Part shown: positions 1-50,180 of the stretch, piece after piece
Numbering within the stretch: the stretch's first letter is position 1
How the letters are laid out: every line of letters starts with the position of its first letter
Virus record (IMG/VR): IMGVR_UViG_3300036398_002804
Location: 1 to 50,180 of that record
Origin: a virus
Reading direction: 5' to 3' (one strand)
DNA: 50,180 nt
Position numbers and translations under genes: made by a program
The notes under the pieces: generated by a model
Seen by the model: only the letters and a program-made list of their open reading frames with translations
Told to the model about the DNA's origin: nothing
Databases searched by the model: none

Positions 1-801
1 TCCAGTGTCTCCAGTAGTAACAAAGTTAGAATCTGAAAGGGCAGTATTAAATTCGGCTGTTGTTCCGCTTACAGTATTTGTTGCTAAAGAAATAGATTTG
101 TTAGAAAATGTATTTGTTGATGTTGCACTAACTGTGATATCAGTTGTAAAGGCAACCGTTCCTGTAGCATCTTGGAATGAAATTGTTCTGTCAGCAGTTG
201 GGTCAATAACAGTTAGTGTAGTTTCAAAATCATTTGGTGTAGAGCCTTCAAGTACAATACTTCCATCTGTAATGATTAGATTACTTATATTTGGGCTTGT
301 TAAGGTTTTATTTGTAAGGGTTTGTGTAGCAGTATCGACAACAAGTGTTCCTGCTGCATCAGGGAATGAAACTGTACGATCAGCAGTTGGATCTCCTGCT
401 GCAAGTGTAAGTTCAAATTCATCTGCTGTAGTGCCTTCAAAAACAACTGATGAGGTAAGTATTCCAACAGCAGTAAGATCTGACATATTACCAGTTGTAA
501 TTATTGTACCGCTAACATTTGGAATAGTAATTGTACGATCCTCTGTAGGATCTGTTACCTGAAGAGTAGTTTCAAAATCATTAGCGGTAGTACCTTCAAA
601 AACAATACTTGTACCAAAAGCAGGATTTGCAGTTGAGTTGCCATCAATAAAATAGTCTATGTTTGCCCAGTGATTAGTTCCATCACCGATTTTAAACTTG
701 TTGGTGTCTGACTCCCATCCAATTTCACCAGCATTTAGTATTGGATTTGCTGATGTCCACTGCGATGCAGTGCCTCTGCGTTGTTGCATTCTGGTTGCCA
801 T
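1..801 (-). CDS. Tail fibre protein, 3' end outside window
   Basis: The reading frame is open for 267 codons from ATG at 801 to the window edge, so the C terminus is missing. The start is preceded by AAGGAG. The N terminus (MATRMQQRRGTASQW, then NAGEIGWESDTNKFKIGDG) is the small domain that opens many phage tail fibres and resembles the Mtd N-terminal domain. It is followed by repeats of an EGTTANDFETTL / DPTADRTI / GTIV / TLTNKTL module shared with the fibre at 1307-3241. A TGT-TATAAT -10 box lies at 823-828 on the minus strand, so it may have its own promoter. Role: host recognition, inferred from fibre architecture. Confidence 0.85.
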   Translation of the reverse strand, partial: MATRMQQRRGTASQWTSANPILNAGEIGWESDTNKFKIGDGTNHWANIDYFIDGNSTANPAFGTSIVFEGTTANDFETTLQVTDPTEDRTITIPNVSGTIITTGNMSDLTAVGILTSSVVFEGTTADEFELTLAAGDPTADRTVSFPDAAGTLVVDTATQTLTNKTLTSPNISNLIITDGSIVLEGSTPNDFETTLTVIDPTADRTISFQDATGTVAFTTDITVSATSTNTFSNKSISLATNTVSGTTAEFNTALSDSNFVTTGDTG

Positions 802-836
802 ATTGCTCCTTTATATAGTTATATTATAACAGATTA

Positions 837-1289
837 TTAATTAAAATTATCTGTTGCCGTTCCACCATCATATGTTGCCTCAAATGATGCTGTATTGTAT
901 AGCCCTGCACTTACAAGAACACCTGGTTCGTTGTATGCTCCACCACTAATAAAAGTACTAACAATTAGTCCACTACCATCAATAGATGTATTGTGGATAT
1001 GGTCTTGAAGTCTTTCTGCATCTGCAAGTGTTGCAATTGCAACCCATTCAGAATCATAATAAACGTGCACACGCTCTGTTAATGTGTCAAACCACAACTG
1101 CCCATTTACTGGAGATTCTGGCTGAGTTGTTCCAATTGTTGGTGATCCAACTGCTGTATCTACATAAAGTTTTGTAGCAGCATGTGAATTTTGAGTAGGT
1201 GTGGCAACTGTAACAACATCTCCGAAAGTACCGCCTAGCGCTACGTTCAAACCATGTTTGACTTTAAAGTCTTTATTTACTGTTGCCAC
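837..1289 (-). CDS. Tail fibre-associated protein, 150 aa
   Basis: It uses a GTG start at 1289 after AGAGGTAA. The first residues, MATVNKDFKVKHGLNV, are a close copy of the start of the neighbouring fibre (MATVTKDFRVKAGIVV), which suggests a shared attachment peptide. The middle carries GQLWFDTLTERVHVYYD, a motif common in phage fibres. The C terminus is glycine and threonine rich. No catalytic motif is seen. It is a structural protein by context and N-terminal kinship. Confidence 0.75.
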   Translation of the reverse strand: MATVNKDFKVKHGLNVALGGTFGDVVTVATPTQNSHAATKLYVDTAVGSPTIGTTQPESPVNGQLWFDTLTERVHVYYDSEWVAIATLADAERLQDHIHNTSIDGSGLIVSTFISGGAYNEPGVLVSAGLYNTASFEATYDGGTATDNFN

Positions 1290-1306
1290 AAGTTACCTCT
1301 TTCTAA

Positions 1307-3241
1307 TTATGCTTCGATATAAACTTTGTTTACCTTAACAACAGTATCTGATGATGCACCAGTTACCTGAAGTAGAACGTTTCCATTGTCATAAACAGCG
1401 TTAGTTGTTCCTAGTTCAGTGTTACTGATTACATCTGCATACTCTGTTAAGTAAACGTTGTTTGATCCATCAACTGTAACAAGAACTTCAATTACTTCAA
1501 TATTACCTGCTTTTTTCATTTGAACAATATACTTTGCAGATGAATATGTAGTTGCTGACCATGTATCAATTGTGGTTGCTGAAGTAGATGCTGTTGCTGT
1601 AGCAGTACCAAGTAAAGCATCTGTAAGAGTTACAGATCCTACAGTTACACCAGAAAATGTTGGTGTTGCTGTTGAGTGAATGTCTTGTGGTGTAGATAAT
1701 GTAATTGCACCAGTTGATGCAGTTGCACTAATTTGATTTGTTGTTCCAGTAATTGAAAGAACGCCAGTGTTTGTAACGGCATCGCCTTCAATACTAATAC
1801 CAGTTCCAGCGGTAACATTTAATGTATTTCCTGTCTTAGAAAGACCATCGCCTGCGGTGATTTGTCCTAAACCAGTAAACTGTGTAAAGGTAAGTGCTGT
1901 AGTTCCAACTGTAATTGCGCCATCTGTAGTTAATACATATCCAGAATCTGCGTTTACTGTTCCTTCTTCTACGAATACCGCAAAACTTGCAGTAAGTTCT
2001 GCACCTGTATCTGCATCAGTTGAACGATCTGGAGCACCAGATGCCTTAACTACATAGATACCATTTTCTGAACCAGTTGACTGATTCTTAACAAGAACAC
2101 GGTCACCTGTAGCAAGAGTTACTCCGTCAAGAGTGGATCCATTAATAACCGTAATAAAGTTAACATCAGCAGTTGTTGCTGCACGTACTGATGCTTTCCA
2201 GTCAATACCTTGTGCTGCTGAATCTACATAAGCCTTAGTTGCTGCATCTGTTCCATCTGTAGGTGTTCCAAGACCTGTGATCTTGTTTGTACCCATTGCA
2301 ATTGCACCAGTCATTGTACCGCCAGCAAGTGCTAGAACATCTGCTGTAAGTGCTACTGTGCCAGTTGCATCTGGAAATGTAATTGTGCGATCTGCTGTAG
2401 GGTCTGTAAATTGAAGGGTAGTTTCATTATCATTTGCTGTCGCACCCTCCACAACAATTGATCCATCTGTAATAGATAAACCAGACACTAACGGTGAGGT
2501 CAGTGTTTTGTTTGTTAATGTTTGTGTTCCAGACTCAGTTACATATCCTGAAAGTGATGGAATATCTGCAGTAAATGCTACAGTACCGCTTTCATTTTTA
2601 AATGTAATTGTACGATCTTCAGTTGGATCAGTGAATTGAAGTGTAGTCTCGTGATCATTGGCAGTTGCGCCTTCTACAACAATTGATCCATCGCTTAAAT
2701 ATAGTCCACTTACTGTTGGTGATGTAAGTGTCTTATTTGAAAGTGTTTCAGTTCCTGCAAGAGTTGCAAAGTCTGCATCTGAAAGAGCAGTATTAAATTC
2801 TGCAAGAGTTCCTGTAACTGTGTTTGTAGTTAATGAAACTGACTTATTTGTAAGTGTGTCAGTTGTGTCTTTAAGAACTATTGTTCCAGTTGCATTTGGA
2901 AGTGTAATTGTTCTATCTGCTGTTGGGTCTGTAACAGTAACAGTTGTCTCATAATCATCTGCTGTTGCACCCTCGAAAACAATACTTTCTCCAAAAACAC
3001 CAACTGCTGCTGGGGCTGCGTACTTTAATCCCGTTGCTTCGTTGCTGTCTACTGTTAAAACATGTCCATTGGTTGCACCAACGGCAAGACGACTTACGGT
3101 GTCTGCGCCTGTAGCAACTAGTAAATCACCTTTGGCGTCTACTAATGCTTCTGTTAATACATCATGTCCATTAACGGTCGCAGTTGATCCCTCAACTACA
3201 ATTCCCGCTTTTACTCTAAAATCTTTTGTTACTGTTGCCAT
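1307..3241 (-). CDS. Long modular repeat tail fibre, 644 aa
   Basis: It starts at ATG after AAGGAGATAAAAG. After the MATVTKDFRVK head the protein is built of at least three repeats of about 60-80 residues, each with VEGATANDxETTL, DPTxDRTITF, GTVAF and TLTNKTL(T)SP. A block GTPTDGTDAATKAYVDSAAQG follows near the centre, typical of phage fibre shafts. A distal beta-rich domain of about 250 residues is probably the receptor-binding or trimerisation part. The same repeat occurs in the fibre at 1-801 and, in weaker form, at 6213-6935, so the modules probably recombine. It sits in a minus-strand structural operon. Confidence 0.85.
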   Translation of the reverse strand: MATVTKDFRVKAGIVVEGSTATVNGHDVLTEALVDAKGDLLVATGADTVSRLAVGATNGHVLTVDSNEATGLKYAAPAAVGVFGESIVFEGATADDYETTVTVTDPTADRTITLPNATGTIVLKDTTDTLTNKSVSLTTNTVTGTLAEFNTALSDADFATLAGTETLSNKTLTSPTVSGLYLSDGSIVVEGATANDHETTLQFTDPTEDRTITFKNESGTVAFTADIPSLSGYVTESGTQTLTNKTLTSPLVSGLSITDGSIVVEGATANDNETTLQFTDPTADRTITFPDATGTVALTADVLALAGGTMTGAIAMGTNKITGLGTPTDGTDAATKAYVDSAAQGIDWKASVRAATTADVNFITVINGSTLDGVTLATGDRVLVKNQSTGSENGIYVVKASGAPDRSTDADTGAELTASFAVFVEEGTVNADSGYVLTTDGAITVGTTALTFTQFTGLGQITAGDGLSKTGNTLNVTAGTGISIEGDAVTNTGVLSITGTTNQISATASTGAITLSTPQDIHSTATPTFSGVTVGSVTLTDALLGTATATASTSATTIDTWSATTYSSAKYIVQMKKAGNIEVIEVLVTVDGSNNVYLTEYADVISNTELGTTNAVYDNGNVLLQVTGASSDTVVKVNKVYIEA

Positions 3242-3256
3242 CTTTTATCTCCTTGG

Positions 3257-3703
3257 TTAAGCCTTTAATCCCATACGCATGTAGCGTAGAGTTATAGGGG
3301 TTTGTCCTCCCACTGGAACAACAGTTAATGAAACTGTGTCTCCAGCCCGTGAAACAGAGATGGTGCCAATATTCCCATCGTTGTCTATCGTTGCATATTC
3401 TGTAACTGAAACATCTGTTCCATCTACAAGAATATTCATTTCTGTAGCGTAATATTTATTTGCGCCACCAGAAGTCTTTTTAATTGAGATTACATATCTC
3501 ATTGATCTAAATTCGCTTGCTAAAAAGTTATCAAATACTGTTGAGTTTTCAATACCATTAATAGTTGATTCATTATTTCCAAAACTACCTAAATCTGTTG
3601 CTTGGGCTGATAAGGTATCAATTAAATCAACATAGTTTGCTTCTGTGGGTCTGTCCCCAGTTTGAAATAGTGCTTTGACTGCTGAGAGTGATGTTCTAGC
3701 CAT
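3257..3703 (-). CDS. Putative fibre or baseplate protein, 148 aa
   Basis: The N terminus (MARTSLSAVKALFQTGDRPTEANYVDLIDTL) is common in proteins next to phage fibres. The rest is predicted beta-rich, and its end (ITLRYMRMGLKA) resembles the end of the 644-aa fibre in style. The -10 box TATAAT (minus strand, 3715-3710) with TGA before it lies exactly 6 bases from the ATG, so the mRNA is probably leaderless. Function not known beyond structural context. Confidence 0.7.
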   Translation of the reverse strand: MARTSLSAVKALFQTGDRPTEANYVDLIDTLSAQATDLGSFGNNESTINGIENSTVFDNFLASEFRSMRYVISIKKTSGGANKYYATEMNILVDGTDVSVTEYATIDNDGNIGTISVSRAGDTVSLTVVPVGGQTPITLRYMRMGLKA

Positions 3704-3723
3704 AATGGAATTATATCACATTA

Positions 3724-3945
3724 TTAAAGAATATAATTATTAATTCCAATAATTTGAAGTCCAATTCCAGGTATCCCAGAATAAGCAGAGGGTATACCTA
3801 TTGTTGTAAATCTAATACGAAATGGTAAAACCTCGTTAATTCTTATACCTGTTGTTATTGGAATAATTTTTGCAACTGCGTAGTCTATGCTTTCTACAGT
3901 TTTTGTTTTTTGTACTGTGCTGTCAATAATTATTGCTGAAGCCAT
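3724..3945 (-). CDS. Small virion-associated protein, 73 aa
   Basis: Its ATG overlaps the stop of the upstream gene as TAATG, so it is translationally coupled to it. The protein is hydrophobic and beta-rich (IIPITTGIRINEVLPFRIRFTTIGIP) with no recognisable family. Its place inside the fibre operon suggests a structural or assembly role. Confidence 0.6.
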   Translation of the reverse strand: MASAIIIDSTVQKTKTVESIDYAVAKIIPITTGIRINEVLPFRIRFTTIGIPSAYSGIPGIGLQIIGINNYIL

Positions 3946-4355
3946 TACGACTCGCTATTTGTTACATCTTCAATAATTATCATTGTTCCTCTGGCTACCG
4001 TCCAAACCCTGCTCTCATCACTTAATTCAATATCAAAAATATCGCCAGTCTCTAACATTGTTGAATCATTTGCACTTAATGAAACTGTAAACTCTCCATC
4101 TAAATCTGTTATTGTTGGTGAAGGTGCTAATTCTACAATTAACTCTGCATCATCTGTAAATTCTCCAGGCTTAGTGTTTGGTCTTTTAATTTCCATTGCA
4201 ATTGTCCAGTCCTCAATAACTAATGGATCTTTATTGTCATCTGTTACATATACTCTAAATGCTGCAGTGTCTCCTCTAACTACCGTCCAAGTTACGGTAG
4301 GTGGTGTTAAACCAACAGAATAAGAACTTTGTTGTTGTGATCTAAGTATTGCCAT
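3945..4355 (-). CDS. BppU-like baseplate/appendage domain protein, 136 aa
   Basis: The start at 4355 is preferred over an in-frame ATG 30 bases upstream because it forms a TAATG overlap with the preceding stop. The N-terminal half has TVTWTVVRGDTAAFRVYVTDDN, the hallmark of a small beta domain found near phage baseplates (resembling the BppU N-terminal domain). Two relatives lie at 7573-7926 (YRGDTSQF) and 8775-9176 (WTVVRGDSATLKV). Function: structural, inferred. Confidence 0.7.
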   Translation of the reverse strand: MAILRSQQQSSYSVGLTPPTVTWTVVRGDTAAFRVYVTDDNKDPLVIEDWTIAMEIKRPNTKPGEFTDDAELIVELAPSPTITDLDGEFTVSLSANDSTMLETGDIFDIELSDESRVWTVARGTMIIIEDVTNSES

Positions 4356-4876
4356 TATGATAAACCTGCTTTCAGTGATCCCCATGTGCCGTTGCCTTTT
4401 GGCTGACCAACAACCAATATTCCAGTTGTTGCGTTAGACTTTCCTACTATTGCTACCGCACCAGAACCAGTTGCTGGCTGTGTTGCTGTTAATCCTCCAC
4501 CATCTGCAACATAAAGAACATTTCCAGCGGTAAAAGAAGTTGTATTTGCATCAAGAATTACTCCAGAAATAGTAACAACACCATCTGAGTTATTTCCAAT
4601 TGCAGAACTTGTTAATCCTAATACTGGGAATGTAGCAAGATTATCAGAGTCACATTTTTCAATTGTTGTTTTTGTATTAAACCCACTCACATAAACTGGT
4701 GTTGCTTTTGCAATTGTTGCACCACTTATATTTCTAACCTCTATTGTATGATTTACAAGAATAGGTAAGATAAGTTCAATTTGCTCTGCTAAATCCTGTA
4801 AATCTCCATGGATATCTACTGGATCGCTAGAGAGCGGATACGGAAGATCATAATTTGCGGTTGCACCTGTTGCCAT
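4355..4876 (-). CDS. Virion structural protein, 173 aa
   Basis: First gene of a three-gene TAATG-coupled set. The N terminus (ATANYDLPYPLSSDPVDIHGDLQDLAEQIE) resembles a short helical anchor seen in phage fibre proteins. The rest (EVRNISGATIAKATPVYVSG, then GNVLYVADGGGLTATQP) is typical of a repeating beta shaft domain in phage structural proteins. A TGG-TATAAT box at 4891-4886 lies 9 bases from the ATG. Confidence 0.7.
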   Translation of the reverse strand: MATGATANYDLPYPLSSDPVDIHGDLQDLAEQIELILPILVNHTIEVRNISGATIAKATPVYVSGFNTKTTIEKCDSDNLATFPVLGLTSSAIGNNSDGVVTISGVILDANTTSFTAGNVLYVADGGGLTATQPATGSGAVAIVGKSNATTGILVVGQPKGNGTWGSLKAGLS

Positions 4877-4942
4877 AATCTTATTATTATACCACTTGAT
4901 GATGGTGTATTTTTAATAAAATATGCGGCGGCATTGATAAAG

Positions 4943-4972
4943 TTGACTTTAATCCCTAAATCATGTTATAAT
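4943..4972 (+). promoter_or_regulatory. Promoter for the lysozyme gene
   Basis: TTGACT (4943-4948), an 18-base spacer and TATAAT (4967-4972) with TG one base upstream (extended -10). It drives the plus-strand lysozyme against the flow of the surrounding minus-strand operon. A short hairpin ACTACC-GAAA-GGTAGT follows at about 4980-4995, in the leader. Confidence 0.75.
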
Positions 4973-5019
4973 TAATACACTACCGAAAGGTAGTTTTTGT
5001 TTCTAAGGAGGTAACACTA

Positions 5020-5571
5020 ATGAGAAACATTGAAAAAAAAGTTTGGTTTGGGTTATTGTCTATTATTGGCCTAGTTGCGCCTTTTAGTAATTCTGCTAAT
5101 GCTTTAGATAATAATTTATTAATTAAACAACCCGTAGAAGTCCTTTCAGCCCCTCAAGGGGCTTTTCTGGTTTCTAAGGATAAAATATTAGAAAAGTATA
5201 AAAATGCTCATAAATTAACTAATGAGCAGTTAATTGAATTGTTAGAGGCTGTAGGTTTTAAAGGTAAGACTTTACGATCTGCTTGTGCAATTGCTATGGC
5301 TGAAACCAATGCTAGACCACTTGCTTTTAATGGTAATCCTAAAACTGGAGACAGTTCTTATGGAATGTTTCAAATAAATATGATAGGTAACTTGGGTCCA
5401 GATCGCAGAGAAAGGTTTGAGTTAGATTCAAACTTTGAACTGTTTAATCCAGTTAGAAATGCACAAATAACACACCACATGACCAAGGGTGGAAAAGACT
5501 GGTCATCATGGACAACCCTAAACGGGTCACGGTATCAAGAATGGTACAATAAATATCCATGTAAAGTGTAA
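5020..5571 (+). CDS. Secreted SLT/lysozyme-like muralytic enzyme
   Basis: 183 residues, with a strong AAGGAGG site 8 bases before ATG. Residues 1-28 look like a Sec signal peptide (basic start, GLLSIIGLVAP core, ANA cleavage site). Residues 70-150 look like a transglycosylase SLT or lysozyme fold: AMAETNARP places the probable catalytic Glu at 95, and SSYGMFQIN (113-120) is the usual substrate-cleft motif. It probably cleaves peptidoglycan after export. It has its own promoter and terminator and is the only plus-strand gene in a minus-strand virion block. Either lysis or host wall remodelling is possible. Confidence 0.8.
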   Translation: MRNIEKKVWFGLLSIIGLVAPFSNSANALDNNLLIKQPVEVLSAPQGAFLVSKDKILEKYKNAHKLTNEQLIELLEAVGFKGKTLRSACAIAMAETNARPLAFNGNPKTGDSSYGMFQINMIGNLGPDRRERFELDSNFELFNPVRNAQITHHMTKGGKDWSSWTTLNGSRYQEWYNKYPCKV

Positions 5572-5583
5572 AGATTAAATATA

Positions 5584-5627
5584 AAAATACCCCCTTGGGA
5601 TAATCCTTGGGGGTTTTATTATTTTTT
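5584..5627 (+). terminator. Rho-independent terminator after the lysozyme gene
   Basis: CCCCC and GGGGG arms (5590-5594 and 5609-5613), with a 2x2 internal mismatch and inner GG/CC pairs, followed by TTTTATTATTTTTT. It lies 18 bases after the stop. The A-rich 5' flank could let it also act on minus-strand transcripts. The following 5628-5760 is AT-rich and holds no gene. Confidence 0.75.
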
Positions 5628-5760
5628 AAGCGGTACTTAAAATATGCCTTTATTACAAACCTAATATATATTACACACTAGTATAATAATTTAAAAAACT
5701 TTGTATTAAACATGTTGGTTAAATTTTTGTAATATATTTTTTTATATATTATTATTAGTT

Positions 5761-6213
5761 TTAGACGAAGCCACCAGGGGTAAATTGTGGGAAGTATGGT
5801 GGGAAGAATGGACCTTCGCCTGGTACGAATCCACTAAATGCTGGGAAGTATGGTGGGAAGAATGGGAAGGATGGTGGGAAGAATGGTGGGAAGAATGGTG
5901 GGGCTACTGGAGTAACACTATTGCTTGCTGATGAAAAATCAGAATCTAAAACTGTATTATTTAATTTAACTGCAAAAGTGTATGATGTTCCATTTGACAA
6001 TCCCGTAACTGTAATTGGTGATGCAGATCCCGTATTAGAAATAGAACTGGGAGATGATGTTGCGGTATATGTTAAAGACGAATTTGGCTTACCTAAATAA
6101 CTTGGTTCTGTAAACGTTACAGTTGCTTGAGCATTACCAGCAGATGCAGTTCCAATTGTTGGTGTTCCTGGTTTACGACCAGCAGATGATGATACGGGTC
6201 CTAGTCTTGACAT
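5761..6213 (-). CDS. Fibronectin III protein with FFPP-repeat tail, 150 aa
   Basis: Start at 6213 is chosen because it overlaps the upstream stop as TAATG. Residues about 15-100 form a fibronectin type III domain (KPGTPTIGTASAGNAQATVTF through VTGLSNGTSYTFAVKL). The last 45 residues are an unusual low-complexity tail rich in Phe, Pro and Tyr (PPFFPPFFPPSFPFFPPYFP), encoded by a GGTGGGAAGAATGG-type DNA repeat at about 5788-5905. It is probably displayed on the virion. The tail could mediate assembly or surface adhesion (inference). Confidence 0.7.
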   Translation of the reverse strand: MSRLGPVSSSAGRKPGTPTIGTASAGNAQATVTFTEPSYLGKPNSSLTYTATSSPSSISNTGSASPITVTGLSNGTSYTFAVKLNNTVLDSDFSSASNSVTPVAPPFFPPFFPPSFPFFPPYFPAFSGFVPGEGPFFPPYFPQFTPGGFV

Positions 6214-6935
6214 TATGCAACTAAGTCTCCAAGAACAACCCAAGAGTCGGTAGCACGTTTAATGCATACGGCAGATGACCATTGTGCTCTTAACTTTAAT
6301 CCTGGAGTTCCATTTACCGTTGTGGTTCCTGGAGTAGTTGCTGCAATTGTTACTTGTCCAGAGGTAGTTTGAAGAATTGTAATTTGTGCACCAACTGCAA
6401 ATGCTTGCGTTGCATTTGTTGGAATTGACAATGTTGAGGAAGTTGACATTTCAACCATTTTTCCATTATCGGCAAGCACAAGTGTATAAGAAGATGCTTG
6501 TGAATTTATTGAAAGATTTATAATTGGAGCAGTCAATGTTTTATTAGTTAGTGTTACAGCGTTAGTAAGAGTAATATCTGGTGTCGCCCATTGTAATCCA
6601 GAGGCTGTTGCGGAGTTAGCCGTTAAAACTTGACCGTTGGTTCCTACAGACAAAACAGATAATGTATCATTTGCTGAAGCAGAAAGCAAATCTCCCTTTG
6701 CAGCAAAGTCTGTTAATTTTAAAGTTCCTCCAGTGTCAAGACCATCAATTTGGTCTTGTAAATCATTAATTGTATATGCAATAGATGGATTTACTAAAGA
6801 ACCAGTAGAAGCGTTTGCAGTGTTATAAGCATAGTCGCCGTAATGATATAGGCGTAGGGCTGCCTGAATATCAGCGGGATCTGATAATCCTGGAATTTTA
6901 GTTGGTACTAAAGTACCTATTGATTCTGCTGCCAT
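6213..6935 (-). CDS. Tail fibre protein, 240 aa
   Basis: Preceded by GAGAGGTGAT and a TGA-TATAAT box further upstream. It shares with the long fibre the AKGDLLSASAN / LSVGTNGQVLTANS / LTNKTLTAP elements. The distal domain (YTLVLADNGKMVEMSTSSTLSIP through RAQWSSAVCIKRATDSWVVLGDL) is a common C-terminal beta domain of phage tail spikes. Its stop overlaps the next start (TAATG). Structural role by similarity of architecture. Confidence 0.8.
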   Translation of the reverse strand: MAAESIGTLVPTKIPGLSDPADIQAALRLYHYGDYAYNTANASTGSLVNPSIAYTINDLQDQIDGLDTGGTLKLTDFAAKGDLLSASANDTLSVLSVGTNGQVLTANSATASGLQWATPDITLTNAVTLTNKTLTAPIINLSINSQASSYTLVLADNGKMVEMSTSSTLSIPTNATQAFAVGAQITILQTTSGQVTIAATTPGTTTVNGTPGLKLRAQWSSAVCIKRATDSWVVLGDLVA

Positions 6936-6973
6936 ATATCACCTCTCTTAGAATTATATCACAAAGATATAGT

Positions 6974-7573
6974 TTAAGACTCTTCATCTACTCCTATAAT
7001 AGTTATGTGTAAATGTGTTGTAACTTGCCCCTCTAATACTGCCCAATCACCATACGGACCAGAATCAACATCTGTTCTATGTTCAACGGCTTTAAAGTTT
7101 ATGACAAGATTTTCACCATCTCCAACAAGCGCTGGAATACTCATTGAGGCAGCAACTGGGTTATCATTTACAATGCTATATTGAATATTAAAGTTTTCGG
7201 CAACTAAGGGGGTAGCGGTAAGTGTAACTATATCTGATACTGGAATAGTTATAGAAGCCTCTCCAGCAGAGTAGGTAGTTAAAAAATTTTTAGAATAAAT
7301 TACTGGATTTAATTCTAATACTTCAATCCAAACATCCCCGCCAGGTTGAGAAACGTATTGATACAAATATCCATAATCTGCGCCAGGAGATGTGTTGATA
7401 TACAAATCATTAAGTTCTGGCTCTTGACCAATTTCTTCTGTATTTGGATTTCCAACACCAACAAATATTTGGCTACCCCTAATTCCAGTTGCACCAATAT
7501 CTGTTAAAAGTTCTATAGTTTCTGGGGGACCTAAAACTGTAATATCATCGTTATCTAATAAAACATCAGGCAT
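6974..7573 (-). CDS. Virion appendage protein, 199 aa
   Basis: TAATG-coupled to the gene at 7573-7926. The N-terminal third contains DIGATGIRGSQIFVGVGNPN and LNDLYINTSPGADYGYLYQY, a glycine-rich phrase typical of phage fibre linkers. The C-terminal half is predicted beta sandwich (VTLTATPLVAENFNIQYSIV). No catalytic motif. Structural role inferred from context. Confidence 0.65.
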   Translation of the reverse strand: MPDVLLDNDDITVLGPPETIELLTDIGATGIRGSQIFVGVGNPNTEEIGQEPELNDLYINTSPGADYGYLYQYVSQPGGDVWIEVLELNPVIYSKNFLTTYSAGEASITIPVSDIVTLTATPLVAENFNIQYSIVNDNPVAASMSIPALVGDGENLVINFKAVEHRTDVDSGPYGDWAVLEGQVTTHLHITIIGVDEES

Positions 7574-7926
7574 TACGCTGCACCCGTAATATCGTTTGTT
7601 ACCGTAATTGATCCAGTTAATAATGTAAAAACTTGTGTTCCGTTTGTAATTTCAACGTCATAAACATATGTTCCAGCGCTAAGTAGACTGCCACCCGCAG
7701 GAGTTATCGTACAAGTAACAATATCAGTTGTTGCGTTTACGACCGCAGTCATTCCTTGAGCGTTTGAATACTGGGTAGCACCAGGTAAGCGAAAGTTTGC
7801 AATTGTAAAAATAGCGGTATAGTTTAGTAAATCAAAAGCCCCACCATTTGCTGTTTTAGGACGAATCACAAATTGAGATGTGTCGCCACGGTAGTAATTA
7901 AAATTATATGTGCCTGGAAATGCCAT
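7573..7926 (-). CDS. BppU-like appendage domain protein, 117 aa
   Basis: AGGAGG lies just before ATG, with TGG-TATAAT upstream inside the gap after the collagen-like gene. FNYYRGDTSQFVIRP at the start matches the RGDT motif of the relatives at 3945 and 8775. The remainder is an immunoglobulin-like beta domain (AGTYVYDVEITNGTQVFTLLTG). Likely part of the baseplate or a fibre adaptor. Confidence 0.65.
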   Translation of the reverse strand: MAFPGTYNFNYYRGDTSQFVIRPKTANGGAFDLLNYTAIFTIANFRLPGATQYSNAQGMTAVVNATTDIVTCTITPAGGSLLSAGTYVYDVEITNGTQVFTLLTGSITVTNDITGAA

Positions 7927-7950
7927 TATTCCTCCTACCTCATTATACCA

Positions 7951-8682
7951 TTAAGAAACAGCAATGTAGATACCGTTTAGAATTATATTACTTTCATTAT
8001 CTGCCCTAAATTGAATTGCACCACCTAGTGTTCTAATTCTTTGAGCATCTAGATATATGGTTTGGCTATAGGACATATCGTATGAGTATTGATATTTTAA
8101 GGTTGAAACATATCCTGTTGGGGAGTTTTTATAATCTGGAACAAACAGCCTGCTCCAAACCTCTGTATTATTCATATAAGTAGTTATAGTAAAATCATAC
8201 CTTACATCTACCCTTGCTCCATTTTTTAAAGTTTTAAAATTAAAATTTTTTGATTCATTATTCCATAAAGTATTTGAATTTTTTGGAATATAAATTTCAT
8301 TAGATTTTTCTTCATCTTTTATAAAATTTATAGATACCCATCCATCATCACCTCTTTCTGGACCAAGTCTAACTTCACTTAAATTTTTATTACTATAATA
8401 TGCCCATCCTGGATATTGACCAGATACGCTGTCGTATCCTTCAGCACCTTTTCCTGGCTCTCCTCGTTGTCCTTGTGGACCTTCAGGACCCCTATCACCT
8501 TTATCTCCTTTTGGACCCTGTATGCCTTGATCACCTTTTTCACCCTTTAATCCAGTTTCACCCTTTTCTCCCTGTATTCCAGGAACAGCGATATACTGCC
8601 TATTTAGTTCTTGGGTGCTTTGTATTGCTTCAGAGTATTTTTTCTTTTTTGAAATGTTTGGAAAGTCCATGCTTTTAGCCAT
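7951..8682 (-). CDS. Collagen-like tail fibre, 243 aa
   Basis: Residues about 35-78 are uninterrupted Gly-X-Y triplets (GEKGETGLKGEKGDQGIQG and onward), expected to form a trimeric collagen-like shaft stabilised by Lys-Gly-Asp/Glu triplets. A lysine-rich N terminus (SKKKKYSEAIQ) precedes it and a beta-rich tip of about 160 residues follows. The codons are more AT-rich than those of the neighbouring fibre genes, which may mean separate acquisition. Confidence 0.8.
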   Translation of the reverse strand: MAKSMDFPNISKKKKYSEAIQSTQELNRQYIAVPGIQGEKGETGLKGEKGDQGIQGPKGDKGDRGPEGPQGQRGEPGKGAEGYDSVSGQYPGWAYYSNKNLSEVRLGPERGDDGWVSINFIKDEEKSNEIYIPKNSNTLWNNESKNFNFKTLKNGARVDVRYDFTITTYMNNTEVWSRLFVPDYKNSPTGYVSTLKYQYSYDMSYSQTIYLDAQRIRTLGGAIQFRADNESNIILNGIYIAVS

Positions 8683-8688
8683 GGTAGA

Positions 8689-8775
8689 TTATTTCTTTAC
8701 TTTAAATACTTTTTTCCCAATTTTAATAATTGGTGGAAGATTGTCTTTTTTCGCTGATATTTTTACTATTGGCAT
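8689..8775 (-). CDS. 28-aa basic microprotein
   Basis: ATG at 8775 overlaps the stop of the upstream gene as TAATG, the same coupling used by its neighbours, and the stop lies 6 bases before the next ATG. The peptide (MPIVKISAKKDNLPPIIKIG, then KKVFKVKK) is basic and beta-prone. No family recognised. The fit into the operon spacing is the main evidence. Confidence 0.5.
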   Translation of the reverse strand: MPIVKISAKKDNLPPIIKIGKKVFKVKK

Positions 8776-9176
8776 TATAGACCTGGAGTTATATCGCCTA
8801 GTACACATATGGTTCCAATTACTGGAGTCCATACGGTGTCTACGTCTTGACCGCTACCGCCCTCAATTACAACCTGTAAATCAAATTGTAATTCTGCTAC
8901 AACTGAGCGGTATCTAGTACCACCCCAATTTTCTGTAATAGATGCTGGAGCAAAAATTTCAACATAGCCTTCTCCAGAAATAGCAGTAAGTTCGTCTAAA
9001 AAATCTCCATTAGAATCATATGATGTAGCGCTATAGGTCCAGTCTGAGGTATCGTACGGTGTGATTTCATCATCTTCAAAAAATTCTACCTTTAGAGTTG
9101 CACTATCTCCACGGACTACTGTCCACTGAATGTTGGCTGGTGTTGCGCCATATTTTTCAATTGTAGATACGCACAT
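8775..9176 (-). CDS. BppU-like baseplate/appendage protein, 133 aa
   Basis: First gene of the minus-strand block. IQWTVVRGDSATLKVEFFED is the best copy of the WTVVRGDT motif found in three proteins of this module. The C-terminal part (YRSVVAELQFDLQVV, WTPVIGTICVLGDI) is beta-rich. A -10 box (TGG-TATAAT, 9190-9185) sits 8 bases from the ATG, with palindromes over the -35 position. Confidence 0.7.
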   Translation of the reverse strand: MCVSTIEKYGATPANIQWTVVRGDSATLKVEFFEDDEITPYDTSDWTYSATSYDSNGDFLDELTAISGEGYVEIFAPASITENWGGTRYRSVVAELQFDLQVVIEGGSGQDVDTVWTPVIGTICVLGDITPGL

Positions 9177-9184
9177 AATATTTT

Positions 9185-9247
9185 ATTATACCATAAAATA
9201 TGCTAAACACCTAGGTGCAGTGGGGGGTGGGCAACCTAGGTGCTAGC
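9185..9247 (-). promoter_or_regulatory. Promoter with twin ACCTAGGT operators for the virion operon
   Basis: TATAAT on the minus strand (9190-9185) has TGG before it. The position expected for the -35 box is covered by a perfect 10-bp palindrome CACCTAGGTG (9208-9217). A second ACCTAGGT lies at 9234-9241, 25-26 bp away. The flanks TGCTA(AA) and (C)TAGCA also pair, giving a 15-bp imperfect hairpin around a G-rich loop. This looks like an operator for a dimeric regulator. 9248-9456 is AT-rich and without a gene; it has GTTATAA words. Confidence 0.6.
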
Positions 9248-9456
9248 ACTCAAATTATAACATTATATATTATTAAAATATTATTTTTATAACAAAACGT
9301 TATAATCCAGATATATAAATTATTGTTATAGAATCGTTATAAAGTTTGCGGGTAAAGTTCAAAAAATCCAGGAGTTATAGTGTATACTTAAAATATATAA
9401 AGAAAAGAATTTATTGTAAATAGGTTTTTAAGATATCTTTTATATATAATATATAG

Positions 9457-10113
9457 TTAAAAAATCCAGTTATTTTCTTTTGCTAAATCGCCATATTTTA
9501 TATATTTATCGTTCCACCAAACATCAAAATCTGAAGTATATGAATAGCAATTTTTTTCATGAGATCCGTGTAATGCTGATAGTAAATTAAAATCAATTTC
9601 TTCATTATATTTTTTAACTATAGCAGAAAATTCATAAAAAGTGACATTTACAATTTTATCATTTCTTATAAATTCTTCTTTTATTCTTATTAGCAAATCA
9701 TCAATTATTTTTTTTATGGTATCGGATTTTCCTAAAGAAGCCATTGTTCCATTACATGCAATGCCATTTCGTATGCGAGGAGCAAGTATAAAATTATCAT
9801 TTTTAATATATTTTTTAAAAACTTGATCAATAGGGTTTTGGCAAACAGAGTCCATATCGGTATATAATCCACCATATGTGTATAAAACACATAATCTCCA
9901 AACATCTGCCTTGTTAATTGGACTTAAATATTCATAATAATAATACAACTGGTTGCTATACTCTTTTACATGTATTTTTCTTTCTTCGGCACTACAATAT
10001 CTATATTCCCATTCTGGATTTAAATTTTTCCAAGTTAATGAAGCCATCTTGTAGTCATGCCGTAAATCATCATAATCTAGTTCATAGGTTTGCCAAATAA
10101 TTTTAGGAATCAT
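9457..10113 (-). CDS. GT32-type glycosyltransferase, 218 aa
   Basis: IPKIIWQTYE at the start, KADVWRLCVLYTYGGLYTDMDS at about 68-90 with the DxD nucleotide-sugar and metal motif, and a C-terminal YxxHxxxxSW-like region mark the OCH1/GT32 family (Gly_transf_sug). It would transfer a sugar from a nucleotide sugar to a surface acceptor. The mRNA is probably leaderless: TATAAT at 10125-10120 lies exactly 6 bases from ATG. It lies apart from the main sugar island at 29819-37553. Confidence 0.85.
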   Translation of the reverse strand: MIPKIIWQTYELDYDDLRHDYKMASLTWKNLNPEWEYRYCSAEERKIHVKEYSNQLYYYYEYLSPINKADVWRLCVLYTYGGLYTDMDSVCQNPIDQVFKKYIKNDNFILAPRIRNGIACNGTMASLGKSDTIKKIIDDLLIRIKEEFIRNDKIVNVTFYEFSAIVKKYNEEIDFNLLSALHGSHEKNCYSYTSDFDVWWNDKYIKYGDLAKENNWIF

Positions 10114-10136
10114 GCTTAAATTATACCTTAAAGGTA

Positions 10137-10349
10137 TTATTTAGAATGATCTTTAAAATGTTCAAGCAAAAGGTCAAATAATTTGTCAGTTTTTTCCTCT
10201 AGGCGATTAACGGAATCTTTTAAACTGGAGCCCGAATTGGGTTTAAGTTCGTTTAAATAATGTTTTACGAGCCAACGAATTCCACCAGCAACAATAGTTA
10301 CAATAGTAAGAAGAGTTAAAGTTAATGCTGCCCAGTCTGATAATGTCAT
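10137..10349 (-). CDS. Small membrane protein, holin candidate, 70 aa
   Basis: One transmembrane segment (about residues 5-27, WAALTLTLLTIVTIVAGGI) is followed by a charged coiled coil (VNRLEEKTDKLFDLLLEHF). Such one-span proteins with a charged tail are common among phage holins and accessory lysis proteins. TGA-TATAAT lies 7 bases from ATG (leaderless). Function is inferred from topology only. Confidence 0.65.
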   Translation of the reverse strand: MTLSDWAALTLTLLTIVTIVAGGIRWLVKHYLNELKPNSGSSLKDSVNRLEEKTDKLFDLLLEHFKDHSK

Positions 10350-10378
10350 AAAGTTTATTATATCATTATTTGAGACAG

Positions 10379-10825
10379 TTATTCACAAATGTACGAAAAT
10401 GACATATGAAACAAATCAGATGTTGTTAATCCAATTGGACTATTGTGGTCAAATGGCTCATCTGCTGCGGAAGATTTAATATTCCAGATTGTAAAAGTAG
10501 AACTAGCGTCAGATAAATGTCCTTTAAGACTATAATGATCTACGCCTTGATTTACAGTATCATGAACAGAGCCGCCGAAAACATCGGTGTGATATTTTGA
10601 GGGAAAAGGAAGAGTCAGCGAATACTGTCCAGTTCCAAAATTACTTACATTGTCAAAATCAACGCTAATTTGAACTTGAACAAAGTTTCCGATTTTAATA
10701 TAAAATCCTGTTGCAGGTGTTCCAGTAAACGCTAGTCCAGTTCCAGACCAAGTTGGCGTATAGGACTTTATCTGCGTCGTAAGTCCACCAACATCGCCAA
10801 ATGCTGGATGTGTAAACCGTGCCAA
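10379..10825 (-). CDS. Phage structural protein, 148 aa
   Basis: TTG start directly after the upstream TAA. SYTPTWSGTGLAFTGTPATGFYIKIGNFVQVQI is a familiar phage fibre-tip phrase (the first half of a small beta-barrel domain), followed by TGQYSLTLPFPSKY. It is probably a receptor-binding tip or decoration. It pairs with the 91-aa gene upstream. Confidence 0.7.
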   Translation of the reverse strand: MARFTHPAFGDVGGLTTQIKSYTPTWSGTGLAFTGTPATGFYIKIGNFVQVQISVDFDNVSNFGTGQYSLTLPFPSKYHTDVFGGSVHDTVNQGVDHYSLKGHLSDASSTFTIWNIKSSAADEPFDHNSPIGLTTSDLFHMSFSYICE

Positions 10826-11101
10826 TTAAGGCTCCAAGCCAATTTGAATTGTGGCAACACTCATAGCATTAATTGATGATACTGCATATAAAGCGTCTGG
10901 AGATGAAAGTTCAAAAGAAATAGAATGGTTTGGCAAAATTCTAAAGCCGTATGACGAGGAGGTAACTCCTTCGCCACCAACATAAATGTAGCCACTGTCA
11001 TTAACATTTTGAATGGTAAAGTCTAAACCACCGTGAGCACCTGGTGGGGTCAAACGTGTAACGGATGAATCGCTTAGTGTTCTTAATAAGTGTAGGGTCA
11101 T
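10826..11101 (-). CDS. Small virion protein, 91 aa
   Basis: The ATG at 11101 is chosen over a TTG at 11107: a TGA-TATTAT -10 box (11113-11108) lies exactly 6 bases from this ATG, the leaderless spacing used elsewhere. FTIQNVNDSGYIYVGGEGVTSSSYGFRI is typical of a beta-structured virion decoration or fibre protein. 11102-11242 holds only divergent promoter sequence. Confidence 0.65.
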   Translation of the reverse strand: MTLHLLRTLSDSSVTRLTPPGAHGGLDFTIQNVNDSGYIYVGGEGVTSSSYGFRILPNHSISFELSSPDALYAVSSINAMSVATIQIGLEP

Positions 11102-11242
11102 AATCAAATAATATCACGTATTTACGACGGTATAAAGCAAAGCCGAAAATAGAGATAACAAACCTCCCTACCAACACCAATGTCTGATACACAGCCAAAT
11201 ATGTTGGATATAGGGTAATAAGCCTCTTATCGGATATAAGGT

Positions 11243-11271
11243 TTGCAATCTATAAATTTCTTTGGTATAAT
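11243..11271 (+). promoter_or_regulatory. Promoter TTGCAA-17-TATAAT
   Basis: TTGCAA (11243-11248), 17 bases, TATAAT (11266-11271) with TG one base upstream. It reads into the 62-aa gene at 11303. Confidence 0.7.
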
Positions 11272-11302
11272 TAATAACAATTACTTAAAGGGGGTAATAA
11301 AA

Positions 11303-11491
11303 ATGAACAAAGAAGAAATTATTAATTTAATGGTTGAAAGCATAAATCAAGATAATCGTGAAATATGTGAAAGGGGTGGTATGGATAAAGATCAAATAGA
11401 AAAACAAATTGAACAAAGCCAGCCATCACTTGCATACATGGCAGAGAGTCTATATAGTAAATTAATTGAAAAAGAAATAATTAAAAACTAA
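11303..11491 (+). CDS. Acidic helical protein, 62 aa
   Basis: Start at 11303 is set by AAAGGGGGT 9 bases upstream. The protein is all-helical and charged (KEEIINLMVESINQDNREIC, QIEKQIEQSQPSLAYMAESL). No family recognised. It has a dedicated promoter and stands alone between minus-strand genes. Confidence 0.65.
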   Translation: MNKEEIINLMVESINQDNREICERGGMDKDQIEKQIEQSQPSLAYMAESLYSKLIEKEIIKN

Positions 11492-11497
11492 ATTAAT

Positions 11498-11596
11498 TTA
11501 TTCAGTTTTACCTGGTGGCTCTTGTGGGACAGATGAGTGTAGGTTTGTGCATATACACTCAGTGCAGCACTGTTTGAATTGTTGGTCTGTACTCAT
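11498..11596 (-). CDS. Cysteine-rich 32-aa protein
   Basis: ATG at 11596 gives MSTDQQFKQCCTECICTNL and a polar tail. CCxxCxC could bind a metal. It follows the small minus-strand genes at 11617-11888. Modest evidence: short, but motif-dense and placed in operon. Confidence 0.45.
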   Translation of the reverse strand: MSTDQQFKQCCTECICTNLHSSVPQEPPGKTE

Positions 11597-11616
11597 AAAA
11601 TAAATTGTATCATATT

Positions 11617-11772
11617 TTATTCTTTTATATATGGTTTGAGAATGTCCCAGTGGCCTTTGGGGCTTCCTTGATATACCTGGCCAGTTTCTCGATCTATTAA
11701 TAACCATTTTTCAGGTCGTTTTGTTTTTACCGTCAAAACTATTGCTTCATCGAAAACCTTGTATTGAGTCAT
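11617..11772 (-). CDS. Conserved actinophage small protein, 51 aa
   Basis: ATG at 11772 overlaps the upstream stop as ATGA. The core KWLLIDRETGQVYQGSPKGH followed by WDIL is a pattern I know from small proteins in many actinobacteriophages. Function unknown. Predicted as a short three-stranded beta sheet. Confidence 0.7.
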   Translation of the reverse strand: MTQYKVFDEAIVLTVKTKRPEKWLLIDRETGQVYQGSPKGHWDILKPYIKE

Positions 11773-11888
11773 GATGACAACGCCATGCTAAAGTGTTTTT
11801 GACAGACATCAATTATTTGATATTCATATGGTTGTAAGTAAAGACTCTCTTTGTCACAAAAATAACATTTTTTAAAGTTAGGTTCCAT
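11769..11888 (-). CDS. Zinc-ribbon microprotein, 39 aa
   Basis: KCYFCDKESLYLQPYEYQII then DVCQKHF gives CxxC plus C and H ligands, enough for one zinc site. Its stop TGA overlaps the next ATG. Function unknown. Coupling to the conserved 51-aa gene supports it being real. Confidence 0.6.
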   Translation of the reverse strand: MEPNFKKCYFCDKESLYLQPYEYQIIDVCQKHFSMALSS

Positions 11889-11922
11889 ATCTTTATTTTA
11901 CCATATCAGGTATAATCGATAT

Positions 11923-12120
11923 ATGAGTGATGATGCTAAGGTTTGGGATTTGTTTAATGGTTCCGCCAGAACACCAGAAGAGATCTCTGAATACCGTCTT
12001 GAAATATGCAGAGGCTGTGAGTTTTATAGAAAACGTACAAACCAGTGTATCAAGTGTGGATGTTTTATGAAGTTAAAGACTACACTTGAAAAGGCTAAAT
12101 GTCCTATTGGAAAATGGTAG
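11923..12120 (+). CDS. DUF6171-like zinc-binding protein, 65 aa
   Basis: CRGCEFY, QCIKCGCFM and KCPIGKW form the pattern of a small phage zinc protein with ligands in CxxC, CxxCxC and a final CP. A single motif unit fills the second half. TATAAT at 11911-11916 lies 6 bases before ATG and there is no ribosome site, so the message is probably leaderless. Exact role unknown. Confidence 0.7.
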   Translation: MSDDAKVWDLFNGSARTPEEISEYRLEICRGCEFYRKRTNQCIKCGCFMKLKTTLEKAKCPIGKW

Positions 12121-12279
12121 TTATTCTTCAAATGAGGTTTGAGATGCAATCATTTCATCAGTTACCGTGGTTTTACAAGAACAACTGTCACAGCAAAATC
12201 CTTGAAAAACCTTTAATGCCAAACCATCATTTGGAACAATAGGTTGGCCATCTTGTAATCTGGCTATGTTAGATTCCAT
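12121..12279 (-). CDS. Small cysteine-rich protein, 52 aa
   Basis: GGAGGAAC stands directly before ATG inside the end of the upstream gene. The protein has a LQDGQPIVPNDGLALKVFQG part and then FCCDSCSCKTTV, a probable metal-binding knuckle. No named family. Confidence 0.6.
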   Translation of the reverse strand: MESNIARLQDGQPIVPNDGLALKVFQGFCCDSCSCKTTVTDEMIASQTSFEE

Positions 12280-12472
12280 GTTCCTCCATGTATTTTATTC
12301 GCTCTGTATATTTTTCTACAACTTCTTGTGTTACTAAGCCACCTTCGTTATCCCAGGCATCATTGTTTTCTGATTCCGTTGAACTTTGCTGAAAGTAGCA
12401 TCCCTCTTTTGGCCAAGAAAAAGGCAGTTCTTTTTTAAAAATAGAGTTTTCAAGGTTTTCTAGAAAGCCCAT
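12269..12472 (-). CDS. Small unknown protein, 67 aa
   Basis: Acidic, with an N-terminal GFLENLENSIFKKELPFSWP and a helical end (VVEKYTERIKYMEEHG). It overlaps its neighbours on both sides by about 11-13 bases, the usual packing here. No family recognised. Confidence 0.6.
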   Translation of the reverse strand: MGFLENLENSIFKKELPFSWPKEGCYFQQSSTESENNDAWDNEGGLVTQEVVEKYTERIKYMEEHGI

Positions 12473-12528
12473 AGCGCTACCAAACCTAATATCATTATAG
12501 ATAAAACTACTCTTTGTGTCATTGGCAT
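12460..12528 (-). CDS. Hydrophobic microprotein, 22 aa
   Basis: MPMTQRVVLSIMILGLVALW plus AF is a single membrane-spanning helix with a basic start. An AGG lies 6 bases before ATG and the end overlaps the next start by 13 bases. It resembles in design two other tiny membrane proteins at 17452 and 28769. Confidence 0.45.
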   Translation of the reverse strand: MPMTQRVVLSIMILGLVALWAF

Positions 12529-12560
12529 TAAAAACCTATTATTTTCATATATTAAGTTTA

Positions 12561-12719
12561 TCATATACTCCACCAGGCTGTGGTGTTGTAGAAATATCCT
12601 ACTCGTTCTTTGTATTGGGCATATAGGGCGTTTACGACCTTCCAGTTAGTTTCATGGGTTGTTAAACCACAATGTGGGCATGGTTCTATTCCTTTGTATT
12701 TATATACGTGGCTGCACAT
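12561..12719 (-). CDS. Conserved phage zinc-ribbon protein, 52 aa
   Basis: PCPHCGLTTHETNWKVVNAL, then a YxxxxK region and a WWSI end. CPHCGxxTHETxW is a signature I know from actinophage small proteins of unknown function. It probably binds zinc through CxxC and His residues. No ribosome site is obvious. 12720-12837 is AT-rich and empty. Confidence 0.65.
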   Translation of the reverse strand: MCSHVYKYKGIEPCPHCGLTTHETNWKVVNALYAQYKERVGYFYNTTAWWSI

Positions 12720-12837
12720 CTTATAATTATACCCTGCCAAATCTGAAAAAATTTTTATTTTGACAAAATCTGAATATTTTTCTTAGATGTATGATACATG
12801 AATTTAAAAATAAAAATGAAAAAAATTAGTGAGCACA

Positions 12838-12939
12838 CTACTCTAACTCTGTGTAGTGTGTCCTATCATAGTTAGCAAGTGTCCCACCATTTTGTAGGTG
12901 GGCTTTGCGTCTTAACTGTTCAGCAGAATACTCAGCCAC
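12838..12939 (-). CDS. Small unknown protein, 33 aa
   Basis: GTG start overlaps the upstream stop as TAGTG. The peptide begins MAEYSAEQLRRKAHLQNGGT and ends YTELE, mostly helical and charged. It is the last gene of the leftward early operon. Confidence 0.5.
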   Translation of the reverse strand: MAEYSAEQLRRKAHLQNGGTLANYDRTHYTELE

Positions 12940-13097
12940 TATGCGACCTGTTCTATCTTGTTGACCATGTACTCAAACTTTAGGCGTTGACCTACTGAGT
13001 TTAGTTCGTCAATAGTCTTAATGATTTCTTTAATGCTACTAGCGGTTAGGGTACCTTTTAGTAGGCTACCCTGCCAAATTGTATAAGTGATTTTCAT
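12939..13097 (-). CDS. Small unknown protein, 52 aa
   Basis: AGAGGAG precedes ATG, inside the end of the upstream gene; the two are joined as TAAATG. The protein reads MKITYTIWQGSLLKGTLTAS, then a helix (IKEIIKTIDELNSVGQRLKF). A beta hairpin plus helix of unknown function. Confidence 0.6.
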   Translation of the reverse strand: MKITYTIWQGSLLKGTLTASSIKEIIKTIDELNSVGQRLKFEYMVNKIEQVA

Positions 13098-13250
13098 TTA
13101 GTTATTCTCCTCTAAATTGTATTGAGTAGTAAGGTAGGCATTAGCCTGATTTAGATAGTCTAGCAATTCGCTATCTTCTCTATTGTATTTAGCCTGTTGG
13201 GCTTTTCTAATGTCCTCAAGGAGGGTATTCATAGGTCTATCGTTTATCAT
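13098..13250 (-). CDS. Small helical protein, 50 aa
   Basis: GAAAGGA lies upstream of ATG. The whole protein is helical and charged (TLLEDIRKAQQAKYNREDSE, LLDYLNQANAYL). It is the first gene of the leftward early operon, which starts about 186 bases upstream. No family recognised. Confidence 0.6.
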   Translation of the reverse strand: MINDRPMNTLLEDIRKAQQAKYNREDSELLDYLNQANAYLTTQYNLEENN

Positions 13251-13436
13251 TTATAGTTATCCTTTCATAGATACTTTCTTTATACCCCCTAGTCTAGCAA
13301 GGGGGACTGACATTTTGGGGACTTTCCCCTAGTGTCGTAATGTGATTTGTCTCACTTACTTGCTACGCTCACCCTCTTGTTGAGGTTTATTTGGTAGGCT
13401 CATTGAGACTATCTTTCTTTATTTATTTATAGGAGA

Positions 13437-13478
13437 ATACTATCACACAATACCCCAAAAGTCAAGACGACACGCCGT
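13437..13478 (-). promoter_or_regulatory. Leftward early promoter with ACGGCGTGTCG box
   Basis: On the minus strand: ACGGCGTGTCG (13478-13468), two bases, TTGACT (13465-13460), 17 bases, TAGTAT (13442-13437) with TGA before it. The box recurs upstream of two rightward promoters. The leader of about 186 bases (13251-13436) contains a TGTGATTTGTCTCACT dyad at 13341-13356. Confidence 0.7.
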
Positions 13479-13525
13479 GAATGACATGCTTGTAATTAGT
13501 GATATACACCACACGACAAATGGTG

Positions 13526-13670
13526 CAAATCGGACATTGGGCTCGGGCCTTTTTTGAGTTATCCACAGGGTTTATCCACAGACACGCTCATACTGGTGAG
13601 TATACTGGTGAGTTATCCACAGACTAATGTGTTGCGGATCACATAAAAACCGTCTCATATACTGGTCAGT
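13526..13670. other. Candidate replication origin: DnaA boxes and iterons
   Basis: Three perfect DnaA boxes TTATCCACA (13559-13567, 13572-13580, 13613-13621) and three 12-bp repeats ATACTGGT(G/C)AGT (13590-13601, 13602-13613 in tandem, 13659-13670) lie in a 110-bp stretch between divergent operons. Further DnaA boxes lie at 14421-14429 and 15472-15480. The AT-rich 12720-12837 could be an unwinding element. Alternatively these are regulatory sites, as similar boxes occur in promoter modules. Confidence 0.5.
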
Positions 13671-13703
13671 AATAGCGAAAATGTCAGTGGTAGGTGTTAT
13701 AAT
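13628..13703 (+). promoter_or_regulatory. Rightward early promoter module A
   Basis: TGTGT-N6-TCACA (13628-13643), then GCGAAA (13675-13680), a 17-base spacer that begins ATGTCAG, and TATAAT (13698-13703). The -35 is poor, so it may need an activator bound at the dyad. It reads into a five-gene operon at 13754-14360. Confidence 0.6.
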
Positions 13704-13753
13704 TCTAGTATAAAGAAAATCAAGAAAGGTTCTTGATAAAGAAAGGAATTCAA

Positions 13754-13927
13754 ATGAATTCACTAAAAAATAAAGTGTGTAAGCATACACCTAATAAAAA
13801 TGCTATCTCTATCGTTCACGATGAGCGATTTACTTTCTGCGAGAATTGTGAAGAAAATATAACTTCACATCTTCGTGAGGATAATGACTTCATGTCATAC
13901 TGGACTTCATGGAAGGTAGGTAAATAA
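13754..13927 (+). CDS. Small zinc-ribbon-like protein, 57 aa
   Basis: AAAGAAAGGA sets the start at 13754. VCKHTPN and FTFCENCEENIT supply C, H and CxxC ligands. The end is polar and aromatic (FMSYWTSWKVGK). First gene of the rightward operon; its TAA touches the next ATG. Function unknown. Confidence 0.65.
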   Translation: MNSLKNKVCKHTPNKNAISIVHDERFTFCENCEENITSHLREDNDFMSYWTSWKVGK

Positions 13928-14035
13928 ATGATAACTAAAAAATGTATATCATGTAATGATACCGCTATGGTATCTAAAATTTCTATCCCTGCTATTTGCG
14001 ATAATTGTATCGCTAAGAATTGGAAGGTGTCGTAA
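13928..14035 (+). CDS. Zinc-ribbon microprotein, 35 aa
   Basis: CISCND near the start and ICDNCIAKNW near the end form two CxxC knuckles, a complete zinc ribbon. ATG follows the upstream stop directly and its own TAA overlaps the next ATG (TAATG). Confidence 0.65.
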   Translation: MITKKCISCNDTAMVSKISIPAICDNCIAKNWKVS

Positions 14036-14136
14036 TGAATACCATAACACTAAATTGTCGCTTGTGCGATAATAAAATTTCTAGTGAATTTTTTGATGAG
14101 CAGGACATAATTACCTGCTCTAATTGTTGGGAGTAA
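14035..14136 (+). CDS. Zinc-ribbon microprotein, 33 aa
   Basis: NCRLCDNKIS and ITCSNCWE give two CxxC pairs about 20 residues apart. It is a clear relative of the 30-aa protein at 14558 (KCSICD ... DVITCKECW). Coupled to the upstream gene by TAATG. Confidence 0.65.
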   Translation: MNTITLNCRLCDNKISSEFFDEQDIITCSNCWE

Positions 14137-14137
14137 A

Positions 14138-14260
14138 ATGCTTAACGAAATAAAAAATAAAATAATTCGTATTCAAGAATTGCGCCGCAGTAATGCGGCA
14201 ACACCAATTCCAAATAAAAAAAAATATACTAGAAAGGTAAAACATAAAAATGCAAAATGA
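14138..14260 (+). CDS. Basic small protein, 40 aa
   Basis: Starts one base after the upstream stop. A short helix (LNEIKNKIIRIQELRRSN) is followed by a lysine-rich tail (NKKKYTRKVKHKNAK), which suggests nucleic-acid binding. No family recognised. Confidence 0.55.
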   Translation: MLNEIKNKIIRIQELRRSNAATPIPNKKKYTRKVKHKNAK

Positions 14261-14360
14261 AAATATAACTAAGCAATTTGAAAATGCAGTTGACTTAACT
14301 AATTTAAGTGAATTAGATTTAGAAATTGTTAAACAAATTTTATTAGATAAATTTAACTAA
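14250..14360 (+). CDS. Acidic small protein, 36 aa
   Basis: GAAAGG lies 12-13 bases before ATG, inside the preceding gene. The peptide is helical and acidic (LTNLSELDLEIVKQILLDKF). Last gene of the operon. Confidence 0.5.
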   Translation: MQNENITKQFENAVDLTNLSELDLEIVKQILLDKFN

Positions 14361-14367
14361 TAAAAAA

Positions 14368-14396
14368 TTTTTGCAGAAATAAAAACTCTGCAAAAA
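14368..14396. repeat. Perfect 10-bp inverted repeat
   Basis: TTTTTGCAGA (14368-14377) and TCTGCAAAAA (14387-14396) around a 9-base loop. The U run follows the stem only when read on the minus strand, where no gene ends nearby. On the plus strand it is a stable 3' hairpin after the operon. Confidence 0.6.
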
Positions 14397-14399
14397 AAA

Positions 14400-14523
14400 C
14401 CCGAGGCGTTTTCCACAGGCTGTGGATAACTTACGATGTGTGGTTAAGATCACATAAAATCTTGTCCATATTTTGAGATTTACGGCGTGGCGATTTGATT
14501 TTGTGAGATTTTCCTGGTAAACT
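14400..14523 (+). promoter_or_regulatory. Rightward early promoter module B
   Basis: In order: CCCGAGGCGTTTTCCACAGG (14400-14419), an inverted DnaA box TGTGGATAA (14421-14429), TGTGG-N6-TCACA (14439-14454), ACGGCGTGGCG (14482-14492), TTGATT (14495-14500), 17 bases, TAAACT (14518-14523). Module D at 15451 repeats the same order. Confidence 0.65.
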
Positions 14524-14557
14524 TACGGAATAAGAAAACAAAAGAAAGGTGGTCAAA

Positions 14558-14650
14558 ATGACTACACTAAAATGCTCTATCTGCGATACACTTGTGATTA
14601 GCAACGTGTTTGAAATTGACGATGTAATTACTTGTAAGGAGTGTTGGTAA
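14558..14650 (+). CDS. Zinc-ribbon microprotein, 30 aa
   Basis: AAAGAAAGGTGG precedes ATG. KCSICD and TCKECW form two CxxC pairs. It is a paralogue of the gene at 14035, so a local duplication moved it under a separate promoter. Confidence 0.65.
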   Translation: MTTLKCSICDTLVISNVFEIDDVITCKECW

Positions 14651-14652
14651 AA

Positions 14653-14775
14653 ATGGGATATATTGAAATCTTTCGCCTTGATGAACAAGGTGCTGGGTGG
14701 GTTGATCTTTCTGAGGCTACCCCCGCAGAATTGCTAGACCTAGAAATAGGCTTATTTCAGGAAGGGGCTTTGTGA
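14653..14775 (+). CDS. Small acidic protein, 40 aa
   Basis: MGYIEIFRLDEQGAGWVDLS then EATPAELLDLEIGLF. It starts two bases after the upstream stop. A beta hairpin and a helix; no family. The stop lies inside the regulatory dyad of promoter module C. Confidence 0.55.
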   Translation: MGYIEIFRLDEQGAGWVDLSEATPAELLDLEIGLFQEGAL

Positions 14776-14836
14776 GATAAATCACAAGGCAACACACCCC
14801 TAGCAGGTTGAAAATGTCAGGGGTATTTGATAGGAT
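14771..14836 (+). promoter_or_regulatory. Rightward early promoter module C
   Basis: A perfect TGTGA-GATAAA-TCACA dyad (14771-14786), then TTGAAA (14808-14813), a 17-base spacer beginning ATGTCAG, and TAGGAT (14831-14836) with TGA before it. No DnaA box here. It drives the three genes at 14871-15399. Confidence 0.65.
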
Positions 14837-14870
14837 AGTCTTATCAAACAATAAAGAAAGGTGGTCAGAA

Positions 14871-15056
14871 ATGACTTACACTATAAAACTAGAAACCTTC
14901 AATGGTGCTGTAAAAAAAATCAACCTATCTACAAAAGGTCAGGTCGCAGATTTTATTAAACAATATCCAAACCAGTTGCCTGTTGGCGTATCTGTTAAAT
15001 TAGATTGCGACGCTTTAGGTATTCGTGGCACTCTTAGAGGAAAGGCGTTAGCATAA
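14871..15056 (+). CDS. Small unknown protein, 61 aa
   Basis: Start at 14871 follows AAAGAAAGGTGG (in-frame ATGs upstream lie inside the promoter). TYTIKLETFNGAVKKINLST is a beta hairpin, followed by a helix and GVSVKLDCDALGIRGTLRGK. Basic; function unknown. TAATG-coupled to the next gene. Confidence 0.6.
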   Translation: MTYTIKLETFNGAVKKINLSTKGQVADFIKQYPNQLPVGVSVKLDCDALGIRGTLRGKALA

Positions 15057-15187
15057 TGATAAATTCTGTAATGTCTTTTGATTGTAATGAGTGTAATGGT
15101 CAAGGTCTTATCTTTTGGGGTAATGATCTTGAATATGATGTAGAAAAATGCGATTGCAAAAACTTTGTGTTAGGAGATTTATTTTAA
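15056..15187 (+). CDS. Zinc-binding small protein, 43 aa
   Basis: FDCNECNGQGLIFWG and EKCDCKNFV have CxxC, GxG and CxC, like half of a DnaJ-type or FYDLN-type zinc knuckle. Coupled on both sides by TAATG. Confidence 0.6.
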   Translation: MINSVMSFDCNECNGQGLIFWGNDLEYDVEKCDCKNFVLGDLF

Positions 15188-15399
15188 TGATGACTAGAAA
15201 AGACTATGTAAAAACTGCAAACATTTTAAAAAGTTTTGTAGATGAAATTCCACAAACCACCTATGAGGATTTAGTTCAAGAGTTTGCAGATTGGTTTAAA
15301 TCTGATAACGAAAACTTTGACTTTGCAAGATTTGAAAAGGCTTGCGGAATTGATGAGATTGGTTTAATTCCTGTTGGCTCTGAAATGTTTAAAGTATAA
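15187..15399 (+). CDS. Conserved phage protein, 70 aa
   Basis: Start by TAATG overlap. MTRKDYVKTANILKSF near the start and FADWFKSDNENFDFARFEKACGI are a pattern well known in actinophage proteins (xxRKDYxxIAxxL ... FDRxRFxxACG). Function unknown. All-helical. Confidence 0.7.
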   Translation: MMTRKDYVKTANILKSFVDEIPQTTYEDLVQEFADWFKSDNENFDFARFEKACGIDEIGLIPVGSEMFKV

Positions 15400-15410
15400 A
15401 TAAAAATCCT

Positions 15411-15431
15411 GGACACGATATAAAACTGTCC
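15411..15431 (+). repeat. 3' hairpin of the TAAAAC family, copy 1
   Basis: GGACA / TGTCC arms around CGATATAAAAC, 11 bases after the stop at 15399. Shares AAAATCCTG before the stem and TAAAAC at the 3' side of the loop with copies at 17826, 19049 and 20232. Confidence 0.5.
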
Positions 15432-15450
15432 GAACATTTGTTCTAAAATC

Positions 15451-15568
15451 CCCGAGGCGTTTTCCACAGGTTTATCCACAGGCCTTTACGTGTGATTAAA
15501 AACACACCCCAGATTCCCCAGATCTTTACGGCGTGTCGTTTGAAAATGTCAGTCCAGTCTGATAAGAT
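15451..15568 (+). promoter_or_regulatory. Rightward early promoter module D
   Basis: CCCGAGGCGTTTTCCACAGG (15451-15470, identical to module B), DnaA box TTATCCACA (15472-15480), TGTGA-TTAAAA-ACACA (15491-15506), ACGGCGTGTCG (15528-15538), TTGAAA (15540-15545), 17 bases beginning ATGTCAG, TAAGAT (15563-15568). Confidence 0.65.
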
Positions 15569-15591
15569 AAAGATATAACGAAAGGAAAACT

Positions 15592-15723
15592 ATGAACGAT
15601 AACTATGATTTTGATCGCTATGATGATGAGGCACTTGATTACGCCCTAAGCAAAATTAGTGTTGGTGATTGCTATTGTAAGGCTATGGTGCTATGCTCGT
15701 ATTGTGCGAAAGGATACAGATAA
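15592..15723 (+). CDS. Small acidic cysteine protein, 43 aa
   Basis: CGAAAGGA precedes ATG. An acidic aromatic start (DNYDFDRYDDEALDYAL) is followed by GDCYCKAMVLCSYCAKGY, a probable zinc site with CxC and CxxC. First gene of a five-gene operon joined mostly by TAATG. Confidence 0.6.
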   Translation: MNDNYDFDRYDDEALDYALSKISVGDCYCKAMVLCSYCAKGYR

Positions 15724-15908
15724 TGGGTAAATTTAAAAACACACTAATGGAGATACTTTCTCATAATGATTGCTATGGTAAGGGTTGGCTATACTATGGC
15801 AATAATAAGGACTTTGATGTCTATGCTTGCGAGTGTAATTTGTATTCCGTGCCCGCAGATGAGATAATGGAATACCACCAACTATTTAACACTAAGGAGA
15901 ACGCATAA
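15723..15908 (+). CDS. Small unknown protein, 61 aa
   Basis: TAATG start at 15723. MEILSHNDCYGKGWLYYGNN and FDVYACECNLYSVP. Cysteines are not in a clear metal pattern. No family. Confidence 0.6.
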   Translation: MGKFKNTLMEILSHNDCYGKGWLYYGNNKDFDVYACECNLYSVPADEIMEYHQLFNTKENA

Positions 15909-16117
15909 TGGAATATAATTATTCACTTACTACTTCGTATGACGGAGAGTTAATTCATACCCTGCGAGTTAGCGATATGCTAGAAGCGGTTAATGCTTGG
16001 GATAAATGCGTGGACTATGGAACTGCTAAAGAATACGCAACCTATAATTTATCTGACTTAACAGGTAAAATGTATACTAAAACTTTTTACACTAATGGAG
16101 AGGTCGTAATTAAATAA
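15908..16117 (+). CDS. Small unknown protein, 69 aa
   Basis: TAATG-coupled at both ends. YSLTTSYDGELIHTLRVSDM and AVNAWDKCVDYGTAKEYATY suggest a beta hairpin, a helix and a second hairpin. Early actinophage operons often carry such proteins; function unknown. Confidence 0.65.
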   Translation: MEYNYSLTTSYDGELIHTLRVSDMLEAVNAWDKCVDYGTAKEYATYNLSDLTGKMYTKTFYTNGEVVIK

Positions 16118-16404
16118 TGGGAAGCATAACAGCAATAGGTCTAGCGGATACAACGCTAGACTTAGAAACTCAATTACTTTATCACTTAAAAGGTAATCAC
16201 TATCCACCAGTACCAGCAGAAATGGTTAAGCCTTGTATTGAAGCGATTGACGCATTCTATGATGAGGACTATCAACGCATGATTGAAATGCCTATGGTTG
16301 GCGACTTTCAGATTCTGTATCGTGGCATGACACATGCACCTGCTAGTGCTATCGTTGAACAACACCACCTTGAGTGGTTTATTGATCCAGTAGATGAGGA
16401 TTAA
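16117..16404 (+). CDS. Conserved phage protein, 95 aa
   Basis: TAATG start. TTLDLETQLLYHLKGNHYPP and EMVKPCIEAIDAFYDEDYQR, then a histidine-rich end (GMTHAPASAIVEQHHLEWF). The LxxHLxxNxYPPVP phrase is familiar from actinophages. Function unknown. Confidence 0.7.
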   Translation: MGSITAIGLADTTLDLETQLLYHLKGNHYPPVPAEMVKPCIEAIDAFYDEDYQRMIEMPMVGDFQILYRGMTHAPASAIVEQHHLEWFIDPVDED

Positions 16405-16406
16405 AA

Positions 16407-16631
16407 ATGTCTGCTACAATAAAAACTATGGACTACATGAAAGTTGATTTATTAACTTCAGGGCAATTAGAGGTTGATGATTTAATTTTGGTTGGTGATG
16501 AAGTTGTATCTATTGTTAATATAATTTCATTACCAGATGGATATACCCTTGAAATTATAAATGATTTTGGTGAAAGAGAAATTATTGAAGTTGAAGAGTA
16601 TCAACAATTTTATTTAATGATGTTAGAGTAG
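16407..16631 (+). CDS. Small beta-barrel-like protein, 74 aa
   Basis: Starts 2 bases after the previous stop. VDLLTSGQLEVDDLILVGDE and VVSIVNIISLPDGYTLEIIN resemble an SH3-like or translation-KOW-like fold (a DxIxVxGxVxxI pattern). Last gene of the operon. Function unknown. Confidence 0.65.
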   Translation: MSATIKTMDYMKVDLLTSGQLEVDDLILVGDEVVSIVNIISLPDGYTLEIINDFGEREIIEVEEYQQFYLMMLE

Positions 16632-16650
16632 GCGGGGGCCTCGGGGCAAT

Positions 16651-16716
16651 TTGTCCGTTTTGTACCAATTACGTAATTACGGGGTGTTTGATATTTTCCA
16701 GATTTTATGATATTAT
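16651..16716 (+). promoter_or_regulatory. Leaderless promoter with TGTCCG operator
   Basis: TTGTCCGTTTTGTACCAATT (16651-16670), then TTGATA (16688-16693), 17 bases, TATTAT (16711-16716) with TGA before it; ATG follows after exactly 6 bases. The operator recurs at 19099 (18 of 21 bases equal) and, as ATGTCCGATTTG, on the minus strand at 13526-13537. A GGGGGCCTCGGGG block precedes both plus-strand copies. Confidence 0.65.
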
Positions 16717-16722
16717 TTTTAT

Positions 16723-17442
16723 ATGACCCTAATAAGAAGCAAAGACAGGAAAGTAACCAATGCCGTATCCCCAAATGGAAAAACAGCAACAATTGCCAAC
16801 ACTTTTGGATTACCTAGTGGAAAAGCATATTCATGCCCTGGTGCCACTAGTGTTTGTGAAAGTGTTTGCTACGCAGGAAAACTAGAAAAGATATACAAAG
16901 GTGTACGCAATGTACTCCTAAACAATTGGGAACAATTAAAAGACGCTGATCAAACAACCATGACAGAGTTAATATCTGTAATGATTAATGAGTTTAGAAC
17001 AGATTGTGTTAAGCGTAATGCTAAATTGTTATTCCGCATTCACTGGGACGGTGATTTCTTTAACGATACCTACGCCAATGCCTGGAAAACTGTAATCAAT
17101 AATAATCCTGACATTCAGTTTTGGGTATACACTAGAGTAAAGAGTGCTGCTATCATCCTCAATAGTATTAGTAATCTTTCACTTTACTATTCCGCCGATA
17201 GTGAGAATATCAAAGAAGCCGTAGACTTAAAGTTAAATAACGGTATTCGTATGGCATACCTTGCAAAGAATTTTGCGGTAGGTCAAGAGCATATGAAAGA
17301 AATGATAGGCAAGGTAGGGGCTAAGTGTCCTGAGAATAAAAAGGCTATCCCACTTATCTCAACTAGTGGAAGCGCTTGCGTATCATGCAGTTTGTGTGTA
17401 TACTCTAAGAGCGACATCGTATTCTCGTCATCTAAAAAATAG
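16723..17442 (+). CDS. Gene 88-like phage protein, 239 aa
   Basis: Matches the GP88 family known from mycobacteriophages and others: an N-terminal SPNGKTATIANTFGLPSGKA, the cysteine cluster CPGATSVCESVCYAG (about 40-53), the FRIHWDGDFFN block (about 105-115), and a C-terminal CVSCSLC. The cysteines suggest an iron-sulfur or zinc site, and the FRxHxxGDF motif with the cluster recalls radical-SAM-like or nuclease cores, but the family's function is not known. Expressed from its own leaderless promoter. Confidence 0.85.
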   Translation: MTLIRSKDRKVTNAVSPNGKTATIANTFGLPSGKAYSCPGATSVCESVCYAGKLEKIYKGVRNVLLNNWEQLKDADQTTMTELISVMINEFRTDCVKRNAKLLFRIHWDGDFFNDTYANAWKTVINNNPDIQFWVYTRVKSAAIILNSISNLSLYYSADSENIKEAVDLKLNNGIRMAYLAKNFAVGQEHMKEMIGKVGAKCPENKKAIPLISTSGSACVSCSLCVYSKSDIVFSSSKK

Positions 17443-17451
17443 GGGTATCGC

Positions 17452-17517
17452 TTGGAAACCTTAATAATACTATCAATTATATTCGCCTATATATTCTTCG
17501 CAGGTATGGGGCATTAA
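17452..17517 (+). CDS. Hydrophobic microprotein, 21 aa
   Basis: TTG start with AGGGGT 5 bases upstream. METLIILSIIFAYIFFAGMG plus H is a single membrane helix. Short and non-ATG, so only moderately supported, but similar micro-membrane proteins occur at 12460 and 28769. Confidence 0.4.
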   Translation: METLIILSIIFAYIFFAGMGH

Positions 17518-17518
17518 G

Positions 17519-17593
17519 TGTGGGATAAATCACATCTCAAATAGTGAGATTTCCTAGAAATAACTTGTATTTTTAGGACAAAAATGTTAGACT
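17519..17593 (+). promoter_or_regulatory. Rightward early promoter module E
   Basis: TGTGG-GATAAA-TCACA (17519-17534), TTGTAT (17565-17570), 17 bases, TAGACT (17588-17593). The dyad core GATAAATCACA is identical to module C. Drives the gene at 17631. Confidence 0.6.
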
Positions 17594-17630
17594 TAATAGG
17601 TAAGTCAAACTAACAAGAAGGAGAAAAACC

Positions 17631-17801
17631 ATGACAGTAGCAAACGCAACATACAAGGTAGGCGACACCTACACATCACAAAAATCAAAGGTAGTAGGAA
17701 CAATTACCGAAATTGTGCCAACTAACAAAAACACAGTTCGTGTTAAGTTAGATGTAAATGGCAACACACGCTGGACAACTTGGACAGCAAAGAACGCCTA
17801 A
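17631..17801 (+). CDS. Small SH3-like protein, 56 aa
   Basis: AAGGAG lies 7 bases before ATG. YKVGDTYTSQKSKVVGTITE, then NTVRVKLDVNGNTRWTTW. It is a paralogue of the 56-aa protein at 18398 (YQLGDLFTTSKTGITGRIVK ... TTRVSLQLANGARRLA). A five-strand barrel is likely; the function is unknown. Confidence 0.7.
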   Translation: MTVANATYKVGDTYTSQKSKVVGTITEIVPTNKNTVRVKLDVNGNTRWTTWTAKNA

Positions 17802-17825
17802 CCTTAGCCTAATGGCTAAAAGTCC

Positions 17826-17850
17826 TGAGCATGACTATTAAAACTGCTCA
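17826..17850 (+). repeat. 3' hairpin of the TAAAAC family, copy 2
   Basis: TGAGCA (17826-17831) and TGCTCA (17845-17850) around TGACTATTAAAAC. A separate small hairpin TTAGCC-TAAT-GGCTAA lies just before it at 17804-17819. Both follow the stop at 17801. Confidence 0.5.
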
Positions 17851-17887
17851 ACTAATACCCCCACTAACAGAAAAGGAAACCATCACA

Positions 17888-18310
17888 ATGGCAAGAAGCA
17901 AACCAATCAGCGTGAAAATCGCTACTGCTAAGGTTATCACCGCCTTAGAAACAAGGTTAGCAAACTTAGAGGCTAACTATAAGAAGCAAGACGAAAACGA
18001 AGCAAAGTATCAGAAGGCTTACAAGGCTTGGCAAAAAGAACTTGCTGAGTTCGCAGTAGGTAAAATTGCTAAGGCTGAGAACATCAGAACCAATTATCGT
18101 TCTTGGAACTCAACACTCAATGTTGATTTTGATTTAATTCTCAAAGATGGAGAATTTCCTAAAGAGCCTCAAAAGGATTTTGAGCAACTACATGCTCATA
18201 CCTATAATGAGCAAAAAGAGGAAATGTCCAACGCTATCCGTATCCTCAAGATGACCGACGAGGAAACAGTTAATACTAGCACATATAACGCTATCGCAAG
18301 ATACTTGTAA
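17888..18310 (+). CDS. Coiled-coil phage protein, 140 aa
   Basis: Start at 17888 is chosen because AAAAGGA lies upstream and the in-frame ATG at 17831 falls in the 3' hairpin. MARSKPISVKIATAKVITAL is followed by a long charged helix (LANLEANYKKQDENEAKYQK) and a second helical region. Familiar as a conserved early actinophage protein; function unknown. Confidence 0.7.
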   Translation: MARSKPISVKIATAKVITALETRLANLEANYKKQDENEAKYQKAYKAWQKELAEFAVGKIAKAENIRTNYRSWNSTLNVDFDLILKDGEFPKEPQKDFEQLHAHTYNEQKEEMSNAIRILKMTDEETVNTSTYNAIARYL

Positions 18311-18316
18311 TTAGGT

Positions 18317-18358
18317 GGGGGAAGGGTATTTGACTTCCCCCCTCAAAAATGTTAGACT
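18317..18358 (+). promoter_or_regulatory. Terminator hairpin overlapping a promoter
   Basis: GGGGGAAG (18317-18324) and CTTCCCCC (18334-18341) form an 8-bp stem after the stop at 18310. The -35 TTGACT (18330-18335) begins in the loop and enters the 3' arm; 17 bases later TAGACT (18353-18358). The hairpin can end one transcript while the same DNA starts the next. Confidence 0.6.
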
Positions 18359-18397
18359 AATATAGTAAACAACCACCACAAACGAAAGGCAATACAA

Positions 18398-18568
18398 ATG
18401 ACACTACAAGGATATACATATCAACTAGGTGATTTATTCACCACAAGCAAAACAGGTATCACAGGTAGAATTGTAAAGTTCTCACCTATCAACTCTAAGA
18501 CCACTAGAGTATCTCTACAATTAGCAAATGGTGCCCGCCGTCTTGCTATGGTATCAACAACTAAATAA
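18398..18568 (+). CDS. Small SH3-like protein, 56 aa
   Basis: ACGAAAGG lies upstream of ATG. Same length and layout as its paralogue at 17631, with YxLGDxxTxxKxxxxGxIxxxxPxNxxxTRVxLxxxNG shared. Probably a duplicated regulatory or nucleic-acid-binding protein (inference). Confidence 0.7.
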   Translation: MTLQGYTYQLGDLFTTSKTGITGRIVKFSPINSKTTRVSLQLANGARRLAMVSTTK

Positions 18569-18575
18569 ATAAACA

Positions 18576-18596
18576 GGGGGTAGACAAACTGCCCCC
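18576..18596 (+). repeat. 3' hairpin, likely member of the same family
   Basis: GGGGG and CCCCC arms around TAGACAAACTG, 7 bases after the stop at 18568. The loop ends in AAACTG like the other copies, though the stem differs. Confidence 0.4.
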
Positions 18597-18618
18597 ACCA
18601 ACTAAGGAGGAGCCCCTA

Positions 18619-19029
18619 ATGGAGCAAACAACAGTACATGCAACCGAAGATTATCTTAGATCTCAGATTGCAGAAAAGAATGAACGCATTCTAACACTGG
18701 AGCAACACATCCAAAGAGTAACACAACGTGACTACACAGGCGCTGCTAACCTAACAGCAATGCGTGATCAAATGCATGCGTGGACCACAACTGAATTAGA
18801 AAATCAAGATATCACAAAGGAGCAAGCAGAAGCAATTGCTGAGATTTGTGGATTTGAATTAACTAATGAAGTTGAAGTCATGGTAACCGTAGAATATTCA
18901 ATGACCATTAATGTACCTGCAGGTGAAGATGCTGAAGACATAGTTAATGATATTGATTTTGATGCAATCTCATATGACACTGACAAAATAAATTATGTCT
19001 CTAGTTCAATCTCTAATATAGAAATTTAG
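18619..19029 (+). CDS. Unknown early protein, 136 aa
   Basis: AAGGAGGAG 8 bases before ATG is the strongest ribosome site in the early region. An N-terminal coiled coil (about 10-38) is followed by a helical middle and a C-terminal beta domain with VEVMVTVEYSMTINVPAGED and a repeated acidic NDIDFDAISYDTD. A similar terminal domain occurs in other actinophage proteins. Function unknown. Confidence 0.65.
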   Translation: MEQTTVHATEDYLRSQIAEKNERILTLEQHIQRVTQRDYTGAANLTAMRDQMHAWTTTELENQDITKEQAEAIAEICGFELTNEVEVMVTVEYSMTINVPAGEDAEDIVNDIDFDAISYDTDKINYVSSSISNIEI

Positions 19030-19048
19030 TAGGGGGCTACTAACGTCT

Positions 19049-19073
19049 TAGGCCAGGACGTAAAACTGGCCTA
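19049..19073 (+). repeat. 3' hairpin of the TAAAAC family, copy 4
   Basis: Perfect 8-bp stem TAGGCCAG (19049-19056) and CTGGCCTA (19066-19073) around GACGTAAAA, 19 bases after the stop. The strongest stem of the set. No U-run follows. Confidence 0.55.
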
Positions 19074-19098
19074 CAAAAATCCTCGGGGGCCGTCCGAA

Positions 19099-19178
19099 AT
19101 GTCCGATTTGTACTAATTAAGAAGATTAAACTATTTTCCCCAATCCTAATTGACATTGTCAGCCATGAGTGCTAAACT
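19099..19178 (+). promoter_or_regulatory. Promoter with TGTCCG operator for the DUF932 gene
   Basis: ATGTCCGATTTGTACTAATT (19099-19118) lies 30 bases before TTGACA (19150-19155); 17 bases later TAAACT (19173-19178). A CCTCGGGGGCCGTCCG block precedes the operator. Confidence 0.65.
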
Positions 19179-19204
19179 TAGTTAAAACGATCGAAAGGAT
19201 AAAA

Positions 19205-20221
19205 ATGGCCCACGAGTTAGAAACTCAAAACGGTGTAGCAAGTTTTGCTTCATTCCGTGAACCTGCATGGCACAATCTTGGTACCGTATTTGATACTGAG
19301 AAAAATACAAGCGAAATGCTTTCTGCTGCCAATCTTAATGGCTGGAATGTTAGACTAGAGGATTTAGAAATCCCATCTACTTTAATATCAGATAAGCAAT
19401 ATCAATATGTTGTTCGCACAAACCCTACTAATAAATCTCAAACTGATGTTTTGGGAATTGTTGGTGAGCGTTATGTTCCACTACAAAATGAAGAGTTATT
19501 TGCATTTGGTGATAACATTCTTGATGGTGGCGGGCGTTGGGAAACTGCTGGCTCTCTTAAAGGTGGGCGTGTAGTATTTGGCTCATTAGCATTAGAGCGT
19601 GAAACAATCCTTGATCCTAGTGGAGTTGCAGATAAGGTTAAGACTTATTTGCTTATCAATACATCACATGATGGCTCAATCGCTATTCAAGCAAGCATAA
19701 CACCTGTTCGTGTTGTGTGTGCTAATACTCTTAATGTTGCACTTAACCGTACACGCAAGAAAGATGGCGTAAAACAATCTTTCAAAATCCGTCATACACA
19801 AACCGCTCAGGGTAAGGTTGCCGTTGCTCGTCAAGCACTAGGCATGGCTAATTCTTACATGGACGAATTCGACAAGATGGCTCATGCTATGATATCAAAA
19901 GAAATCTCAGCAAAAGATTTTAATGATATTATTCTTGCTGCTTACCCTAAACCAGAATTAGACACTAAGGGTGCAATCAAGAAGTGGGAAAATAAAGTAG
20001 ATATGATTAACGATATCTATACAGGCGAGTTTAACGGAATGATTGCTGGTAATGCGTGGGGTGCTTTCAATGCACTAACTGAGCGTTTAGACTGGTACCG
20101 TACATCTCGTAGTGCTAATGGCGAAAGCATGTTTGCTGCTGCTTCTGGATTTGACCCTGCAACTAACGCAGAGAAAAATCGTTTGCTAACTGTTGTAAAA
20201 AATACTTTGCAACTGGTTTAG
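19205..20221 (+). CDS. DUF932 (TIGR03299) phage/plasmid-like protein, 338 aa
   Basis: Start at 19205 follows CGAAAGGA; ATGs upstream lie in the promoter. The family pattern is clear: AHELETQNGVASFASFREPAWHNLGTVFD, the WNVRLEDLEI region, GERYVPLQNEE, GGRWETAGSLKGGRVVFGSL, then VVCANTLNVAL. Proteins of this family are common on phages and plasmids near replication or early genes, but their biochemical role is not established. It has its own regulated promoter and a 3' hairpin. Confidence 0.9.
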   Translation: MAHELETQNGVASFASFREPAWHNLGTVFDTEKNTSEMLSAANLNGWNVRLEDLEIPSTLISDKQYQYVVRTNPTNKSQTDVLGIVGERYVPLQNEELFAFGDNILDGGGRWETAGSLKGGRVVFGSLALERETILDPSGVADKVKTYLLINTSHDGSIAIQASITPVRVVCANTLNVALNRTRKKDGVKQSFKIRHTQTAQGKVAVARQALGMANSYMDEFDKMAHAMISKEISAKDFNDIILAAYPKPELDTKGAIKKWENKVDMINDIYTGEFNGMIAGNAWGAFNALTERLDWYRTSRSANGESMFAAASGFDPATNAEKNRLLTVVKNTLQLV

Positions 20222-20231
20222 TAAAAAATCC

Positions 20232-20254
20232 TGAGCAAGATTTAAAACTGCTCA
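20232..20254 (+). repeat. 3' hairpin of the TAAAAC family, copy 5
   Basis: TGAGCA (20232-20237) and TGCTCA (20249-20254) around AGATTTAAAAC, 10 bases after the stop and 6 bases before the tRNA. It could mark the processing point between mRNA and tRNA. Confidence 0.55.
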
Positions 20255-20260
20255 CCATTT

Positions 20261-20334
20261 GGTTCTGTAGCATAGTTGGTTAATGCGCTACCCTGTCACG
20301 GTAGAGATCGTGGGTTCAAGTCCCATCAGAGCCG
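20261..20334 (+). tRNA. tRNA-Asp (GTC)
   Basis: Acceptor arms GGTTCTG and CAGAGCC pair fully but for G-U. The D arm is AGCATAGTTGGTTAATGCG-like, the anticodon loop CTGTCAC has GTC at 20295-20297 and the T arm is GTGGG-TTCAAGT-CCCAT. Discriminator G; CCA is not encoded. Located between early operons. Confidence 0.95.
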
Positions 20335-20418
20335 CAAGCGGGCCCGAGGGATATAACATTTTTGTTATAATTGTATTACGTTGAAATGATATTTTTCCCA
20401 TTTTTCTATTAAGAGTAG

Positions 20419-20447
20419 TTGATTTATTTCCCAGTTTGCTGTAGAAT
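20419..20447 (+). promoter_or_regulatory. Leaderless promoter TTGATT-17-TAGAAT
   Basis: TTGATT (20419-20424), 17 bases, TAGAAT (20442-20447), then ATG after 7 bases. Upstream (20335-20418) there is a GGGCCCGAGGG block and an AT hairpin TATAAC-ATTTTT-GTTATA. Confidence 0.65.
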
Positions 20448-20454
20448 TAATATC

Positions 20455-20616
20455 ATGACCACTACATACAAACCATACACAATAGATGAAATCGTAACCA
20501 CTATCTATGAAGATAACCTAGAACACTTTGAATTCATAGAGGCAATGAACGCAGGAGACTGCGACTGCAACCTACATACCACACTAAATACTATTATGCA
20601 ATACTGGGGAGAATAA
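20455..20616 (+). CDS. Conserved actinophage small protein, 53 aa
   Basis: The start at 20455 fits the leaderless promoter. YEDNLEHFEFIEAMNAGDCD and CNLHTTLNTIMQYW match a small actinophage family (acidic helix, GDCDC, then IHTT-like helix). Function unknown. Its stop overlaps the next ATG. Confidence 0.7.
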   Translation: MTTTYKPYTIDEIVTTIYEDNLEHFEFIEAMNAGDCDCNLHTTLNTIMQYWGE

Positions 20617-20774
20617 TGTTTGAATATACAGAAGAAGATTTATTAAATATGATTTATGGCATTGACACTGTTGCTTTAACGATTAATGCTGATGAGAATC
20701 CTGCTATTTATAATTACTTAGTTACCGCCTCAGATTTCTTAAAGCGTTTGGATTCAGAAGGGTACTTTGTATAA
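20616..20774 (+). CDS. Small acidic protein, 52 aa
   Basis: TAATG-coupled at both ends. FEYTEEDLLNMIYGIDTVAL and NPAIYNYLVTASDFLKRLDS, all helical. No family. Confidence 0.6.
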   Translation: MFEYTEEDLLNMIYGIDTVALTINADENPAIYNYLVTASDFLKRLDSEGYFV

Positions 20775-21013
20775 TGTGGACTAGATATGATTACTTATGT
20801 ACTAACTGTGATGCTTTAATTGAGGTTACCGCCAATGTTAAGCCTGCCCTGGATGCTGACTGTATCTGTGGCAATAGTGCCGTTATTAATATTGGAACTA
20901 CTCCAGCCCATAAACCAGGAAGTTGGGTCAAGTCAAAGAAACTTCAAAAGGTGACCAAAGTCACAAAGCCAGAAGTTGTAAAGATAGACACAAACCCCTA
21001 TACTTTATATTAA
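20774..21013 (+). CDS. FmdB-like zinc-ribbon protein, 79 aa
   Basis: RYDYLCTNCDALIEV and DADCICGNSAVIN form the two cysteine knuckles of an FmdB/CxxC zinc ribbon, followed by a basic tail with KVTKVTKPEVVK. The FmdB-like start MxxYxYxCxxC is shared with the gene at 43559. It may bind RNA or DNA (inference). Confidence 0.65.
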   Translation: MWTRYDYLCTNCDALIEVTANVKPALDADCICGNSAVINIGTTPAHKPGSWVKSKKLQKVTKVTKPEVVKIDTNPYTLY

Positions 21014-21031
21014 GACCTAAGAAAGGACCCA

Positions 21032-21346
21032 ATGACCAACTTAGTAGAACTTACAGAGGATGAGTGGTTTGAACAGTTCAAGCCGCTTCCAAACCTTATA
21101 GACCCTAATGCTTCATTTAATGACGGTGAGCATGGCTATATGTTTGAGACATATGGTGCAGAGTTAGATGTTGTCAAAGCCCATGACCCTAATAGGATAT
21201 GGACTTATTGTGACGGAGACAATGGTGGTACCTATATATTTCAGGGTATGCGTATAGTTAATAGGATTGGTTATTTTATAACTACCCTGCCTTATTATAA
21301 TAGCCAAGACTATCAAATACAAATAAGTAAAGAAGGGGACGAGTAA
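21032..21346 (+). CDS. Conserved phage protein, 104 aa
   Basis: GAAAGGA precedes ATG. LTEDEWFEQFKPLPNLIDPN, GYMFETYGAELDVVKAHDPN, then RIWTYCDGDNGGTYIFQGMR and VNRIGYFIT. This DxxxVWTxxDGDxG-type protein is common on phages and plasmids of Actinobacteria; function unknown. Confidence 0.75.
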   Translation: MTNLVELTEDEWFEQFKPLPNLIDPNASFNDGEHGYMFETYGAELDVVKAHDPNRIWTYCDGDNGGTYIFQGMRIVNRIGYFITTLPYYNSQDYQIQISKEGDE

Positions 21347-21867
21347 TGCATACACTACACTACTGGTTAGTAGAGGCAGAGGATAAAGAGCAAGCAAGAG
21401 CCAATGTCACTGATAGATTAATTAATGATGACGGACAAAGGTTTGTTGAATGGTCAGACTGGCATGTTGTTGGTGGTGGTCGTTGGAGCGATAGCCAATA
21501 CAATGATTCATCTGACATGATCGTCTCATATACTGAGAAGCCTGCATTGTTTGATAGTATAATCGAAGATTGCAAAAAGGCAAGGGTAAAAGAAATGCAA
21601 GACTGTATGTCTAAGATAAACACTGATAAGTTTACTAGCAATATGGTTGACTATATATCAAACAATGGTTCATTAGGGGAATTAAGGTTTGATATGAACT
21701 CATACTATATAAAGTCAGCAAGTAACCTAATGGATGAGGTCTATACCCATAACAGTTACTTTTACGACTTAATCGAATATACCGCCAGCATGGAGTACAT
21801 ACAGAGCGCTATTGACAACAAGAACCCTGCCATGCTATTCTTAGTTCCTATTGACTTTCACTTCTAA
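21346..21867 (+). CDS. Conserved phage/plasmid protein, 173 aa
   Basis: TAATG start. HYWLVEAEDKEQARANVTDR, then WSDWHVVGGGRWS, a pattern known from actinobacterial mobile elements, and a long helical C-terminal part. The W-D-W-GGGRW core looks like a ligand-binding fold. Function unknown. Coupled to the gene at 21032. Confidence 0.7.
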   Translation: MHTLHYWLVEAEDKEQARANVTDRLINDDGQRFVEWSDWHVVGGGRWSDSQYNDSSDMIVSYTEKPALFDSIIEDCKKARVKEMQDCMSKINTDKFTSNMVDYISNNGSLGELRFDMNSYYIKSASNLMDEVYTHNSYFYDLIEYTASMEYIQSAIDNKNPAMLFLVPIDFHF

Positions 21868-21876
21868 GGAGATACT

Positions 21877-21975
21877 ATGTATAACGATGATGACGATATT
21901 GAGGAAATAGAGGAAGTTCCTTTTGAGGAACAACACTTAGTTGATATTGAGGTTCTAGATGAGGAGCAAGAGTAA
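21877..21975 (+). CDS. Highly acidic protein, 32 aa
   Basis: AAGGAGA 5 bases before ATG; stop overlaps the next ATG (TAATG). Over half the residues are Asp or Glu (MYNDDDDIEEIEEVPFEEQH). It could be a DNA mimic or a chaperone-like partner of the next protein (inference). Confidence 0.6.
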   Translation: MYNDDDDIEEIEEVPFEEQHLVDIEVLDEEQE

Positions 21976-22328
21976 TGGGAGCAAGAATTAATTACGTATT
22001 CAGAGACCGTGAAGACAGCCCTGCTGTAGTACTATATAGCCACTGGGGTGAGACTGAATGGCGACGGGACATAGCAATGGCTCTAAAGCATTCTAAACCT
22101 AGATGGGAAGACACATCTTACTTCACACGTATGATGATTAGTTATCTTATTCAGGATGAAGTCTTAGGAGAAACAGGTTTTGGTATTTATGCTATTAATG
22201 ACATCACTCAGGATCTAGGCGATGAAACTGTAATCATTGACATGACTAATAGAACTATCATGAATGATGTAGCAGTTGATTGGGATAATTTTATTCAGGC
22301 GTACATGCCTGTTGCTGCGGCGATCTAA
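21975..22328 (+). CDS. Conserved actinobacterial/phage protein, 117 aa
   Basis: GARINYVFRDREDSPAVVLY, SHWGETEW, then SYFTRMMISYLIQDEV and ETGFGIYAI. I know this SHWGETxW family from Actinobacteria and their phages; it has no established function. It follows the acidic 32-aa gene in the same transcript. Confidence 0.75.
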   Translation: MGARINYVFRDREDSPAVVLYSHWGETEWRRDIAMALKHSKPRWEDTSYFTRMMISYLIQDEVLGETGFGIYAINDITQDLGDETVIIDMTNRTIMNDVAVDWDNFIQAYMPVAAAI

Positions 22329-22360
22329 GGGTTGGGGTCACCCTAGATCAACATAATGGT

Positions 22361-22394
22361 GAGAGGGCATGAGTGTGGTGGCTTGTGTCCTCTC
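22361..22394 (+). repeat. Long hairpin after the operon
   Basis: GAGAGGGCATGAG (22361-22373) pairs with CTTGTGTCCTCTC (22382-22394) over 13 positions, with a C-A mismatch and G-U pairs. Not followed by a U run. It may end or stabilise the upstream transcript; a TGG-TATAAT box follows at 22406-22411. Confidence 0.5.
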
Positions 22395-22419
22395 CCAACT
22401 ATTGGTATAATGAAAGGTA

Positions 22420-22650
22420 ATGATGAGAACTAGAGTTTTGCGTGCCAGCAAAGAGGAGAAGGTAGCAGTATCCATTGGCAAACTATTATCTGACTTTCAC
22501 CTTGATTTAGAAAAGGTTGGTTTTCATTTGGCTAAATCTATTCCTTACACTATTTATCGCAGGGCATTGGAAGTATTAGCAAGTGCTGAGTTTCAAGAAA
22601 ACGAAGTAGAAAAAAACAAATTGGAGTATCGTGTTGACAGACTTTTCTAG
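22420..22650 (+). CDS. Small basic helical protein, 76 aa
   Basis: GAAAGG sits between the -10 box and ATG. RASKEEKVAVSIGKLLSDFH, LDLEKVGFHLAKSIPYTIYR and RALEVLASAEFQ are helical. Similar actinophage proteins occur next to the following gene. Function unknown. Confidence 0.65.
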   Translation: MMRTRVLRASKEEKVAVSIGKLLSDFHLDLEKVGFHLAKSIPYTIYRRALEVLASAEFQENEVEKNKLEYRVDRLF

Positions 22651-22906
22651 CATATGTAATATCTTAGGCAAACTTTACTCTACCTATAAAGAAGATAAAG
22701 ATTTTAAAGACTTTATAGATTTCAATGACTTGGGTCTACCGCTTGCCTACTTCGTTGCTGAGAATCTTTGTGAGGTATCAGATGACGGGGCACGGTATAT
22801 AACAGAAACATGGACACTATTCCTAGCAGGGTTAAACCTAGAGGATACTGGTTGGTCTGATTTAGACGAGATGTTTGAAAGTGCAGAGGATGATAGCCAG
22901 CCTTAG
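22631..22906 (+). CDS. Unknown acidic protein, 91 aa
   Basis: GTG start 20 bases inside the upstream gene, with GGAG 4 bases before it. DFKDFIDFNDLGLPLAYFVA, CEVSDDGARYITETWTLFLA and an acidic end. Forms an overlapping pair with the gene at 22420. No family recognised. Confidence 0.65.
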   Translation: MLTDFSSICNILGKLYSTYKEDKDFKDFIDFNDLGLPLAYFVAENLCEVSDDGARYITETWTLFLAGLNLEDTGWSDLDEMFESAEDDSQP

Positions 22907-22930
22907 CAATAATGGCTCGGGGTATCTATT

Positions 22931-23042
22931 CCAAACCTCCAAACCTCATTTACGAAAAAGACATTAAGAACCCAATTCAAAAAATCCCAGAAAGTTTGAC
23001 AAACCTCCAAACCTCCAAACCTTTCAAACCTTCAAACCTCCA
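22931..23042. repeat. CCAAACCT repeat cluster
   Basis: Seven AAACCT words: two at 22931-22947 and five at 23000-23041, mostly spaced 8 bases (CCAAACCT units). The stretch 22907-23071 has no gene. The same word and its complement recur throughout 23300-23890. Confidence 0.6.
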
Positions 23043-23071
23043 TATCTAATATATAGATGTATAATAATATT

Positions 23072-23254
23072 ATGAGCCCAAAGCACTTTTCCAAACAAAT
23101 GTTTAGTCCTTACTTTCAATCTGATCATTATAAAAATGAATCTCCAGAGATGATAATGCAAAGGTCTATAGAGAAGAAGTTATTATGGTTTGTTACTATA
23201 CCTATAAGGGTATTACGAACTCTTTTTAAATTCCCGCCCCGCCGTAAATCATAG
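23072..23254 (+). CDS. Basic small protein, 60 aa
   Basis: TATAAT at 23060-23065 lies 6 bases before ATG (leaderless). MSPKHFSKQMFSPYFQSDHY starts the protein and a basic amphipathic end (IPIRVLRTLFKFPPRRKS) closes it. The DNA for that end takes part in a 50-bp direct repeat with the non-coding 23773-23822. No family. Confidence 0.5.
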   Translation: MSPKHFSKQMFSPYFQSDHYKNESPEMIMQRSIEKKLLWFVTIPIRVLRTLFKFPPRRKS

Positions 23255-23822
23255 TACTATTAGACATTACGAAGCGGGAAAAAAAATCCCAGAAATATAC
23301 AGATTATTCCCATAGTTATCAAACCTTTCTATACTTTTTTCCTGGTTTTCTAATACTTTTATAACTTTTTTGTTATTTTTTTATGGGGGTTTTTAGGCAT
23401 AAAAGGTTTGACAAACCATGGTATTGGGGATACAATGCATGCCGCATATGAAGGTTTGGAAGGTTTGAAGGTTTGGGATAGGGAGGTTTGGCCGCCAGAG
23501 GATTACGACGCCCTCTATAAAAACGCTCAATCACCCACTTTACTCCACTTTCCTCCATTCTTACCCTATCAAAAAAATATCAGTAAGAATTATCTTTCAT
23601 ACCAAACCTCCAAACCACCCATCCAGAAGCCTTCTAAGCCCTATTTAAGCGGGTATCAAACCATCGCTCTGGCTCCATATTGTGCATATTCTAATTATCA
23701 AACCAGATAGTTGCACATACTATCAAACCTTCATATCTGGCTATCTGGGATATCTGGCATATCTGGAATACAAGGTTTGTTATTACACTAGGGGTATTAC
23801 GATACTCTTTACATTCCCGCCG
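23186..23822. repeat. Imperfect 50-bp direct repeat, copies at both ends
   Basis: Copy 1 at about 23186-23237 and copy 2 at about 23773-23822 share GGTTTGTTAxTAxxC, GGGTATTACGA, ACTCTTT and ATTCCCGCC in the same order and spacing. Only copy 1 lies in a gene. Confidence 0.6.
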
Positions 23823-23928
23823 AATTTAGGATGCTAACCGATATTGCCCATGTTGGGCAGGGGAAGGTTTGTTAGTTCTATTTTGCGCCGAACTTTACAT
23901 TTTCCCCGATTTATGGGATAATAGGTTG
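23255..23928. other. Gene-poor region rich in AGGTTTG / CAAACCT
   Basis: No convincing gene in 674 bases, unusual in this dense genome. It holds many AGGTTTG or CAAACC words in both orientations (for example GGTTTG-AC-AAACC at about 23404-23417), four TATCTGG units 8-9 bases apart at 23734-23766, and T-rich runs at 23330-23395. A replication, packaging or RNA element is possible (inference). Confidence 0.5.
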
Positions 23929-24375
23929 ATGAGACACAAAACAGAACCACCCCACGGTACTCGTTCTGGATATGACTGGCATAGGCGAGATATGAAAGAA
24001 AGTCCATGCCGTGAATGTCAAGAAGCCGAAAGGGCTTATTGGAGACATCAAAGAGTTATTCGTAATGAACAGATAAACAGATTAAGAAAATTTAATAGAT
24101 TTCACAGACCAAATGCCAGAAGACATTTTCGTAGAAATAATACAGAACCAGGAAATTACTCTGAAGCCCAAGTACTTGTAATTTATGGGACTGATTGTCA
24201 TATATGCCAAACCCCTATAGATTTATCTGCTCCAAGACAGGTTGGAAAACCTGGATGGGAAAAAGGTTTACATATAGATCATGTATATCCTTTGTCTAAA
24301 GGTGGTTTAGATACTATAGAAAATGTAAAGCCTTCTCACGGTCAGTGTAATGTTATTAAGTGGGCTACTGTTTGA
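23929..24375 (+). CDS. HNH endonuclease, 148 aa
   Basis: The start at 23929 fits TTTACA-17-GATAAT-6-ATG (23894-23922). Residues 8-40 hold the actinophage motif HGTRSGYDWHRRDMKESPCR with a second CxxC; residues 95-145 hold the HNH core: CHICQTPID, LHIDHVYPLSKGG and IENVKPSHGQCN. It cleaves DNA; in phages such enzymes serve packaging or homing. No terminase is nearby, so a homing or accessory role is more likely. Its end overlaps the convergent gene by 11 bases. Confidence 0.85.
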   Translation: MRHKTEPPHGTRSGYDWHRRDMKESPCRECQEAERAYWRHQRVIRNEQINRLRKFNRFHRPNARRHFRRNNTEPGNYSEAQVLVIYGTDCHICQTPIDLSAPRQVGKPGWEKGLHIDHVYPLSKGGLDTIENVKPSHGQCNVIKWATV

Positions 24376-24970
24376 CTTCCCCGTTAAAATTACCATAAAT
24401 AACTTTCTTGGCTTTCCACTCTTCTTCTGACATTAATTCCTTTTTTACCATTACGTAGTCTGGGCCTTTTGTAAAATACCAGTGGTCTGGCTCTACGAAA
24501 TGAAAGAATATGGCGCCGTAATTGTTATTGTTTTTATCTGGAAAATCTGGTCGCCAATGTAACTGATCTTCTCCATAAAAACAAAGGGCTTCATTTTCTT
24601 TTAAGCAATAACTAATCCCCTCAACAACTAGTGGCCACGGTGTTTTATAGTATACGCATAAATCTAAGGTATACGTACAGGCATTGCTGTCTTTATGAAC
24701 CATTAAAAAAGAATCTTCTCCTTCATAATGACAAAAAAGAGTATATGATGGCAAAAGTGTTTCGCTGTTAAAAACCGCCCTAGCCTTTGGTAAAATTTTG
24801 TTTGCATATTTTGTTAAAATTGGCAACTGAACTTGATTAAGTAGTAGTCTTCTTCCAAAATCTGACCTTGCCTGTAAAGTTTTTAATCCTTCAGACAATT
24901 CTTGTTTTAAATTAAAAAAGTCTTCTTCTGATAAAAGATTTTTTAATATTTTAGGGCTTTCAACTTTCAT
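24365..24970 (-). CDS. Fe(II)/2-oxoglutarate oxygenase-like protein, 201 aa
   Basis: The pattern MVHKDSNACTYTLDLCVYYK (H-x-D at about 92-94) and QLHWRPDFP near 136-144 fits a double-stranded beta-helix oxygenase with metal ligands H, D and a distal H. CLKENEALCFYGEDQLHW is typical of phage and cyanobacterial relatives. Substrate unknown. It faces the HNH gene. Confidence 0.65.
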   Translation of the reverse strand: MKVESPKILKNLLSEEDFFNLKQELSEGLKTLQARSDFGRRLLLNQVQLPILTKYANKILPKARAVFNSETLLPSYTLFCHYEGEDSFLMVHKDSNACTYTLDLCVYYKTPWPLVVEGISYCLKENEALCFYGEDQLHWRPDFPDKNNNNYGAIFFHFVEPDHWYFTKGPDYVMVKKELMSEEEWKAKKVIYGNFNGEVKQ

Positions 24971-24983
24971 TTTTTAGTTTTTT

Positions 24984-25067
24984 CTAATTATCTTTACATT
25001 TTTTGCCATTGGCATGCTTTTCAGCCTTAATTTTTGTTTTGATATTTGCTAAGTTAACAATAGCCAT
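24984..25067 (-). CDS. Basic microprotein, 27 aa
   Basis: MAIVNLANIKTKIKAEKHAN then GKKCKDN. TGT-TATAAT on the minus strand (25078-25073) lies 5 bases before ATG, consistent with the leaderless grammar. It lies upstream of the oxygenase. Confidence 0.45.
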   Translation of the reverse strand: MAIVNLANIKTKIKAEKHANGKKCKDN

Positions 25068-25137
25068 ATTTTATTATAACATGTAAAATTTATCATTTTG
25101 CTTTGCCTTTACCGCCAAACTTTGATATAATAGATAT

Positions 25138-25368
25138 ATGTGGTGGTCATGGGTATTAGCAATTATAGGTGTTGCAGGCATATATTTTGTCGGCCGAAAA
25201 GATAAATGGGGATGGTTTGTTTTACTATTCAATGAGTCTTTATGGATAGCCTATGCACTAATAACAAACCAATATGGCTTTATATTTTCCGCCCTTGCCT
25301 ATGCAATAGTTTATATTAAGGCTTATGTCCATTGGTCAAAAGAACCTGTAAATGAAATACCTCTTTAG
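25138..25368 (+). CDS. Small membrane protein with three helices, 76 aa
   Basis: Leaderless: TGA-TATAAT (25126-25131) lies 6 bases before ATG, with TTGCCT 17 bases upstream. Three membrane segments at about 3-19, 26-43 and 47-65 (WWSWVLAIIGVAGIYFVG, WGWFVLLFNESLWIAYALIT). The layout recalls a piece of PnuC-like transporters, but too short to assign. Coupled with the following oxygenase gene. Confidence 0.65.
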   Translation: MWWSWVLAIIGVAGIYFVGRKDKWGWFVLLFNESLWIAYALITNQYGFIFSALAYAIVYIKAYVHWSKEPVNEIPL

Positions 25369-25380
25369 AAGGAGTCTATT

Positions 25381-26016
25381 ATGGAATTAAACGAACCTCA
25401 TACAAATCTTACTTGGCCTGGAAAACTGCAACCAAGTACTACTGTTGGTGGCTGTATTGATATTTATAAAAATGTTTGGCCAAATCCAGAAGAAACCATA
25501 GCAATGATTGAGGATGCTTGCGCTAACTCTGAGTCTGGAATGAATTGGGAGCGTGCTGGAACTAAAGGACATGGCATAAATCAGACAGCAAGAACTAATT
25601 ATCATATAAGAATTTCAGCGCTGGCTGAAAATGGTTTTACTATTGCTCAGAACATACATAATCAAATGCATAAACTTCTTTTAGCCTATACAATGCCTTA
25701 TGCTGAAAAATATGTAATTCATGAAAAATTTTGGCATGAACATTACTATATGATTAAATATAGCGATGGTCAACAATATAAGGCTCATTACGATGGACAT
25801 ACATCAAGTGCCCGTGTGCTATCTGCCATATTATACTTAAATAATAATTATGAAGGCGGGCATGTTGAGTTTACAAATTTTGGCATAAAAATTAAACCAG
25901 AGCCAGGAATGCTTTTACTCTTTCCTTCAAACTATGCATATACACATATTGCTCATCCTGTAGTAGAAGGAAGTAAATATGCAATTGTTACTTGGATACA
26001 TGATAGGAAAGTATAA
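25381..26016 (+). CDS. Prolyl-4-hydroxylase-like 2OG-Fe(II) oxygenase, 211 aa
   Basis: AAGGAG 6 bases before ATG. Metal ligands: H136 and D138 in AHYDGH and H189 or H192 in THIAHPV; the 2-oxoglutarate basic residue lies in SKYAIVTW. FPSNYAYTHIAHPVVEGSKY is the typical C-terminal strand. It would hydroxylate a protein or other substrate using Fe(II), oxygen and 2-oxoglutarate. The collagen-like fibre of this phage is a possible target (speculation). Confidence 0.85.
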   Translation: MELNEPHTNLTWPGKLQPSTTVGGCIDIYKNVWPNPEETIAMIEDACANSESGMNWERAGTKGHGINQTARTNYHIRISALAENGFTIAQNIHNQMHKLLLAYTMPYAEKYVIHEKFWHEHYYMIKYSDGQQYKAHYDGHTSSARVLSAILYLNNNYEGGHVEFTNFGIKIKPEPGMLLLFPSNYAYTHIAHPVVEGSKYAIVTWIHDRKV

Positions 26017-26044
26017 TAACAAACAACGCAATGAACGGAATAAA

Positions 26045-26257
26045 ATGAAGAATAATGTAGATTTTGACAAACCAATTAAACAGTATATATTTGAATGCTG
26101 TATCGACTGTGGAAGGTTTATTAGGACAAAAGACAAAGCCAAACTAATATTATTTATGTACGATCATTATGGGGAAAAGGGTATTAAGCGTTGCTATCAC
26201 AGGTGGTACGGGGAGTTTGTTTATACCCTGCTAAATTGGAAGTATCGAAATGTATGA
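26045..26257 (+). CDS. Small cysteine protein, 70 aa
   Basis: ATG at 26045 follows ACGGAATAAA. IFECCIDCGRFIRTKDKAKL and CYHRWYGEFVYTLLNW; CCxxC, C and H may bind zinc. Its end overlaps the next gene by 8 bases. No family. Confidence 0.55.
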   Translation: MKNNVDFDKPIKQYIFECCIDCGRFIRTKDKAKLILFMYDHYGEKGIKRCYHRWYGEFVYTLLNWKYRNV

Positions 26258-26411
26258 GACAATGCATACAAACCTTACTTGGAACGACGACGGTATCTGG
26301 AAAGGTTGGACATATAGCATAACCAAAAACCTTTATCACTTTAATGATGTAGGAAATAAATCTCTTATAGGGTTATGGGAAGATCAATGGAAAAGGGAGT
26401 CAGATCATTAA
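26250..26411 (+). CDS. Tryptophan-rich small protein, 53 aa
   Basis: MYETMHTNLTWNDDGIWKGW, then HFNDVGNKSLIGLWEDQWKR. Overlaps both neighbours. No family; five tryptophans in 53 residues. Confidence 0.55.
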   Translation: MYETMHTNLTWNDDGIWKGWTYSITKNLYHFNDVGNKSLIGLWEDQWKRESDH

Positions 26412-26541
26412 AGTTCTTTGCTTTGATTGTGGATCTACCTTTACCCTGCCAGATTTGACAGACAAGCCTACCAAAAGATGTCCTATATGTAAGGATAAAC
26501 TTGAAGATGAGTTATTAGATAGGTGGTTCGGAAATACATGA
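26407..26541 (+). CDS. Rubredoxin-like zinc ribbon with ATT start, 44 aa
   Basis: KVLCFDCGSTFTLPD and KRCPICKDKLEDELL are two CxxC knuckles in the rubredoxin or zinc-ribbon style. No ATG, GTG or TTG precedes the first knuckle in frame; ATT at 26407 with AAAGGGAG 7 bases upstream is the best start. The stop overlaps the next ATG (ATGA). Confidence 0.55.
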   Translation: MKVLCFDCGSTFTLPDLTDKPTKRCPICKDKLEDELLDRWFGNT

Positions 26542-26663
26542 AAGACTTAGTTGATTTAGCCATTTCAATGACAGAAATAGACACAGGCATTAATCTATCC
26601 CTTCAGGAAAGGAAGGATATGGTTAAACGCATACTGGCAAAAGTAGAAGATATTAACCAATAG
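26538..26663 (+). CDS. Small helical protein, 41 aa
   Basis: ATGA-coupled to the zinc ribbon. MKDLVDLAISMTEIDTGINL, then SLQERKDMVKRILAKVEDI. All helical, function unknown. Confidence 0.55.
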   Translation: MKDLVDLAISMTEIDTGINLSLQERKDMVKRILAKVEDINQ

Positions 26664-26704
26664 TGTGTATTGACTTTTCCGACAATATGTGAGATAATAA
26701 TTTA

Positions 26705-27283
26705 ATGAATCAAATAATATATAACTCTTTCCCAAGATCAGGTAATGTCTACTCTGGATCTGTGTCACGTTATTTTTTTGACTCAATGTATGCAACAGTT
26801 CACATACCTGAAATTTTTAACGTCAAAGACTTGGACACTGTAACAATTTTTAGAAAGCCAGAAGACGCCATATCATCATTAATTAACAAGCAATCTGAAC
26901 CTTCTATAAAAATAGAAAAAGAAGAAATAGCCCTACTGTGCGTTCCTTTGTGCAATGAGTATAGAAAATATATAAATTATGCTAAGGCTAATAAAGATTT
27001 AATATACATAGGTATATTTGAGGATTTAATTACAGATACTGTAAAACATTTTGAAGATGTTGCTAAAAAATTTCAAAGAGAACTTAGTTTTGATTACAAA
27101 AATAAGTTTAAAAATGCTAAATTTGAAGGCAAACTATGGGATGACAGATATGACGGACATATGCCAAGACCAAAAGATGCTATTAGAATTGACATAGAAG
27201 ATAAAATAAGTTCATTAGCATCTATAAAGGAAATAAATAAAGAATATATAGACTTTATATCTCAATATTCAACAACTATTTAA
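26705..27283 (+). CDS. Sulfotransferase-like protein, 192 aa
   Basis: Leaderless: TTGACT-17-GATAAT-6-ATG (26670-26698). SFPRSGNVYSG at 8-18 fits the PAPS-binding 5'-phosphosulfate loop and FRKPEDAISSL at about 52-62 fits the 3'-phosphate motif of sulfotransferases. The rest is helical. It would move a sulfo group from PAPS to a sugar or other acceptor. Only fairly sure, as the glycine-lysine motif common in larger members is missing. Confidence 0.7.
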   Translation: MNQIIYNSFPRSGNVYSGSVSRYFFDSMYATVHIPEIFNVKDLDTVTIFRKPEDAISSLINKQSEPSIKIEKEEIALLCVPLCNEYRKYINYAKANKDLIYIGIFEDLITDTVKHFEDVAKKFQRELSFDYKNKFKNAKFEGKLWDDRYDGHMPRPKDAIRIDIEDKISSLASIKEINKEYIDFISQYSTTI

Positions 27284-27295
27284 GGGGTAAAGAAA

Positions 27296-27991
27296 ATGAA
27301 AAAAAATATTATTAAACATGAAAGTGCTCTTGAAGAATACCCTGACATTTTGGTCCCTGCTAAAACAAAAGTACCAGAGTGGTATAAAAAAATAATGTCG
27401 TTTTCTGGCGATAAAATAATTAATTTAAAAGACAATTCAATTAACGAAACAATTAAAAAATGTATTCCATTTTTAGAATCTCTTTCTGTTGGCTACATGA
27501 TTACACTACCATTTGATTTATATGTTAAAGATAACAACGGTACACCTAATATTATTGTTAAAAACAAGGATCATAATATAAGAACTAGAGGCGCTGTAGC
27601 AGATAAAAATTTAGTGCCTACTGGATTTTATCCATTAGAGTATACCTGGGATACAAATATATCATTTTCTGTTCCTAAAAAATACAGTATATTGATAACT
27701 CATCCACTTAACAGAAATGACTTACCATTTCATACTTTATCTGGAATAATTGATGGTCCATATATTAATACACCGCATGGAAATTTTCCTTTTTATATTA
27801 AAAATGGATTTGAAGGAATTATTTCACAAGGAACACCAATTATGCAACTTATTCCATTTCAACAAGAATCTTGGAAAGCAAAAAAAACTAAAGGTTTGAC
27901 CTATGAAGGAGAATTAAACGGCAAAAGGTCTAAACTACTTCTTGCTAATTGGTACAAAAAAAACTATTGGATTAAAAAAGAATATGAATAG
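27296..27991 (+). CDS. Phage protein with PEWYK...IKKCxPF pattern, 231 aa
   Basis: AAGGGG 6 bases before ATG. VPEWYKKIM, TIKKCIPFLESLSVGYMITL, LPFHTLSGIIDGPYINTPHG, NFPFYIKNGF and GTPIMQLIPFQQESWK in this order are familiar from phage proteins, mainly of cyanophages and marine phages, of unknown function. The predicted fold is a beta-rich barrel. It stands between a sulfotransferase-like and a flavin-monooxygenase-like gene, in one operon. Confidence 0.7.
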   Translation: MKKNIIKHESALEEYPDILVPAKTKVPEWYKKIMSFSGDKIINLKDNSINETIKKCIPFLESLSVGYMITLPFDLYVKDNNGTPNIIVKNKDHNIRTRGAVADKNLVPTGFYPLEYTWDTNISFSVPKKYSILITHPLNRNDLPFHTLSGIIDGPYINTPHGNFPFYIKNGFEGIISQGTPIMQLIPFQQESWKAKKTKGLTYEGELNGKRSKLLLANWYKKNYWIKKEYE

Positions 27992-28003
27992 AAATGATAT
28001 AAA

Positions 28004-28696
28004 ATGAATTTTTATTGGTTTGGTCGTCATTTAGATAAAAATTTAGATTATGTTTCAGATTTATTAGAAGATTCTGGATTTTATGGTTGGCTACTTCCAT
28101 ATGCTGCAGGTTTGCCAGATCCTTTTACCAGAATAGCAAGATCACTTAACACACAACAAAAATTAAAATATCTTGTTGCTGTTCGCCCTTACACCATATC
28201 TCCTCAATATTTGTTGGCTATTTCAAAATCATTAGATTTAATTCAAGAAGATAGGGTTAGAATTAATTTTGTTCCTGGACTTATTTTAAACAAAGAAGAA
28301 GAGTTATTTGGTGGCATATTATCAGAAGTTAATGATTCTAGTAGTTTTATTGATAGAAAAAAATATTTTTGTTCCTACATTAAAGAATTTAGTAATTTAA
28401 AAGTAAAAAAACCTTATGTTTATACTTCTGGACTATCAGATAGTATATGCCCAAATATAGAAAATTTTGGAGATTCTAATATAGTTTCGTATGGTAGGTT
28501 AATTGAAGGAAAACTTGATAATTTTGATAAAAACAAAATAATATTTTTTCCTGCTGTATCAGTTTCTAACTTTAAAGAAAAGGTAGCGGAAATAAAACAA
28601 AAAGGTTATAACAATATAATGACTCATACCAGTGGAGATACAGATTTTAGTTTAGCATTAGAAATATTCAAAGAAGTTAAAAAGTTAAATACTTAA
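28004..28696 (+). CDS. SsuD-like flavin monooxygenase (luciferase-like), short form, 230 aa
   Basis: LKYLVAVRPYTISPQYLLAI then SKSLDLIQEDRVRINFVPGL closely follows the VAVRPGxxSPxxxA...LDxLSxGRxxxNxVxG core of alkanesulfonate monooxygenase and other luciferase-like enzymes. The protein is about 230 residues against about 360-380 for SsuD, and the N-terminal strand FYWFGRH replaces the usual start, so it is a shortened member. It would use reduced flavin to oxidise a small substrate, possibly an organosulfur or sugar-linked one. The host link to the neighbouring sulfotransferase is only inferred. Confidence 0.7.
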   Translation: MNFYWFGRHLDKNLDYVSDLLEDSGFYGWLLPYAAGLPDPFTRIARSLNTQQKLKYLVAVRPYTISPQYLLAISKSLDLIQEDRVRINFVPGLILNKEEELFGGILSEVNDSSSFIDRKKYFCSYIKEFSNLKVKKPYVYTSGLSDSICPNIENFGDSNIVSYGRLIEGKLDNFDKNKIIFFPAVSVSNFKEKVAEIKQKGYNNIMTHTSGDTDFSLALEIFKEVKKLNT

Positions 28697-28768
28697 GCAA
28701 TAGTGCCTTCTTAAAGCAAGGTGTGGTTGACTTATCCTATTCCGACTAAATTGCAGTTATAATGTATT

Positions 28769-28843
28769 ATGAAGATATTAATGGATATGATTTTTGCCGT
28801 AGTTATTTCGGCTCTTGTACTTGCTGTTATTCGCAAACTTTGA
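28769..28843 (+). CDS. Hydrophobic microprotein, 24 aa
   Basis: TATAAT (28758-28763) lies 5 bases before ATG. MKILMDMIFAVVISALVLAV then IRKL is a single membrane helix with a basic end. It stands directly before a leaderless promoter for the next gene. Confidence 0.45.
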   Translation: MKILMDMIFAVVISALVLAVIRKL

Positions 28844-28855
28844 TATACTAGGTAT

Positions 28856-28957
28856 ATGTTTTGCAATAGGTGTGGAAATATAATTAAAAATGAAGGTTGT
28901 GATTTTTGTTTAAGCAATTCAAATGCGCTAAGAGAATTTGAGGATGAAGATGAGTAA
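28856..28957 (+). CDS. Zinc-ribbon microprotein, 33 aa
   Basis: Leaderless: TTGCTG (28821-28826), 17 bases, TGA-TATACT (28844-28849), 6 bases, ATG. MFCNRCGNIIKNEGCDFCLS gives two CxxC pairs; an acidic end follows. Overlaps the next gene. Confidence 0.6.
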   Translation: MFCNRCGNIIKNEGCDFCLSNSNALREFEDEDE

Positions 28958-29174
28958 CTGGACTGAAGAAGTAACTGATGAGCAAAAAGAACAGATTTGG
29001 TATTTTGTTGTAGAAACGGTAAAAGAAATTCGTGAGCAAATTGCTCAAGACATAGAAGGAACCAATACTCTTTGGCAGGCTAAAGGACTTAATAAATCTC
29101 GCCGAACTACTAAGGCTTTTCAGATATCTGCTGCAATTGCACGAGGTCAACATGAAAGGGGGCCATTAAAATAA
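28950..29174 (+). CDS. Small helical protein, 74 aa
   Basis: Start at 28950 preferred because GAGG lies 6 bases upstream; ATG 28944 is an alternative. NWTEEVTDEQKEQIWYFVVE, then a helix and SRRTTKAFQISAAIARGQHE. Basic C terminus. No family. TAATG to the next gene. Confidence 0.6.
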   Translation: MSNWTEEVTDEQKEQIWYFVVETVKEIREQIAQDIEGTNTLWQAKGLNKSRRTTKAFQISAAIARGQHERGPLK

Positions 29175-29401
29175 TGAATGCATTTAGACAAGAAAGAACT
29201 AACATCAAACCTTTAAGGTGGTTTGCCAATGGCTTAGAAATAATTGCCTGTGAATTTTTAATTAAATCTATTAGACTTGAAGATAAAAATAACTATGGAA
29301 TAAGATATAGGTCTTATACTTTTATTCAAGAACTATTATATAAACCTTCTTATAAGTGGGGAACGTATTACACAGTTGATAAACTTCCAAAGCGAAAGTA
29401 A
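29174..29401 (+). CDS. Small unknown protein, 75 aa
   Basis: TAATG start. FRQERTNIKPLRWFANGLEI, ACEFLIKSIRLEDKNNYG. Basic, mixed fold. It overlaps the nuclease gene by 26 bases. Unknown. Confidence 0.55.
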   Translation: MNAFRQERTNIKPLRWFANGLEIIACEFLIKSIRLEDKNNYGIRYRSYTFIQELLYKPSYKWGTYYTVDKLPKRK

Positions 29402-29816
29402 AAAATCTGGTGATGAGTTTGAGGACATCGTCTACGCAGATCTAGTTTCTCGTGGTTTTATAACCATTATAAAAAACTTTTATGTACCACTAACTGGATG
29501 CGAGGTAGACTTTTTTGCTACAATGCCAGATGGATCTTTCGAGTATGTAGAGTGTAAAGGTGGAAGGTTTGGGAATAAAAAAAGACCTGGAGCAAAACGA
29601 ACTGATAATGTAAAAAAATCTATTGCAAATGGTGCTTTAATAAAGGCTATGTATAAAGATATTAAGTATGTTGTTTATTTTTCTGCTAATCCTGAACCTA
29701 AAAGTTACTCTGCAGAAATGATAGACACTGCCTTAAATTTTAAAATTATTGATGAAGTTAGGTATTTGGAACAATATGAACAATTAAGTTTTGATGAATA
29801 TTGGGCTGGCTGGTAA
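29376..29816 (+). CDS. PD-(D/E)XK-like nuclease, 146 aa
   Basis: TTG at 29376 is the only good start before the conserved region. KKSGDEFEDIVYADLVSRGF supplies the helical E, and GCEVDFFATMPDGSFEYVEC followed by KGG supplies the D...ExK metal and lysine catalytic set. This is the layout of Holliday-junction-resolvase-like and YraN/Mrr-like nucleases. Possible role: recombination or DNA processing. Confidence 0.75.
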   Translation: MINFQSESKKSGDEFEDIVYADLVSRGFITIIKNFYVPLTGCEVDFFATMPDGSFEYVECKGGRFGNKKRPGAKRTDNVKKSIANGALIKAMYKDIKYVVYFSANPEPKSYSAEMIDTALNFKIIDEVRYLEQYEQLSFDEYWAGW

Positions 29817-29818
29817 TT

Positions 29819-30514
29819 TTATTTTAAAATTTCATAAGCACTTGGTTCTAAAAATAAATTATTTAAGATTTTAGTTTTAATACCTTCAAATGCCTGATCT
29901 TCTGTAGACAAAAATATAGAATGTTCTGTAATTTCATTTGATCTAGCAAAATGCCTTCTGTTTGTATAAACCTTTACATCCTGCATCTGTGAACCACCAA
30001 CCTCAAATATATTGCCATACATAGATCTCCATAGACAACTTGGATACTTCTTTATAATGGTAAGTAGTTTATCTCTTTCCATTGGCATTGGGGTATGTAG
30101 TTCATAGTCTAGTGGTTTATTAATTCCCCGCTCACTTAAGCGGGTATTGGTTTGAATTAACTTTTTAATATACAGGGATGACCCAGTAATCTTAACATAT
30201 TTATCTATCTTGCCCGACAATAGACCTCCGTGAGAATAGTCAATTTTGTCTATCTTTTTAATTATAAAGAAATCATCATTCATTAATATAAAACTATTAG
30301 ATATTTGTTCTGTTTTACATAAAGTTGTTAAATTATTTATAGCATTTGTATATTTATTATGATTTTGTTCAACTGATACATAATTTCCTTTATACCAGTC
30401 TGGCTTGCCACCAATCAACCAAACCTTTGCATCTGGGAAACTATGAAGAACAGATCTAATAGAGTATCTTAACTCTTCATTTTCTCCAGAACGGCAGATA
30501 TAAACAAAATCCAT
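29819..30514 (-). CDS. Stealth-type sugar-phosphate transferase, 231 aa
   Basis: GGGGGAG before ATG. DFVYICRSGENEELRYSIRS, AKVWLIGGKPDWYKGNY, then NSFILMNDDFFIIKKI match the conserved CR1-CR2 part of Stealth proteins, with NDD as the catalytic motif. These transfer hexose-1-phosphate in capsule-like polymers. Convergent with the nuclease gene (2 bases apart). Confidence 0.75.
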   Translation of the reverse strand: MDFVYICRSGENEELRYSIRSVLHSFPDAKVWLIGGKPDWYKGNYVSVEQNHNKYTNAINNLTTLCKTEQISNSFILMNDDFFIIKKIDKIDYSHGGLLSGKIDKYVKITGSSLYIKKLIQTNTRLSERGINKPLDYELHTPMPMERDKLLTIIKKYPSCLWRSMYGNIFEVGGSQMQDVKVYTNRRHFARSNEITEHSIFLSTEDQAFEGIKTKILNNLFLEPSAYEILK

Positions 30515-30580
30515 TAACTCCCCCTAATTTATTACAAGTATATCAGAATCTGGTATACTAATATAAACAGAGGGGTAGTC

Positions 30581-31540
30581 TTGGCTAACATAGTTTTTCT
30601 TGGTAATTTTGAAGTGCCTTATAGTAGTGAAAATCATCATGCTAAGTCTTTGGAGTCTCTTGGACATACCGTGCATAAATTGCAAGAGAAAAAAGCGGGC
30701 AGTGCTGAAATATTAAATGCAGCATTAAAATCTAATCTATTCATCTGGGTACATACACATAGATGGCCAACTCCAGGATCTAGATCTATGACGGATGTAT
30801 TAAAACAATTAAAGGCTGCTGGTATACCAACCATGACATATCATTTGGATTTGTGGTTTGGAATTGAACGTGAAAAAGATTTAAAGAATGATGATTTCTA
30901 TACAAACATAGGTCACTTCTTTGCTACAGATAAGTTAATGTGTGATTGGTTTAATGAAAATACGCAGGTTAAAGGACACTTTTTACCTGCTGGTGTATAT
31001 GATAAAGAATGTTACATTCATGAAGACTATGACCAACATAATTTTGAAAACGATATTATCTTTGTTGGTAGTAAAGGGTATCATCCTGAACATAAATACC
31101 GTCCAGAACTAATAAACTTTTTAAGAAAAACATATGGCAAAAGGTTCTTGCATGTTGGTGGAGATGGTGATACTGGAACAGTTCGTGGAGATGAATTAAA
31201 TCGTATTTACGCAAAAAGCAAAATAGCAATAGGTGATAGTTTAAACATTAACTTTAACTATCCTTATTACACTAGTGATAGGTTATTTGAGAGTACTGGT
31301 CGTGGTGGGTTTACTATCTACCCTCGCATAAAAGGACTTGATGAGTACTTTGAAGACGGTAAAGAAATTATATTTTATGAGCACGGCAATCTTAAAGACC
31401 TTAAAGAAAAAATAGATTATTATATACTAGATGGACTAACAAGAGAAAAGATAAGGATTGCTAGTCATGAACGAACCAAAAAAGAACATACCTATGTTCA
31501 TAGGTGGGCAAGCATATTAAGTGAGTTGGAGATAAAATGA
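30581..31540 (+). CDS. CgeB-like glycosyltransferase, 319 aa
   Basis: TTG start with GAGGGGT upstream and TGG-TATACT (30554-30559) before it. NIVFLGNFEVPYSSENHHAK is a GT-B N-terminal strand; MTYHLDLWFGIEREKDL, HFLPAGVYDKECY, then NDIIFVGSKGYHPEHKYRPE and RLFESTGRGGFTIYPRIKGL, plus DGKEIIFYEHGNLKDL, follow the CgeB/GT4 type. It opens the sugar operon and overlaps the epimerase gene by 4 bases. Confidence 0.85.
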   Translation: MANIVFLGNFEVPYSSENHHAKSLESLGHTVHKLQEKKAGSAEILNAALKSNLFIWVHTHRWPTPGSRSMTDVLKQLKAAGIPTMTYHLDLWFGIEREKDLKNDDFYTNIGHFFATDKLMCDWFNENTQVKGHFLPAGVYDKECYIHEDYDQHNFENDIIFVGSKGYHPEHKYRPELINFLRKTYGKRFLHVGGDGDTGTVRGDELNRIYAKSKIAIGDSLNINFNYPYYTSDRLFESTGRGGFTIYPRIKGLDEYFEDGKEIIFYEHGNLKDLKEKIDYYILDGLTREKIRIASHERTKKEHTYVHRWASILSELEIK

Positions 31541-32538
31541 ACATAATGATAACTGGTGTTGCTGGCTTACTTGGTAGTAATTTAGCAAAAAGTCTTTCTG
31601 ACCATAATATTACTGGTATTGATAGTTTAGTGGGTGGATATATAGATAACATTCCATCAAAAATTAATTTTATTAAAAAAGATTGCAATGATTTAACAAA
31701 AGAAGACTTTAAAAATATTGAGGTTGTAGTTCATGCAGCATGTACTGCACATGAAGGTCTTTCTGTGTTTTCTCCTAAGTTTATTACAGATAACACATAT
31801 GGAAACTCTATGAATGTTTTGAGTTGTGCAATCCAAGCAGGTGTAAAAAAGTTTATATTTACATCAAGCATGGCTAGATATGGAACACAAGATACTTTAC
31901 CATTTACAGAAAACATGATTCCAAAACCACAAGATCCATATGGAATTGCAAAACACGCCTTTGAATTAACATTAAAAAATCTTTCAAAAACTCACGGTAT
32001 GGAATTTGTTATTCTTGTGCCACATAATGTTGTTGGTCATGGACAAAACTATACAGATCCTTTTAGAAATGTTGCTGGCATTATGATTAACAGAATGCTT
32101 CAAGGAAAACAACCAATTATTTATGGAGATGGCAACCAGAAAAGATGTTTTTCTGATATGAGAGATATAATTGATCCATTTCACAAAGTTATTTTTTCTG
32201 ATGTGGCTAATGGAGAAGTAATTAACATTGGTCCAGATAATAATTTTATAACAATTAATGAGTTAGCAGAAGAAATAGCCTCTATTATTGGTTTTGACTT
32301 AGATCCAATTTATTTAGATGCAAGACCTTCTGAAGTAAGATTAGCCCACTGTTCTGCTGACAAAGCCAGAAGACTACTTGACTATTCAACACGTTATGAA
32401 TTAAAAGAAATTCTATCAAATATGGTTGATTGGGTAAGACAAAGAGGAACTGGATCATTTAATTTTAATTTACCAGTTGAGATTCAAAATAACCTAACTC
32501 CAAAAACTTGGGTGAATCAGGATATATTTAATAAATGA
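31537..32538 (+). CDS. NAD-dependent nucleotide-sugar epimerase, 333 aa
   Basis: GVAGLLGSNL at 7-16 is the NAD-binding glycine motif, SSMARYG gives the catalytic Ser region and YGIAK at 135-139 is the catalytic Tyr-Lys. ARPSEVRLAHCSADKARRLL is the C-terminal sugar domain. It would interconvert UDP- or dTDP-sugars to feed the adjacent transferases. ATGA overlap with the gene before and after. Confidence 0.9.
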   Translation: MNIMITGVAGLLGSNLAKSLSDHNITGIDSLVGGYIDNIPSKINFIKKDCNDLTKEDFKNIEVVVHAACTAHEGLSVFSPKFITDNTYGNSMNVLSCAIQAGVKKFIFTSSMARYGTQDTLPFTENMIPKPQDPYGIAKHAFELTLKNLSKTHGMEFVILVPHNVVGHGQNYTDPFRNVAGIMINRMLQGKQPIIYGDGNQKRCFSDMRDIIDPFHKVIFSDVANGEVINIGPDNNFITINELAEEIASIIGFDLDPIYLDARPSEVRLAHCSADKARRLLDYSTRYELKEILSNMVDWVRQRGTGSFNFNLPVEIQNNLTPKTWVNQDIFNK

Positions 32539-33308
32539 AAAATAAATTAAAATTTTCATCAACACAAGAAAGATTGTTGGTAGATGAATTGGTAGAACTA
32601 TTTTTTTTAATTCAAAAAGAAACAAAACCTAAAATTAGTATTGAAGTAGGAGCCAACTCTGCAGAGTTTTCTCAAAAAATAATACAAGACTATCCAAATA
32701 TTAGTTCCTGGGCGTTTGAGGCTAACCCATATGTGCATAAACATTATGAGAACAGTTTGCAAAACTTTGGGGTAAAATATTTAAATATTGCAATTACAAA
32801 TAAAATAGGTGAGACTAGGTTTCTTATTCAAGAAGCATATTTAAATAATGGAGAATGGGACGGTAAAAGAATTAATAGGCTTATAGGTAACAACAGTCTT
32901 TTAATACGTAATCAAGATGATGTCTTGTACTCTGCTCCAAAAGTTGATTGCAACACTTTAGATGGATTTTTTATAGATTCAGGTATTTTAAATAGTAGTG
33001 ACACAGTTTGTATGTGGATTGATGTTGAAGGAGCAATTGAGCAAGTGCTTAGCAATTCAAGTAAAATCTTAAAACAAGTAGACTCAATATTTATTGAAGC
33101 AGAACATTTTAAATTTTGGCAGGATCAATGGCTTGCTGAAGATGTTATAAAATTTTTAGTATCTCAAGATTTTGTTCCAATAGCAAGAGACTATGAGTAT
33201 GAAAAACAAAACAACTATATATTTATTAAGTCAAAACTTATGAATAATAATAAGATACTAGGTCTTGTTAAAAATTGGCAAACCCTATATGAAAAGATTG
33301 AGTGTTAA
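32535..33308 (+). CDS. FkbM-family methyltransferase, 257 aa
   Basis: ISIEVGANSAEFSQK (about 36-50) is the SAM-binding motif, WAFEANPYVHKHYEN follows and VDCNTLDGFF with MWIDVEGAIEQVL is the family's hallmark C-terminal pair. It would O-methylate a sugar made by the neighbouring enzymes. ATGA overlap upstream. Confidence 0.85.
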   Translation: MKNKLKFSSTQERLLVDELVELFFLIQKETKPKISIEVGANSAEFSQKIIQDYPNISSWAFEANPYVHKHYENSLQNFGVKYLNIAITNKIGETRFLIQEAYLNNGEWDGKRINRLIGNNSLLIRNQDDVLYSAPKVDCNTLDGFFIDSGILNSSDTVCMWIDVEGAIEQVLSNSSKILKQVDSIFIEAEHFKFWQDQWLAEDVIKFLVSQDFVPIARDYEYEKQNNYIFIKSKLMNNNKILGLVKNWQTLYEKIEC

Positions 33309-33309
33309 G

Positions 33310-34143
33310 ATGAAATATGTTGTTGGTCTTCCTTATAGAATTAAGTCTTTTAGAGATGAACTTATGGAAACATGTAAGTTAGAAAATGTTTTTGAAATTG
33401 ATAATACTGAAAATAATATAGGATTTACAGCGAGTCATAACTTAGGTATAAAAAAAATGTATGACGAAGGCGCTGAGTGGTACATAGCCATGAGCGCTGC
33501 AGTTCGTTTTGGAGAACCTGGCGGTTTAGATTTTATTGAAATATTAAAAGATACTAAGCATGTAATAGTTGAATCTCTTGGAGTTTTTGGTTGGCACTTT
33601 ATTGCTTTTCATAAAACTTTAATTGATAAGGTTGGATTATGGGATACAAATTTTACCCCATATGGCTATGAAGATTTGGACTATAGCATGAGAATACAAA
33701 GAGCATTTTTATTAGATTACGATGATCATTGGAAAACAATAAAAGAAAATAAAACTATGTGGCAAAAAGTTAAAATAGATATTAAAGATACAATAATGGG
33801 TCATAGTATTAAACTTGGTGGCGTTGATCCAGGAATGGGTGTAACAAGAGAATATTACAATAAAAAATGGGGTAGATATCCTTCAACAAGTGAAGATCCA
33901 TACAATTCTTATTTTTATCCTTTTAATGACCCAGAAAAAGGTTTAGGATACTTTACAGATGACTATTATAATGAATGGATAAAAAAAGAATTTCAAAAAG
34001 AAAAACAGATATTTGTTGAAGTAGTTGTTTCCTGTGTTTGTGGAAATTCTTTTAAATCAATGTCTGTTAATGGAAATTTACAGGTTGACACATGTGCAGC
34101 CTGCGATCCCGCTAATTTTATGCAAGATGGAACTAAAAAATGA
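33310..34143 (+). CDS. GT2 glycosyltransferase with bL31-like zinc tail, 277 aa
   Basis: Start at 33310, right after the previous stop. The enzyme part (KYVVGLPYRIKSFRDELMET, IGFTASHNLGIKKMYDEGAE, LWDTNFTPYGYEDLDYSMRI) is a GT-A transferase with an EDxD active-site region. The last 45 residues are separate: VEVVVSCVCGNSFKSMSVNG and VDTCAACDPANFMQDG look like ribosomal protein bL31 (CxCGNxFxxxS, then VExCxxCHP). The key bL31 features HP and Y are altered. The tail may be a zinc-binding clamp; why it is fused here is unknown. Confidence 0.75.
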   Translation: MKYVVGLPYRIKSFRDELMETCKLENVFEIDNTENNIGFTASHNLGIKKMYDEGAEWYIAMSAAVRFGEPGGLDFIEILKDTKHVIVESLGVFGWHFIAFHKTLIDKVGLWDTNFTPYGYEDLDYSMRIQRAFLLDYDDHWKTIKENKTMWQKVKIDIKDTIMGHSIKLGGVDPGMGVTREYYNKKWGRYPSTSEDPYNSYFYPFNDPEKGLGYFTDDYYNEWIKKEFQKEKQIFVEVVVSCVCGNSFKSMSVNGNLQVDTCAACDPANFMQDGTKK

Positions 34144-34994
34144 GCAACATTAAGGCCTATTTATATTCAGTTAAAGAAAAAGACTGCGCTGCTGATAAAT
34201 GGGACTACGGATTAATTAAAGAAATTTTTAATAAAAACAAGATTGAACAAATTAAGGTAACTGAATTGCCCAATACGGAAAAAGCCTTTGTTGTAATTCC
34301 TGGACCACAAAATGTTGACTATGAAAAACAAATATCCGATGAGTTAGATAAGATAGATAGAGTAGTTTTATTCATTACTGGAGATGAAAGCGCTACCTTT
34401 AATATTAATAAAATAAAACATAAGAATATTGAAGTTTGGGTTCAATACCCTCATAAAAAACATGCACAATATAATAAACTAGCCCTTGGGGTGCCACAGC
34501 ATTTATCTAAAAATTTACCACAATACCAGGATAAATCATATGACGTATTCTTTGCTGGTCAAATAACTCATCAAAGAAGACAACAGTTGGCAGAAATAAT
34601 GTCAAGCGTTCCAAATTCTTTTTACAAACCAACTACTGGTTTTGCAGAAGGACTAAAGCCAAAATCCTATTACGATGCCATGAGCATATCAAAAATTGTT
34701 CCATGTCCCAGCGGAGCAGAAGTAATAGATTCTTTTAGATTTTATGAAGCCATTGAAATGCTTTGTTTGCCTATAGGAGATAGAATAGATTCAAAAGGTA
34801 TAAATACAGATTTTTTTAATTTTGTTTTTGAAGATAGACACTCAATAAAAAGCGTTGAAAATTGGCAGCAGTTGCCCGAATTGTTACCTGAATTATTAAA
34901 TAATTACACATCCGATATGCATCAAGTTGTTTGTTGGTGGATTAAATATAAAAGAGATCTTTCTATTAAGTTAATGAGGCAAATAAATGAGTAA
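34140..34994 (+). CDS. Exostosin-like glycosyltransferase, 284 aa
   Basis: ATGA-coupled. SYDVFFAGQITHQRRQQLAE, YYDAMSISKIVPCPSGAEVI then DSFRFYEAIEMLCLPI are the second-domain motifs of exostosin/GT47-type transferases (the PxGxxxxSxRxxEAxxxGxxP pattern). The N-terminal part is less conserved. It belongs to the same operon. Confidence 0.75.
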   Translation: MSNIKAYLYSVKEKDCAADKWDYGLIKEIFNKNKIEQIKVTELPNTEKAFVVIPGPQNVDYEKQISDELDKIDRVVLFITGDESATFNINKIKHKNIEVWVQYPHKKHAQYNKLALGVPQHLSKNLPQYQDKSYDVFFAGQITHQRRQQLAEIMSSVPNSFYKPTTGFAEGLKPKSYYDAMSISKIVPCPSGAEVIDSFRFYEAIEMLCLPIGDRIDSKGINTDFFNFVFEDRHSIKSVENWQQLPELLPELLNNYTSDMHQVVCWWIKYKRDLSIKLMRQINE

Positions 34995-35012
34995 AAATGG
35001 TACAATGGTATT

Positions 35013-35597
35013 ATGCTTAATCAAATAATAAATGCTAAAAAAAATAATAAAGGTTTTGTAATTGAAAAATATCAAATACCAAACATTACATGGGAAGATG
35101 TTTTGTTATTCTTATACAAAGAGTCAATAAAAACTAATGATAATTTACAAAAAAAAGTAAAAAACATAAATAATTATGAACATTTTGACTTAATTGGAAA
35201 TGTTCAAATACAAAATAGACTTTGGCTCTCCCCACAAACACATGATATATTTAAAGATTTTAATGGAGTTTCTGAATTATTATATAAGTTAAACAATTTA
35301 AAAGATAACAGTCATTGCGATTATTATAAAAATATTTTGTGTTCTTGTGATATGCCTTGGCATTTTCAGGGAATAAGAATATCTTTATCAAATCGTTTTG
35401 TAACAGACCATCACGATCCACATGATATATTTTATTGGCAAATTCTTGGAACTTCTTTTTGGAAAGTAAACAATGACATTACCTATATTTTAAATCCAGG
35501 AGATTTATTTTATTTACCAAAAGAAAGTTCACACGCAGTTTGGTGTGATGGACCTAGAGCAGGTCTACTTATAGATAACCTACAAAAGTGTATATAA
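35013..35597 (+). CDS. JmjC/cupin-type 2OG oxygenase, 194 aa
   Basis: Leaderless: TGG-TACAAT (35001-35006) lies 6 bases before ATG, so it is separately expressed. VTDHHDPHDIFYWQILGTSF, WKVNNDITYILNPGDLFYLP and SSHAVWCDGPRAG follow the JmjC/ROX pattern: HxD, Q-x-G-x-x-x-W, PGD, distal H. It may hydroxylate a protein. Third oxygenase of the window. Confidence 0.75.
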   Translation: MLNQIINAKKNNKGFVIEKYQIPNITWEDVLLFLYKESIKTNDNLQKKVKNINNYEHFDLIGNVQIQNRLWLSPQTHDIFKDFNGVSELLYKLNNLKDNSHCDYYKNILCSCDMPWHFQGIRISLSNRFVTDHHDPHDIFYWQILGTSFWKVNNDITYILNPGDLFYLPKESSHAVWCDGPRAGLLIDNLQKCI

Positions 35598-35646
35598 AGT
35601 TAAAGTAATAGAACATACAAAAATAGAAGGAGGGGTAAAATAAAAT

Positions 35647-36519
35647 ATGAATAAAAAAGATATAACAATTATAATTCCAACATCATATATACCTAGTCAT
35701 CCTAGTACTAAAATAATAGAGACAACAATTAAAAATACCAGATTTCACTTTCCAGATAGTGAAATTATTTTACAAATAGATGGACTTAGAATAGAGCAAG
35801 CAGAATACAAAAAAGATTATGATGAACATAAAAATAGAGTGCTTTGGAAATGTTTGCATGAATGGCAAAATGTATTACCAATAATTTTTGACCAACACAG
35901 CCATCAAAGTACAATGATGAAAAAAACTATTAACTTAGTGCAAACACCATTAATTCTTTATATAGAGGGCGATCTTCCTTTAAGAATTGATAGAGATATT
36001 GACTGGAATAAGTGTTTAGATATGTTTGAATATAATAAAGCAAATACAATAAGATTTTATTTAAGAGAAGAAATGCCACAAGAACATATTCATATGATGT
36101 GTGGTCAAGAAGATATTTTTATGAAAACTGTTCAATGGAGTCAAAACCCACACTTAAGTTTTACCAAATATTACAAAAATATAATTTTGCCAAATATTGG
36201 TGATAAAAATTATATTGAAGATGAGTTTTATGGAAAAGCACAAGTTGATTGCGAGTATTTGCCTGGAGAACAACCTGTCACTGTAGAGCCATACGTTTTT
36301 AAAATTAGAAATTGGGAAGCACATAAAATGTTTATTTACTACCCAGATAATGGTCAAAATGTAAGCAGGGTTTTACATTTAGATGGAAGACAAAGCACTA
36401 GAAAATTTACCCAAGACGATGAGTTTTGGTCATACACAAGTATTAAAGATGCAAAAAAAATATTAAGCGAATCTGAATTATTTAAAAATGATGAAGACGT
36501 TTTGAGGTCAATACAATGA
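35647..36519 (+). CDS. GT-A glycosyltransferase, 290 aa
   Basis: GGAGGGG 9-12 bases before ATG. DITIIIPTSYIPSHPSTKII, SEIILQIDGLR, then LVQTPLILYIEGDLPLRIDR (DxD-like) and EDEFYGKAQVDC follow a GT2-style fold. Coupled by ATGA to the next gene. Confidence 0.75.
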   Translation: MNKKDITIIIPTSYIPSHPSTKIIETTIKNTRFHFPDSEIILQIDGLRIEQAEYKKDYDEHKNRVLWKCLHEWQNVLPIIFDQHSHQSTMMKKTINLVQTPLILYIEGDLPLRIDRDIDWNKCLDMFEYNKANTIRFYLREEMPQEHIHMMCGQEDIFMKTVQWSQNPHLSFTKYYKNIILPNIGDKNYIEDEFYGKAQVDCEYLPGEQPVTVEPYVFKIRNWEAHKMFIYYPDNGQNVSRVLHLDGRQSTRKFTQDDEFWSYTSIKDAKKILSESELFKNDEDVLRSIQ

Positions 36520-37553
36520 GATTAGGAATTATAACCAGATGTGACAACACTGGTCTTGGTAATCAAACCAGAGAATTAGTAAAAATGTTAAATCCTGATA
36601 AAATTTTACTTATTGACTCATATTTTTTTAATAACAACAAACAATACCCGCAATGGTATGACGGATATAACGTAATAAAAACAACAAAGGGCATGCCTAG
36701 AACAAAAGAAATTCTTGATTTTTTAGATAATGTCGATGTTGTTATAAGTTGTGAAACATTTTACCATTTAGACTTTGTGGACATAGCAAGAAAAAGAAAT
36801 ATAAAAACAATATTGCAATATAACTATGAACTATTTGGAAATTTAGTTCATCCAGAGTGGCCGTTACCAGATGTATTGTTGTCACCAAGCAGTTGGAATA
36901 TAGATGTTGTTAAAGAAAAGTTTGGATCAAAATGCAAAGTATATCATCTACCACCACCAACAGATACATCATTGTTTAATGCTGCAAGAGAAAATAACCT
37001 ATCAAAAATCCATAAACGAATACTTCATGTTGCTGGTAAAAAAGCAGCCAAAGATAGAAATGGAACTAATACTGTAGTAGAAATGCTTAAATATTCTAGT
37101 GCAGATTATGAACTTGTGATAGCAACACAAACCCCTTTAGACTTTATAACCAAAGATAGCCGTTTAAAAATAAACAAAGATAATGTTAAAAATAGAGAAG
37201 ATTTATATAATGGCTATGACGCTATGGTTCTTCCTAGACGCTATGCTGGTCTTTGTTTGCCTATGAATGAGGCTTTAATTTCTGGTTTACCCGTTTTTAT
37301 GACAGACGTATCCCCTAATAACCAAATACTTCCTAAAGAGTGGTTAGTAAAATCAGATAAAATTGGAGAATTTAAGACTAAGTCAATGGTAGATATTTAT
37401 GAGGCTAACCACAAAGAATTAGCAAAATCTATTGATAACTATTTTAATAATATAAATATATATGATAGTAAACAAAAGGCTATAGAAATTGGATTTAATA
37501 ATTTTTCAGTTGAAATATTAAAAGATAAATGGTTAAAAGTTATAAATGAATAA
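36516..37553 (+). CDS. GT4 glycosyltransferase, 345 aa
   Basis: RLGIITRCDNTGLGNQTREL and the C-terminal block MVLPRRYAGLCLPMNEALIS (the E-x7-E-like motif, AxxxGxPV follows as SGLPVFM) mark GT-B family 4. The gene ends the sugar island, followed by a hairpin at 37561-37584. Confidence 0.85.
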   Translation: MRLGIITRCDNTGLGNQTRELVKMLNPDKILLIDSYFFNNNKQYPQWYDGYNVIKTTKGMPRTKEILDFLDNVDVVISCETFYHLDFVDIARKRNIKTILQYNYELFGNLVHPEWPLPDVLLSPSSWNIDVVKEKFGSKCKVYHLPPPTDTSLFNAARENNLSKIHKRILHVAGKKAAKDRNGTNTVVEMLKYSSADYELVIATQTPLDFITKDSRLKINKDNVKNREDLYNGYDAMVLPRRYAGLCLPMNEALISGLPVFMTDVSPNNQILPKEWLVKSDKIGEFKTKSMVDIYEANHKELAKSIDNYFNNINIYDSKQKAIEIGFNNFSVEILKDKWLKVINE

Positions 37554-37560
37554 ACAGAAA

Positions 37561-37584
37561 AGCCAGCCTATCTCTAGACTGGCT
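37561..37584. terminator. Hairpin between convergent operons
   Basis: AGCCAG (37561-37566) and CTGGCT (37579-37584) form a 6-bp stem 8 bases after the GT4 stop, 18 bases before the minus-strand stop. Weak as a terminator: no clear U run follows. Confidence 0.4.
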
Positions 37585-37601
37585 ATCTGATAAAAGATAA
37601 A

Positions 37602-37865
37602 TTACTTTTTAGTAACTTTCTTTACTTTTGCTTTTGCAGACTTAAGAGCCTTATCAACCTCAGCAGCGGAAGGCAAGATGCCAAATGCTTTATCTGCAGG
37701 ATTTAGCGCTCTTAACGCAACGGGCGCTACAGCAGCAACTAGTGCAGCCCACAAATCTTTTGGATCTGTTACGCCAGCCATGTATAGTGCAAGACCAGAT
37801 GCAAGAACTGAGCGACCGTAGGACGCTAGCATTGCTTTTGTCTTATCGTTTAGTAAGTTATTCAT
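37602..37865 (-). CDS. Holin-like membrane protein, 87 aa
   Basis: Start at 37865 is fixed by AGGAGG 5 bases upstream. SYGRSVLASGLALYMAGVTD, PKDLWAALVAAVAPVALRAL and NPADKAFG are the two-helix core plus turn seen in many actinophage holin candidates; a lysine-rich tail follows. Probably forms membrane holes for the endolysin. Topology and context only. Confidence 0.65.
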   Translation of the reverse strand: MNNLLNDKTKAMLASYGRSVLASGLALYMAGVTDPKDLWAALVAAVAPVALRALNPADKAFGILPSAAEVDKALKSAKAKVKKVTKK

Positions 37866-37873
37866 TATTCCTC

Positions 37874-38032
37874 CTAGGATATAATTCGTGTTAGTGTTGT
37901 AAAGCCAATCCAAAGCCCAATAATTCCTGCGACTCCCGCAAAAACTGGTGGTGCTGGTACTGGCAATTTGAATGCAGCAAACACGATACCGCACCCAAAA
38001 CCTGTTAATACTGAAAGAAATATATCCCTCAT
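37874..38032 (-). CDS. XapX-domain membrane protein, 52 aa
   Basis: VLTGFGCGIVFAAFKLPVPA, PPVFAGVAGIIGLWIGF is the XapX (DUF1427) domain: two membrane helices around KLPVPAPPxxAGVxGIxG. The function of the domain is not known. ATGA overlap with the upstream gene; the stop lies in the ribosome site of the holin-like gene. Confidence 0.8.
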   Translation of the reverse strand: MRDIFLSVLTGFGCGIVFAAFKLPVPAPPVFAGVAGIIGLWIGFTTLTRIIS

Positions 38033-38457
38033 GTATTTTTTATTTCTGATTCATTTGGCAAAAACTTTTTTAGATCCTTGTAGGCAGTAGATATTTTTTT
38101 CATACTATCGTTTAAAGGATCTCCTTCTGTTATAGAACTAAAATTAAGGAAATAGTTAATAGTTGGATCAACCTCTTCAACAAATTTATTTAAACCATTT
38201 TGAACATCCTCAATATATGTAAAAGCCCAATCACGAGAGTCTGATAAAAATTTAATAAAGTTTTCTCTGTGTATATCATTATCAGTTAATTCTTGATTTG
38301 CTTTTATAGATTCAATGTGCTGGCTAAGTTTAAGATTTTCTAAAAATAATTGAGCGGAAGATATACTAAGACTTTTTAACTTAGATAATACTGCTAAGTA
38401 TGATATAGCAAATGAAATAGACAACAATGCAAAAAATATTAATAAACCATTTTGCAT
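38029..38457 (-). CDS. Membrane-anchored coiled-coil protein, 142 aa
   Basis: One membrane helix at 4-25 (GLLIFFALLSISFAISYLAV) followed by charged helices (QLFLENLKLSQHIESIKANQ). Layout resembles spanin-like or lysis-regulator proteins. TAATG-coupled to the endonuclease V gene. Function unknown. Confidence 0.6.
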   Translation of the reverse strand: MQNGLLIFFALLSISFAISYLAVLSKLKSLSISSAQLFLENLKLSQHIESIKANQELTDNDIHRENFIKFLSDSRDWAFTYIEDVQNGLNKFVEEVDPTINYFLNFSSITEGDPLNDSMKKISTAYKDLKKFLPNESEIKNT

Positions 38458-38951
38458 TACGCTACCCCCAATAATCTTTTATCAACATGCGTTGCCCAAT
38501 AGTATAAACATTTATCACAGCAAGGTCTATTATACTCGTTCTTAGTGTCTAAATAAAACTCAGCGTAGTAAATAGGATCTTTACGATATAGGTTAGCCCT
38601 ATGAGTGATATTTACACGGTTTATGTGAGATGGCTTATTCCAGACTGGCTTATTAGTACCCCAAATCTGCCCACAAACGGCCTCTAGAGCCTCTATATTG
38701 GCCTCATTCTTGTCTGTCTTAATACCCCTTACCTTAGCCTCTGTAATCATGGCTTTAGCATAAGTACGTAGTGAATATTCAGAGTTTTTCCACATCAATA
38801 CCGCTGGATGATTACGCCAAGCGCCTGAAGGAGATTGACCAGATAAAACCTTAAGTATCTGATAGGCTTCTAATATTTGTTTATTTAATCTTTTATTGTC
38901 TAATATTTTTGCACATTGGTCATAATCTTTATAAGGTAGAAAGGTTTGCAT
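38457..38951 (-). CDS. Pyrimidine-dimer DNA glycosylase (endonuclease V-like), 164 aa
   Basis: MQTFLPYKDYDQCAKILDNK, RLNKQILEAYQIL, HPAVLMWKNSEYSLRTYAKA, then TEAKVRGIKT are the Pyr_excise/DenV family motifs. It would nick DNA at UV-induced dimers, useful for a phage in sunlit water. The C terminus has a CCDKC cluster as in several actinobacterial members. TAATG with the next gene. Confidence 0.8.
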   Translation of the reverse strand: MQTFLPYKDYDQCAKILDNKRLNKQILEAYQILKVLSGQSPSGAWRNHPAVLMWKNSEYSLRTYAKAMITEAKVRGIKTDKNEANIEALEAVCGQIWGTNKPVWNKPSHINRVNITHRANLYRKDPIYYAEFYLDTKNEYNRPCCDKCLYYWATHVDKRLLGVA

Positions 38952-39181
38952 TATTTGATAGCCTCTCTAGTAATCATAACTATTGCTCCATTATCTTCTA
39001 AAGCCTTTTTTACTCTTACCATATATTCTATCGCTTGTCGCTTATCTGTGTCAAATAAACGCATAAACATAGCCTCATTGGCCTTAACTGTAATAAAATA
39101 TTCGTTGTCTATAATGTCTACCTTAAAATTTTTAGGGGATGGTATTGAATGAAAAGCCATTTTCATTTTATCTGTATACAT
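38951..39181 (-). CDS. Unknown phage protein, 76 aa
   Basis: Start at 39181 by TAATG overlap with the whiB stop. FHSIPSPKNFKVDIIDNEYF, ITVKANEAMFMRLFDTDKRQ, then a helix. A small alpha-beta protein between whiB and the UV endonuclease. Not recognised. Confidence 0.65.
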   Translation of the reverse strand: MYTDKMKMAFHSIPSPKNFKVDIIDNEYFITVKANEAMFMRLFDTDKRQAIEYMVRVKKALEDNGAIVMITREAIK

Positions 39182-39465
39182 TATTTTTCCATTGTTAATG
39201 ACTGCCAAGTAACTGACCAGTCTTGTTTAGTTTTGTGGTTGTTAAACTCTCTTGACACTTCTCCATTTTCTAAGTATACACCGCCCCAAACTCCCCACTC
39301 TTTTCCAGATATGCCTACAGCAAAACAAGTTTTGGCTACTGGACACATTTGGCACATAGAGTCAACTACTCCTCTACTATCAGGACTGTCTTCATATTTA
39401 TCAAAATAAATATTAGTTTCAAGTCCTAAACAAATAGCGTTATCTTTCCATAAATGCTGTTTCAT
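39181..39465 (-). CDS. whiB: WhiB-family transcription regulator, 94 aa
   Basis: Start at 39465 (an ATG 33 bases further up lies inside the preceding gene). Cysteines at C12, C38, C41, C47 (AIC, CQMCPVAKTC) bind a [4Fe-4S] cluster and GVWGG at 58-62 is the family turn. The typical acidic-aromatic spacing is present. WhiB proteins occur only in Actinobacteria and their phages, and act with the housekeeping sigma factor; this one is a candidate regulator of host or phage promoters. Strong marker for the host group. Confidence 0.92.
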   Translation of the reverse strand: MKQHLWKDNAICLGLETNIYFDKYEDSPDSRGVVDSMCQMCPVAKTCFAVGISGKEWGVWGGVYLENGEVSREFNNHKTKQDWSVTWQSLTMEK

Positions 39466-39467
39466 TT

Positions 39468-39677
39468 TTAATCTCGATACTTGTTTGGAATATCCCAACC
39501 ATTGCGACTAGGTGAATAAATTTTATGAACATACCATTTATCTTTTACCCTAATGCCTTTTGGGGATGTTTTTGCAATGTCTGATTCTTTTAAATCAATA
39601 ACATCCCATCCATTCCAAAGTAAATTATTATTTTTGGAAACAATTTTTTCCATAGTATTCAAACTTCTAATAAACAT
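39468..39677 (-). CDS. Conserved actinophage protein, 69 aa
   Basis: AGGGGGT before ATG. NNLLWNGWDVIDLKE, SPKGIRVKDKWYVHKIYSPS, RNGWDIPNKYRD is a known actinophage motif (LLWDGWDVV ... NGWDIPNK). Function unknown; often next to regulators. It lies just upstream of whiB. Confidence 0.75.
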   Translation of the reverse strand: MFIRSLNTMEKIVSKNNNLLWNGWDVIDLKESDIAKTSPKGIRVKDKWYVHKIYSPSRNGWDIPNKYRD

Positions 39678-39686
39678 AAATACCCC

Positions 39687-40037
39687 CTAGTATTTAAATA
39701 TACCAATTTCTACATTTTGTAGTTGTGCTTCTGAAACTAACTTAGACATGCTTTCGTTTGGCTTGCTTAAAAATGCAAAATAATTTATTTGTTTTAAATT
39801 TTCTTTTAACCAAAGTGGAGCAACCTTATAGAATTTTATTTTTTTTCCTCTTGCTTTCATTCCTTTTTCTGATACATTAGAAAATTCTGAAACAAAAGAA
39901 TTTACTCTTGTAGGACCAGCAGAATAAATAATAAACTCTTTATCCTCTTGGCTCATATTTGACATAGCAACACCCATGGAGCGAATAAAAACTCCATAGT
40001 CATTGAACTCATTAGTTCCCTGAACTGCCACGATCAT
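39687..40037 (-). CDS. Rossmann/SLOG-like phage protein, 116 aa
   Basis: Start at 40037 preferred over 40049 because GGATGGGA lies 6-7 bases upstream. MIVAVQGTNEFNDYGVFIRS opens a nucleotide-binding-like fold; DKEFIIYSAGPTRVNSFVSE, then GKKIKFYKVAPLWL follow. Similar to SLOG-type proteins of phages, but not certain. Overlaps the upstream gene. Confidence 0.55.
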   Translation of the reverse strand: MIVAVQGTNEFNDYGVFIRSMGVAMSNMSQEDKEFIIYSAGPTRVNSFVSEFSNVSEKGMKARGKKIKFYKVAPLWLKENLKQINYFAFLSKPNESMSKLVSEAQLQNVEIGIFKY

Positions 40038-40425
40038 TTCTTTTCCCATCCTTTAAACTATCTAGTATAAACAACATCTTATCTAAATCTACTTTTGACA
40101 AATTATCTATGTCTACTGGCTTTGTAGTGCTTTTTTGTACCTCACCATTAATAGCCTCTGCAACATAAAATTTATTGTTAGATACCCAGTAAGCCTGATT
40201 ACCTAAAACAATAACTCTAATCATACCTTTTTGTCTATGCTTTGTCAACTGCGTAGAGTTATCATTACTTGCTAAAGAAATTGAAAAAAAATGTTTTAAC
40301 AATTTATGCACATCGCTTTGGCGAGACAAGGTTATTAAAGTTTTCTTTTTTTCAGTCTTTTTTGTTCTATTAATTATAACCCAAAAAACGCCTAATGTCA
40401 AGAATATTCCTATTAATTCTTGCAT
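40012..40425 (-). CDS. Membrane-anchored phage protein, 137 aa
   Basis: An N-terminal helix (ELIGIFLTLGVFWVI) anchors a soluble domain with LTKHRQKGMIRVIVLGNQAY and WVSNNKFYVAEAINGEV. Similar small anchored proteins occur in actinophages. Function unknown. Confidence 0.6.
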   Translation of the reverse strand: MQELIGIFLTLGVFWVIINRTKKTEKKKTLITLSRQSDVHKLLKHFFSISLASNDNSTQLTKHRQKGMIRVIVLGNQAYWVSNNKFYVAEAINGEVQKSTTKPVDIDNLSKVDLDKMLFILDSLKDGKRNDRGSSGN

Positions 40426-40437
40426 TATCGTAATATT

Positions 40438-40611
40438 TTATTTTTTACCTAAAGCAGAATCACTGCTTTCTTGTAATTCTACAGTGTCTTGAAGCGCAGT
40501 AATCCTATTTAACTTTATCTGCAACTGCAACAAATTAAATTCAAGATCTGCGCTTTTTTGTTTATAAAAAATAACTAACTGTTTTATTTCTTCTAGGCTT
40601 AAATCCTCCAC
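40438..40611 (-). CDS. Coiled-coil small protein, 57 aa
   Basis: GTG start with GGGG 5 bases upstream. LSLEEIKQLVIFYKQKSADL then EFNLLQLQIKLNRITALQD is a heptad-rich coiled coil. The stop lies 12 bases before the next ATG. Familiar from related phages; function unknown. Confidence 0.6.
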   Translation of the reverse strand: MEDLSLEEIKQLVIFYKQKSADLEFNLLQLQIKLNRITALQDTVELQESSDSALGKK

Positions 40612-40613
40612 TT

Positions 40614-40985
40614 TTACCCCTTTTTAAAACTAAATGGACTTCCGTTCCAAACCTTTTCAACTTGTTTCTTTTCTCTTTCTGTAATGGCACGGCTCCAAGC
40701 AAATCCTGCATCTCCACCCCAGGCATCCCACATAATTCTTCCATTAGATGGAAACTCTGGACCATCATAAAAACCTTTTCCTTTTTTATCTACTTCATGA
40801 CGGGAAAAAAATGAAAACATACGTTTAACAGTACTTAAAGACATTGATCTACCAGCAACTATATCTGTTGCTCTACCCCAACCAACAGGAGTTCCAGCAC
40901 CAGTTGCTTTACCATCTTCTTTCCACTTTAAAGCACGACGAGCAGCAGCCTTCATACCAGCATTAGGAGTGTATGTATCAGCCAT
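40614..40985 (-). CDS. Conserved phage protein, 123 aa
   Basis: GMKAAARRALKWKEDGKATG, WGRATDIVAGRSMSLSTVKR, MFSFFSRHEVDKKGKGFYDG, FPSNGRIMWDAWGGDAG. This domain is widespread in phages, mostly near capsid or portal genes, where it is sometimes fused to them. Molecular role unknown. Its start overlaps the upstream membrane peptide. Confidence 0.75.
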   Translation of the reverse strand: MADTYTPNAGMKAAARRALKWKEDGKATGAGTPVGWGRATDIVAGRSMSLSTVKRMFSFFSRHEVDKKGKGFYDGPEFPSNGRIMWDAWGGDAGFAWSRAITEREKKQVEKVWNGSPFSFKKG

Positions 40986-41085
40986 TTTTCTTTACCCTTT
41001 TTGTTTCATAAGATTTACCCCAAAAAAATGATCCGATCATTAACAAACCTATTGCTAATGAATGCAAGAAATAAAATGTACTCAT
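40978..41085 (-). CDS. Membrane microprotein, 35 aa
   Basis: STFYFLHSLAIGLLMIGSFF is one membrane helix with a basic tail KSYETKRVKKNG. ATGA overlap with the upstream lysine-rich gene and 8 bases with the next, so the frame fits the operon. Confidence 0.6.
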   Translation of the reverse strand: MSTFYFLHSLAIGLLMIGSFFWGKSYETKRVKKNG

Positions 41086-41186
41086 TTTGACTTCTTTTTT
41101 TCTTGTTTAGCAACACGTTTTTCTTTAAGAGTCATTTTTGGCTCTTTCTTTTTATTAGCATTTCCTTTTTGTTCTTTATTTGCCAT
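41082..41186 (-). CDS. Lysine-rich microprotein, 34 aa
   Basis: MANKEQKGNANKKKEPKMTL then KEKRVAKQEKKKSK: almost half lysine. Start overlaps the end of the gene before and stop overlaps the next ATG. Probably binds nucleic acid or acidic partners (inference). Confidence 0.6.
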   Translation of the reverse strand: MANKEQKGNANKKKEPKMTLKEKRVAKQEKKKSK

Positions 41187-41334
41187 GAGTTACCCCTACC
41201 TTTGTTTTTGTGTACGGACCAAGATCGGCCTTTACAGTACCGTCTTTTCTTAAACGAACAATTCTGCCATTCTTAATTTGTAAAGAATTAAAAGCGCTGT
41301 TTTTAAAATAAGAACCTGAAGATCTATTAGCCAT
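41176..41334 (-). CDS. Small basic protein, 52 aa
   Basis: TAATG-coupled to the large upstream gene. NRSSGSYFKNSAFNSLQIKN, GRIVRLRKDGTVKADLGPYT: a beta-rich basic protein, possibly a virion cement or DNA-associated protein (inference). No family. Confidence 0.6.
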   Translation of the reverse strand: MANRSSGSYFKNSAFNSLQIKNGRIVRLRKDGTVKADLGPYTKTKVGVTHGK

Positions 41335-42284
41335 TATTTTTCAAACCTTAGAGGATTAAAAGATCCATCCCAAATACTTTTTGTTGTAGATTGTGACTCT
41401 GATTTGTATGTGCCACCACGACGCTTGTATTCTTGAACTACCCAAGAATTAGCAACCGCAGATGGATAAACATCAAATTTATCTTTTGCTGCCTGTACTA
41501 CTCTTGCATATAACTTTGGATTAGATGGTGTTGATCCACCTCTACGAGGCTTAATAAACTCGCCATAGTTTGGTTCTTTTGCTTTTTCCATTTCATCATC
41601 CATATCATATGTCTTTCCAACTGGAACACAGTTAGGAACCATTCGCCCACCTTTATCTTTCATGCCACGTTGTTCATATCCAACCCAGCATTTTTTTTCC
41701 ATATTATCCCATTTATCTTCTTCTTCATTATCTGAAGAATATGATTTGCTAATTTTTTCATTTAATTTTTCAACTTGAACATTATACATTTCTATTAAAG
41801 TTTTAGGATCTGCTGTCAATGGGATTCCAGATCCGTTAGAGCCCATTTCAACTACAAGATCTACTGATACAGATAGTGATTCAATTTTAATAACTTGAGA
41901 CATACGGTGGTAAGAGACATATGGCTTTTCTTTCCATCCGCCATCTTCTTCTTTATATTTGCGAACAATAACTGGCTTATCGTCTTCCATATATTCCATG
42001 GAATATTCTGATCCTGGTAATCCAAGTAATCCTGCGTTAGTCATTACGTACTCAACACGACCAACCATCATTTCATCATCTTCACCCATATATGTTACGA
42101 AGTCGCCCTCTTTAATTTCATTCATACTTTTCCCTATATTCCCTTCGGAACGATTGATTGCATAAATTTGTGCTGCTGCTTCACTACGAGTTTTATGGCA
42201 ACCCATAACCTCATTTGTACCTTCTTTTAAAGCAGGGTAGCCTGAACAACCGAATGACCCTTTAGCACCTATACGATATGGCAT
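41334..42284 (-). CDS. Phage protein with DUF5872-like C terminus, 316 aa
   Basis: Leaderless: TGA-TATAAT (42296-42291) lies 6 bases before ATG. N terminus CSGYPALKEGTNEVMGCHKT then RSEAAAQIYAINRSE; middle KSMNEIKEGDFVTYMGEDDE; C terminus KLYARVVQAAKDKFDVYPSA followed by VANSWVVQEYKRRGGTYK. The end matches a short domain found in many phage structural or protease-linked proteins. KKCWVGYEQRGMKDKGGRMV is a further family mark. It opens a four-gene coupled set. Confidence 0.7.
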   Translation of the reverse strand: MPYRIGAKGSFGCSGYPALKEGTNEVMGCHKTRSEAAAQIYAINRSEGNIGKSMNEIKEGDFVTYMGEDDEMMVGRVEYVMTNAGLLGLPGSEYSMEYMEDDKPVIVRKYKEEDGGWKEKPYVSYHRMSQVIKIESLSVSVDLVVEMGSNGSGIPLTADPKTLIEMYNVQVEKLNEKISKSYSSDNEEEDKWDNMEKKCWVGYEQRGMKDKGGRMVPNCVPVGKTYDMDDEMEKAKEPNYGEFIKPRRGGSTPSNPKLYARVVQAAKDKFDVYPSAVANSWVVQEYKRRGGTYKSESQSTTKSIWDGSFNPLRFEK

Positions 42285-42296
42285 ATTAGTATTATA

Positions 42297-42632
42297 TCAG
42301 GTTTTAGGGTGCAAGAGTCGTATAATTTCAAAAAGATTCCACCTATCTTTTTTAGATAAAGCCTCTACTGCTACCTTATCAAACGCTTTTTCAGACAAAG
42401 TAATAATTGGTTCTTCAGCAAAAAAATCTATTTCTAAAAATCTTTTTTCCCATAATTTCATAACACAAGAATTAACGTCTGTTATATGCTCATCGTATAG
42501 ATCTGGCATAAGATTTTTAATTTTAGGAGTAAAAGAATATAAAAGTTCTCCAGTTTCTTGATCAATTCCCACAGTTTCTAATCCGCCATTAAGAATAAGT
42601 TTTTCAATCATTTCTTCTTCTTCATTACTCAT
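42297..42632 (-). CDS. Conserved phage protein, 111 aa
   Basis: EEEEMIEKLILNGGLETVGI, DQETGELLYSFTPKIKNLMP, DLYDEHITDVNSCVMKLWEK: a common actinophage virion-associated protein of unknown function. Its start overlaps the thioredoxin stop by 8 bases. Confidence 0.75.
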   Translation of the reverse strand: MSNEEEEMIEKLILNGGLETVGIDQETGELLYSFTPKIKNLMPDLYDEHITDVNSCVMKLWEKRFLEIDFFAEEPIITLSEKAFDKVAVEALSKKDRWNLFEIIRLLHPKT

Positions 42633-42882
42633 TTTTAATAAACTCCAACAATGACTTTTTAGTTTGTAATCCAGTTATTCTATTAATTTCTTTGCCATCT
42701 GTAAGTAAAATAAATGTTGGTATAGAACGAATTTCAAAAGTTTTAGCCATTTCGTTTTCTATATCTACGTCAATTATTTGAAAAATACCAGGGAAGGACT
42801 CTCTGTTTAAATCTTCAACAATTGGTTTTACTTTTTTACAAGGCTGACACCAATCTGCCGTAAAGTAAAGTATTGACTTCAT
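42625..42882 (-). CDS. Thioredoxin, 85 aa
   Basis: FTADWCQPCKKVKPIVEDL has the WCxPC redox centre (residues 11-15) with an unusual CQPC, and RSIPTFILLTDGKE supplies the cis-Pro loop. Shorter than the usual 105 residues, as in many phages. It could reduce a phage ribonucleotide reductase or help virion protein folding. Overlaps the nuclease gene by 4 bases. Confidence 0.85.
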   Translation of the reverse strand: MKSILYFTADWCQPCKKVKPIVEDLNRESFPGIFQIIDVDIENEMAKTFEIRSIPTFILLTDGKEINRITGLQTKKSLLEFIKNE

Positions 42883-43286
42883 TTGCCAGACTTTAATCTA
42901 GCCTTTTTTAGTGCTTCAAAATCTTTTACTTTGGTATCTCCCATGTATCCCCAGGCATAGCCATCATTAATCATCTTATCGTTTAACGATTCTGTGTCGC
43001 CATTTATGTATATCCAACCAAGGATACGACCAAACTTTTCAGTTGAGTTTATTTTTTCAGTTTTAATAACAACAGACTTAGCATCTTTAAGATACTTTTT
43101 TAAATATTCTTTAGATTCAAGACCTAAAACTTTTTCAGCCTTATCTTTTGTGCGAGACTCTGGAGTATCAATACCAGCCAAACGCACACGAGATGCAAAC
43201 AAGATGTCAAACCCTAAATCAATAATAACGTCGATAGTGTCTCCATCAACAACATTGTTTACTTCTTTTACAAAATACTGATACAT
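42879..43286 (-). CDS. Thermonuclease-like (SNase) protein, 135 aa
   Basis: NNVVDGDTIDVIIDLGF, SRVRLAGIDTPESRTK, and KFGRILGWIYI include the catalytic Arg, Asp, Glu set (RxRLxGIDTPE, E downstream and Arg in GRxLG). TAATG with the upstream gene. Likely breaks host DNA or RNA. Confidence 0.85.
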   Translation of the reverse strand: MYQYFVKEVNNVVDGDTIDVIIDLGFDILFASRVRLAGIDTPESRTKDKAEKVLGLESKEYLKKYLKDAKSVVIKTEKINSTEKFGRILGWIYINGDTESLNDKMINDGYAWGYMGDTKVKDFEALKKARLKSGK

Positions 43287-43543
43287 TACACTGCCCCAAT
43301 CGCTCTATTTTCAACTAACTTTTCACGCTCATCAATAACCTCTAACATAAAAGACATCATCTTTGCATATGATTCAGGATTATTCATTATCTTATCGTAG
43401 TGATGACTACAAAACATTAACTCTCCAGAGGCCCCTTTAACTTTAACAAGTGCTTGCGCTTGGCATTTATCACAACGATCCTTTGCATCTAAAAACCATT
43501 GTTTTGGCTTTATGCTTGGATGATCTTTTAATATGTTTGTCAT
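43286..43543 (-). CDS. DUF7455-like zinc protein, 85 aa
   Basis: DRCDKCQAQALVKVKGASGE then LMFCSHHYDKI is the DUF7455 signature (DRCDxCgAqAxvxv ... FCxHH) of Actinobacteria and their phages. CxxC and CxHH bind zinc. Leaderless promoter: TATAAT 43555-43550, 6 bases from ATG. Confidence 0.8.
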   Translation of the reverse strand: MTNILKDHPSIKPKQWFLDAKDRCDKCQAQALVKVKGASGELMFCSHHYDKIMNNPESYAKMMSFMLEVIDEREKLVENRAIGAV

Positions 43544-43558
43544 AGTACTATTATATCC

Positions 43559-43732
43559 CTACTTTCTATTGTCTGTTGAATAAAATCCACTACCGTTGAA
43601 AATTGCAGCAGGAGCGCTCCAAAGTCTTTGCATAGATTGATTACAGCATACTGGATATCTTTCTTCATCAAATTTTTTTTCAAACTCAATTTGTGAAGAA
43701 CAAATAGAGCATTTATAATCATATCTTGGCAT
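43559..43732 (-). CDS. FmdB-family zinc-ribbon protein, 57 aa
   Basis: MPRYDYKCSICSSQIEFEKK, PVCCNQSMQRLWSAPAAIFN, GSGFYSTD is the full FmdB pattern (CxxC, C, then SAPAxxFxGSGFYxTD). The second knuckle reads PVCCN instead of CPxC, so one ligand is shifted. GGAG precedes ATG. Putative small regulator. Confidence 0.8.
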   Translation of the reverse strand: MPRYDYKCSICSSQIEFEKKFDEERYPVCCNQSMQRLWSAPAAIFNGSGFYSTDNRK

Positions 43733-43847
43733 AAACTCTCCTATAGGTTATATCTAAGTATATCAAAAGATGAGCAGTTTTGCAACTTGCTCAGGTTGTT
43801 TATCTACCGATAAGACTAATAAAAATGTCGAATTACATTAGATAAAA

Positions 43848-44264
43848 TTATTTGATCTTAATGACCTTTGGTTTTTTTTCTTCAGGAACAATGCGAACAA
43901 TGCTAACTGTAAGCATACCGTCCTTTAAGTCAGCACTAGAGACTTCCATGTATTCACCAAGAGCAAATGTGCGGGTAAATTTACGACCAGCAATTCCTTT
44001 GTGAACAACTTCAGCATCTGTAACCTCAACAATTTCACCTTTAATAATTAAGGTTCCATCATCTACTGATACATTGATGTTTTCTTTTGAAAATCCAGCA
44101 ACTGCAACAGATAGTCTATATGTATCTTCATCTAGTTTAAGAAGATCATATGGAGGATATGATTGTGAATTTACTTTATGTGCTGTATTTAAACGACCCA
44201 ACTCTCTGTTGAATCCAATAAAAAAAGGATCATTGAAAAGATCCATAGCGAACTGTGTTACCAT
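43848..44264 (-). CDS. Hsp20 small heat-shock protein, 138 aa
   Basis: The alpha-crystallin core spans about 35-130: YPPYDLLKLDEDTYRLSVAV, AGFSKENINVSVDDGTLIIK, GEI, KFTRTFALGEYMEVSSADLK and GMLTVSIVRIVPEEKKPKVI. N-terminal FFIGFNRELGRLN is typical of IbpA type. It holds unfolding proteins, perhaps virion parts. AAAGGGG precedes ATG and a strong promoter lies at 44322-44350. 43740-43847 shows no gene. Confidence 0.9.
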   Translation of the reverse strand: MVTQFAMDLFNDPFFIGFNRELGRLNTAHKVNSQSYPPYDLLKLDEDTYRLSVAVAGFSKENINVSVDDGTLIIKGEIVEVTDAEVVHKGIAGRKFTRTFALGEYMEVSSADLKDGMLTVSIVRIVPEEKKPKVIKIK

Positions 44265-44321
44265 TTTATTCCCCTTTCAAGCGAATAAGTTAATGTATCC
44301 CCATTTGGCAGATACGATATT

Positions 44322-44350
44322 ATTATATCAGATTAATAAAATATAGTAAA
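44322..44350 (-). promoter_or_regulatory. Hsp20 promoter TTTACT-17-TATAAT
   Basis: Minus strand: TTTACT (44350-44345), 17 bases, TGA-TATAAT (44327-44322). A leader of about 50 bases precedes the gene, in contrast with the leaderless promoters elsewhere. Confidence 0.7.
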
Positions 44351-44354
44351 GTTA

Positions 44355-45158
44355 TTATATTTTTTGCAAAATATTATTAAAAAAAGGATTAATTGGAGAT
44401 TTATTTCCTGCAATTAATTTTTCTATTTCACCACATATTACTGCATATTCCTCATTAAAAACTTCCATAGTTCTTCCTTCACCCATACGTGCAGGCTTTC
44501 CTTCTAATATTAATGTCTCTTTAAGGGTTTTTTCTATATCATAATTTAGCGTTGTACATGTAAAATGTTTTACAACATATCCATCTTTATCTACTAAATA
44601 TTTTTCATAGTTTCCGCCCATCTTGGCGCCCATATAAAATCCTTTATTTAGCCAAGGAGATAAGTAACCACCTTCTGGAATTTCTTCTTTAATAGTATCT
44701 TTTATTTTACATAATAACATCATTTGATTTGAAATTTCTTTATATAGTTCGTGAGGCTCTCCATGTGGTTGTCCTAAACCGTTTACGTTTTCATTTTCTT
44801 TGTATTCGCTTAATTGATTTACAAGTTTATTAGGATTTGATGAAACCATTTCTGAAAATTTAAATGTAGTTCCGTAAACTTCTTCTCCATATTTTTTTGA
44901 GTCTGCACCACAAGTAATTCCTTGTGACCATTTTCCTTTAGTAACTCCTGGCCCACAGTAATCATTTGTTGGAACAGCAATTACTTCAAAACCTTGATCT
45001 TGATATTTTTCTTGTAGCCACTGCAATACTTCCATCTGATTAGCATTTCCGCAACCAACGGTTGTGTTGACAACAAGAGTTACCTTGTTTTTGTACTGTT
45101 CTAAATGGTTTGGTGTGCCCTCTGCAGAATTTAATGGTATTTCGTATAAAGATTTCAT
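44355..45158 (-). CDS. Extended glutathione-peroxidase-like protein, 267 aa
   Basis: Start at 45158: TGA-TATAAT (45171-45166) lies 7 bases upstream (leaderless). LYEIPLNSAEGTPNHLEQYK, VTLVVNTTVGCGNANQMEVL gives the peroxidatic Cys in the family position, followed by GFEVIAVPTNDYCGPG (Q and N of the active site are partly changed). YLVDKDGYVVKHF near the end is the family's C-terminal strand. About 100 residues longer than usual, with an insert near 90-170. It would reduce peroxides, possibly with thioredoxin at 42625. Confidence 0.8.
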   Translation of the reverse strand: MKSLYEIPLNSAEGTPNHLEQYKNKVTLVVNTTVGCGNANQMEVLQWLQEKYQDQGFEVIAVPTNDYCGPGVTKGKWSQGITCGADSKKYGEEVYGTTFKFSEMVSSNPNKLVNQLSEYKENENVNGLGQPHGEPHELYKEISNQMMLLCKIKDTIKEEIPEGGYLSPWLNKGFYMGAKMGGNYEKYLVDKDGYVVKHFTCTTLNYDIEKTLKETLILEGKPARMGEGRTMEVFNEEYAVICGEIEKLIAGNKSPINPFFNNILQKI

Positions 45159-45194
45159 GTAATTAATTATATCATGTTTTAATATTAATTTTAG

Positions 45195-45266
45195 TACCCC
45201 CAAGGGGAATTGAACCCCTGTTACCACCGTGAAAGGGTGATGTCCTAACCACTAGACGATGAGGGC
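45195..45266 (-). tRNA. tRNA-Glu (TTC)
   Basis: Read on the minus strand: acceptor GCCCTCA with TGGGGGT (two G-U pairs), D arm GTCTAGTGGTTAGGAC, anticodon loop CTTTCAC carrying TTC, T arm AGGGG-TTCAATT-CCCCT. No CCA encoded. Separated by 4 bases from the next tRNA. Confidence 0.92.
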
Positions 45267-45270
45267 TTAG

Positions 45271-45341
45271 AGCGGATAGCGGGAATCGGACCCGCACATT
45301 AACCTTGGCAAGGTTACGCACTACCACTATGCAATATCCGC
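45271..45341 (-). tRNA. tRNA-Gly (GCC)
   Basis: Perfect acceptor GCGGATA and TATCCGC, D arm GCATAGTGGTAGTGC, anticodon loop TTGCCAA with GCC, T arm GCGGG-TCCGATT-CCCGC. Pairs with tRNA-Glu as a two-gene cluster. Confidence 0.93.
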
Positions 45342-45360
45342 AATTATGTTATTAACATAA

Positions 45361-46767
45361 TTAATTGTTTTTAATTATCTTAATTTTGTCATAATTTAAA
45401 CTATCAACCACCTCTATTGTCACTCCTTCAACAGAGATTTTGTCACCTTTGTAATGAATAGGATTTGGACTTGGTACTACAGCGCAATTAGAACTAGACA
45501 CAGGTGTACTACCGTTAGTAACAGGTTTTAAAAAGTTTTCACCATGACTCAGCGTGGCATCATAGGTATAAACCAACACACCATTTCTTTTTGTAGGCAT
45601 AGTGCATGAAAATTTATTTTCACGGCGTGATTCAATAATTATTGCTTTTGTTTGAGATAAAGGTATTACAACCATTTTTACTCCACTGCTAGAATCATTT
45701 AAAGGCACCAAGGTAATCTCAGTGTTTTCTAATTTACTGAGTTGTTTACAATAAACCCTTTCATCATCAAGCCAACCTGCAACAAAACGCATCCACCCAC
45801 TAAGTTCTCTAGACTCACCATCTTGATTTCCCATAATGTCTAATCCAAGAAACGGATTAGGTTCACGAGATGAGCCAATATGTGGCAATGCCATGGCATG
45901 ACCAAACTCATGCACCCAATAAGACCAGTACTGCCTGTTAAGTTTATCAAAATGTTTTCCAGGAATTGAAAATGAAGATACGCTTCCTTCATTTGTAACA
46001 ACCCCCTTTACCTCTGGCTGCCATGGAAATCCCTGCAATGTTTCTTGTACAAAATCTTGATTCTTTGGAAGAATAAAATTGACTGTTTGAATACCTGTAA
46101 AGTCAAAAACTTTGTCACTTTCTGTCATCGCATTATTCCAAAGTTTCACAGCATTAGGCACTCTTTCAAGATTATCTGATCTACCAATTGTATATTCACT
46201 GGTTGGATTAGGAATTCGTACCCATTTATTTAATACAACCCATTCAACTTTAAATTTGCCACCACTTACTGTGGCAAACCAATCTGATGTTAATTTCATT
46301 TGCTCATCTATGCGTGATCTAAAGTTTGCCTCTCCTGGTAAGTTTGGAAAATCTAGTGGAATTAAAGCCCACTTAACTGTTCCTGTTTTTTTTGCATGAG
46401 TATAGCCTGGAAATCCTGTAGGAAGTTTAGAATCAGACCACCTCAATCGGTTGTTGTTGTTTTCTTTAATTTTACATAACTCTATGTTTGCACTTGGTTG
46501 AGATGGAGGAGAATAGGTTATTGAATTTGTTTTTGGAGTATTTGTTACATTATTTTTTTTTGTTGTCCATTTATAAATTTTACCATTTTTAAGACATATA
46601 GTGTTTTCTTTTACTTTGTTTAATTGTGATTTAGAACAAAATTTATTAGTAACTTTATTTTCTTGAACATATTTTTGTTCAATTGCTAAAACTGGTTGAG
46701 CAGGTGCTGAATGAGTTGGTGCTAATAAAGATGCAACGGTTACGGTAGATACACAAATAATACACAT
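45361..46767 (-). CDS. Secreted M6-type metalloprotease, 468 aa
   Basis: AGGGGG before ATG. Residues 1-22 form a signal peptide (CIICVSTVTVASLLAPTHSA). HEFGHAMALPH at 286-296 is the HExxHxxxLPH zinc site of immune inhibitor A-like (M6) peptidases, preceded by QYWSYWV and followed by DIMGNQ, the Met-turn. The domain spans about 130-360; a C-terminal beta domain follows. Such enzymes are common in Actinobacteria, so the gene was probably taken from a host. A secreted protease in a phage may clear the cell surface or the released debris. Confidence 0.85.
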   Translation of the reverse strand: MCIICVSTVTVASLLAPTHSAPAQPVLAIEQKYVQENKVTNKFCSKSQLNKVKENTICLKNGKIYKWTTKKNNVTNTPKTNSITYSPPSQPSANIELCKIKENNNNRLRWSDSKLPTGFPGYTHAKKTGTVKWALIPLDFPNLPGEANFRSRIDEQMKLTSDWFATVSGGKFKVEWVVLNKWVRIPNPTSEYTIGRSDNLERVPNAVKLWNNAMTESDKVFDFTGIQTVNFILPKNQDFVQETLQGFPWQPEVKGVVTNEGSVSSFSIPGKHFDKLNRQYWSYWVHEFGHAMALPHIGSSREPNPFLGLDIMGNQDGESRELSGWMRFVAGWLDDERVYCKQLSKLENTEITLVPLNDSSSGVKMVVIPLSQTKAIIIESRRENKFSCTMPTKRNGVLVYTYDATLSHGENFLKPVTNGSTPVSSSNCAVVPSPNPIHYKGDKISVEGVTIEVVDSLNYDKIKIIKNN

Positions 46768-46788
46768 TTTTACCCCCTAGATTATTTT

Positions 46789-47007
46789 TTAATTGTTATT
46801 TATTTTAATTACAACTTGACAAGGGTCTCCGCCCTCTTCCCATTCTTCTGACTCTTCTTCAGTCATATAAGGATCTCCTTCATGAGTATTACAAAATGGC
46901 TCTGTTACCCAGCCCCGTTTAATTCCATTAGTTAACCAAATTTCAAACTCATCAAGGTTTGATGACTCATCTTGTAAATCTTTTAATATATCGTCAAAGT
47001 TTGCCAT
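46789..47007 (-). CDS. Conserved actinophage protein, 72 aa
   Basis: Leaderless: TATAAT (47019-47014) is 6 bases from ATG. WLTNGIKRGWVTEPFCNTHE, GDPYMTEEESEEWEEGGDPC followed by QVVIKI is a common small actinophage family (GWV...C.THDG...EGGDPC). It is acidic, unknown function. Confidence 0.75.
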   Translation of the reverse strand: MANFDDILKDLQDESSNLDEFEIWLTNGIKRGWVTEPFCNTHEGDPYMTEEESEEWEEGGDPCQVVIKINNN

Positions 47008-47022
47008 ATATAAATTATACTC

Positions 47023-47547
47023 TTAAATGCTTACAACGTCAACTGGACCCATGCATGTTGGACTAAATTTAATAGCAGAACTTACTGCTCCAACTACACG
47101 CTTTCTGGGATCTTTAAAATTTTCTGTAGCATTTAAATATCCATATGCATACTCTGCACCTGAACCCATAGCCAAATAATCTAAATTATATTTTGATAAT
47201 GACATGTCTACGGAACTATGCTCATATATTTGTCCCTTAACACAAATAATAAGACCAAGATCTCCTTCTTTAGATGTATCTACCCACCAGTCATCATAGA
47301 AATTTCTAAGTTGTTTAATAAACTTAGTTTGCATAAATTTGTCTATATCTTTTATGTCTGGAACGTATGGGTTAAAATTATATCTAATTCGTTCACCATC
47401 TAATGCTCCTGCATATCCAATTAAATATGGACCAAGTTTCCAAACTTTTGGTGCTGTTAAAGAAAGAATGGTGTTGTCATCTGATGCACCACGATCCCCA
47501 GCCATGTAAATTTTTCCTTCATGGCGAACTACAGCCAAGACTGTCAT
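47023..47547 (-). CDS. HslV/proteasome-like Ntn hydrolase, 174 aa
   Basis: Start with GAGGGGA upstream. MTVLAVVRHEGKIYMAGDRG places Thr2 as N-terminal nucleophile after Met removal, as in HslV and proteasome beta subunits (TTxxxxxxxGxxxxAxDxxxS). APKVWKLGPYLIGYAGALDG holds the Lys (K33-like) and GYAG. DYLAMGSGAEYAYGYLNATE is the C-terminal signature. No HslU-like partner is seen, so its activity may be limited or use a host ATPase. Confidence 0.8.
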   Translation of the reverse strand: MTVLAVVRHEGKIYMAGDRGASDDNTILSLTAPKVWKLGPYLIGYAGALDGERIRYNFNPYVPDIKDIDKFMQTKFIKQLRNFYDDWWVDTSKEGDLGLIICVKGQIYEHSSVDMSLSKYNLDYLAMGSGAEYAYGYLNATENFKDPRKRVVGAVSSAIKFSPTCMGPVDVVSI

Positions 47548-47612
47548 ATAAAAATCCCCTCAGAGTATACCCTTTAAGTATAGCAAATAATTATTGCTTA
47601 GTCAAAGACCTT

Positions 47613-48188
47613 TTATTTGATATTTTGACCACAGGCTGAGCATATTTTTGGCTTAGCGGTAGTCTTTTTAGCAGTACTTGCAGGGGCAGAGCCAAACTTA
47701 GGTCTACCAAACCCTACAATAGAAACCATAATTCCTTTTTTATTTTTCTTAAAGGCACGAAGTTTTTTACAAACCTCTCCACCATTACGTTGGCTACCTT
47801 TAGGATCTCCAGATGTATTACCTTCAATGCACCATACTGTTCCATCTTCGTTGTCTTTAACGACAATGGCTACGTGAGATATTCTATCTACCCCGTCAGA
47901 TGGAAAATCAAAGTAAGCAATATCTCCTGGTTCTGGATCTGCTAAGTCTCCGTCAATCCATGATCCTGCTTTTTTAAATGCTTGTGCCCCACCTGGAGTG
48001 TAAACAGTATTAGGAATCTTTACCCCTGCTTCATTACCGCACCAGTTTACAAAAGAACCACACCAAGGTTGAAAGTTTGCTTTCATAAAGGCACCGTACT
48101 TAGTTTCGTTATCTTTTGGACCTTCAATAGTTCCAATTTCTGCTGTAGCAACTTCAATTAAACGTTCTGCTGTACCTTGTTCTGCCAT
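47613..48188 (-). CDS. CHAP-domain endolysin, 191 aa
   Basis: TAATG to the upstream... (overlap with the gene at 48188). CHAP core: GAFMKANFQPWCGSFVNWCG with the catalytic Cys, ISHVAIVVKDNEDGTVWCIE giving His and Glu, then GNTSG. It cuts peptidoglycan cross-bridges. A lysine-rich linker leads to a final zinc-knuckle-like CSACGQ. No signal peptide, so it needs a holin (candidates at 37602, 48394). Confidence 0.85.
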   Translation of the reverse strand: MAEQGTAERLIEVATAEIGTIEGPKDNETKYGAFMKANFQPWCGSFVNWCGNEAGVKIPNTVYTPGGAQAFKKAGSWIDGDLADPEPGDIAYFDFPSDGVDRISHVAIVVKDNEDGTVWCIEGNTSGDPKGSQRNGGEVCKKLRAFKKNKKGIMVSIVGFGRPKFGSAPASTAKKTTAKPKICSACGQNIK

Positions 48189-48394
48189 TACTTTACCTTG
48201 CTTCCAAATTTAGCCCAGACTCTTTCATGTAAAAAATATCCAATTGCTTCCCATCCAATATAAAGAAGAGCGCCAAGACTTGCATATTCCCACTCACGAG
48301 TAAATAAATAAATAACTCCAGCGACACCTACAAGATGAAAGGTTTCCCAACTTGCTGTTTTTAGTAAAGTTTTTTTATTAGAATCTTTAGCCAT
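48188..48394 (-). CDS. DUF2061 membrane protein, 68 aa
   Basis: KTASWETFHLVGVAGVIYLF, ALLYIGWEAIGYFLHERVWA, K is the DUF2061 pattern (KxxsWrxxH ... YxxHErvW). Two membrane helices. It overlaps both neighbours at single-base TAATG junctions. Possibly a holin or a holin partner, because it precedes the endolysin gene directly. Confidence 0.75.
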   Translation of the reverse strand: MAKDSNKKTLLKTASWETFHLVGVAGVIYLFTREWEYASLGALLYIGWEAIGYFLHERVWAKFGSKVK

Positions 48395-48801
48395 TATTTA
48401 TTCCAGTCTGCATCTACTGGTTGTTCTTCTGGCATTGCGCCATCAGGTTTGTTTAATCTCCGTGCTTTTGCTTCATCAATTTCTGATTCAAGTTTTTTAT
48501 CTGCCATTGTATTTTTGGCATCAACTTCTTTATTTGCAATCTGTGCTGCCATAACATCTTTAGCGCCAGATGAACCAATTAACAAGCCAGCAAGTGTTCC
48601 TGTAATAAATGTTGCTACGCTTCCAAGAACATTAAAAAACATTTTATCGTTTTCTGATTGTCCTGTAATTGGTTGTGTAACAAATATAAGAGCATACATA
48701 ATTCCTGTTGCAGTTATAAATAAAATTGATCCTAAAGTAATTCCTAGGATGAACTTAAGTCTTGCATCTAACTCTTGAGGAGTTAATCTTTCTTTAGCCA
48801 T
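48394..48801 (-). CDS. Two-helix membrane protein, holin candidate, 135 aa
   Basis: Two membrane segments at about 16-39 (FILGITLGSILFITATGIMY) and 57-77 (VLGSVATFITGTLAGLLIGS), then a charged coiled-coil tail. Topology and position next to DUF2061 and the endolysin suggest a holin. Its start overlaps the lipoprotein gene by 8 bases. Confidence 0.65.
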   Translation of the reverse strand: MAKERLTPQELDARLKFILGITLGSILFITATGIMYALIFVTQPITGQSENDKMFFNVLGSVATFITGTLAGLLIGSSGAKDVMAAQIANKEVDAKNTMADKKLESEIDEAKARRLNKPDGAMPEEQPVDADWNK

Positions 48802-49000
48802 TTGCTGTTTCCTCCACTTTTTTATGTTCTGCTAAATCTTCTGGACATGCTCCGTTAGCCGTACAAATTGGTGGTTTGCATTCTGCACTTTCCCAGTTTG
48901 ATGGATCCTGACAAGGATAGCGATAGTGACCATCGTATCCACAGGATGTTAGTCCTAATACTAGTATACCGTATAAGAAAAATGTTAGTAGTTTTTTCAT
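48794..49000 (-). CDS. Small lipoprotein, 68 aa
   Basis: MKKLLTFFLYGILVLGLTSC is a lipoprotein signal with lipobox LTSC, lipid on Cys20. GYDGHYRYPCQDPSNW, then ECKPPIC and CPEDL is a pattern known from cyanophage-type phages. Leaderless: TATAAT (49012-49007), 6 bases from ATG. It may block superinfection or act in lysis. Confidence 0.75.
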   Translation of the reverse strand: MKKLLTFFLYGILVLGLTSCGYDGHYRYPCQDPSNWESAECKPPICTANGACPEDLAEHKKVEETANG

Positions 49001-49020
49001 AGTTTTATTATACCTTAATT

Positions 49021-49206
49021 TTATTCTTTATCTTCTTTATTTCTAGCAGGACTAGTAATAATCCATAGTGCAGTTGTTCCAATAATGCCATATCCTACTA
49101 TTGTTTTAGCACTACCGTCAAGAACTACCCAAGCAATAAACATACCAAGAAGGGTCCATGCTTGATCAATTAGATCTTTGATTATATTTTTTATTATTCT
49201 TACCAT
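49021..49206 (-). CDS. Small membrane protein, 61 aa
   Basis: WTLLGMFIAWVVLDGSAKTI, VGYGIIGTTALWIITSP: two membrane helices. A phrase of the same type (LLGxFIAWxVLxGSAK) occurs in cyanophages next to the lipoprotein. Overlaps the upstream gene by 7 bases. Confidence 0.7.
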   Translation of the reverse strand: MVRIIKNIIKDLIDQAWTLLGMFIAWVVLDGSAKTIVGYGIIGTTALWIITSPARNKEDKE

Positions 49207-50180
49207 TTTCTACCTCCTCTTGAACCTGGTGAGTTGGCTCCTGAGCCTCCACCAGAACTTCCGCCACCTGTACTACTTCCAGTAGCACCTCCTGTTGCAA
49301 CCGCTGCAGCATTAATCGCTGCTCCTGCTGCCACTACTGTTGCTATAACCATATCTGTTGCCTCTTCTCTTTCTGCTTCTGACATATCTGCTCCTATACT
49401 TCCTAACGCTGCTAAGGCAGCACCTGGATCAGAAAATGCTGTTGCTAATAGTTCTGATGGATTTTGCAATAATTCTACCTGTGCAGCAACTTCTGCTGTA
49501 ATAACAACTGCATTTCCATTTTCGTCAGTTCTAACATCTACTGGAGTCTCTGGCGGTAAGTCTTTATATTCTAATCCAGCATCTTCTATATCTTCCGCTG
49601 AAATTGCCTCTCCATCTGCTTTTTCAAGTAATGCTTCTGTAACTAATTCCTTTTGTTCTTCAGTTAATTCTTTGCCATCTAGGGCATCTTCAATTGCTTT
49701 ATCTATAGCATCTTGTTCTGCTTGCTTGGCTTCTTCTTCTGCCTGCTCTGCTGCTTCTTCAGCAGCCTTTGCTTCTGCTTCTGCTTTAGCGTCAGCCTCT
49801 GCTTGTGCCTGTGCCTCCGCTTCTGCCTTTGCATCTGCTTCTGCCTGGGCTTGAGCCTCTGCCTCTGCTAATGCTGCAGCCTGCTCTGCTGCTTGTGCTT
49901 CTGCTTCAGCCTGTGCTGCAGCCTCCGCTGCTGCTTGTGCCTGAGCCTCTGCCTGTAGTTGTGCTTGATATGCAGCCTGAGCATTTGCTGCTGCAATGGC
50001 TGCTTGTCTTTCTGCTTCTGCTCGTGCTGCTGCTTGACGTATTGCTTCTTCTTCAGCAAGTTTATTTTGAACAACAGAATTTGCTGCTGATACTGCTGAA
50101 TTCATATTTTCTATTGCAGGAGAAACTAGGTCCATCGCTTGATTTGCTGCGTTTGTAGCATATGCTAAATTAGCAATAGC
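49200..50180 (-). CDS. Alanine-rich coiled-coil structural protein, 5' end outside window
   Basis: The frame is open from the window edge through 326 residues; ATG at 50135 is only an internal Met, as 15 more codons precede it. About 120 residues are Ala/Glu/Gln heptads (AEAQAQAEADAKAEAEAQ-type repeats), then an acidic domain and a Gly-Ser tail (GSSTGGGSSGGGSGANSPGS) ending in RGGRKW. Probably a fibre shaft, whisker or scaffolding protein. Confidence 0.75.
   Translation of the reverse strand, partial: AIANLAYATNAANQAMDLVSPAIENMNSAVSAANSVVQNKLAEEEAIRQAAARAEAERQAAIAAANAQAAYQAQLQAEAQAQAAAEAAAQAEAEAQAAEQAAALAEAEAQAQAEADAKAEAEAQAQAEADAKAEAEAKAAEEAAEQAEEEAKQAEQDAIDKAIEDALDGKELTEEQKELVTEALLEKADGEAISAEDIEDAGLEYKDLPPETPVDVRTDENGNAVVITAEVAAQVELLQNPSELLATAFSDPGAALAALGSIGADMSEAEREEATDMVIATVVAAGAAINAAAVATGGATGSSTGGGSSGGGSGANSPGSRGGRKW

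Follow-up and report, generated by a model that had tools for sequence, protein, structure and literature searches.

At class I promoters of Escherichia coli, CRP contacts the alpha C-terminal domain, and at the lac promoter, which belongs to this class, CRP is centered at -61.5. We used the definition of class I CRP promoters given in PMC2859248. The closest described operators are those of the GlxR regulon of Corynebacterium glutamicum and of the CRP of Mycobacterium tuberculosis (Rv3676), which have the same consensus as the sites reported here; for GlxR it has been published as TGTGANNTANNTCACA (PMC4254451). Direct action of host CRP on phage promoters in E. coli has been described for phage T1, in which cAMP-CRP inhibits the pir, dam and recE promoters (PMC6737242).

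Here we analyzed a 50,180-base IMG/VR virus record, a fragment from an actinophage and hereafter the window, together with related viral loci. In contrast to the GlxR and Rv3676 systems, the sites reported here are carried by phages and serve phage genes, and the candidate host order has few sites of its own. As at E. coli class I promoters, a dyad is found upstream of the -35, on the same face of the helix and at whole-turn steps; in contrast to them, the phage promoters have a conserved spacer element (TGTCAG) and an extended -10, and many different steps are used within one promoter family. The likeness to phage T1 would be that of host CRP working on phage promoters, with CRP as the probable reader here, whereas the geometry suggests activation rather than inhibition, many promoters are involved and the phages are actinophages. 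Among known phages, cluster A mycobacteriophages and Stanwilliamsviridae Streptomyces phages have GP88 or DUF932 genes in common with these phages (50-54% identity). No TGTG-N8-CACA was found in the sampled early regions of two such phages, Bmoc (30 kb) and KingCyrus (26 kb), and megablast of the early region of the window against known phages gave zero matches.

Dyads and Promoters in the Window

The sequence TGTG-N8-CACA occurs exactly five times in the window (dyads A to E, Table 1), whereas the mean in shuffled sequences was 0.75 and five were reached in none of 100 shuffles. When up to one mismatch to TGTGA-N6-TCACA was allowed, seven sites were found against 2.08 expected, a number that no shuffle reached. 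These seven are the six dyads listed in a first-pass annotation of this DNA, all of them present where it had placed them, and one at 20950 that had no promoter call. Dyad C is a perfect TGTGA-N6-TCACA, as had been claimed. A further dyad, on the minus strand upstream of a leftward promoter, had been missed (Table 1). The annotation had also described the promoters as early; all five TGTG-N8-CACA dyads do lie together between 13628 and 17534 in the early region, although the early status is itself presumptive.

The promoter model was learned next to dyads by expectation-maximisation, and consists of TTGAA(A/T)(T/A)TGTCAG with an extended -10 (TGnTAnnnT) behind it; the spacer is 17 nt long. Trained mainly on relatives, it exactly recovered the distances from dyad to -35 that the annotation had given for A to E (31, 40, 21, 33 and 30 bases), which are the modeled distances to the -10 minus 23. 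The leader is a divergent hub, as the two leftward modules and the rightward module A cluster within 13290-13703. All seven modules of the window fall inside the phased bins of the phage family that are described below.

Table 1. Dyads with their modeled promoter elements, and genes of the window referred to in the text. Offset, distance (bp) counted from the nucleotide that follows the dyad to the first nucleotide of the -10.
Feature	Position	Strand	Dyad	-35	-10	Offset	Remarks
Leftward dyad	13341..13356	-	AGTGAGACAAATCACA	CCCAAA 13319-13314	TAGACT 13296-13291	44	1 mismatch; TGTCAG spacer element
Second leftward dyad	13498..13513	-	TGTGGTGTATATCACT	TTGACT 13465-13460	TAGTAT 13442-13437	55	2 mismatches; extended -10
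Dyad A	13628..13643	+	TGTGTTGCGGATCACA	GCGAAA 13675-13680	TATAAT 13698-13703	54	
Dyad B	14439..14454	+	TGTGGTTAAGATCACA	TTGATT 14495-14500	TAAACT 14518-14523	63	
Dyad C	14771..14786	+	TGTGAGATAAATCACA	TTGAAA 14808-14813	TAGGAT 14831-14836	44	Perfect dyad
Dyad D	15491..15506	+	TGTGATTAAAAACACA	TTGAAA 15540-15545	TAAGAT 15563-15568	56	
Dyad E	17519..17534	+	TGTGGGATAAATCACA	TTGTAT 17565-17570	TAGACT 17588-17593	53	
First gene after module C	14871..15056	+					MTYTIKLETF...; dyad of relatives' promoter at 44 or 54
First gene after module E	17631..17801	+					MTVANATYKV...; dyad of relatives' promoter at 34, 43, 52-54 or 63-65
GP88 (PF17338) gene	16723..17442	+					Marker for collecting related loci
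WhiB-like gene	39181..39498	-					Actinophage mark; sole recognisable transcription regulator found in window

The -35 boxes had been called poor, which is only partly borne out (Table 1). Across the phage family, an exact TTGACA was found in six of 323 promoters with a dyad and in 15 of 204 without one (Fisher p=0.002), whereas promoters with a dyad did not, on average, match the -35 less well than dyad-less ones. We therefore rejected the notion that dyad-less promoters generally have the better -35, as it was backed by the fraction of exact TTGACA alone and not by the mean match.

The Dyad in Related Phages

Using the GP88 protein, we collected 80 related viral loci (1.10 Mb), in which TGTG-N8-CACA occurred 621 times. 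Most other arm spacings occurred 4-26 times and control dyads 7-44 times; the N10 spacing reached 76, and many of these matches were the same N8 sites, picked up because of overlaps of the type TGTGTGA or TCACACA. The whole records of 32 relatives had 4-13 dyads apiece, most of them near GP88, and in one 114-kb relative all 11 dyads were inside a 17-kb stretch. The consensus of 383 non-redundant sites was TGTGATnTAnATCACA, with inner bases that the search had not imposed. This is the GlxR/CRP consensus: it matches that published for GlxR (PMC4254451) and also agrees with the consensus that PMC2859248 quotes for E. coli CRP. These phages thus have the 16-bp dyad TGTGA-N6-TCACA with GlxR-type inner bases that a class I CRP/GlxR promoter calls for. 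The first-pass annotation had staked its reading on the motif being present and ordered in related phages, and it proved to be present, ordered and phased.

Helical Phasing of Dyads and Promoters

Among 394 distinct promoters, the nearest dyad was at an offset of 32-35 (24 promoters), 43-45 (130), 53-56 (90) or 63-66 (81), so that 325 of the 394 were in these four bins. As a more stringent count, each pairing of a downstream-gene cluster with an offset was taken once, which gave 147 pairs, and the 137 within 28-90 bp were tested. With orthologues collapsed in this way, the best period in a search of 8-14 bp was 10.50 bp (R=0.64, p~8e-25), whereas jittered and uniform controls gave R values of 0.30 or less. 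The near-whole-turn spacing proposed for the window is therefore borne out across its relatives. In addition, orthologous promoters hold their phase while the dyad moves by whole turns between phages, as seen for the gene clusters downstream of C and E (Table 1).

The sites lie upstream of the -35, clear of the core promoter and at helically equivalent distances, as in the definition of class I promoters, and the geometry is of the class I activator type. Assuming a start 7 nt after the -10, the dyad centers are estimated at about -54, -64, -74 and -84, which places them 2-3 bp farther upstream than the class I series of E. coli.

Phasing depended on the quality of the dyad. When promoters were located by their TGTCAG and -10 part only, 82% of dyads with 0-1 mismatch were in the four phased bins, as were 69% of those with two and 22% of those with three, the chance level being 21%; this control is not wholly blind because the promoter profile had been trained on dyad-linked promoters. 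In hold-out loci, which were gathered later via the DUF932 protein and were outside the training, 39 of 44 were phased. There was one off-phase peak, at 49-50. In 28 of its 32 dyads, a second dyad abutted exactly 16 bp upstream, in phase at 65-66, an arrangement seen elsewhere in only 6 of 439 cases, and the peak is thus largely accounted for by abutting double dyads.

The arrangement extends beyond the loci gathered with GP88. When IMG/VR was scanned for TTGA/TAnAAT promoters with a dyad about two turns away, 69 stretches were recovered, most of them from the same kind of phage. In a phage group of 43-44% G+C, 13 promoters had the same arrangement, each with an offset of 33 or 43. A phage of 49% G+C had ten perfect dyads with a slightly different inner sequence, and its offsets were looser (35, 41, 41, 45, 45 and 54).

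Candidate Readers of the Dyad

The first-pass annotation had named a host CRP-family protein or a phage regulator as possible readers, and had pointed to a phage CRP/FNR or HTH gene as something to look for. No CRP/FNR regulator was found in the window or the 32 relatives, most of whose records are fragments, so that a phage-encoded reader could have escaped detection. PF13545 and PF00027 matched in none of the 32 relative records, whereas among 14 control genomes they matched in 14 and 10, respectively, and with PF00325 neither the window nor any of 17 relatives gave a match above its cut-off. A Pfam scan of sixty window proteins identified WhiB as the sole recognisable regulator and no other HTH regulator. 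A small HTH protein of some relatives was considered as the reader and rejected, as it was below threshold to the Crp profile with 14 matched positions and was absent from the window. Most phage proteins had no family match. With no CRP-family gene recognized in the phages, the likeliest reader would be the CRP/GlxR orthologue of the host, and of the two suggestions it is this one that we favor.

The host is most likely an actinobacterium, judging from WhiB, which the window shares with 17 of 22 relatives and which among the control genomes matched C. glutamicum only. Relatives of GP88 were also found in three MAGs of different phyla (a cyanobacterium, a member of the Phycisphaerae and one of the Actinomycetota), and with phage contigs spread in this way MAG binning is weak evidence of host. 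The protein that PF13545 matched in the Actinomycetota MAG turned out to be of the GntR type and not a CRP. Through a MAG containing a phage contig we reached a candidate host order, which may not be the true host, and in which 74 of 81 genomes have one strong CRP above the family cut-off. Genome sizes of about 1.1-2.2 Mb suggest that this order is the Nanopelagicales.

A representative CRP of the candidate order, whose gene adjoins an endonuclease III-like gene, is a close relative of M. tuberculosis CRP (PDB 3d0s; E 4e-77) and has an identical recognition-helix stretch, SRETVNKALADFA. Host CRP would therefore be the simplest reader. The perfect dyad is rare in the candidate order (14 in 81 genomes), TGTG-N8-CACA is at about control level there, and one 1.15-Mb genome had zero intergenic dyads with 0-1 mismatch. 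No class III cyclase (PF00211, the sole cyclase class searched) was found in 21 genomes of the order. Sites for CRP autoregulation were also sought upstream of host crp genes, and none was convincing in 30 loci. Since dyads are rare in this order and no class III cyclase was found, either the true host would be another actinobacterium, or strong sites for the CRP of the candidate order would be few in these genomes and cAMP may not be needed for its action. A stronger form of the latter, in which the phage early program is the chief near-consensus CRP target set in a streamlined host that barely uses such sites and has no class III cyclase, with CRP independent of cAMP or supplied with another ligand, we regard as quite improbable.

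Discussion

We propose that each dyad would be an operator for a dimeric activator of the CRP/GlxR type, which would bind upstream of the -35, share a face of the helix with RNA polymerase and recruit it through the class I contact, so that a set of early-region genes would be switched on together. The reader would be the actinobacterial host's own CRP/GlxR orthologue, already there at infection. Taken as a whole, we consider this explanation reasonably likely. As a CRP/GlxR sequence precedes many early-region promoters at whole turns, the phage family probably borrows the master metabolic activator of its host to turn on its own genes.

The main alternative is that the dyad is read by a dimeric DNA-binding protein encoded by the phage, outside CRP/FNR and acting with class I geometry on delayed-early genes, and that the CRP-like sequence is convergent. 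Such a protein could be among the many phage proteins without a family match, and near-consensus dyads are frequent in the phages but occur no more often than by chance in the genomes of the candidate host. Nevertheless, we think it unlikely, as the inner consensus agrees with GlxR/CRP at each base, even where the search had set no constraint, the dyad is common to unlike phage groups with differing promoter details, and no HTH regulator besides WhiB was recognized in the window.

Whole-turn phasing is also compatible with DNA looping, and with several dyads close together and some abutting in pairs, the sites could be imagined to silence their promoters as repressor or looping sites, the phasing serving the loop. 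This we consider very unlikely. The sites are upstream of the -35 with no overlap of the core promoter, single dyads with one promoter stay in phase and hence need no partner site, and GlxR is mainly an activator (PMC4254451). The relatives are homologous and their sites are therefore not independent, which would favor chance or shared descent with unconstrained spacing; this reading is, for practical purposes, refuted by the shuffles and arm-spacing controls, the whole-turn hopping between orthologues, the chance-level phasing of dyads with three mismatches, the phased hold-out loci and the explanation of exceptions by abutting dyads.

Activation of the class I CRP type is already known, and what would be new is its use as the shared early promoter design of a phage family. 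In the literature searched, with most subscription journals outside its coverage, we found no earlier description of a phage-wide class I CRP program. Site type and geometry support such activation as the probable early promoter design of a large family of lake-water actinophages. These phages represent a natural spacing experiment, in which hundreds of related promoters have had their activator site shifted almost solely by whole turns, abutting double sites accounting for most exceptions, and the dyad arrangement offers a signature by which such phages can be recognized in sequence data. Should the reader be host CRP, a widespread group of lake phages would tie its early genes to the global regulator of its host.

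Elements around the early-region promoters

In many promoters of the family (the window and related viral loci collected via their GP88 or DUF932 proteins) the -35 box was closely preceded by a sequence resembling GGCGTGTCG, or by the complementary form GACACGC, and this element recurred in the window and in relatives. On the other side of the -35, the TGTCAG in the spacer was conserved and was found also at promoters with no CRP-type TGTGA-N6-TCACA dyad, the predicted activator operator; it may be the site of a second regulator.

Perfect DnaA-box-like copies of TTATCCACA were grouped beside modules A, B and D, the dyad-promoter units with dyads at 13628, 14439 and 15491, a cluster that could represent a replication origin or a means of shared regulation. 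The near-palindromes repeated around module A were found again in some relatives.

Sequence elements and host-like genes in the window
Feature	Position	Strand	Remark
GGCGTGTCG-like	13468-13476	-	directly upstream of -35
GGCGTGTCG-like	14484-14492		directly upstream of -35
GGCGTGTCG-like	15530-15538		directly upstream of -35
TGTCAG	13682, 14815, 15547		immediately 3' of -35
TGTCAG	13312	-	immediately 3' of -35
TTATCCACA	13559, 13572, 13613, 15472		perfect DnaA-box-like
TTATCCACA	14421	-	perfect DnaA-box-like
TACTGGTGAGTA/TACTGGTCAGTA	13590-13665		near-palindromes
Thioredoxin, SNase, HSP20, glutathione peroxidase-like, pyrimidine dimer DNA glycosylase	42625-45227, 38457-38951	-	host-like genes

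Dyads in relatives and another phage, and CRP in the candidate host order

The promoter-like site of the window's DUF932 gene (19173) had a perfect TTGACA and no dyad, whereas the orthologous promoter in relatives had helically phased dyads.

CRP was retained in the candidate host order, and a search of 21 genomes of this order for a class III cyclase (PF00211) found none. Within the window, the pyrimidine dimer DNA glycosylase gene adjoined the WhiB-like gene.

Ten perfect TGTGA-N6-TCACA dyads, most of the form TGTGAA...TTCACA and with TTGACA promoters downstream, were present in a 71-kb phage record of 49% G+C, IMGVR_UViG_3300025131_000024 (L143/L160), possibly reflecting an independent use of CRP-type sites.

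Follow-up and report, generated by a model that had tools for sequence, protein, structure and literature searches.

A conserved gene-poor kilobase of freshwater actinophages is most likely a control site for the start of replication and perhaps also marks the genome end

What does a phage encode in a kilobase that is crowded with copies of one seven-base word and holds next to no genes? This question is raised by positions 22907-23928 of the window, by which we mean the whole 50,180-nucleotide stretch of DNA analysed here (the entire virus record IMGVR_UViG_3300036398_002804, IMG/VR class 'linear'). An earlier note, made from the letters alone, had offered four possible roles for this stretch, namely an origin, a packaging site, a silencing target or a structural RNA. 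Our analysis indicates that the gene-poor kilobase is most likely a site that controls the start of replication, and that the same site perhaps also marks the genome end. Both processes are poorly understood in this setting, as little is clear about how replication starts in large virulent actinophages or how the second repeat is copied in phages whose terminal repeats are very long (T5, SPO1 and BE type).

The enrichment of the word was confirmed by counting it across the whole record, a check that the earlier note had proposed. CAAACCT/AGGTTTG occurs 43 times in the 50,180 bases, 17 of them within 22907-23928, while the next-richest 1-kb window has 4 copies; equal density was therefore not found elsewhere. 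Dinucleotide-shuffled versions of the stretch averaged 0.18 copies and never exceeded 3, compared to the 17 real ones. As had been claimed, the word runs in both directions, with ten forward copies (CAAACCT starting at 22932, 22940, 23000, 23008, 23016, 23025, 23033, 23320, 23603 and 23724) and seven reverse copies (AGGTTTG starting at 23404, 23452, 23461, 23469, 23484, 23773 and, as the last, 23865). The first seven forward copies form the left array (22931-23041), in which a repeat search found CATTTACGA and AAAAAATCCCAGAAA interspersed. This array had been described as a tandem with an 8-base period; the tandem is real but broken, as it covers 22931-22946 and resumes at 23000-23040 with a spacing of 8-9 bp.

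That the stretch is nearly gene-free was likewise borne out. A single small ORF is listed (23057-23254), which is probably a real, leaderless gene on the forward strand that begins with MSPKHFSKQMFSPYF and spans 23072-23254, behind a TATAAT -10 box at 23060-23065. Counterparts with the same start context are present in L043, L054, L060, L065 and L066. A hidden or frameshifted gene was ruled out as an explanation of the stretch, since its remainder is conserved as DNA words. We also discarded a lambda-type immunity region, as there is no sign that the gene lying between the two arrays encodes a repressor; in L054 the gene at this place looks membrane-spanning (by eye).

The stretch further contains a promoter, a second repeated word (ATTACGA), 10-bp repeats and a module of some 50 bp that is present twice, all of which were absent from the earlier note. 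An AT-rich stretch with T tracts (23328-23403), conserved in an alignment of 23 relatives and a candidate unwinding element, lies upstream of a well-spaced, rightward sigma-70-type promoter (23408-23436), with TTGACA at 23408-23413, a 17-bp spacer and TACAAT at 23431-23436. The -35 box of this promoter is overlapped by the AGGTTTG at 23404. Directly past the expected transcription start, the right array on the reverse strand (23450-23490) carries AGGTTTG at 23452, 23461, 23469 and 23484. It is followed on the forward strand by an ATTACGA site (23502-23508), the core with its 10-bp direct repeats (CCACTTTACT CCACTTTCCT CCATTC, 23535-23560), which is nearly invariant in 50 relatives, and the element ATCAGTAA (23579-23586). 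DnaA boxes (TGTGGATAA) come next in most relatives and are absent here; at or beyond their site, the window has extra CAAACC words (23603, 23611, 23657, 23699 and 23724, spanning 23603-23730). Four forward TATCTGG words at 8-9 bp spacing (23734-23766), also right of the core, make up a third repeated word. The two copies of the module, which belongs to repeat families D5, D8 and D9, both lie on the forward strand, at 23187-23238 (GGTTTGTTACTATACCTATAAGGGTATTACGAACTCTTTTTAAATTCCCGCC) and 23774-23821 (GGTTTGTTATTACACTAGGGGTATTACGATACTCTTTACATTCCCGCC).

A blastn search of the region against phage records gave no match, and we found no description of the element in the open-access literature (subscription journals were outside the scope of that search). 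Relatives were collected from IMG/VR by scanning for three tandem words, which gave 39 stretches, and through homologues of the flanking genes, which gave 51 loci. The array-bearing relatives repeat one layout, with CAAACCT on the left and AGGTTTG on the right, and the alignment of 23 relatives contains a nearly invariant block right of the array. Three tandem CAAACCT words were rejected as a sufficient marker, given that some of the 39 loci, such as L014, L019 and L022, lack ATTACGA and the remaining architecture. The core pattern (CCACTWYNCTCCACTTYNCTCC, 14-34 bases, ATCAGTAA) was present in at least 119 IMG/VR viral contig stretches, many of them in contigs of 90-118 kb, and in one contig, a MAG's, among 84,980 bacterial and archaeal species genomes. 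This lone match among cellular genomes may be phage contamination; the contig (L218, CANGYR010000020.1), assigned to the bin of a Chitinophagaceae MAG, has the actinophage core together with its neighbouring genes, and a contaminated bin is the probable reason. Removal of near-duplicates left at least 102 distinct loci, the window included. Because the core was part of the scan pattern, its invariance is partly due to selection; it had first been noticed in loci found by other means, before the pattern scan, and the promoter, arrays, ATTACGA and DnaA boxes lie outside the pattern by which the 102 loci were picked.

Conserved as non-coding DNA, the stretch is common to these at least 102 distinct IMG/VR loci, which keep its parts in a fixed order. 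On the left, composite repeats of CAAACCT and ATTACGA are followed by the small leaderless gene, the AT-rich tract and the promoter, whose consensus is TTGACA-N17-TATAAT; on the right come AGGTTTG words, one ATTACGA, the 10-bp CCACTWTCCT repeats, ATCAGTAA and, in 71 of the 101 scorable loci, tandem DnaA boxes. Across the 102 loci, CAAACC[TA] occupies -900 to -200 relative to the block and AGGTTTG -200 to 0, while ATTACGA occurs almost only on one strand and is concentrated, like CAAACC[TA], upstream of the core. In 99 of the 102 loci, the 260 bp preceding the core contain a promoter of the form TTGACA-N16-18-TAnnnT, and in all but two (100/102) the last 140 bp before the core carry two or more AGGTTTG-like words. 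Composite units, in which a TTTTCC-like tract follows ATTACGA, number 2.17 per upstream region of the relatives versus 0.018 in shuffled sequence, and each genome among the relatives examined has the array at a single site. In five loci (L006, L063, L065, L081 and L086), though not in the window, leftward promoters of the same AGGTTTGACA type were seen in the left array. L054, which shares its contig with L006, has a GC-rich hairpin followed by TTTT further left, possibly the end of a short leftward RNA.

Gene order upstream of the locus is conserved as well, 72-87 loci having homologues of 21975-22328, 22420-22650 and 22631-22906, and the genes that follow the locus differ from one relative to another. 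The array does not belong to the adjacent HNH endonuclease gene (23935-24375), because several contigs with an HNH homologue (L067-L072 and L075) have no array; the N-terminal part of this endonuclease also matches PHROGs labelled WhiB-like. No initiator protein was recognised beside the locus. The two nearest conserved upstream neighbours (22420/22423-22650 and 22631/22634-22906) gave no convincing family or fold match. Structure prediction returned a confident all-helical fold for the protein of 22634-22906 (pLDDT 94) and a modest model for that of 22423-22650 (pLDDT 77.5), neither of which had a PDB match with E below 1. These two proteins are the nearest conserved candidates for binding the repeats.

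The distances between the parts are constrained, too. In the relatives, ATTACG lies 32-34 bp from the core and the core 44-46 bp from ATCAG, which is 16-17 bp away from the first DnaA box in 69 of 72 cases; the distance from one box to the next is mostly 11-12 or 33-34 bp. Between the -10 box and ATTACG the distance is mostly 47 to 130 bp and changes in steps of approximately 48, 61, 71, 81, 93, 102 and 112 bp, the window's 71 bp being one of them. Among periods of 6 to 16 tried on 36 collapsed dissimilar lineages, the best was 10.5 bp (R 0.70; 0 of 2000 jittered sets as high), whereby collapsing lessens but does not remove the effect of kinship among the IMG/VR relatives, which are not independent. 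Phasing at 10.5 bp points to a constraint of the DNA helix, so that a protein bound at ATTACGA and those bound at the promoter or array should sit on one side of the helix.

The density of perfect DnaA boxes is 1.92 per 220 bp immediately past the start of the core versus 0.009 elsewhere in the flanks, and in the 102 loci the boxes are concentrated from 0 to +200 of the block, with nearly all of them pointing the same way. At the core, the window and 29 further scorable loci have no DnaA-like boxes. Three or more downstream CAAACC words were found in 11 of these 30 box-less loci versus 6 of the 68 loci with at least two boxes, which suggests that the extra CAAACC words may replace the missing DnaA boxes in the window's lineage. 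Pairs of DnaA boxes are also present 9-12 kb upstream of the locus in five of the six relatives with enough sequence, and given this additional occurrence about 10 kb upstream, the boxes could serve transcription control. The window has such boxes in another gene-poor zone, roughly 10 kb ahead of the array, at 13559-13621, 14409-14429 and 15460-15480 (TTATCCACA four times, TGTGGATAA once and TTTTCCACA twice), where they sit in leader-like stretches that repeat the motifs CCCGAGGCGTTTTCCACAGG and GAAAATGTCAG and precede small early genes; their distance from the array resembles the lengths of BE terminal repeats. GC skew has no clear turn at the locus and was discarded as an origin test, since it follows gene direction and is uninformative.

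The possible link to the genome end comes from Streptomyces cluster BE phages (Stanwilliamsviridae), which, judged by portal, helicase and early genes, are distant kin of the freshwater phages. Identity to this group is 46% for the portal and 38% for DnaB helicase (both measured from the 108-kb relative G1), 53% for DUF932 and about 50% for GP88; the window's DUF932 protein (19169-20221) and GP88 protein (16723-17442) have counterparts in the BE terminal repeat. In the joined genome, the BE early genes are followed by a non-coding stretch of some 1.3 kb that is syntenic in position with the freshwater locus. In all five BE phages examined (Evy, NootNoot, Riptide, LilMartin and TomSawyer), this region carries 4-6 [AT]TTACGA words, which lie on one strand and average about 0.1 in shuffled sequence, and it has composite units like TTTACGATAGTGTCCAAAATTTCCCAGAGATT that resemble those of the freshwater relatives. 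The freshwater locus thus has the Stanwilliamsviridae-type boundary feature, a syntenic site after DUF932 early genes with [AT]TTACGA units, and both groups share the order of ATTACGA units, last ATTAC site and DnaA boxes. The kinship of the two regions rests on synteny, words and order, the sequences being neither alignable nor matched by blastn.

The BE1 genome ends were mapped from read starts and twofold coverage (PMC5764925). The exact edge of the BE terminal repeat falls directly before CATTACACAC in four phages and before TATTACACAC in NootNoot, with [CT]ATTACACAC conserved at the edge in all five. A DnaA pair lies 60-95 bp outside this edge, and no DnaA boxes were found at the other end of the BE terminal repeat. 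By analogy, a terminal-repeat edge or genome end of the window is predicted near 23500, at the ATTACGA site. Contig ends cluster only weakly at the predicted edge: the starts of contigs L128 and L153 fall no more than 4 bases from ATTACGA, and six contig ends lie within 70 bp of the core. This is a weak hint, and assembly breaks at conserved DNA would look alike; collapsed assemblies cannot show a terminal repeat. Near the end of the Loccivirinae phage Circinus (L229; Streptomyces phage, MK620896, 118740-119040), a non-coding stretch has reverse TTTACGA-like units and clustered DnaA boxes, in reversed order relative to the units; the module may be wider in the family.

We favour, with moderate confidence, a cis-acting site on which several proteins would assemble to start replication, placed at or over the edge of a long direct terminal repeat, so that one locus would set both the replication start and the genome end. 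This explanation is based on the conserved order and spacing, the helical phasing, the DnaA boxes, the synteny with the BE end and the absence of conserved RNA structure. One phage protein would bind CAAACCT/AGGTTTG and another ATTACGA, on one face of the helix, and host DnaA would join the complex in relatives with boxes; in the window's lineage, the extra CAAACC words may stand in for these. Transcription from, or melting at, the rightward promoter might then help to open the adjacent AT-rich tract, onto which the phage's own DnaB-like helicase and primase would be loaded; in relative G1, genes for a helicase of DnaB type and a primase of DnaG type are present. Initiation at the terminal-repeat edge could also supply the second repeat copy needed at packaging. 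It is a more tentative proposal, possible rather than probable, that one phased nucleoprotein locus couples DnaA-using initiation to the terminal-repeat edge and has been kept across freshwater actinophages and BE phages, with some lineages, including the window's, having swapped DnaA boxes for phage-type repeats.

Could the locus be a genome-end or packaging site only, at which terminase cuts and the terminal repeat ends, the DnaA boxes being incidental or regulatory? The synteny with the mapped BE ends, the motif conserved at the BE edge and the two contigs that start next to ATTACGA would be in line with this. However, rigidly spaced DnaA boxes in 71 of 101 loci and a strong phased promoter exceed the needs of a cut site, and the six contig ends near the core may merely be assembly breaks, so that we consider this reading rather unlikely. 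We regard as improbable an operator array, in which a phage regulator on AGGTTTG/CAAACCT would control the promoters leaving the locus. Such control would fit the 8-9 bp word spacing, the position of AGGTTTG over the -35 box or in the promoter spacer, and the same-form leftward promoters of the five loci named above. Yet the array occurs at a single place per genome, and ATTACGA, the 10-bp repeats, ATCAGTAA and the DnaA elements are rigidly spaced downstream of the start site, ahead of genes that vary among relatives. Other strong promoters in the window lack AGGTTTG, which also rules out a phage-wide regulon.

The structural RNA proposed in the earlier note was not supported. The strong promoter, with no conserved ORF right behind it, might yield a structured non-coding RNA for replication or regulation, as in RedRock-type origins (PMC7157519), and the window's own RNA folds well (z -3.7). 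This stable fold stems from opposite-facing repeats, however, and RNAalifold found 0 consensus pairs over 50 aligned relatives, while the single Rfam match was far below the gathering score (E 0.47). Moreover, length differences in 10.5-bp steps reflect a constraint of the DNA helix and not of RNA, which leaves an RNA-based mechanism very improbable. Helical phasing combined with no conserved RNA structure argues that the locus would act as DNA, through predicted bound proteins. Hardly credible, finally, is a parS-like partition centromere with a ParB- or ParR-type protein on short direct repeats. RedRock parS does consist of eight direct repeats of 8 bp (PMC7157519), but no partition genes (parA/parB) were present among the proteins scanned, which covered part of the genes, and partition alone would leave the promoter, 10-bp repeats and DnaA boxes unexplained. 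Nothing in the analysis points to a silencing target. From the four initial proposals, origin and genome end or packaging are thus best supported, owing to the conservation over at least 102 loci, the DnaA boxes, the phasing and the BE-end synteny.

A joint initiation and terminal-repeat locus would, if true, explain at the DNA level the duplication, at packaging, of terminal repeats that are about 10 kb long. The question is directly testable, as the locus is compact, is shared by 100 or more loci of environmental phages and has its counterpart in Streptomyces phages that can be cultured and whose ends are mapped. It also provides a sequence tag that identifies a large uncultured phage group.

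Several known systems resemble the locus in part. Arrayed repressors such as MetJ and omega bind boxes of 7-8 bp, and their operator arrays share with the locus 7-8 bp tandem boxes that overlap promoters; in contrast to these, the array described here is one part of a larger fixed block, and no ribbon-helix-helix protein was identified. Like most relatives, iteron origins that contain DnaA boxes, such as the phage P1 RepA origin, combine short tandem repeats, an AT-rich tract, DnaA boxes and fixed spatial relations. Tandem candidate initiator-binding repeats in a non-coding region and, beside them, the candidate unwinding element fit such origins, even though the window itself is devoid of DnaA boxes; the 7-bp words at 8-9 bp spacing are shorter than usual iterons, and no adjacent initiator gene was recognised. 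The RNA-based origins of the cluster A mycobacteriophages RedRock and Alma, which serve prophage replication beside parABS (PMC7157519), are likewise short non-coding actinophage regions with suspected strong transcription, whereas the locus has no conserved RNA structure and is helically phased at the DNA level. As for the terminal-repeat boundary of BE phages, no AGGTTTG array, consensus promoter or CCACTWTCCT repeats were seen there, its DnaA boxes form an inverted pair whereas the freshwater ones are tandem, and its genome end is mapped whereas that of the freshwater phages is predicted by analogy. Nevertheless, both are non-coding regions after early genes, with one-strand [AT]TTACGA words, composite units ending in TTTCCCAGA-like tracts and DnaA boxes downstream.
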